Of a DNA stretch of 34,003 bases, positions 1 to 34,003 are shown one piece after another; within the stretch, counting starts at the first letter, position 1; every line of letters begins with the position of its first letter. Origin of the DNA: Byssothecium circinans (lineage: Eukaryota; Ascomycota; Dothideomycetes; Pleosporales; Massarinaceae); assembly GCA_010015675.1 (NCBI GenBank), contig ML977007.1, positions 1 through 34,003 of the forward strand, read 5' to 3'. Both the position numbers and the translations under genes were made by a program. The notes under the pieces were generated by a model. It was not told the origin of the DNA. It saw only the letters and a program-made list of their open reading frames with translations, and searched no databases.

Positions 1-671
1 GCAGTACTAGGGTTGAGTATACTATCGATCGCGTCATCTATATCGCTTGGGATTACTGCCAACGGCCTTACCGCGCGCGGTGAGGTGTTGTACTGCGCCC
101 AGAGCGCCTGAAAGCTAGCGTTACTGGCCTCGAGCCAGTCGGGCTTCTTAGCCCACGCCTTATCGCAGTAGTACTTGTACATTGGATAGAGTATTATAGT
201 AGCGTAGTACGCGGGCGAGTTATCTAGTTTAGAGTAGTAGTCATTGGCTTTCTACTAAGCTGCGCGCAAGTTAATTGCAATGCGATCCTTAGGTAACTCA
301 TCGTGCTTGTAGTTAACCGCCTCATACGCGTTAACGCGCTGCTCGTAGTAGGTAAGGAGGTATTCAAATATTAGAATTATCTTAGCAATAGCCTTAAAGC
401 TGCCGCTTTTGCCGCGCCCTTTAAGGCGCTTTATAGCAGTCTTAAGCGGTTTTAATATGTCCATGTACTCTGTAATTACTGCCTAATTAGCACCTATAAG
501 GCCGTCTGATTGCATCTACGGCTGCGCAATTAGTAGCTTGTTGCCATGACTTTGCGCAAACGTGTCCTCCCTTTGCACCCGCTATATGTGGTAAGTAGCG
601 TAGGCGTTAACTACAAACTATAGCTTTATAGTACGCTCAAAGCATAAGTAGTACGAGTTCTACCGCATAAT
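1..671 (-). pseudogene. hAT transposase, C-terminal part
   Basis: Read from 671 downward, this begins at an (I)MRWNSYY block, the RIP-altered form of the TRWNS motif that follows the central domain in fungal hAT transposases. It continues through a stretch beginning DILKPLKTAIKRL and GRGKSGSF, then FEYLLTYYEQRVNAYEAVNY, then YYSKLDNSPAYYAT and MYKYYCDKAW, and ends near SDIDDAIDSI. This is the hAT C-terminal dimerisation region in its usual order. The stops seen (TAG for Trp in RWNS, several TAG for Gln) are all explained by C-to-T or G-to-A change. The gene runs off the left edge, so the true C-terminus is not visible. Assignment rests on recognised motif order, not a database search. Confidence 0.85.
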
Positions 672-1530
672 GATTTTGCGGAGCGAGGAACGAGCGTAGC
701 AAATCTACAATCCAAATCGCGCCTGAGGGCTTCCAAAAAATCGCATTTTGACGTACTTCTACCTATTGAATTTCATTGCTGATTTTTCTATATATGCTAA
801 AAACTGTACTCTTGATAGTTCTACTAATAGCAGCCTATATTTAATTTGTTGTAATAGGTATGCGTGGATAAAACAGTGTTTTTTAAATGATGTTCTTTAG
901 AATCACGACTAATACGCGTGTCGCGTGTCCTATATTAGGCAGTGAAACAGGGGCTTAGGGTCCAAAAGCTGCTTGCGCCACTTTGTCTACCAGCCACTGC
1001 ATGCGGCAACATGACTAAACCCTATTTTGTGAAGAAAAAATTCGCTACACTATAGGCCTAATACCTCGCAACATTACCTAATACTACTTCCCTCCATCCA
1101 CGTACCCTTACACGTTATTATGGATGTTCCATACTACAATCACTGCAACGCACCTCTTACGCCTAGCGTTGATTAATTTCGCAATAATAAATAGAAGAAG
1201 AACTATCAGGCTTACCTTATAGTTACTTAGAGTTATAAACAGCGAGTAAATACGTTAGAGCATAAAGCTGCACCCCCTACAAAGTATCACGCAATGCTAA
1301 CGTTAGACTCTAGTCCTTTATCTAGTATTCTCCATACTCTAATGCTAGTCTAACCTTAATCTGTACTAACGTCTACGCTACATACGCTAACCACACTAGG
1401 GACTCCACTTGAGCAGCAGCTTCTTTATGCGGCTGGTATTAGTCTTAGTATTAGGCCACTATCTTAGTCTTTAAATACGTCGCTATTACCTTACCTATCC
1501 TAACTTCCCCTGTTAGCACCGCTAAGCGCC
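672..1530. other. Left non-coding part of the Helitron-like insert
   Basis: No protein frame is convincing here. The stretch 900-1030 keeps several CA and TG dinucleotides and looks less mutated than its surroundings. CTAATAC heptamers occur near 1058 and 1078, and a GTATTAG pair near 1429-1454, which may mark an untranslated-leader intron of the downstream gene. Confidence 0.4.
673..686 (+). repeat. Left terminal inverted motif of the Helitron-like insert
   Basis: ATTTTGCGGAGCGA lies directly at the left junction with hAT. Its reverse complement, one T shorter, occurs at 10133-10145. It is followed by AGGAACGAGCGTAGCAAATC, which partly folds back on it. Confidence 0.5.
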
Positions 1531-4500
1531 ATGACTCCCATTGAACCCCTATCGTCATCATAAACGCTTTCTAGTCAACTATTACTATAGATAGCCGTGA
1601 TACATTCTATATTACAGCCATGGTATTCATAATAGTAAGGGGAGAGTATTTTATAGAATACCCTTCTATCTTTAGTGTAATCACGTGATACTTACTCTAG
1701 TATTAGTCCTAGTATTAGTCGTACAACCTATATAGCAGCTAAGTCTAAAGAACATGTAGTTGATAAGTTAGATGATAGTATAGTAGTAGCTAAGTCTTAA
1801 GAATATATAGTTAATGAGTTTAATAATAGTGTAGATAGAGAGATACTTATAGAGGTAGAAGAGAATATATATAACTTCCCTCTAGAAGAGCCCCTATTAT
1901 GAATTCAGGATGACAGTTCCTATCTTTCTGATCCTACATTATCTAATTAAGATAAAACGTATATCTCTACGTTTTACAACGCACTTAAGAAAGAAGAGAT
2001 AGAGACGTGTATAATTTGCAACCATTATTAGTTTCACCTAAACGTTCGCCGTGGGGAATATGCTGCCTATTTAACTAATCGCGTTAAACATAGTACTGAA
2101 GAGGATTAGGTGCCTATATTTAGTGCTATAAATAATATAGATCTAGGTGTAATGCCTAACCTCCCTTCTCTTACTAATGTTAAGGAGATGCTTATTACCT
2201 AGGTTCACTGTTTTATACAGATATGTCAGCATCGTGGGTAGCCGTATAAGTATAGAGGGCATATATGTTATTTTACCATTAATGTAGCTAGGGTATTTTT
2301 AAGGCTTCCTATTCTTCTATCTAAGCTTGATATTATTATCCTTAAACTACTATATTTAGATGAGGACGACCACGCTTCAGTTGAACGTTAATTCAAGAAG
2401 AGTTAGAAAGTAAGGCGCACTATAGTGTTGCGTTAGCTATAATAGTTAAAGGTACATCACTCTAGATATAGTAATATTGTTATTAATAATAAGGCTATTC
2501 AAGAACTCCCTATTGATGGGTATGTAGACGATCAATTTACTGTGCTTCAGCATAGGGATATAGACATTAGGCTAGGGGATTATCCTAATACGCAAGAGCT
2601 AGTATTGCTATCCTATACGCTAGACTATTCACCCCTACTATCTATACCTACTATGACTACCTATACACTAGATGGGTCACCACCTAATACTAGGCCTAAT
2701 ACTAGCGCGGATTCCTACTATGATGGTAGCTTAATTTTTGATAAGGATGATAATGACGATAATGGAGCTAACATGACCGTAGTTCCTAATATTATTCCTA
2801 ATATTAGTGAATTTAAGACTTTGCGTCGTTAAATCTAATTAAGACCTTCCTACCTTACTATAGGCTTAGTGCGAAGGACACCTATTTCTAAATATAGTAA
2901 TTAGGAAAAGATCCTTAGTCTTGCATTTCCTACCTTATATCTAAATGGAATTAGTGACTATATGCAACCAAAGATGCGGGAGGTTGCATATGTGGACTAT
3001 GTTTAGCACATGATAAGCTATAAGGATGGACGTTTTACTCATTACTTATGTTTCTATTTTGCTACCTTTAATACGCTTCTCCGCAGGCAAACTACTGCAA
3101 AGGTAGGTTTCTTTATGAGGAAGACACTAGACGGCGCTTCTATGACGGCTAAGGATATTCAAGCTCAGTTTAATAGCGCTAATGGTGGGCAGAGTTTGAT
3201 TAACGCTATAGTATAGTTCTCTGCCTCTATTTAAGGTTCTTATGCGTATTAGAAAGTAGAGGGTATAAACCTGAAGGCTATAGTACGTGTAGTCTACCTA
3301 ATACCTAGCTAATACCCTTATTATTAATATCTAACTTTTATTAATAGGTTCGTTAGCTGTGATGTCCTCATCTATTTGTTACATACTCTGCTGCGGATTA
3401 CTATTAGGCTGATCTCATGAGATTTATGGGAGAGGAGGCCTTTACTAAGTAGTAGACTATAACTAATACACGTTAAGTAAGGCTAGCACAGGATTTCATA
3501 CGCGATAACTCACATATTATTGCTTACTGGTTCTACCATCAATTTGAACTATTTAAGAAGCATGTTATGACGCCTAAGTTTAACCTTGTTAACTTCTAGC
3601 ATTGTTACGAGTGGTAGGGCCATGGTAGTACTCATAACCATAGCCTATACTACTATAAGGATGCACCTCATCCTGATTAGTATTTAGCTTAGAATGCTAC
3701 TAAGCTTAAGAAGCAATGATTAGCAAAGTATTGGGGCTATTATATTAGCGCTGTTCATCCTAACCTACACAAGGCTACTCTAGAGCATTCATATGGCTCC
3801 CCCTTATCTCTTACATTTGATTAGATGGTTTTTGACTTTCATGAACTTGCTACTATCTTGACTAAGTGCTACATGCATGTATGTCATCTTAGTTACTGCT
3901 AAAGGAAAAACAAGAAGATAGGTAAGGTAGTCTATCACTTTAAGGCTCCCTAGCCACGTATAGCTAATCCCTACTTTACTAAATTAGCTAGGAAGTCTTT
4001 TTACCGTCTCCACGCTCAACGGAATCATCTACTTCTAAACGCGTACTGTCAAACTCTAGTATTAGGCTGGCAGGCTAATACTAACATATAGCCCTACACT
4101 AGTACTATAGGTGTTGTTCAATATGTTAGTCTATATGTTAGCAAGGTAGAGTAGCAGATGACGTCGTTTAAGGATATAGCTACTAAGATACTGCCTCATA
4201 TCTAGTCCAAGAATGCTATGTTCAAGTTTACGGCAAAGTTAATAAATAAATCAGCGGGCTAGAGGGACTATAGCGCTTAGGAAGTTTACTATATCCTCTT
4301 TAATCTACCCCTCACGGATTGTAGTCGTACTATTCTTAACGTTAACCTTTGTTATGAGGAGGATCAGCCTAAGACGTACGTCTTTCAAGCTAATCATCAA
4401 GTTAATGATGAAGTGTTTAAGGAAGATACACCTTAGTTTACTAAGGGCCGTTCTATGCTAGTAAAATACAAGGAGAGGCCTCTATCACTTAAAGCCGTAT

Positions 4501-6506
4501 CCTATTTAGACTACCTTCTTTATTATGACTATGCAAAGAATCAAGTTAGGCCCTAGGCTAGGCCTAGGATTTTAAAGTTTTACCCTCTATACTCTCCTAA
4601 GTTAGATAGGGAAGACTTCTCTCGCGTTAAGCTTATACTACATCATCTATTTTGACAGGTATTAGATGTAAGGACCTTTGCCGGCTAGGAGTACTAGTTA
4701 TTCTTGCAAGCCTATCAGAACTACCTATTAGTATGCAATCACCCTTTACCTAATAGCTTTAGAGAGGTGTTACCTAAAAACGAGGAAGAAGATCCAGATT
4801 AGGAAGACGTGGATTTAGCGGATAAGTCATCGTGGAATAAGCTTGCTAGTCGTCTCCCTAGTACTAATAGTATTATCATTAATAAGGATAACCTAGGCAG
4901 TTAGTTAGTTAATCTAGAGAAGGATTAGAACGTACTTAAGCATAAGGATAGTTACGGCCTTAATGCACGTTAATATTAGAAGGAGATGAAGACAGCTTAT
5001 CTAGTTAATTATGCTACTAGACTTAATACCTCGCCTAATACCCTTCAGTCTAAATAGCGGCTACTGTTCAATCTTATCATTAATCATTATTAAGCCTACC
5101 TAGATGGGAATAGGCTAGAGTAGCTTCTTCTTAACCTTGACGGCTAGGGTGGTACTAGAAAGACGTACGCTATTAAGGTTATAACCTCTACTATAGATAG
5201 TATTACGAGGGCTTTAGGGAAGAAATCACCTATTATATGGTGCGCACTAACTAGAGTAGCCACTTTTCTTATTTTAGGAAAGACTATCCACTCTACCTTC
5301 CGCATACTAATTTAACCTCCTGGTGGTGTGCTTCTACCTCTTGCTCTAGCAGCGTTAGCTTAGACCTAAGCGCTATTTACTAATGTTTATTACCTTATTA
5401 TAGATAAGAAGTCTATAGTAGGGCTAACAACACTAGCGTGGTTAGATATGAGGTGCCGTGAGATCTTTCTAGCATAGGCTAGCTATCCTTTTAGCGGTTT
5501 AAACATTATCCTAGCTAGTGATTTTTACTAGTTACCCCCTGTTATGAGAAGGCCTATGTTTGATACTATAAAGAGCCACAGCTCTTCAGATACAGCTAGT
5601 GCGGCGCTATATAAACTATTTACTAGAACTATTGTTCTAGATGTAGTTATGCGCTAGTAGGGTTCTGAACAGGCTTCCTTCCATGATACTCTTGCACGTA
5701 TCCGTGAGGAGAAGCCTAATATCCATGACTAGCTTCTCCTTATGAAACGCTGCAGCGTTGAGCTTAGCAAGGTAGAACGGAACTCCTTTAATTCTGCCTT
5801 GCGTATATGCGCAAAAAGGATAGAGGTAGCTGCTATTAATCATAACTGCCTCTAGGACTCTAGCCAGCCTATCCTTATTTTATAGGCCACACATAATAGT
5901 TAAGATTAAGAGAAGGTGTCTATTAAGGATGCGGGGAATCTCCATAACTAGCTCCCTATATTTATTGGTGCCTGGGTTATACTACTTAACAATATCTAGA
6001 TAGAGCGTGGTTTAGTTAATGGAGCTATAGGGGTTATTAATAATATCCTTTAGCAGCCTAATACCTAGGATTGTCGCAAGGCTACACTAAAGGCGGTATT
6101 AGTCACTATAGATAAGTATGATGGGCTGTGTCTTTACAGCCTTCTAGATGGTACAAAGGTTATTCTAGTATTTCCTCTTATTTGGGAATTTACTATTGAT
6201 TAGAGTATGCATGTGCGTATTTAATTCCCTATTACACTTGCCTAGGCTATTACAGTTTATAAATCCTAGGGTTTAAGTGTGGATAAGGCTGTTATCATGG
6301 TTAGTGGGGAGCGAGATCACTGCCCTAGCTTAATGTACGTTGCGCTTTTAAGGGTTAAGACTATTAATAGTTTAATGTTTAAGGATGTGTTTTCCTATCA
6401 GCGGTTAAAGCAAAAGAGAAGCAAGGTGTTAGAGATGTAAGAGTGGGATATAAGGTGTAGGGCGCGTCATCACGTTACAGTGTAGCAGACTATTTTCTAG
6501 GTCTAA
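1531..6506 (+). pseudogene. Helitron Rep-helicase (rolling-circle replication initiator fused to Pif1-type helicase)
   Basis: Two frames joined by one intron (3283-3347) give about 1630 codons from the ATG at 1531 (MTPIEPLSSS). In order: an acidic N-terminus; a Cys-containing block (ETCIICNHY, ~2008); the conserved N-terminal region of Helitron helicases (KEMLIT.VHCF through KYRGHICYFTINVARVFLRL, ~2185-2310); FVTYSAAD at 3375-3398; the HUH metal motif HGSTHNH at 3621-3641; and the catalytic-tyrosine segment QYVSLYVSK with Tyr codons at 4122 and 4134. The Pif1 helicase follows, with Walker A GGTRKT at 5148-5165 (the GKT glycine became Arg), a QLPPV-like motif near 5530 and VYKSQGLS near 6249. 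Dozens of TAG/TAA/TGA stops, read as former Gln or Trp codons, make it non-functional. The end is uncertain because the last stops may also be mutated codons. Confidence 0.88.
3283..3347 (+). other. Intron in Rep-helicase, 65 bp, CTAATAC pair
   Basis: Donor GTACGT, branch site TCTAAC, acceptor TAG. Removing it joins frame 1 (ending EGINLKAI) to frame 3 (VRQLWCPHLFVTYSAAD) in phase 0. It contains CTAATAC-CTAG-CTAATAC. Confidence 0.75.
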
Positions 6507-7207
6507 TACCTAGACCAATACCACTGTCATTAAGAGGTTTTATAAGGGTGGTTTCCTATAATATAAGTATTCCTATGAAAGTTTCCCTAATCTATCTAGA
6601 TGGATAGAGCGCCTAATACCATAGCCTAATACTCTATGACTATATCCTAATCCTTAGAGCATATGGTCTCTATGTCTATACCATCTACTAAATACAGACT
6701 TAGATTAACGTCACCCTTATCGCCTAGCCTCTTAAGCTCTATGAATTTTATAATGTTAGGCATCTTCACACCATTATTGTAGCCTTGATAGGGAACCTCT
6801 AGCTTAATACTTTCTATTATATCTTCTTCTATTTGCACACCTTCCATTGGTTCGCCTTGGGAAGTATTCTCTGTAGGAAGTTCTGCAATGATATAGTCAA
6901 GTAGATCTGTAGCATATCCTACATTCTCACCTTGTACCTTAGGGAAATGTGCGCTATAGTCTTTAATAGTGCGTAGATTATACGCACTAGGAAGCTTGCA
7001 TGCTTTACCATTGCGAAAGAGTTAGATAGTAGAGTCTGCATAATCCCTATCACGCTGTGCTTAGTAGATTAGAGAGAGTAGCACGCGTTATTGTCAGGGG
7101 AATAGCATAGGGAATGGCGGAACAGGCATCTTTGACTTAGTGTCAACGCTGATCAGGTATCTATAAGGCACTTCTGACTTCTATAGTGCTGACCTTATAG
7201 CGATAAT

Positions 7208-7255
7208 CTGTTATAGTTAGCTTATGCCTAATACCCTAACTAATACTACACTTAC
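7208..7255 (-). other. Intron 5 of accessory gene, 48 bp, GTATTAG pair
   Basis: Donor GTAAGT, GTATTAG-TTAGG-GTATTAG, branch GCTAAC, acceptor CAG. Phase 0 between the exons ending PMWWGQ and starting IIAIRSAL. Confidence 0.75.
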
Positions 7256-7318
7256 TTAACCCCATCACATAGGCAGCTTTAATTTAGTCTTCTTAAACAC
7301 CTTTCAAGTAGCACTAGC

Positions 7319-7367
7319 CTATTAATAGTTAGTTCTAGACTAATACTAGGTCTAATACCCTACTTAC
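7319..7367 (-). other. Intron 4 of accessory gene, 49 bp, GTATTAG pair
   Basis: Donor GTAAGT, GTATTAG-ACCTA-GTATTAG, branch ACTAAC, acceptor TAG. Phase 0; the flanking exons are 84 and 63 bp, both multiples of three. Confidence 0.78.
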
Positions 7368-7451
7368 CTATCCTAAACGCACTAGCTTCTTTCTAGCCAC
7401 TAGAAGAGTGACTTAGTTATTAAGTGTTAGGTTAAGCCACTAGATATAGCG

Positions 7452-7497
7452 CTACTTAGTATTAGCTATAGTATTAGGTTAGTTGCATTACACTTAC
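7452..7497 (-). other. Intron 3 of accessory gene, 46 bp, CTAATAC pair
   Basis: Donor GTAAGT, CTAATAC-TATAG-CTAATAC, acceptor TAG (an AAG lies three bases earlier). Phase 0. The heptamers are in the orientation opposite to introns 4 and 5. Confidence 0.7.
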
Positions 7498-7948
7498 AAT
7501 AAACATGCCTTATAGCATGCGTAGAATAAATCCCTTTAGCCCTTAATAACAGAGAATCCTTAACTTTTCCACTATAATGTTAAGCTCTCTATTCCAGTAT
7601 TTCTTTACCTGTAGCTAGTAGCTAAGCTCTATCCATTCTTCCCTCTCTTTATTGCTTAGGTTAGGCACTGTTATATCAAATTTTTCTTTTTTCTCCTTAA
7701 TGTCCGTCGTCTTTTTATCCGCTTTGCCTGCGTTAGATTTGCCCTTTTTGCTTGACTTACTGCTCTCTACACTCTTATTAATAGTAGACGAGGCAGCGTT
7801 AATAATATACTAAGGTGGCATGAACTCATCTTCTAGTGCCTAGACCTTTTCTTAAGGCTTAAAGACTAATCTTATAGTTTTATAGTTAGATTCTGGCTTT
7901 CTAGTGCGTGCCATGGCTAGCTGTATCTAGAGTAGATTCTAACTCTCC

Positions 7949-7997
7949 CTATATATTATTAGTTATACCTAATACTAGACTAATACTCTTCTCATAC
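7949..7997 (-). other. Intron 2 of accessory gene, 49 bp, GTATTAG pair
   Basis: Donor GTATGA, GTATTAG-TCTA-GTATTAG, branch ACTAAT, acceptor TAG. Removal joins HNTALKA to RESQNLLQ in frame (phase 2). Confidence 0.7.
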
Positions 7998-8139
7998 CTA
8001 GCCTTAAGCGCTGTATTGTGACTCTGAATTCAAAGCATGTCCTCAAGTTACTTACGCTCATTTTCATCTGTAGCGCTATCAAGCAGGTGCTAAATACGTG
8101 GCAAGAACTTCTTTGTCTAGAAAGTAGAGCACGCCTTTA

Positions 8140-8183
8140 CTAAGTTAGTATATAATTACTTAGGTATGGGGGGGTTATTATAC
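8140..8183 (-). other. Intron 1 of accessory gene, 44 bp, no heptamer pair
   Basis: Donor GTATAA, a run of seven C, perfect TACTAAC branch site and TTAG acceptor. It lacks the heptamer pair. The exon-exon frame is off by two bases with this acceptor, so either an indel occurred or a neighbouring acceptor was used. Confidence 0.5.
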
Positions 8184-8318
8184 CTTATTATTAGCGTTTT
8201 TTCCCTTTTGAATCATGAAGTCTTCGTCCTGCTTGCTTGCGCGAAGTTTGTTATTTTTGATAGTGCTTACATTTGATGAGTATGCATTAGCAGCCTTCAC
8301 CTTCTTCTGGTCTACCAT

Positions 8319-9134
8319 TGCAGCGAGAGGGCTTAGCAGGATGTATTAGGTAGGTATTAGGCGTTATTTAGTAGTAGGGCAAAGTTGCGTGTAGTACGTA
8401 GACGTTATATAAGGAGTATATAAGAAGTAGTGTTAAGTGGCAAATTTTTAGTAATAAGTTTATTTATAGTTACACGAAATTAAAAGTGGGGCTAGGTAGC
8501 AATCACGGGAAATTATTACTAGCCTATCGTGTGCGTTGAATGCGCCCAACACTTTACGACATGATTCTAGCATGAGCGTGTGCAGCTTAGTTAGCTGCAC
8601 AAGTACATACTAGAATCATAGTATTAGGTTAGGTATTAGTCTCTCTTTAGAAGCCGTTTCCCATCTTCATACGTAGTTTTCTTGCTAACGTAATGTTTTC
8701 TCTCTTATTTTACTTCTCTTTACGCCCTTACCTTTACTACTTACCTTTACCACTCACCCTTACTAGCTACCTTTACGTTACCTTCTTACTTCTCGCGCTT
8801 ACCTACCACCCCGCACTTTAACAACTCTCGATCTTTGCGATTTTGCTATCTTTGTGGTCGTAAAGCTTTGCAGCTGCAGTATAGCTATAACTAAAGTATT
8901 AGGCTTAGTATTAGCTTTTCTATGTGTATACTCCCCTACAATTTCCCCTTCTATTGCCTACTAATTTTGACTTCCTTGCGTACTATCACTATTCCTATTT
9001 CTCACTTTTACTATTCTTATTTCTCACTTTCACTTTCACTATTAACGTCATTGGTTTTCCGTCTGTTTTCTAACTAAAAAGTAGTTAGTTTACGTCTATC
9101 TTATTTTCTTTCATACACCTTACAACATACCATC
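8319..9134. promoter_or_regulatory. Divergent intergenic region between accessory gene and histone H3-like gene
   Basis: The two genes point away from each other, so this stretch should hold both promoters. From about 8690 to 9130 the + strand is strongly pyrimidine-rich (runs of CTTTAC, TTTCTC, CTTTCACTTT), as is typical upstream of fungal start codons, and leads into CATACCATCATGG at the histone start. A 59-bp palindrome sits at 8561-8619. GTATTAG pairs lie near 8341-8360, 8620-8637 and 8895-8914; they could mark untranslated-leader introns. Confidence 0.5.
8561..8619. repeat. 59-bp imperfect palindrome (double stem)
   Basis: Outer arms ATGATTCTAG / CTAGAATCAT (10 bp, perfect) enclose inner arms GTGCAGCT / AGCTGCAC (8 bp, perfect) around a 5-nt loop. 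The 9-nt segments between the arms partly match and may once have paired before mutation. Confidence 0.85.
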
Positions 9135-9213
9135 ATGGCCGCCAAGAAGAATTGAGGCAAGCTGCCTGCAAAGGCTCCTCGTGGTAGAGCTAGCAAGGGT
9201 AATAGCACCTAAG

Positions 9214-9262
9214 GTAGGCTAGGTATTAGTCTTAGTATTAGCTACATGTTAACTATGTCTAG
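9214..9262 (+). other. Intron 1 of histone H3-like gene, 49 bp, GTATTAG pair
   Basis: Donor GTAGGC, GTATTAG-TCTTA-GTATTAG, branch GTTAAC, acceptor TAG. Phase 1; restores the frame from GNSTQ to ALGPHKKG. Confidence 0.75.
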
Positions 9263-9460
9263 CTTTAGGTCCTCATAAGAAAGGCTAGAAGAAGCTTCCT
9301 ACTAATACTAGCACGAACCCATATAAGGGTTGTAAGAAGAAGGGAGGGTCGCCGCCGCTAACACGGAAGCTAATAAGCTATGCTATGCAGAAGGAGCGTG
9401 CTCCCATCTATAAAGGCCCTAGCAAGAGAGGCCCTCATATTAGGCGTCGTAAGCCTGGTA

Positions 9461-9508
9461 GTAAGTTTTTAACCTATATTACTATAGCTAGACTAATACT
9501 AGTATTAG
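9461..9508 (+). other. Intron 2 of histone H3-like gene, 48 bp, inverted heptamer pair
   Basis: Donor GTAAGT. The 3' end is the 16-bp palindrome CTAATACTAGTATTAG, whose final TAG is the acceptor. Phase 1, splitting the Thr of KPGT. Confidence 0.8.
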
Positions 9509-9706
9509 CCTTTACTCTAGTAGAGATCCATTTCTACTAGAAGACTCTAGGTGACTTAATTCTAGTAGCGCCATTCAGGAGATTAGTTCGCGAGGTGCTA
9601 CAGAATAATTAAGAGGGAAATAGTAACCCTATGTCCCGTTTCTAGTCTAGGGCTTTGGACGCCTTATAGGCTGCTACCAAGGCCTTCCTAGTGGATATCT
9701 TGCAAG

Positions 9707-9756
9707 GTATTAGTCTAATTTATATGGTATTAGCCTCTGCTAATAATAGTACCTAG
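9707..9756 (+). other. Intron 3 of histone H3-like gene, 50 bp, GTATTAG pair
   Basis: The donor is itself the first heptamer (GTATTAG); the second lies 20 bases on. Branch GCTAAT, acceptor TAG. Phase 1; removal gives FLVDILQATNLSAI, which aligns with H3 without gaps. Confidence 0.8.
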
Positions 9757-9866
9757 CTACAAACCTTAGTGCTATCTATGGGAAGCGCGTCACTATTCAA
9801 GCTAAGGACGTTAAGCATGTTATTAGTGTTAGCAAGATTCTTGCTCTATATAGTAAGATTCTATAG

Positions 9867-10179
9867 GACTTGCCCACCTAATACTGTATCTCACTATGCT
9901 ACCTATCTCCTATATGTTAAGCTTAAGGGTATTAGGCGGTATAAGGCATGACTACTAGCGTTAAATAGATATTATCTGCAAAGTATAGCTTTCTATACTA
10001 CTCAATTTGAGGAGTTATAATAGACTGGAACATGGAAGGTTTCTAGCATACTAGCTAGGATAGGTAGCTTAACTATCTAAATGAAAAAGCTTTATTACGT
10101 AACTACTCTTCTTCTCTACCCCAAGTGATAAATCGCTCCGCAAATTCTAATTCCCGTTTATGAAAATTGGAAGGATCTT
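9867..10179. other. Right end of the Helitron-like insert
   Basis: No protein frame is convincing: + strand openness is low-complexity and ends at the hAT junction. The inverted motif TCGCTCCGCAAAT lies at 10133-10145, about 35 bases inside the right end. No strong terminal hairpin is visible. Confidence 0.4.
10133..10145 (-). repeat. Right subterminal inverted motif of the Helitron-like insert
   Basis: TCGCTCCGCAAAT is the reverse complement of the left terminal motif at 673-686 minus one T. Its offset from the end makes the pair asymmetric. Confidence 0.5.
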
Positions 10180-11658
10180 AGGTTTAATAGGCTTAAGGAT
10201 CTTATGATCGTTAGCTAACGCGCTAGATGATAGCTTAGTGTAGGCGAGGCGCTAGAAGTCCTTAAAGAGCTTATGCTATTATGGCGTTTTAATGTAGTTC
10301 ATAATACTAAGTAGTACGCTAAGTAGGCCTACGCGCCTCTACTCCTCTATAAAGTCGTGCTCGTTGGTGAGCTCTTATACGTTATTATTAAATGAGGTGG
10401 TGCTGCCCTTACCCTAGAGGAGCGTCTAGCTAATAAGGTTAAGCGTGTAAGGTCTACAGCGGAGGCGCTAGTAGGTAACATTATAACTATACTCTTAAGC
10501 TAATATTGCAATAGTACTATTATTATTAGTAGCGTTATTAAGCATAAAGTAACTAATTAACTGCGACGTAATCTTAAAGTCCTATAGCGTTTTTATAATA
10601 ACCTTAGCCATCCTCTCGCTACTATGAGCACCTGTTAGCTAGGGCAGCGCTATAGGCAAGTCCTGCAGGTCGCCTCTACTATTAATAAAGTACGTAATAA
10701 CGCCTAGAAAGCCATGCTTGCCACCCTTTGTCATCCATCTATTAAAGCTAAGGTGTACTTTGCTAAGCGCCTATAATAGTTATAAGATAACGCGCGGCTT
10801 TAGGTGCTTATATAAGCGCGTAATGTACTAGGAGATGCTTACATGAGACGTCTAAAGTGCTCGTTCTGCTAGTAGGTTAGAAGCTTCAAGGAAGCATTAA
10901 AAAGCTAGTGTTTTAAACTTAGAGAGAGGGTAATTATTCTTAATAAGCTAGCTAATAGCTGCTAGCTAGAAGCGCTAGGTATTAAAGCTAGTAAGCTCAT
11001 TAGCTACCTTCTATGACACGCTATTATTACTATCTTTAAGTAGGCGTTATAGCTAGGTAGGTTTTATAGTAATAGCTAACTTGCTATAGCTATGGCCACG
11101 CTTAGGCAGCTCTAAGTGTCGCTACGCTAATGACGTTAAGAGCGTCATCTCATATATCCTAACGCCAGTATCTGTGTACTTATGCTCGTAGCAGTGATAG
11201 CATACGAAGTATAGCTTACTTAGGTCCTTTAGCAGCGCAACGCGGTAGCTATAGCAATAGATCTAGCTCTTGCGCGACTTTTGTAATAAGAGTAGCTTCA
11301 TATACTTGCGTAAACGCCCTTAATTAATTCCCTTAAAGTCATCTATAAGGCTCGCGTCTAGCGCCTCTTACAAGGTCTTATTATCTAGGGTTGCTACTAA
11401 TGAGGCTGCTGTTACCCTCTCACTGCCCTTAGTAGGCGCGACGATAGCGTCTTTAGGCCGTGACTTACGTAGTTATAACTTAAAAGTTAAAGCCTAGGAC
11501 GCCTCTATAAGACCTTTGTAAGGTGATAGACGTGATAGTAATAGCGATAGCTAACTATCAACAGCTATAGGCTAGCTGATAGTGCCGCGGGCAATAGAGG
11601 ATTTAACGCGTTTCTTTAGGTAAGTAAGGTTATTAGAGACGCGTTTCATAGGAGGCAT
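10180..11658 (-). pseudogene. hAT transposase, N-terminal and central part
   Basis: From the ATG at 11658 (MPPMKRVSNN) the frame runs 493 codons without an indel to KPIKP at the insertion junction. In order: Leu/Lys-rich segment RKYMKLLLLQKSRKS; BED-type zinc finger YFVCYHCYEHKYTDTG (~11200); MTLLTSLAQRHLELPKRGHSY; then the catalytic domain with SFNRWMTKGGKHGFLGVITY, LPIALPQLTGAHSSERM, FMLNNATNNNSTI and PYTLNLISQTLL; then SIMNYIKTPQQHKLF. The catalytic Asp of the FDxWT motif is Asn at 10743-10741, and the Asp of LDNATNND is also Asn, both G-to-A changes. Stops are RIP-type. An apparent + strand frame over 9960-11090 is only the antisense of this gene. Confidence 0.88.
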
Positions 11659-12460
11659 AGCGGTAGCAATATGATAAGGGCAATAGGAGTAAAAAAAATA
11701 ACGTGATAGTAAGTTATTTAGGTAGCTAGTAGAGGGAGTATAGTATTGTAGAAGTTAGGCTAATTACGTACTAGTACTATAATAACTATAACACTAAAAA
11801 CCTATTATAAGATTACTCCTACTATAAAATAAGCAGCCTCACGCGCTACCTTAATTAAGCCTATCAAGCTAAACAATCAAGCTGACCCTCCTCAGCTTAG
11901 ATTGCTAAAAAATTAGTATAGGCGAGCTTGACTTGATAGGATTGATAGTTATCAAGCTATCAATCAAGCGTTTGCAAGCCGCTTAATTATTAACAAGTCT
12001 AGTAGTTAGGTGCTACCTAGAAGGGACTAACCTACTATCTAAGTAATGCTACCTCCCCTACTCATCCTTTTCTTACTAATCATTATAGGGCGAGCGTTTA
12101 TTAATAAAATTAGATAAAAGCTTAGTTTATGCATGTTACCATTTACGCCTTAGGTCCTAAATAGTTCAGGATCAACCACTCTAGCAACGTAACTTTAATC
12201 TAAATAAAATGTCAGGTATTGCCTACATTATAAGAATATAGCACTTATACCTACTTTAGGACCCTACTCAACTAATAGCCTATAAGGTATTATAAGCTTA
12301 GTTCCGTCAGGAAGCGTAAAATTTACTGGTGACCTAAGCGGCGGAAGTAACATTAGTGCGTTAGTGCCTAGCCCTATCCAAAATAGTAAGCACACTAGGC
12401 ATAATAAGAATAATAAAAAACTTACCTACTTTATTATTGTATAAGTGGGTTTTCTAGAAT
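11659..12460. other. hAT 5' flank and unassigned sequence
   Basis: 11659-11990 is the leader and probable terminus of the hAT element: AT-rich, with repeated CAATCAAGC-type motifs and a hairpin. From 11991 to 12460 I see no gene, tRNA or clear repeat. Confidence 0.4.
11940..11965. repeat. Hairpin near the hAT terminus
   Basis: GATTGATAG - 8-nt loop - CTATCAATC, a perfect 9-bp stem in the putative subterminal region of the hAT element. Confidence 0.7.
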
Positions 12461-12745
12461 GATAATAAAGTTAGAGAAGACAAGAAAGCAACTAAGAAAG
12501 TGGGCCAGAATACAAATAAGGAAGCAGATAAGAAAGTGAAGCAGATAGCTGAAAGGGCCATAATTATGACATTATAGAAGACATAAGATAAGATAAAGCA
12601 AGTAGAAGCGTTACTAAACATATTAATAAGAGAGTATAGTAAGCGGCCATGTTCTAGTAGAAGAGGTATAGAAGAGCTTAATAGGAGGATTAGATAGCCT
12701 AGGGTTTGCTTAAGGTATAAAGCTCCTTTATATCTTTCATTTTAG
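12461..12745 (+). pseudogene. Unidentified lysine-rich reading frame
   Basis: A frame with few stops reads DNKVREDKKATKKVGQN, KEADKKVKQIAERA and DKIKQVEALLNILIREYSKR. The composition (Lys/Glu-rich, heptad-like) suggests a charged helix or coiled coil. No start codon, partner domain or family can be named. It may be the tail of a decayed mobile-element gene. Confidence 0.3.
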
Positions 12746-12971
12746 CTTAGCTGATAAGAGATAAGGCAGACCTTAACACCCTTAGCGTTATATTGCGTTA
12801 GCCTTTAATACACACTTCCTCTATGCCTCCTACTAGCTAGGGGGATATAATGTGGGACTTATGATCACCCTCTCATCTACGTTTCTATAGTAGGCAAGAG
12901 CCTATTCTTAAAGGAGAGAGATCATATAGGCCTGCGCCCCCTTACTTCTTTACATTAGCTGCCTATCCGCG

Positions 12972-13046
12972 CCATTACTGCACGAGGCAGACTTGAACCC
13001 CTAACGCTAGTTAATTACTGTAGCCTAGCGCTCCTGCGACAACGGA
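12972..13046 (-). tRNA. tRNA-like relic (3' half well preserved)
   Basis: On the minus strand AGGGGTTCAAGTCTGCCTCG resembles a T-arm with an intact B box (GGTTCAAGTC), followed by TGCA. Upstream, GTCGCAGGAGCGCTAGGCT resembles a D-arm, and CGCTAG/CTAGCG could pair as an anticodon stem with an oversized loop. No clean cloverleaf can be drawn, so this is a mutated tRNA or the head of a tRNA-derived SINE; the anticodon is not assignable. Confidence 0.35.
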
Positions 13047-13079
13047 GTTTCTAATAAGCTTAAATGCTATAGTCCCTAA

Positions 13080-13139
13080 CTTAACATTATATGTCCTTCC
13101 CTGTTATTACTTAACATTATATGTCCTTCCCTGTTATTA
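13080..13139 (+). repeat. Perfect 30-bp tandem duplication
   Basis: Two identical copies of a 30-bp unit (CTTAACATTATATG...CTGTTATTA) lie head to tail at 13080-13109 and 13110-13139. Identity in such a decayed region implies a recent duplication. Confidence 0.95.
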
Positions 13140-13870
13140 GGTGCACACCGCCACCTCCTAGATAGATATTGGCAGGCAGTGCTATATGATGTAGGATGCT
13201 ATATTATTCCAGCTACGTGCATGCTTATCTTACTTAGTGTTAAGGTGAAAGGTGAAAGTCACACTACCCTAGTTAGCGTAGCTTGCTTCTTCCTTTAATT
13301 ACTTGTATTTAATCTTTTTACTAATCATTTAACTTCTGTTCTCCTATATAGAACTTAATAAAGACTATTTATAAAACACGTGTATAGTTCCTATAAGGGT
13401 AACGAAAAAGATAGGTTAGTAACGTATTAGGTGATCTACTCTCTAGGCTTTAGGGAATAAGATAGAATCTAAAATAATTATATTATCTATGTTTTATACT
13501 CTAGCTAAGGTAGTGTCTTAGTTCTCCTACCTATAGTAGCCTTATCATTCATCCTTAAAATAATTATTACTATCTATGTTTTTAAATAGGTTCTAAGTAG
13601 TATAGATAAATCCTATGTATAGAACTATATCTATACACTAGATCCTTATATTATCTTGCCATAAACTAATGTTTCTACAGCGTTACTTAACCTTATTTAA
13701 GTAACGCTCTTTTTTTTAGCATTATTTTTTATCTATAATATCTTATCTTTATATAAAAACTCTTAGGTTAGTTAATTAGCCTGTCCCCGTCACCCTTACT
13801 ATAATGCCTTATGCTTTTTATAGATCTCTTAGAATTTAGGTATTATAAGTTTTTCTCTATAAACCTTTTA
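13140..13870. other. AT-rich unassigned stretch
   Basis: No gene seen. It contains two related segments, TAAAATAATTATATTATCTA near 13471 and a similar one near 13556, and the hairpin listed separately. Confidence 0.4.
13679..13708. other. Perfect 12-bp hairpin followed by a T run
   Basis: AGCGTTACTTAA - CCTTAT - TTAAGTAACGCT, then CTTTTTTTT to about 13718. The shape resembles a transcription end signal or the core of an inverted repeat; no adjacent RNA gene is recognised. Confidence 0.7.
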
Positions 13871-14759
13871 CTTACTAGTGGAAAAGTGACCATTAGGCAT
13901 TTTAAATGCTCTTATAAAGTGGATGCGGATAGGTTAGCCTAGTATACCTAGTGATATTCATTTCTAACTAGTATTCTTATTAGTGTAAGATTATTTAATA
14001 GTACTCTTTCCCTTAGTTATTATATAATAGTGTATTAGCTTGACTAGAGGAGACCTAGCAACTAAATTATTAAACTTAAAAGTAGTTTTTTTTCTTTGCT
14101 TAAGAAGGTTAAGGAATATATAGTTTAGGAAGGGATTTATCTTCTATATGCTATTTAGATTCATTGATATAGGAGAGAGGTGTAGTATAGCCTAGATTAG
14201 AGGGCTCCTAGATATAATAAACTAGAAGGATTTGCAGACACTTAGGCAGCGTAGGATTACTTAAGGTAAAAGATGAAGGAAGATAAGCTTGATAAGTTTA
14301 GCAAGTAAGAAGATTATATATGTTAGTTATTTAATTTTTACTCATTTAACCTAAGGTATTTAGATGTCTATCTTAAGGAGTCTCTTTAATTAACCTGTGT
14401 AAGGCAATAATTTAGAGGAAGATATCATGGATAGTATTAATTAAGGATAAAGAAATAGAAATAGTTTTATAATAGGTTAGTAGAAGCTTTTTAAATTTAT
14501 ATTTATAACCCCTAGCTAAGAGATAGGGTTTATAACTAAGCCCCTTAAAACCCCCCCTACAAGTAGCTTTAAAGAGGCATGAATACTAAGAAGTTTATAA
14601 ATATAGCGTATTAGTTTAATCTACGCATGACGTCTACTTAGGCTTAGAGGTAGTAGTACTTTAGGTAGTATATTAATTTAATTAGTTTAGATAAAAGCTA
14701 TTTCTAGCATAGAGTCTATAATATATAATAGCCTACTTCATCTACTCCTCTGCTGCAGA
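13871..14759 (+). pseudogene. Unidentified decayed reading frame, about 290 codons
   Basis: One frame stays readable with RIP-type stops only: LTSGKVTIRHFKCSYKVDAD, then IYLLYAIQIHQYRREVQYSL, KMKEDKLDKFSKQEDYIC, FRGRYHGQYQLRIKKQKQFY and MNTKKFINIAYQFNLRM. The composition is protein-like (charged, Tyr-rich) and the antisense is less so. I cannot name a family. The start is not visible. Confidence 0.35.
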
Positions 14760-14833
14760 TAGGGTTCCTGCTAGGAAGCATTAATTCTAAATCTTAGATA
14801 CGTATTTACTTATCTTACACCCCTTCTCTTTCC

Positions 14834-14915
14834 CTACCGCGTAAGGCGGACATGAACCCTTAGTCTAAATAGCAAGCTCTATAGCTATATCTAGTCTCTT
14901 AGTAGTAGCAATGCT
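14834..14915 (-). tRNA. Second tRNA-like relic
   Basis: On the minus strand AAGGGTTCATGTCCGCC resembles a T-arm with a B-box-like core, followed by TTACGCGGTA. Upstream AGCTATAGAGC resembles the end of a D-arm. The 5' acceptor strand is not found. Same caveats as the relic at 12972. Confidence 0.3.
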
Positions 14916-15360
14916 ATAGAAGGTAATATCTAATATTATATAACTTTTCTTACTAAGGGATACGCGCCGCTGTCTCTAAAGGAGAGATTAGCCTAACCCT
15001 AGCTTTAAAGCATGAATAAGTTGTTAGTATTAGTAGATAGCATTACATGCTATTAGGCTATAATGCACACTACTATAAGCTAATTAAATTATAGCATTAG
15101 TGTTACTTAGGCGTACATGCTAAAGCTTATAGATTAGGTCTAGAGGCGTAAATAGATCTTGCTAACTTTTAAATTAAAACTACTAATAGAGGAGTACTAC
15201 CTTATCTTAACCTAATAATAGCATTACTACTATGCTATAATATATGAAGTATCATTAGTAGCTTAAACGTATCATATATATAAAAGTCTTTATATTTGCT
15301 TATAATTAATATTTTAAGAATACCTACTATCTTTTTCTACGCTTTTTATCTACCTTTTAT
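14916..15360. other. Unassigned AT-rich stretch
   Basis: No gene or RNA recognised. It contains the short palindrome TAGCATTACATGCTA near 15038. Confidence 0.4.
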
Positions 15361-17462
15361 TTTAGTTTACGCTCTCCTTTACTCTATAGAATAAAGACGT
15401 AAGAATGACTTAATAGAGAAACTTAGCCTAGTCCTAGGTCTCTACTTAGTAGACATCTAGCAAATACTTAGATAATTAAAGAGCAATTATACGCATCTAG
15501 GTTAAGCGCTAAGGAGAAGCTCTATATTGCGAAATGTAAGTATTACTTTAGCTCGATGCTGCTACGTTTATAGGAGCACATGGCCTAGTTATAGCGTGGC
15601 GTTCAAAAATACCCCTATTCTCTCTAGGCCTAATGTGCAGTAATGCTTATATATAAACATTAATGTAGATAGCTATTTATCTATATAGATACACAAGACT
15701 AATAATAGTACTATAGTAACTATAACCTATTACTACTTAAAAGGTGGCTTAAGCTGCTTAAACTTCTAGGGGAAATCTAAAATAAAATTTACAAGTACAC
15801 ATTTCCTTTATTTTTAGGGCTTACTCCTTGACATAAACTTAAAAGGAGTAGTATAAAGCTTCTTATAGTTAATAAACAGGTCTATAAAGAAGTTATAAGC
15901 CTAATATATAACATAAAGCTACTTAGACTTAAATATAAGAATGACTTAAGATTTAATAATAATTTTTACTATTAGGACGGCTAGGATTACTACGTTAAAC
16001 GCTACTTAAGATAGTATTAAAATACATCTATGCTTCTCTAATTACTTAGTAGAAAACTATTTTAATACGTTAATAATATTAAGTTTTACGTAGATCTTAA
16101 AGACTCTAAGGATACTAAACGCTTAATTTTGCTTAACTTTGTTAATACACTCTGTGCTAAATGAAGAATATAGCTAAGACGCTTGATAATAAAGTTTATA
16201 GTAGTAATGTTAATAGGTAAGAAAAAGAAGGCTAAGTTTTTCTATTTTCTTTAGGCGCTTAAGGAGGTTCTAGAGTTTAAAGATGTACGCTTTAAACTTA
16301 AGGATCCGCATTAGCTTAAAAGGAAAGATAGAAAATAGCTCCTTTAGAAAGCATGTGCACTAAAGGACAGCCTATTACTAGGATGAGAACGTAAATTTAA
16401 GCAATTTTAGGAGTAGCATTAAGGTCTCCTATTCTTATAGGAATAAGAATATAGGTCTTAATAAGGATGCTTCCTTAGCACCTTTACAAGCTTAGTATCT
16501 TTTATAGATATAGTAGAGTCTTATTTCATATCTAGGTTACACCTAACCCTTAAGAGAATAAGGTAATAGCGAGTCTTCTAGCTTAAGTTATACTACTATT
16601 ATACTTGTTATAAAGGCGTTAGAGTTAGAGTCTACGCTTATAGGCTTAACCTAACTTTCTTTACTAGATTAGTATAAGATTTTCTTTTAGAGAAGTTGTA
16701 TCTATTTATTCTTTAGCGTGAACTTATTAAGCTAAAAGCTTAACTTCTATAGTTAGTTGTTAATGCACGCCCTTGTTAATTTAATAACTAACCTACATAT
16801 TAATACATTGTAGCTGTGTTTTTAATAACACGTTCTTAGATATTAGTTAAGAGTACTCTTCTACGCACTTTTAAAGAGCTAAAGTTAAATTATTATATAC
16901 TATAGCCTAGCTATGTGTGTTAGCTAATAGGCAATTATAGTTCTAAACCGCCTCTAGATAATAAGTTTTAGTTATATGTAGTATTTCCCGTGTAATATTA
17001 TGTGATTGTATTTCTGTCTAAAGAAGCTAAGCGATCGCAGAGGATTAGTTTAAGTAAGAAGGTAACAGCTATATAGTACTACTACTTTAGGCAATCTATA
17101 ATAGCTGTCTAATAGGAATAAAGAGCATTAGATTACTTTTAGCTATAGGCTGCGCTAATATTAGTTTAGGCGCTAAGGATAACATAGATAAGAAAGATAC
17201 TATAGCTAAAGTCGTATAAGGCCTAGGCTCTAAGGAAGCATAAGCCTTATGTACTATTTTAGATATTAAAGGTGATAGCTTTAGGATGCTCTTGCAGGCG
17301 TATGATAGTGCTGCAAGCGTTTAAAGTATCTTAGATACCTACTCTTTAGCCTAAAGTTTAAGCGTAACTATAGTAATTAATAATAAGCTATTATCTAGAG
17401 TAATAAAGTTAGTAATAGTAAGAAAAGTACATACTATAGCGAAATCTAGAGAGGTTACTTTT
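15361..17462 (+). pseudogene. Unidentified long decayed gene, about 700 codons in one frame
   Basis: A single + frame runs without an indel from about 15361 to 17462; its many stops fit mutated Gln or Trp codons. Segments include LSAKEKLYIAKCKYYFSSML, QRGVQKYPYSLQAQCAVML, LKEVLEFKDVRFKLKDPHQL, RKDRKQLLQKACALKDSLLL, KLYYYYTCYKGVRVRVYAYR, and near the end KSYKAQALRKHKPYVLFQIL. The antisense strand gives only Ser/Leu-rich nonsense, so + is the coding strand. No catalytic motif or known domain is evident. The length, lack of visible introns and surroundings suggest a mobile-element protein, but I cannot name the class. Confidence 0.4.
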
Positions 17463-17564
17463 TATGTATAATATGTCCCCTCTAAGAGTGCAATAATTAG
17501 AACTATGTTATAAATAGTACTTATGATATTATAACCCCCTTTATTCCCTAAATGGCCTTTTAAA

Positions 17565-17581
17565 GGTCCCTAAAAGGGACC
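17565..17581. repeat. 17-bp palindrome
   Basis: GGTCCCTAAAAGGGACC. A related GTCCCT...AGGGAC arrangement occurs near 25836-25855, beyond the FluG-like gene. Confidence 0.6.
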
Positions 17582-17808
17582 TCCTAATAATAGACAGCTT
17601 AGTTATATACCTTTCTAATAATAAATAGCTTAGTTGTATAGAGGTTAATCTTTAGAGTAATAATGTAGTTCTTCTACATTAATTAATAGTAAGTGCTAGA
17701 GGTAGCCCTATATACTACATATAACTCTAATATAATAAACCTTATAAGATAGTTCTATCATCCTTAGTAACTATAACTTCTTTTACTAAAATTCATTTAA
17801 ACCTATGC

Positions 17809-18352
17809 TAGGATTTTTCTACCTAGAGAAACGTCCTAGTTAGATATCTCTTCTTAAAGAAGTATCCTAGTTAGATTTATCTCCTTAGCAAGGTATACCT
17901 AGATTTTTCTTTTAGAAGAAACGTTCTAGTTAGTTTTCTCTTTCTAGAGAAGTATCCTAGTTAGATATGTTGCCCTAGAGAGACGTACCTATATTTATTA
18001 CCTAAGAGAATTATCCTAGTTAGGTTTCTCTTTTTAGAGAGACATCTTAGTTAGATTTATTACTTTAAAGAAACGTCCTAAGAGAAACGTCCTAAGAGAA
18101 ATGTCCTAGTTAAATTTCTCTTCTTAGAGAAGTGTCCTAGTTAGATTTATCTCCTTAGTAAGATATACCTAGATTTTTCTCTTAAGAGAAACATCTTAGT
18201 TAGATTTATTACTCTAGATAAGCATTCTAGTTATATTTATTACCTTAGAGAGATGTCCTAGTCTTTATTACCTTAGATAAGCGTCCTAGTCTTTATTACC
18301 TTAGATAGGTATCCTAGTTAGTCTTGCCTCTCTAAGAGGCGTCCTTACAAGT
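17809..18352 (+). repeat. Minisatellite of about 18 degenerate ~30-bp units
   Basis: The motif CCTAGTTAGATTTATT followed by a variable CTTAGAGAAACGT-type segment recurs about 18 times. Many units contain small palindromes such as TCTCTTCTTAGAGA. Units near 18260-18300 are shortened to CCTAGTCTTTATTACCTTAG and repeat almost exactly. Confidence 0.9.
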
Positions 18353-19257
18353 TTATTATTAGTAGTTACAAGCAGGTGAAATACTTATACTTACGTACTT
18401 ATTACCTATTATACCGTGATATTAATAGGGGAGATTTAAGCTTAGGAAACCTTTCTTAGAGATCTAAGCTCTTATAAGATCTTTCGTATATACGCATTAA
18501 ATCACATGCGATTTGCAGGCTATAGTTTAAAACTAATTTGCTATTGCCTTAGGAGTCGTTACACTTGTTCTAATTTCTATATATTTATTTAGCTTATCTA
18601 ACTCCTCCTTAAGCAAGTTACCTATACGCTTGTATAGGCTAGTAAGTTTCTGCATCTATATTGCTTTTCTCTGCCTCTTCTAAACCTTCTATTTAAGCTC
18701 TAGGACTATTAGGCATGACTAAGGATATATTCGCTCATTCATATTAAATCTACTTGCTAATTTGTCTGATAGTTTAAGTAGTGTAGAGTATCTAGTACTT
18801 TTACTTCATAGAAATAGTAAGCTTGCTCTACTTATTATAATAGTGCTTTAGGTTGATAAGACTCCTAGTCTTAGTTATAATGTTATGGTTCCTATTTTAG
18901 GTACCTAAATACTAAGGCTGCCAAACTCTATTTTTATTAAAAGGGATACTTTTAGAACCTAGTAGAAATAGACGATAACCTGCTACCCTAGTTAGAACTT
19001 TCAATTAAAACTACCTTACACGTCTTATATAATCATTATCGTGTATATTCTTTAAGTAGCCTAAATGCCAAGCTTATAGCTGTAGGCCTATAGCTAGTAG
19101 TCTTTTTATTATTAGAGTTAAAAACTATCGCTACATGCTCTACGCTAGTTACCTAGTAGTGGCTAGATCTACTAGTTAGCATCTTAAGGCTAGGCGTAAT
19201 AATATCTTGATTAATAAATAGTTAAGTCTACCTATCCCTTTACTCTTGCTCCGCATA
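18353..19257 (-). pseudogene. Unresolved decayed coding fragments
   Basis: Minus-strand pieces look coding, for example HYQVTSVEHVAIVFNSNNKK with RPTAISLAFRLLKEY (~19160-19040), YYFYEVKVLDTLHYLNYQ (~18800) and KLTSLYKRIGNLLKEELDKL (~18640-18590). They are not all in one frame and no family is recognised. The block may be the interrupted host element of the Tc1/mariner insertion that follows. Confidence 0.3.
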
Positions 19258-19309
19258 CAGTACTAGGTCAAAAGTTCGTTCCGCGCTAAGCGAAAATCAC
19301 TAAAACGCG
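19258..19309 (+). repeat. Left terminal inverted repeat of the Tc1/mariner element
   Basis: CAGTACTAGGTCAAAAGTTC ... CACTAAAACGCG; pairs with 20544-20593, differing mainly at RIP-type sites. Confidence 0.8.
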
Positions 19310-19394
19310 ACCTAACGCCCATCCAAATTGAGGCTATATATATAGAGCGCAATCGTATACAGGTGATATATTTAGTGTAGTAGTAGATAAATAC

Positions 19395-20510
19395 TCAGTA
19401 TTTTATTTGATAGCCTTTTACCTGCCTGCAGGCGATGATTTAACTAGGCATGCTAAGGATGAGTCGCTTGATGAGCGCGCTTGGTATCCTCCGCCATGCC
19501 TCCTTTAAAGCCTCACAAAACTCATCCCAATGCTCTTAGGCTCTTGAGTAGTTATTAAATTAAGGAAACTTAGTATATATAATCCTTTTAAGCCTCTACT
19601 AAAGGTGCTTAATTAGGTTAAGGTCAGGTGAATAGGGTAGCCACTTAGTGACCTAAATGCCGTATCTCTCTAAGAAATCCTTTGCTACCCCTAACGTATA
19701 GATAGGAGCGTTATCCTGCATAAAGATCTCTCCTAGTTAGTAATAAAGTAATAAGCCCTCTTCTAAAGCCTCTAAATAGCTCTAGGTCGTATATCCTTAG
19801 TAGGCGGCTTATAGGTCTCTTTTTATGATTACTAATTTACTCCTTTATATACTACCCCTTTAAGTAAGCTACACCTCTGCCTATACTATTTATTAAGGAG
19901 GACAGCTCTTAGTATATTTAGTAACTATCTTATAACTCTATCTCTTATTAGGATATTGAAAGGCCTACTTAGTATTAGCCCTAGAGCCCTTTTGAATAGA
20001 GCACTTATCTAAGAAGTAAAATAGGTAGCGCCTTTATAGGTAGTTACAATACTCTCTAGACCACTTAAGCCTTAAAATAGCTATCGCATAGTTAATTTTA
20101 GGTCGCTTAGAGCATTGGTAGTTCCGTAATCTAACCTCTCTAATCGTGTGATAGATGGTAGAGCGTAAGGGGCTAGTAGTAAGGGAGTCTTATCTTATCT
20201 TACATATAAGCGTATTATACTTAATTTTTAGTATCTTTCATATAAAGTATTTAATTTGATTAATTATTCTTTGTAAGAGGTATTTTAGATAGCTAGAGCG
20301 AGGCAAATCCTTAGTAGTGTGGTGCTATGAAAATTAGTAGATAATTTTACGTATCCTACGCATGGTATGGCTAAACTTATTAGCTAGCTCTCTTATCATA
20401 TACCTAGCTTGCCACTTAGCAATGATTTGCTTATGCTTAAGGGGAGTAGTATTTAGCCTTTTATAGGCATTTCTAGAGATTTCTGTACTAAACTAACGTA
20501 GTTAAGGCAT
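19395..20510 (-). pseudogene. Tc1/mariner (fungal Ant1/Tan1-like) transposase
   Basis: From the ATG at 20510 to TGA at 19397-19395, 371 codons, close to the usual length of fungal members. The N-terminal helix-turn-helix region is clear: STEISRNAYKRLNTTPLKHK, WQARYMIRELANKFSHTMRR, IRKIIYQFS, TTKDLPRSSY. The C-terminal DDE region reads QDNAPIYTLGVAKDFLERYG and TKWLPYSPDLNLIKHL. The family motif is PIEHLW: the catalytic Glu is Lys (19610-19608) and the Trp codon is a stop, both G-to-A. With many TAG/TAA stops the enzyme is dead, although the ends are intact. Confidence 0.85.
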
Positions 20511-20543
20511 TGTAGTAGTAGGTTGAAGGTATTAACGCGTTTA

Positions 20544-20593
20544 CGCGTTTTAGTATTTCTCGCTTAGTAGAATGAACTTTTGACGCATTACTA
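20544..20593 (-). repeat. Right terminal inverted repeat of the Tc1/mariner element
   Basis: The reverse complement begins TAGTAATGCGTCAAAAGTTC and ends ATACTAAAACGCG, matching the left repeat. Confidence 0.8.
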
Positions 20594-20595
20594 TA

Positions 20596-21149
20596 CCTAG
20601 CACCTTACCTAGCTGCAATCCTATAAGTATCTAGTACCTGTACTCCCTAATGTTTAGCTTTACCATTATCTACGCATGGCTTGCTAACCTGCTCGCCTTA
20701 CCTTATCCATCTTAAAAACGCGCCCTTCCTAATAGGCACTATAACCTAAGCGACGTTAACTACTCTAGCCTACAAATATGAACCGTCGCTCGCTGTGGCG
20801 AAAGGGTAACACGGGCAATAGCTCCTAACTAGGCAAGCTTAGCGTAGTGAAAATAACATAGGTTAGATAAAGGCTATATAGAGGAGAATGCTATCTTAAT
20901 AGACAACGTGATAATACTAGCTTAAGTATCTCTGCATAATCTAGGAAGTCTAAGTTAAAGCTAGTAATAAGTCTAGCTAAGACCTTATAGGTTAAACTAG
21001 TATCTACGTATTAACTAGTAGTAATACTAAGGCTCTAATGCGTTTTCTACACTACCTACGCTTAATAGTAACTATACGCTAAGATGATTTAAATCTATGA
21101 AAACTTTTTACCTACGCCTAACTTATTATCATAATCTAAGTAAAATATT
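20596..21149. other. Unassigned stretch beside the Tc1/mariner element
   Basis: No gene recognised. A less mutated patch (20780-20815, GAACCGTCGCTCGCTGTGGC) stands out. GTTTTCTACACTACCTA near 21042 recurs as GTTTTCTACACCACCTA near 21180. Confidence 0.35.
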
Positions 21150-22870
21150 CTACTAATACTTAACTTCTTTTTAGTAAAGTTTTCTACACCACCTAACTAA
21201 CCTATCTATTAGCTTATTATTATTAGGATAGTTATTAGCATCTCTATCCTCCTCTTAGTACTATATCTAGTAATCTAGCCTTTTTAAAGGTCTAGGTTAG
21301 GTTAAATCATCTTTATAAAAGTTATAGAGCTTATATAAGTTATTCTTAAAGTTAGCTACGTTATACCACTTTAGATTATCGTCGTAGCTAAGCTATTTCA
21401 CATGGTATTCAAGCTTTCTCTTAAAGATATAGGCCTCTAGAACTTGCTTAACCTTATATTTATCCTTTTTATCTTCTTAGGTAGGAAGAGCTAGTTTAGA
21501 CTAGGAACGCGCTACTAAAGCGCACTTAAGCTAAAGCCTAGGTGATGACTCCTTATAAAAGTTTACGCTCTAGAAATTATTATTTTCCTTATTTACCTTA
21601 GCTTCTCTAGTCTCTAAAAACGTTATATTATCTATTTATCTATTAGAATTTATAAGTAACAACTCTTTAGGTAGTTAATCTTACTAATGTACTCTTAATC
21701 TTTATTAGCTTTATTATTAAGACTATTCCTTAATTCGCTACACTACGAGGATAGTAGCGTATCATCTTTACTTTTATTTTAATCTAATATAATTTCCGAG
21801 ATTAGCGAGGAGCCTAAGCTAGTAGAAGACGAGGCTTTAAGTAAAGTAAAGTAAGATGTTACCCTCTTCTCTTAGTTCTAAATTATATAACTTTTATTAA
21901 TAAATTTATATATTAGATCTTCTATCTTCTATCTTAATAGCCATCTCTTACTAACGCATGTTTGCTTAGTTAGTCTAGGTCTCCCTCCGTCCGCTAACCT
22001 AGACCTTTTAAGAGTACTCTTAAAATTAATATAGTAGACGTCTTTAAGATAAAACTAAAGCTTCTATAATAACGTAAATAACTCTCTATAATAGAGCTTG
22101 CTTAAAGGGCATATTAGTAACTTAGAATCTTTAGAATGCTAATGATAGATATAGTCTTTTTATTTAGCCATCTTAAGGAACTACCACATTTGCATTATAG
22201 GGGGTATGGACTTATTACCTAAATAGTTAAGATAAAACCCTAAAGTAGCAAGTATTCCTCTATAGATTAGTAGGTTGCACTACGTAAGGATCGTTTTAGG
22301 CTTGTCTAAATAGGCTTAGTAATAAGTATTCTATTCCTTTTAGCTAATAAACTATCTACTGCAAAGGAAGCAAAATTCTATGAACTCATAGCTTTTCTTA
22401 AGCTACTTTTGATGGCAACTAAGTATGTGTTTCCACTATATAGTAGCTAGTTAACTATTAGACATTCTTTAATTAAACGTTACATTATAATAATAGGTAA
22501 GATTGCATACCTATAAATCTTTAGCGTAAAGCCTATTTTTAGATAGTAGCATTTATCTAGCTTTAGACCTAGTTAGAATGCTACTTTCTCTTCTTGTAAA
22601 TAGAGCTTAACTAGATCTTAGAGGATAGTCTTACCTATATTACTACGTATAATAGCGTCAATAAACATGCTAGACGCTAGATAGTTACGCACTAGCGTAA
22701 GTTTTCACGCTTATTAGAATATAGTTCTATGATAGCCTATAGTAATAGGCAAGAAAGGATTTCTTTTTACTACCTCTAGAATACCTTCTTCTGGAATCCC
22801 TCCATACTATTCCTAGAAGAATTAATTCTAAATAGTAGTATTTAATTAGTAAATTACTTATTACGTGTTC
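21150..22870 (-). pseudogene. FluG/DUF3435-like protein, C-terminal half with C2H2 zinc finger and chromodomain-like end
   Basis: Read downward from 22870: SMFIDAIIRSNIGKTILQDL and KCYYLKIGFTLKIYRYAILP match the pattern that precedes the zinc finger in fungal FluG/DUF3435 proteins. The finger itself is EFCFLCSRQFISQKEWNTYY followed by QAYLDKPKT (22378-22290); its His residues are Tyr by CAY-to-TAY change. At 21461-21260 a chromodomain-like block reads KYKVKQVLEAYIFKRKLEYH, then DDNLKWYNVANFKNNLYKLY and RPLKRLDY. Stops are RIP-type and frames shift between blocks. The family name rests on recalled motif order and needs a profile search. Confidence 0.5.
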
Positions 22871-23012
22871 AATATAATGCTATTAGTGTTTTAGCTTTTT
22901 AATACATGAGAGACGTTAACTCTCCCGTCGCTAGCTCTCTGTACACCTATATTATCCTACGTAATACGTTTTCATCAACAATACTATACTTTTATCGCTT
23001 GATTTGATTAAT

Positions 23013-23600
23013 ATGACTTCTTTCAACACTTAGAGAATGCCTAAGAGTACTCAAGTAGCTATTTTCAAGGACAAGAGCGCTGGGTCGCTAACTAAACTTG
23101 ATACTATAGATATCCCTATGCCTACCTTACTTTAAGAGATAAATAATAGGAGTGTAGAAGTACTTCTAGCTAGCCTATTAAGTGTTTCTTAAGCCTAGTT
23201 TAACTATAGGTGAGTAGTGTAAGAGCTAAATATCTAAAACTATACTATATAGTAATTGATTTACTATTAATCCTTACTATAAGCTTTAAACTAGAGAGGA
23301 TATTTTTTAACGCTAATGTTATTCTTACGCCACGTCGCGCACGCCTTAGAGAAGAGCTATTACAAGGATCTCTGTGCCTTAGTAACTAGAGTAGAGCTAG
23401 TCTTATCACTCTTAAAGAGTATAGGTAATAGTATTAGGGTACTAAGGTTGCGGAGATTAGTTCTTTCAACGACTACCTTTATAGGAGAGTTAACGGTGAT
23501 GGTAATAGTAGCAATGATAACGAGCGTATATTATTTTAAGAGCAATAGGATAGTTCAATTAGTAGCGACGGTGATAGTAACTAATATACGTTGATTTATT
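23013..23600 (+). pseudogene. Unidentified small gene with Ser/Asp-rich end
   Basis: From ATG 23013 (MTSFNTQRMPKSTQVAIFKD) the frame continues through MPTLLQEINNRSVEVLLASL and VVQELNIQNYTIQQLIYYQ. It then shifts once (indel or intron; a GTGAGT lies at 23212) to FKLERIFFNANVILTPRRA, LREELLQGSLCLSNQSRASL, TKVAEISSFNDYLYRRVNGD and an acidic Ser/Asn/Asp tail. About 190 codons. No family is recognised; a gag-like or regulatory protein is possible. It lies between the two halves of the FluG-like gene on the opposite strand, so it may have been inserted there. A stop-free 92-codon frame over 23316-23594 is a different frame and probably a shadow. Confidence 0.35.
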
Positions 23601-23639
23601 ATATGTATAATATTGTTACTACGTAACTAGCTCCGTAGA

Positions 23640-25640
23640 AATTAATATATCACGTAAGGATAAGCTTATTTTAGCGTTTAAAGCTACTATACAATTAGTT
23701 AGTAAGTTTCAAATAGTAGTATAAAGTAAATCCTAGGAGCCTCTAGATAGATCTTAGAGAGAATCCTTTCCTTCTTTGCCTATTACTAATAGCCTATGCA
23801 TTCTTTTGTATAGGTATTGACTTTACTCGCGAGTTAAGTAGGCTATTCTCCTTAACACCTACAAAGCACTTCTAAAATTAGCTTTCGTTTCTAGGCTTGC
23901 AACTCCTTGCGTTTATTCTTTAATAGTGCGTTATCTAAAGAAAGATTCTTAAGTTTTACTTTAATGTCCTTAAACTTAGCGCTTTACTTAAGCTTATGCT
24001 ACTTTTCTGCTAGCAGCGACTCCTACAGCTCTAGATTCTAAGTAATAAGCAAGGAATAGAAAAGGTCTATAATATCTGTGTAATAGTCTTTATTATAGAA
24101 GAAGGTAGCCTAACTATCCATTCTAGCATTATTAGCTGCGTAATAATTATGATATACCGCTAGGTCACGCTATCCACCCTATTTTATTCTTGTGTCCTAT
24201 GAATAGTTTCTATCTACATACAGCATAAGTTAGGTATATAGAGTGCTATAGAATAGTATACGTACTAGTAAGGATTAAACCCTCTACTCTAAAATTATGC
24301 ACTATTAGGGGTTTATTATAGCTAGCATAAAAGCCTTATTTTTAAAGATATTAGCTAAATGCGCTTATAGTTTCTATCTTTCTATTACTTCCCTTAAAGA
24401 ATAGTAGGTCCTAGACGCTTAGATTCTAGTAGAGTTAAATTATTTACTTATCTTATAAAAGTTCTAGTGCTAGAACCTTATCTATTAACTTATAATCTCT
24501 AAATGCATTTTTTGCTATGCACATAGTAACTATTACAAGTATTAGATTATAAAATAGTAGGTAAGTTTTAACACTTTTATGCAACGCATGCTCTAGTCTA
24601 TTCTATAATTAGTATTAAGTACGTGTATAACAAGCATTAATTTTACCTCTTATCTAGAGTAAACATTATGCACTTTACGTTTTACTAGAGTTATATAGCA
24701 AATTCTATGTTACTACACTTGTTATGAAAGATAGTAAAGATTATTTCCTAACCCATTATTATTAGTTTATGCAGGCTACTTTAAGATAGACTTACCTAAA
24801 AACGTAAGCCTCTACTAGATCTAAGGCGACATGTAGATTCTATAAATTCGCTAATTCTTAAAGTACTAAAAATATAGGCTATAGTAAGAGCCTATACCTT
24901 AACTCTACGCTATAGCTTTAAAAGCATGAACTAATTATTCTTTCACTACTGTGTTCCTAGGTGTAAAAAATGAATTTATGAGCCATATCACCGTAGTCTC
25001 TTTCTAAAGGGCAGCTTAAGGATATTATATAGTCGTACTTAATAAACTATACTATGCAATTAGTACTAATGCTATAAAATGCCTAGCTAGCCGTAGTAGA
25101 CTTATATTTAAGGTAGATAGTACTACATTTAAGCTTATTACCTTTACTAGCTCTTTCTTCTTCCCTTTTTTATTTATTTTCTTACTTTCCTGTTCCTTAT
25201 CTATCCTAGCTCGCCTCTAGCTAGTAGTAAAGTTTTTGTAGTACTAAACTATAGTCTATAAGCCTAGCTTTTCATTACTATACCTACCTTTAATTCTAAG
25301 CGTAATAGACATAACATAGTTTTTAGATATCTTAATAGTGTTTAGATTTGCTCCTAGATTTAACTTCTTATATCTAGTTTTAAAATTTTATGTTAGTGAG
25401 GTTTACTAGGCTTAGAGATACTAGTGTAGACTTACTAATCCTATAATACTAATGCGCGCTTATAGTTTTTCTTTATCTTTAGCTAAAGCTCTTTTAAAAC
25501 CTATTTTTTATTAATAACGTCTTTCTTCTTCTCTATGGCCACGTTCTAACTAGCATGCTTAAAGAAGGCTTCTAGCAAAATCTTCTGCAGCATATCAATG
25601 GTACGAGAAGCTGTAGTGTAAGAAATAGAATAAGAAATAG
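23640..25640 (-). pseudogene. FluG/DUF3435-like protein, N-terminal and central part
   Basis: Minus-strand blocks read from 25600 down include FKHASQNVAIEKKKDVINKK, YVMSITLRIKGRYSNEKLGL followed by QTIVQYYKNFTTSQRRARID, GSYYSLYFQYFKNQRIYRIY, RDLAVYHNYYAANNARMDSQ, DYYTDIIDLFYSLL and LKNLSLDNALLKNKRKELQA. The last three follow the order I know for the region after the tyrosine-recombinase-like domain in fungal FluG/DUF3435 proteins, a family related to Crypton and Starship recombinases. The catalytic residues cannot be pinpointed because of heavy mutation and frameshifts. The start is uncertain. Confidence 0.45.
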
Positions 25641-26079
25641 CATAAAGTTCTAAAACTAATAGTAATGCTACTAAGAAGATAAGAAAGTTGTAGTAATAGC
25701 TAAGGTAGTTAGGTAAGCTTAACCTAGTAGTATAATAGTGCCTTTATACTATAAAGGTAGAGCACAAGCCACCTTAGTAAGGAGAGATAGCGCTATATCA
25801 TAGGACGCTAGGGGGCGTAAAGTAAAGGGGCCTATTTTGTCCCTAGTCCTTAAGGGACAATTCTATCTCTTTTCTAAAACGTACCCTAGAGCCTAAAGCC
25901 TGCCTTTAAGCATCCTTCTTATCTAGACTTGACAGAATTGTAAGGGTCTATCTAACTTATAAATAAGTATAATTAGCTATTAGTAAAGCGCGGGGCAACG
26001 TAACTAAGTAGTAGGTAAGTAGCCTAAGGAGTAGGTAAGCTAAAGGTAATTAGAACCTAAGAAAAGTAGTGCTGCTTAC
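25641..26079. other. Unassigned stretch between the FluG-like gene and gypsy
   Basis: No gene seen. It holds GGGGCCTATTTTGTCCC and a GTCCCT...AGGGAC inverted motif near 25836-25855. A gypsy 5' LTR is expected here but not found. Confidence 0.35.
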
Positions 26080-26099
26080 TAACTATAGTAGGAAAAAGA

Positions 26100-29000
26100 G
26101 TACTAGAGAAATTTGACTATCTACCTAGTTAAACTAGATAGATTAACAAGATATTACCTTATAAGATTAGGAAGATCTATAAGAAAGACCCTTTATAGAT
26201 AGGAATTATCTAGATATAAAGAGTTACGCTTATAAAGGATGAACCCTAACCTATAATACCACTAGAATATAAGGAATTTTAAGATCTATTTAAGGAATAA
26301 GATAAAACCATATTACTAGACTACTAGGAATAGGATTACGAGATTTACCTAAAAGAAGGCGTAAAGTTACGCCTAGGACTAATATATCCACTTACACGAG
26401 ACTAGTAGTAGGAACTGCAAACGTATATTAAGAAGAATATAAAGTAAGGATATATATAAGAAAGTGCAAGCCTAATAGCTTCACTAATTCTCTTTATTTT
26501 TAAAAAGAATAAGAAGCTGTGACTCTATATAGACTTTAGATAGCTTAACTATATTATAAGGAAGAACTATTACTTTCTTTCTTTAATCTAGGAACTTATG
26601 GACTATCTCTAAAGGGTTAAGTAGATTATAAAATTTAATGTATAAGATAGATTCTATTAAATATAGATAGCCAAGGGCTTTAAATAGCTAATAGCCTTTA
26701 AAACTTGTTATAGATTGTATGAGTATACGGTTATACTCTTTAGACTAACAAACGCGCTTGCAATGTTTTAGGCGCTTGTTAACAGAGCACTGCACGAATA
26801 CTTAGACGTTTTTATAACTGTGTATCTAGATAATATACTAGTGTATACCTTAGAAACGCTTAAGAATTACATTAAATACATTAAGAAAGTACTTAAGAAG
26901 CTTAGGGAGTATTAATTACTCTTACAGCCCAAAAAATACGAATTCTACGTTAAAAAAATGGATTACTTAGGATTTATAGTCTCACGAGACGGCATCGCTA
27001 TAGACCTAAAGAAAGTCAAAACTATAAAAGACTAGCTAAAACCTAAAATAGTGAAAGACGTATAATTCTTTCTAGGATTCATTAACTTCTACTAAAAGTT
27101 TATTATAGGATACTTAAAAACTACAGCGCCTTTTATAGAGATTACTAAAAAGGATTATAAGGAGTTTAAATAAAGAATAAAATAGTAAAAAGCTTTTAAG
27201 AAGCTTAAGGAGTTGTTTCTATTAGCCTTTATATTATAGATGCATGACCTAAAATGGCTACTAAGGGTAGAGATAAATGCATTAAACTACGCCCTAAGAG
27301 TAATACTCTTATAGCAAGGTAAAGATAGAAAATAAAGACTAGTATTCTACTACTCTTAAAAATTCTTAAAAATAGAACTTAACTATGATGTTTACGATAA
27401 GGAACTACTAGCGATAGTAGATGCCTTTAAGTAGTAGCAAGCCTAGCTAGTAGGCGCTAAATACTAGGTAAAAGTATATTTAGATTACTAAAACCTAATA
27501 AGTTTTATAATGACTAAGAAACTTAACTAACAATAGGTTAGATAGGCTAAAATAATAGCTAACTATGATTTCAAAGTACACTATCGCCTAGGATTGCTAA
27601 ACGGAGCGGCGGATGCTTTTAGCTAAAGATCTGACCTTTAGGATACGAACTAACCTATTACGCATGACGTAGTCCTATGAAAAGACAGTAATAATAGTCT
27701 AAGCTATAATTAACCCTATTTAACTAAGGTAGCTAGGATTAATTACTAGAGACTAAAGGTATACGACTTTATAGACTATAGTCAATTAACCTTAGAATAA
27801 AAGGTAGAATATGACTTAGTTAAGTACCTTAGAATAGGACTACCCTAGAATAAGGAATAATGGATTATACCGCAGAAAGCTTATATACTAACCTTAATAC
27901 GAAAATTATATAAGTCTAAGGAATACGGACACCTAGGGATCAACAAAATAGTTTAACGAATTTTAAATAAGTACTTAATCCCTAATGTACAAAAAGTAGT
28001 TTAAAATGCGATAGGTAACTATTTAGCATGTTCTAAGAATAAGCCTAAGAGACATAAGCCCTACGGATTACTCTAATTACTAAAACTACCCGCACGCCTA
28101 TAGATTAGCGTTACGATAGACTTTATTATAAAACTCCTAAAATTGTTAAAACCTAGATTAGCACGGCTATGCGACTTAATATTAGTAATTGTTAATTGAT
28201 TAACTAAAGCTTAATATTCGTATTAATAGAAGAAATAGTTATAGCTAAGGAAATAGCTTATAAGGTAACTAAAGCACTTATTAGCTAATACGGAGTACTA
28301 GAATAGTTTATTACTAATTATAGGACGCTATTTACCTCTAAGTATTAGAGCACGTTTCTAGCGAAGCTTAAAGTTAATAAAAGGCTTTTAACTAGCTTCT
28401 ATCTATAGATAAATAGATAGATAGAATATACGAACTAGACACTAGAATAGTATCTAAGGATATACGCTAATAAGCTATAAGATAACTAGGTTAAACTCCT
28501 ATTAATAACGCAATTAGCCTATAACAGCACGAGATCTATAATAATAGGATACTTGCCGCACTACGCGAATTATGGATATAAGCTAATTACTTATTAAAAT
28601 CCTAAGGATATTAAAAGTCTTTTAGCTAAAGCTAATAATAAGGCATGACTCCTTCGCGAACTACATAATGAATTAAGCTAACAAATTGCTTAAAGGAACC
28701 TTATGATAGCTAGATTAGCAAATAAGAAAAGGCTTAAGAGACTAACCTTTAAAAAGGGGGATAAAGTTTTTCTATTATAAAAAAATTTAAAAACTAAATG
28801 ACTATGCGATAAACTAGATAACCTTCGCATAAGACTATTCTAGATCCTAGAAGCTAAGGGACTAGTAACGTTTAAACTAAAACTCCCTAAAAGTATGCGT
28901 ATATATCTTATTTTTTATAAATTACTCTTTAAACTAGTACCCTTAGACGCTAAGATTAAAACGCAAATTAAACTTAAAGACGAAGATTACAAAGTTAAGG

Positions 29001-29230
29001 AAATTAAGGACCTATAGAAATTTAGGCGTTAGTAGAAGTACTTAGTTAAGTAGAAGGACTAGCTAGATAGCTAGAATACCTAGGAACTAATATAGAATCT
29101 TATAGGCTGTAAGGATTTAGTAAAGGAATATTACTAACGGTATCTAAAGGCAGCAGTTCTAAGTTCGCTAGGAAAGTAGAGAAGTTAAAAGATAAAGAAG
29201 GATTAAATAAGATAAAAGAGTTAGCCTATA
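26100..29230 (+). pseudogene. Gypsy pol: reverse transcriptase, RNase H, integrase, chromodomain
   Basis: In order on the + strand: LEYKEFQDLFKEQDKTILLD and QELQTYIKKNIKQGYI leading into the reverse transcriptase; LYEYTVILFRLTNALAMFQA; the active-site box YLDNILVY at 26823-26846, where the family has YLDDILIY; KKYEFYVKKMDYLGFIVS and FFLGFINFYQKFI; RNase H with LNYDVYDKELLAIVDAFK; integrase with GHLGINKIVQRI and RHKPYGLLQLL (~27925-28080) and the core Asp in VTIDFI; and a chromodomain-like end KFRRQQKYLVKQKDQL with LVKEYYQRY (~29010-29140). The second Asp of YLDD is Asn and integrase zinc and Asp residues are altered, all by G-to-A. Stops are RIP-type. The protein-end chromodomain places it with chromoviruses. 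Confidence 0.85.
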
Positions 29231-29299
29231 ACTAGCCTAGGTTAGTTAATAGTTTAATTAGTAGTAGTAAAGGAATTTTAGTAATAACTATACCTATCC

Positions 29300-29490
29300 T
29301 TTTTAAAGTTTTTGCAGAGGCACCTATCTTCTTTTCTAGGGACTTAAGCTCCTTAATTACGACCTTTTTATAGTTAAATAGTTCGTTTTCTTCTTTAGTA
29401 GTAAAATCTAACTACTCTTCTAGATTAAGCTTATAACGCTTAATTTCGCGAAGCTTTTAATAAAGCTATTAACGCTTCTAAGCTACTATA
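29300..29490 (-). pseudogene. Short antisense coiled-coil ORF after gypsy pol
   Basis: Minus-strand frame FAIVAQKRQQLYQKLREIKR, LNLEEQLDFTTKEENELFNY and KELKSLEKKIGASAKTLKRI, about 70 codons with only RIP-type stops. It is a charged, heptad-like helix with no further domain. I do not know its function. It lies between pol and the 3' LTR on the opposite strand. Confidence 0.35.
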
Positions 29491-29830
29491 GCAAACTCTT
29501 TTTTTTAAAGAAATAGGCTACACTATACGCTAGCCGTGATGCAGTCAGCGCAACTCCCTTTTAATAATAATAGATACTTAAAACCCTTTGCTAGATAATA
29601 ACGATAGGATTTCATCATAACGTGATCCAGGGCGCGGATACGGGTAAGACGGGCTTAGTAATAGTTAGTTAACTTCGTAGGTTCCTTAAGCATAGTTAAG
29701 TAAAAGATTATGAAACATCTATAGAGGATATAATCTTATAGTAGATAAGGGAGATGCGCGCTTTATATATTAGCTACACCTAGATGTGGTACGGCAGCTA
29801 GATCCTTTAGGATATTAGGATAATACTCTT

Positions 29831-29841
29831 AAAGAGGGAGA
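29831..29841 (+). promoter_or_regulatory. Putative polypurine tract of gypsy
   Basis: AAAGAGGGAGA directly before TGATATTAT, the position and composition expected for the plus-strand primer next to the 3' LTR. Confidence 0.5.
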
Positions 29842-30343
29842 TGATATTATAAATAAAAAGAATATAGAGTATCTAGGACTAGATAATACAGCGTAAGAAG
29901 TATTAAGCCTAGGGAATAGCAACACGATGATACGCAAGGCAGGATTAGGTTAGCAGTTATATAATAGTAGAATGCTTAGTAAGATTAGTAGTCTTAGCAC
30001 TAAGCAACTTAAGCATAAGATGCTTAGTATAATCTATAGGATTGCTACTAAGCATACTAATCATAATAACTTAAAGGGATAAAGTAGGCAGGATAAAGAC
30101 TAGATAGATCTCTTTTATCTTTCTAATTCTAATTCTTCGTAGTTAACTCTCTTTAGTTTATTTCTTACCTAGATTGATACTTAGTTATTCTATAGTTAGT
30201 TATAGAATTAGTTGTCTCTAGATAAACACTTTTTATGCATTTGCTTCTTAAATTACTAAAGCTTACTACCTAAACTATATACTTTATACTACCTTCCCCC
30301 CTTAACACGCATCAGGATTAGGCAAGTATACCCCTTAGTAACA
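29842..30343 (+). repeat. Putative 3' LTR of gypsy
   Basis: Begins TGATATTATAAAT after the purine tract and ends CCCCTTAGTAACA, directly followed by copia protease sequence; about 502 bp with TG...CA ends. A TATATAAT lies near 29955. No 5' copy exists in the window for comparison. Confidence 0.5.
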
Positions 30344-31559
30344 TAAAACTAGGTATATAATAACACTTTGTTAATACAAAGGATGTATTATTTAGAAATA
30401 TAACTATAGTTTTAATTCCTTTAACGTTTATAAAAGAATTATCTCTTTAACTAATTTTAGTATTATAGTTTCTAAAGGTCGTAAATAACTCTTTTCTATA
30501 TACTATATATTAAGTTAACCTTAAATTTAGAATAAAGCTAGTTTTAACTTTTCTATAACTAGGGGAACTAGTTATAAGTACCTTATTTTAATAATAATTA
30601 TTATTTTCTACTATATCTAAATCCTCTTCTAGATTATTATCTAGATTATCTAGATTAATATCTAGATTAGAAGTAGATAGATCCTCTTCTAAGGATTCTA
30701 TAAAGCCTTTAGAGGATTTAATATAAGGCGTCTTAGTAGCTAGAAAAGCCTTCTTCTTTTCTTTCTTAGTAGGTTTAACTGCTAAGGCCTTATTCTCTTT
30801 CTCTCTAGGTCTTTTAAACCTATTAAAGATTTTAAAGCCTTTAAGAGCTTTTTTAGAAAATAAATAATAATAGTTCTTAGATAAGTGACTATTATTTTTA
30901 CACCTAGTATAGTACCTTTTAGGTTTTTGTACTTTAAAGCTTTTCTTAAAGTTTCTAGCTTTATTATTAAATAGGACTGAATCTTCACTTAAGCTTTTAA
31001 TCCTTCTAGACTCGTCTATTAAATTAGAAAATAGTATTTCTAAATTAACATCTAACGTTTTATCTCTATAGGATTAAGTAATAGCTAAAACAAAAGTTTT
31101 AAAATTACTATTAAGATTATTAAGGATCTAAGCTACTACTAATTGCTTTGGTAGTATTATATCCTTAGATCTTAATTTATTTATAAGTTGCTTTACTTTA
31201 TTTAGATATTCCTTTATAGAAGAGAAATTATCTAGCTTAATAGTAAAGAATTCTTTAGACTAGAAATTTACTAATAAATCTTTTAGATAAATAAAGGTTA
31301 TCTAGTAAATCCTAAGCTTCTTTAGAAGATGTATAGTACTTTATATGTAATAAAGGACTATCTTCTATAGATAGCTTTATTGAAGCAAATACTTTGTATC
31401 TATCTTATCTCTTTAAAGATTAGATTGTATTGCTTTAATATAGTCTTTTTCTTTTAGTATAGCTTTAAGCCTAAGTTTCCAAGTTTCGTAGTTTTCTTAG
31501 CCTTTTAGCTTTTCTAAGCTATACTTAGTAGAAGATTATTCTCTTGCTCTAGAAGGCAT
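30344..31559 (-). pseudogene. Copia gag and start of protease
   Basis: From ATG 31559: MPSRAREQSSTKYSLEKLKG and ENYETWKLRLKAILKEKDYI are the usual start of copia gag; then SSKEAQDLLDNLYLSKRF, FFTIKLDNFSSIKEYLNKVK and LPKQLVVAQILNNLNSNFKT. The zinc knuckle at ~30915-30870 reads YTRCKNNSHLSKNY where CX2CX4HX4C is expected; the first and last Cys have become Tyr (TGY to TAY). The protease region FIL.LRLT..IVYRKEL and FLNNTSFVLTKCYYIPS follows, and the frame is cut after YYIPS at the gypsy LTR. The protease Asp in FILDSGAT is changed. Frameshifts and RIP-type stops occur throughout. A stop-free 68-codon frame at 30782-30988 overlaps in another frame. Confidence 0.8.
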
Positions 31560-32604
31560 ATTTAATATAATAAGTATAAAGATACTTTTATATTATATAT
31601 AGCTTTTAAGCTTGCTTTTATATAACTTAGTTATTTCTACTAAGTATATAAAGCTTATCCTTATATATTAATAGTCTTTTCGATTTATTAATACTATATA
31701 ACTAGAAATAGTTTATATAGAGAAGGATAGAGAAGAAAGAAGTAGTATAGAAATATATAAATATATTCTATTTCTTTCTAATTCAAATAGCTAGAGATAT
31801 CTAGCTAGTGTTCTTAAAGATTATAACGTTCTACTAAATAGAAGTCTTTATCTTCTAGATATTCGTTATCTAGATAAAGCAACTAATTATTAGTATTATA
31901 AGTTTCTTCTAGATAATAAATAGTAGATTCTTAATTCTTTACTTTAAAGTAGTTCTTAGTATAAAGTTTAACACTATAGCAGTATTGCTTAAAGCTAATA
32001 CAATGATAGGTTTATACTTTATAAAAGTCTTTTATAAAGTTATATAGCTCTTTTCTCTACTATAGATATTCATCCTAATATCTAATTTAGGTATACTTTG
32101 TATTAGACCAAAATTTGATCTTAGACACAGTATCTAGTCTAGAAAAAGAATCCTAGACAGTTACTAAATAGTTCCTTATATATAGCCTTAAAAAAGCTAT
32201 TAAATATAGAACTTAGTTGATATTTCGAGAGGTTATTGTTATTGTTTTATAAGTAACTAAATATTAGATATTTTAGTTACTTATAACTTTCGATGCTGTA
32301 GGAATTTCTGAGAGATTTTTTTTGACGAGGAGAATGGCCTGAATTAGAGCTTTTCAACGGTGTAAAAATCGTAGTAATCGGATAGGTAGTTATCGAAAAG
32401 TAGGGTAGTAAAGGTAGGCTTTATTGTAAATAATAGAATAAAGAGTTCTTTATTCCTTTGTTTCTTTGTTTAGACTTATAGTCTCTGAACGTAGAGGGTA
32501 GCCTTAATAGGCTAAAATAAATATAAAAAAATTTCTTTGTCTTCTTTGTTTAAAAATAGACAAAGGATAGTAGATGGTTTTTCAAAGATTTTAGAAGTAT
32601 TTGC
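31560..32604 (-). other. Long copia leader, possibly with an extra decayed ORF
   Basis: About 1 kb separates the primer site from gag, longer than is common. A minus frame reads EYLQQRKELYNFIKDFYKVQ, LEETYNTNNQLLYLDNEYLE and KDFYLVERYNLQEH (~32070-31800); it is not recognised. The region also holds the hairpin at 32247-32286. Confidence 0.35.
32247..32286. repeat. Perfect 15-bp inverted repeat (hairpin)
   Basis: TTATAAGTAACTAAA - 10-nt loop - TTTAGTTACTTATAA in the copia leader. Confidence 0.85.
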
Positions 32605-32623
32605 TAACCAGGCTCATAACCTA
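32605..32623 (-). promoter_or_regulatory. Copia primer binding site, initiator-Met tRNA internal type
   Basis: On the minus strand TAGGTTATGAGCCTGGTTA is complementary to the anticodon arm of initiator tRNA-Met (core GGCTCATAACC). Copia elements prime from this internal region. It begins directly after the LTR end TTTTCA. Confidence 0.65.
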
Positions 32624-32899
32624 TGAAAAGGTAATAGAGATATAGCAGAGATAGTTAAAATAGTAGTTAATAGTAGTAGATTGATAGTAGATTGTATCAT
32701 GTATAGTTTAGAGTTTAATCAAAGATAGAGCACTTACTTATACCTTTCTTTAGCTTATTCCTACTAGCCTGTATGCGGTAGATAGTATAAAGAAAGGCTA
32801 TAAGCGTTCTTACTTTTCTATAAACGTCTTAGCTTAATATTATTTCTTTATTTAATAAAGAACTAATAACGCTATAATATTGGCTAGGCCTTTAGATCA
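32624..32899 (-). repeat. Putative copia 5' LTR
   Basis: The minus-strand copy starts TGATCTAAAGGCC and ends CTTTTCA next to the primer site; about 276 bp. The outer end is a best guess because no second LTR is present. Confidence 0.45.
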
Positions 32900-33383
32900 G
32901 TCGATTGATTGATTGCTTAATTAATTGATTGATCTAGGATAGTTCCATCTAATCTATAATCAACTGCCTAGGAGGTAGTAATCTAGGATAGCGTAGATTA
33001 CTAACCTATAGTATTTAACTACTAGGTAATAAAGAGTACATATAGAAATAAGAGTAGATTAATATAAGTATTAAATTACTCTTATATTCTAACATTTATT
33101 ACTAGTAGATAGAATTAAGTATAGAATTTAATCTAACTATATTATTTATAGTATAGAACTATAACTAGTTTATAAGCTTTTAAAAGAGTATATAGCTACC
33201 TCTATAGTTTACTTTTATCCTATTCTATTTAAATAGAACTAAACTATTAAGTACTACTAAGCGTACTACTAAGCGTACCACCCTACTAAGCGCGCTAGTT
33301 TTTACTTAATAGAAAATAAAGGTTTAACCTTTAACTTAATAATAACATTAATTTAAATACAAGAGCTATTAATTAATAATAAT
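32900..33383. other. AT-rich edge of the mutated island
   Basis: No gene seen. GATTGATT repeats lie just outside the copia LTR, and GTACTACTAAGC is repeated in tandem at 33251-33274 with a third partial copy. The sequence still looks RIP-mutated. Confidence 0.4.
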
Positions 33384-33598
33384 TTTATAGTATCTCGTAC
33401 CTTACCTCGCAGCTACAACTAATGTAAGGGTGCGTCGTATTGCTGCGTGCGGCACGGTCAGACACAAAATTAATAACAAGGCGTTCAGCCTCAGGAAGTT
33501 AAGAGTCGCACATCAAGCAAGCCAGAACTACTCTAGAAGTTTACGCAACTCGTTTACCCCATTACTCAATTTGCGCTCTTAAGTGCTCCAAAGAACTC
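33384..33598 (+). promoter_or_regulatory. Upstream region of the host gene
   Basis: Base composition changes sharply near 33384: CA, TG and CG dinucleotides are common again and TA runs disappear. The stretch leads to AAGAACTCATGG at 33599 and is probably the host promoter and leader. No specific binding site is claimed. Confidence 0.5.
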
Positions 33599-33640
33599 AT
33601 GGCAGACATCATTATCGTGGGCGGTGGCATTGGTGGCGTA
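33599..33640 (+). pseudogene. Host FAD-dependent oxidoreductase gene, 5' end, interrupted
   Basis: The ATG at 33599 opens MADIIIVGGGIGGV, a beta strand followed by GxGxxG, the N-terminal FAD-binding (Rossmann) signature of flavin monooxygenases and related enzymes. After 14 codons the homology stops at a TA, where the pogo-like element begins. The sequence is free of RIP-type changes. The rest of the gene would lie past the element, outside the window. Only the dinucleotide-binding start is seen, so the exact enzyme cannot be named. Confidence 0.65.
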
Positions 33641-34003
33641 ACGTGTCCGTGCACGCAACGATCATGTTCGCGCAACGATCGCGCAACACCAAAACAACTC
33701 AAACTTGAACGCGTCATAACTCAATCATTATGGGGTCAATTGAGGCTGCAATTGAAGCTATCGAAGCGCTAGAGCCAGGAGAACCTTTTACATATACCAA
33801 AATTGCAGCAGACTATCATGTTAACCGTATTACCCTATCGCGGCGGCATAAGCAGATCCAATCATCGCGAACGACTCAAGCAACAACGCAACAAAAGCTT
33901 ACTCCACAACAAGAGGCAGAGCTTGTTAAATACATACAAGGACTCACAGCGCGTCACTTGCCACCTACAAGAGAGATGATACGAAATTTCGCGTCAACAA
34001 TAG
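33641..34003 (+). mobile_element. pogo/Fot-like DNA transposon, 5' part, unmutated
   Basis: It starts with ACGTGTCCGTGCACGCAACG after a TA target. CGCAACGATC is repeated in direct orientation at 33654-33663 and 33671-33680, a likely transposase-binding repeat. The element continues past the right edge, so the other inverted repeat cannot be checked. Confidence 0.7.
33730..34003 (+). CDS. pogo/Fot1-family transposase, N-terminal part
   Basis: An uninterrupted frame of 91 codons from ATG 33730 runs off the edge. MGSIEAAIEAIEALEPGEPF followed by YTKIAADYHVNRITLSRRH is the N-terminal Psq-type helix-turn-helix of fungal pogo-like transposases. KLTPQQEAELVKYIQGLTAR then LPPTREMIRNFAS is the start of the CENP-B-type helix-turn-helix. 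No stop, frameshift or RIP-type change is present, so this copy could be recent and intact. The catalytic DDE part is outside the window. The ATG lies 89 bases inside the element. Confidence 0.85.
   Translation, partial: MGSIEAAIEAIEALEPGEPFTYTKIAADYHVNRITLSRRHKQIQSSRTTQATTQQKLTPQQEAELVKYIQGLTARHLPPTREMIRNFASTI

What the first reader, a model, noticed from the sequence alone, without database searches (positions are those of the whole stretch)
9135..9866. Histone H3-like gene carried inside a Helitron-like insertion
After removing three short introns, four exons align with histone H3 over the αN helix and histone fold without gaps except a longer loop 1. The tail is about 50 residues longer than in H3 and the C-terminus differs. 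Because the insert limits are fixed by the interrupted hAT gene, the histone gene lies inside mobile DNA. A mobile element encoding its own H3 variant could alter chromatin at the element or the host; that part is speculation. I know of Helitrons capturing host genes but cannot say whether this case has been described.
Basis: partly seen in the sequence, partly recalled or inferred. Interest (0 to 1): 0.92.

Follow-up and report, generated by a model that had tools for sequence, protein, structure and literature searches.

The report
Fungal Helitron carrying histone H3 gene
A family of jumping genes in a fungus carries its own divergent version of histone H3, a protein that packages DNA; the copy in this window has been mutated into silence, but the family's ancestor was intact not long ago, so the idea that such elements rewrite the packaging of DNA to avoid being switched off can be tested.

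Summary
Window 9135-9881 is a four-exon histone H3-like gene (H3L); the spliced frame of a less damaged copy hits Pfam Histone at E 7.4e-25. It lies inside a 9505-bp Helitron2-type element, window 675-10179, whose limits are fixed by an empty hAT site, a 12-bp asymmetric inverted repeat and a TNAT^A target. The genome, Byssothecium circinans, holds at least 27 H3L copies; 26 abut the element's right end. In the 22 copies I aligned, 163 of 164 internal stops are RIP-type while frame and introns are otherwise nearly all kept. So the progenitor was intact and spread recently; the window's copy is dead. H3L is 57% identical to both host H3 and host CENP-A in the fold, a tree cannot place it, and its 93-residue tail lacks the K4, K9, K27 and K36 contexts. 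Divergent H3-like genes in hAT transposons are published (PMC3538342, PMC6710886); for one in a Helitron I found no paper in the listings searched. Function is inferred: most likely a nucleosomal H3 substitute serving the element, possibly against silencing.

The parts
675..10179 (+). Helitron2-type element, 9505 bp, TTTGCGGAGCGA...GGATCTT
671..674 (+). 5' flank TGAT of the TNAT^A target; base 10180 (A) is the other half
   Evidence: 17 of 19 left-flank loci matched my end pattern and all 17 read TNAT; 12 right ends in 20 loci matched the exact end and all 12 are followed by A.
675..686 (+). 5' arm of asymmetric terminal inverted repeat, TTTGCGGAGCGA
   Evidence: Sequence.
10133..10144 (+). 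3' arm of the inverted repeat, TCGCTCCGCAAA, 35 bp inside the 3' end
   Evidence: Sequence.
2107..2499 (+). DUF6570 (PF20209) part of the Rep-helicase frame
   Evidence: E 1.6e-18 (stops read as X).
2998..3650 (+). Helitron_like_N (PF14214), in two frames (2998-3288, below cut-off, and 3345-3650)
   Evidence: E 2.9e-4 and 2.7e-10.
5130..6044 (+). PIF1-like helicase (PF05970, 5130-5693) and Pif1 2B domain (PF21530, 5949-6044, below cut-off)
   Evidence: E 1.5e-15 and 0.0021.
6647..8318 (-). second accessory gene, several exons, unknown function (boundaries tentative, read from the C62 copy)
   Evidence: Open stretches in L021 5582-7253; no Pfam hit; no homologue.
8561..8619 (.). 27-nt imperfect inverted repeat (hairpin) between the second gene and H3L
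   Evidence: DNA fold z -6.67; 25 other matches in the genome, all on contigs that carry the element.
9135..9213 (+). H3L exon 1 (tail; start uncertain)
9263..9460 (+). H3L exon 2 (tail, into the T codon of PGT)
9509..9706 (+). H3L exon 3 (alphaN, alpha1, long loop 1, alpha2)
9757..9881 (+). H3L exon 4 (loop 2, alpha3, divergent C-terminus, stop)

Best explanation
Anatomy (shown, about 0.95): a RIP-inactivated copy of a recently active Helitron2-type rolling-circle element whose autonomous form carried three genes: Rep-helicase, an unknown gene on the other strand, and a divergent histone H3 variant (H3L) next to the 3' terminus. Working (inferred, about 0.5): before RIP, H3L was translated and served the element rather than riding along. 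The protein kept the H3 core (alphaN, histone fold, several DNA-contact residues of loops 1 and 2) and so probably pairs with host H4 and replaces H3 in some nucleosomes. Its tail lacks the K4, K9, K27 and K36 contexts, so nucleosomes holding it could not carry H3K9 or H3K27 methylation on that subunit. The likeliest benefit is to loosen silencing of freshly made copies, or of the host's heterochromatin, while the element replicates.
For: Ends, empty site and target; domains. Linkage: 26 of 27 H3L copies abut the right end, which accounts for all 26 full right ends found; the 27th runs into a contig end. No free-standing H3L: the 27 DNA matches, 90-100% identical to the window's, are all in the element. 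In 22 aligned copies, 163 of 164 internal stops sit where C62 has CAG, CAA, CGA or CGG; 20 of 22 have no gapped or unread codon and 21 of 22 have GT..AG at all three introns. Window against C62: 705 changes towards T/A in the window, 61 in C62, 4 transversions, no gap in 9505 bp, CA the favoured context. An open frame after such divergence from H3 (57% identity in the fold) argues for past selection. Retained against host H3: R52, K56, R69, R72, R83, F84, Q85, K115, R116, T118, K122, H113, D123, E97; tail motifs ARTK, ARKS, KSTGG, GGVKKP absent (residue roles recalled). Helices alphaN-alpha1-alpha2-alpha3 predicted in H3 order. An unrelated element, the hAT of P. tritici-repentis, also carries an H3L with ESTs, plus an unknown ORF.
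Against: No expression or protein data. All 22 aligned copies have at least one internal stop in the 200-codon frame; the best, C62, has one, at codon 4, that is not RIP-type. R49, R53, R63 and K64 are replaced and the part of the H3-H3 interface beyond residue 125 does not align, so normal tetramers are not assured. RIP density over H3L is like that of the rest of the element and exon and intron rates are alike, 0.179 and 0.170, so there is no sign that the gene is preserved. AlphaFold confidence is low (pLDDT 64.5, pTM 0.36) and Foldseek finds no PDB match at E <= 0.001. A relative 82% identical in the helicase shows no H3L in the next 4.1 kb, and five further helicase copies lack H3L at the expected place. 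No second named fungal relative.
Confidence: 0.55

Rival explanations
1. Passenger: the Helitron captured an H3-variant gene, already divergent in some fungus, and amplified it with no benefit to itself. H3L spread because it lay between the helicase and the 3' end.
For: Helitrons can capture genes (PMC4289320, abstract and passages; that paper also concludes that fungal Helitrons do so less than plant and animal ones). The copies are nearly identical apart from RIP, so one recent burst explains their number. The 82% relative has no H3L in the stretch read. In P. fijiensis the captured H3 copies are all inactivated.
Against: No donor found: the DNA search shows only element copies, and of six other histone-fold loci fetched only two are H3-type, host H3 and host CENP-A; further weak Pfam hits were not read. 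Intron positions in the fold differ from those of host H3 and host CENP-A. A passenger that had drifted to 57% identity inside the element would be expected to have lost its frame.
Confidence: 0.33
2. A captured CENP-A (CenH3) variant that marks or seeds centromere-like chromatin.
For: Loop 1 is longer than in H3, as in CENP-A; 50 of 87 identities to host CENP-A against 48 of 84 to host H3. Grouping with CENP-A is not rejected (p-AU 0.425).
Against: The loop 1 motif is RFQS as in H3, not RWQS; the best tree puts it nearer H3; the 60 PDB matches listed, of 176, are all H3. Host CENP-A is present and separate.
Confidence: 0.08
3. A host histone variant gene family that merely lies among repeats, the Helitron link being coincidental.
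For: NCBI lists P0001 as an ordinary predicted protein.
Against: 26 of 27 copies abut the element's right end and 22 of 27 have the helicase within 2.7 kb upstream. The element with H3L inside sits as one piece in a hAT.
Confidence: 0.01
4. Dominant-negative or dosage effect: H3L acts not in nucleosomes but by titrating H4 or histone chaperones, disturbing chromatin assembly during transposition.
For: The fold up to loop 2 is kept while the C-terminal interface is changed.
Against: No binding data; of residues 86-90, which I recall as chaperone-facing, only 86 and 88 are kept.
Confidence: 0.1

Closest known systems
hAT transposon with H3L in Pyrenophora tritici-repentis (Manning et al. 2013, PMC3538342; passages read)
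   Same: DNA transposon in a Pleosporales fungus with an H3-like gene that belongs to neither H3 nor CenH3, has tail insertions, and sits with an ORF of unknown function; 26 copies in the reference genome.
   Different: Other superfamily (hAT with terminal inverted repeats, 5.6 and 2.3 kb forms), mostly open frames, ESTs reported. Its H3L sequence could not be fetched here, so common descent with this H3L is untested.
hAT elements with captured H3 in Pseudocercospora, Cercospora and Sphaerulina (Dhillon et al. 2019, PMC6710886; abstract, section 9 and passages)
   Same: Mobile element with H3-like sequence in many copies, inactivated by RIP; about 9.5 kb full length in P. fijiensis.
   Different: hAT, not Helitron; captured without introns from host H3; 90% of copies truncated. 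Here three introns, a complete frame, no donor found.
FoHeli1/FoHeli2 Helitron2 elements of Fusarium oxysporum (PMC5148889; abstract, sections 6 and 13)
   Same: Asymmetric inverted repeats with the 3' copy tens of bp inside the end; insertion between TNAT and A (text of section 6; one figure legend there says T).
   Different: 5-6 kb, other terminal sequences, no histone gene mentioned in the sections read.
Helitrons and other transposons encoding TET/JBP dioxygenase (PMC12730594; passages)
   Same: Fungal Helitrons carrying a gene that could counter epigenetic silencing.
   Different: An enzyme acting on DNA methylation, not a histone.

Membership tests
Helitron (Helitron2 variant) | Rep (Helitron_like_N) and PIF1-type helicase in one element | tested here: met
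   PF14214 E 2.7e-10, PF05970 E 1.5e-15.
Helitron (Helitron2 variant) | No target site duplication, precise ends | tested here: met
   Empty site in L022 gives TNAT^A with no duplication.
Helitron (Helitron2 variant) | Asymmetric terminal inverted repeat, 3' copy inside the end | tested here: met
   12-bp repeat, 3' arm 35 bp inside the end.
Helitron (Helitron2 variant) | Terminal hairpins, as in some Helitron2 | tested here: not met
   both end folds no stronger than shuffles (z 1.28 and 1.25). FoHeli3-5 lack a 3' hairpin and Chaetomium Helitrons a 5' one, so I do not take hairpins as required.
Helitron (Helitron2 variant) | Rep-helicase groups with Helitron2 in a tree; catalytic HUH and tyrosine residues | not tested
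   No reference set was fetched; the C62 frame is itself interrupted.
Histone H3 | Histone fold with H3-type alphaN helix | tested here: met
   By sequence; helix order in a low-confidence model.
Histone H3 | Canonical tail with K4, K9, K27 and K36 contexts | tested here: not met
   ARTK, ARKS, KSTGG, GGVKKP absent; KAPR present. It is H3-like, not canonical H3.
CENP-A (CenH3) | Longer loop 1 | tested here: met
   Five residues longer than host H3, two longer than host CENP-A.
CENP-A (CenH3) | Groups with CENP-A in a tree | tested here: inconclusive
   best tree nearer H3, CENP-A grouping p-AU 0.425.
CENP-A (CenH3) | Centromeric localisation | not testable with these tools
   Needs ChIP or tagging.
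hAT-borne H3L (P. tritici-repentis) | hAT transposase and terminal inverted repeats in the same element | tested here: not met
   The hAT here is the interrupted target, outside the element; no hAT domain in the element's six frames.
hAT-borne H3L (P. tritici-repentis) | Sequence kinship of the two H3L proteins | not testable with these tools

The most novel reading that the evidence does not exclude
The element builds its own chromatin: a Helitron encodes a histone H3 substitute without the K9 and K27 methylation sites, deposited in nucleosomes to shield the replicating or newly inserted element from heterochromatin. Together with the hAT-borne H3L of P. tritici-repentis this would make transposon-encoded histone variants a recurrent anti-silencing device in fungi, acting at the level of the nucleosome.
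Probability: 0.22. Interest if true: 0.88.

Novelty: new variant of a known kind. Interest (0 to 1): 0.6.

Why it matters
Two unrelated classes of fungal DNA transposon, a hAT in P. tritici-repentis and a Helitron here, carry diverged H3-like genes with open frames, the Helitron's until RIP. That recurrence hints at selection on transposons for histone cargo and gives a concrete, testable candidate for an element acting on nucleosomes themselves. If H3L was only a passenger, this is still a clean case of RIP destroying an amplified histone gene while the host's own H3 and CENP-A frames stay open.

Tried and rejected
Tree with H3 and CENP-A: five rows were dropped between (32 rows; 27 rows): Hexamita H3, P0002, the Alternaria CENP-A, and the second Periconia and Dothidotthia proteins; placement stayed unresolved. 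The CENP-A rows were my choice from the 120 listed of 7990 hits. Selection within the family: 21 copies differ from C62 over the gene by 1427 changes towards T/A, 24 the other way and 31 transversions, so codon-position rates say nothing about selection; one search's figure of 56 transversions had counted 25 unread bases (N) of one copy. AlphaFold plus Foldseek: no match at E <= 0.001, not used as support. Viral contigs: 4 pattern matches, none encodes a relative. Rfam at gathering thresholds: nothing. Second gene: no Pfam, no homologue at E <= 0.001 among 4658 candidates. First test for the hAT used + frames of the window flanks and minus frames of L022 5900-8600 and found none; a longer stretch of L022 on both strands found it. 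C17:346178, with an 80% left end, looked like a sister element, but the 1.6 kb read where H3L would lie matched only stretches of the window outside the element.

Full report
What is there. Window bases 675-10179 are one insertion. Locus L022 from the same genome (contig C3) holds the uninterrupted site: window 1-674 and 10179-12000 match adjoining pieces that meet at L022 base 7831, and the join reads TNAT^A with no target duplication. The interrupted repeat is a hAT: a hAT dimerisation domain (PF05699, E 1.3e-19) lies in L022 about 80 bases beyond what corresponds to window base 1, on the window's minus strand. The window starts at the end of its contig, so that part is not in it.

The element. 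It begins TTTGCGGAGCGA and ends GGATCTT, and the 12-bp start recurs inverted 35 bp before the 3' end. Left flanks: of 19 loci read, 17 matched my end pattern and all 17 end in TNAT; the other 2 were not read further. The window (TGAT) and C62 (TTAT) agree. Right flanks: in 20 loci, 12 ends matched the exact pattern and all 12 are followed by A, as is the window's. FoHeli1 and FoHeli2 of Fusarium have such asymmetric repeats and insert between TNAT and A (PMC5148889, sections 6 and 13 read). Read with X at stops, the + frames give DUF6570, Helitron_like_N in two frames, PIF1, and, below their cut-offs in these long frames, Pif1 2B and Histone. The minus frames give nothing above cut-off. Terminal hairpins, seen in some Helitron2, were not found. 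A Rep-helicase tree was not made, so the label Helitron2 rests on ends and target.

The histone gene. In the C62 copy (contig C62, minus strand), the least damaged in the gene (one internal stop against 5 to 11 in the other 21 aligned), there are four exons and three short introns; the same exons in the window are 9135-9213, 9263-9460, 9509-9706 and 9757-9881. The spliced frame hits Pfam Histone at E 7.4e-25 and PDB H3 chains at 8.4e-23. NCBI's predicted B. circinans protein P0001 (171 aa) has the same exons 2-4 and a shorter start. Its contig is listed as 234,802 bases while C62 has 230,209, so I cannot say that it was called at exactly this locus. The genome is B. circinans also by its CENP-A: P0007, 100% identical, on a contig of 1,237,813 bases, the length of C13.

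Copies. A DNA search with the gene finds 27 copies, 90-100% identical to the window's; 25 cover the whole 751-base query, one lacks the first 25 bases (unread bases there) and one is cut at a contig end. 26 of 27 abut the element's right end, 22 of 27 have the helicase within 2.7 kb upstream and 20 of 27 a left end within 11 kb. The 26 right ends that match in full are those 26. Seven of 31 helicase matches have no H3L 2-7 kb downstream: C69:49340, C30, C14:1086132, C23:111332, C99, C47 and one piece of C91. I did not read what lies there except at C47. C47 is an 82% relative; no H3L was found in the 4.1 kb after its helicase match (L068), but its right end was not located, so it may be truncated.

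Decay. Of the 27 copies, 22 lay in DNA that I held and were aligned. 21 of 22 are 751 bases long (one with 25 unread bases) and one 749; GT..AG holds at all three introns in 21 of 22. All 22 have at least one internal stop in the long frame; of 164 stops, 163 lie at codons that are CAG, CAA, CGA or CGG in C62, and one is C62's own at codon 4. Window against C62 over 9505 bp: no gap, 705 changes towards T/A in the window, 61 in C62, 4 transversions; those in the window prefer CA (0.427 of sites), then CG (0.246), with CC and CT near 0.01. This is RIP after a recent burst from an intact progenitor. Exon and intron rates are alike (0.179, 0.170), so nothing shows protection of the histone gene. 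In C62 the Rep-helicase is also interrupted.

What kind of H3. From KPGT to residue 125, H3L matches host H3 at 48 of 84 and host CENP-A at 50 of 87 aligned positions; host H3 and CENP-A match each other at 68 of 94 from KPGT on. Loop 1 is five residues longer than in H3 and two longer than in CENP-A. With 32 rows the tree joined H3L to another long branch. With 27 rows cut to the fold it stood nearest H3, but grouping with CENP-A was not rejected (p-AU 0.425; with Pleosporales CENP-A alone 0.431). Its introns in the fold (in the PGT codon and before ATNL) are not those of host H3 (after VTI) or host CENP-A (at QRL/V). So it is an H3-like protein of unresolved origin; no donor was found in this genome, though weaker Pfam hits were not read and a diverged donor could be missed.

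How it may work. Conserved against host H3: R52, K56, R69, R72, R83, F84, Q85, K115, R116, T118, K122, H113, D123, E97; changed: R49A, R53F, R63P, K64V, C110G, A114G, E105Q, D106A; not alignable from 126 on (roles recalled). The tail holds 26 K/R in 93 residues but no ARTK, ARKS, KSTGG or GGVKKP, so the usual K4, K9, K27 and K36 contexts are missing. Inference, not shown: it pairs with H4, enters nucleosomes and makes them refractory to K9/K27 methylation. The altered C-terminal interface speaks against ordinary tetramers, and chaperone titration is an alternative. AlphaFold gave four helices in H3 order at low confidence (pLDDT 64.5, pTM 0.36), and Foldseek found no PDB match at E <= 0.001.

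A second cargo gene. On the opposite strand between helicase and H3L (about 8318-6647) lies a multi-exon gene without Pfam domain or detected homologue. Between it and H3L a strong hairpin (z -6.67) recurs; its other 25 matches in the genome are on contigs that carry the element, one of them (C14:1089787) in a copy without H3L downstream.

What is known. Manning et al. 2013 (PMC3538342, passages) describe a hAT element in P. tritici-repentis with transposase, an unknown central ORF and an H3-like gene belonging to neither H3 nor CenH3, with tail insertions and ESTs. Dhillon et al. 2019 (PMC6710886, abstract, section 9 and passages) describe hAT-borne H3 copies, RIP-inactivated, in six Mycosphaerellaceae. 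The word Helitron occurs in the main text of neither. For a Helitron-borne histone I saw nothing in the titles and abstract starts listed (20 of 894; 15 of 827; 15 of 101; 1 of 1; 8 of 8), nor for this element in the B. circinans papers listed (10 of 11); PMC4289320 on fungal Helitron cargo has no mention of histones. The library lacks most subscription journals and bioRxiv. Hence: a new variant of a known kind, and the best next step is a direct comparison with the Pyrenophora H3L, which I could not fetch.

Noticed in passing
window 6647-8318, minus strand: Second accessory gene of the element, several exons, no Pfam domain and no detected homologue; the P. tritici-repentis hAT element also pairs its H3L with an unknown ORF.
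   Followed up: partly
window 8561-8619: Strong hairpin in the gap between the divergent second gene and H3L (z -6.67); 25 other matches in the genome, one of them the reverse strand of a listed copy, all on contigs with the element.
   Followed up: partly
window 1430-9517, scattered: GTATTAG / CTAATAC words recur in both orientations through the element, including all three H3L introns; they may mark a shared intron type (introner-like), not tested.
   Followed up: no
window 1733-1834: 51-nt unit duplicated in tandem (80% identical) inside the element upstream of the Rep domain.
   Followed up: no
L068 (C47:24300-28500) and C47:22736-24384: Diverged relative (82% in the helicase) without H3L in the 4.1 kb read after its helicase match.
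   Followed up: partly
C33:228560-229565 and C17:643637-644195: Matches to parts of both end regions lie within about 1.0 and 0.6 kb, perhaps short non-autonomous derivatives.
   Followed up: no
window 19259-20595: Repeat that also sits as an insertion of about 1.33 kb inside the L036 copy of the element.
   Followed up: no
window 30588-31073, minus strand: The only stop-to-stop frame of 150 aa or more in the window (161 aa), gag-like to my eye; no Pfam hit.
   Followed up: partly
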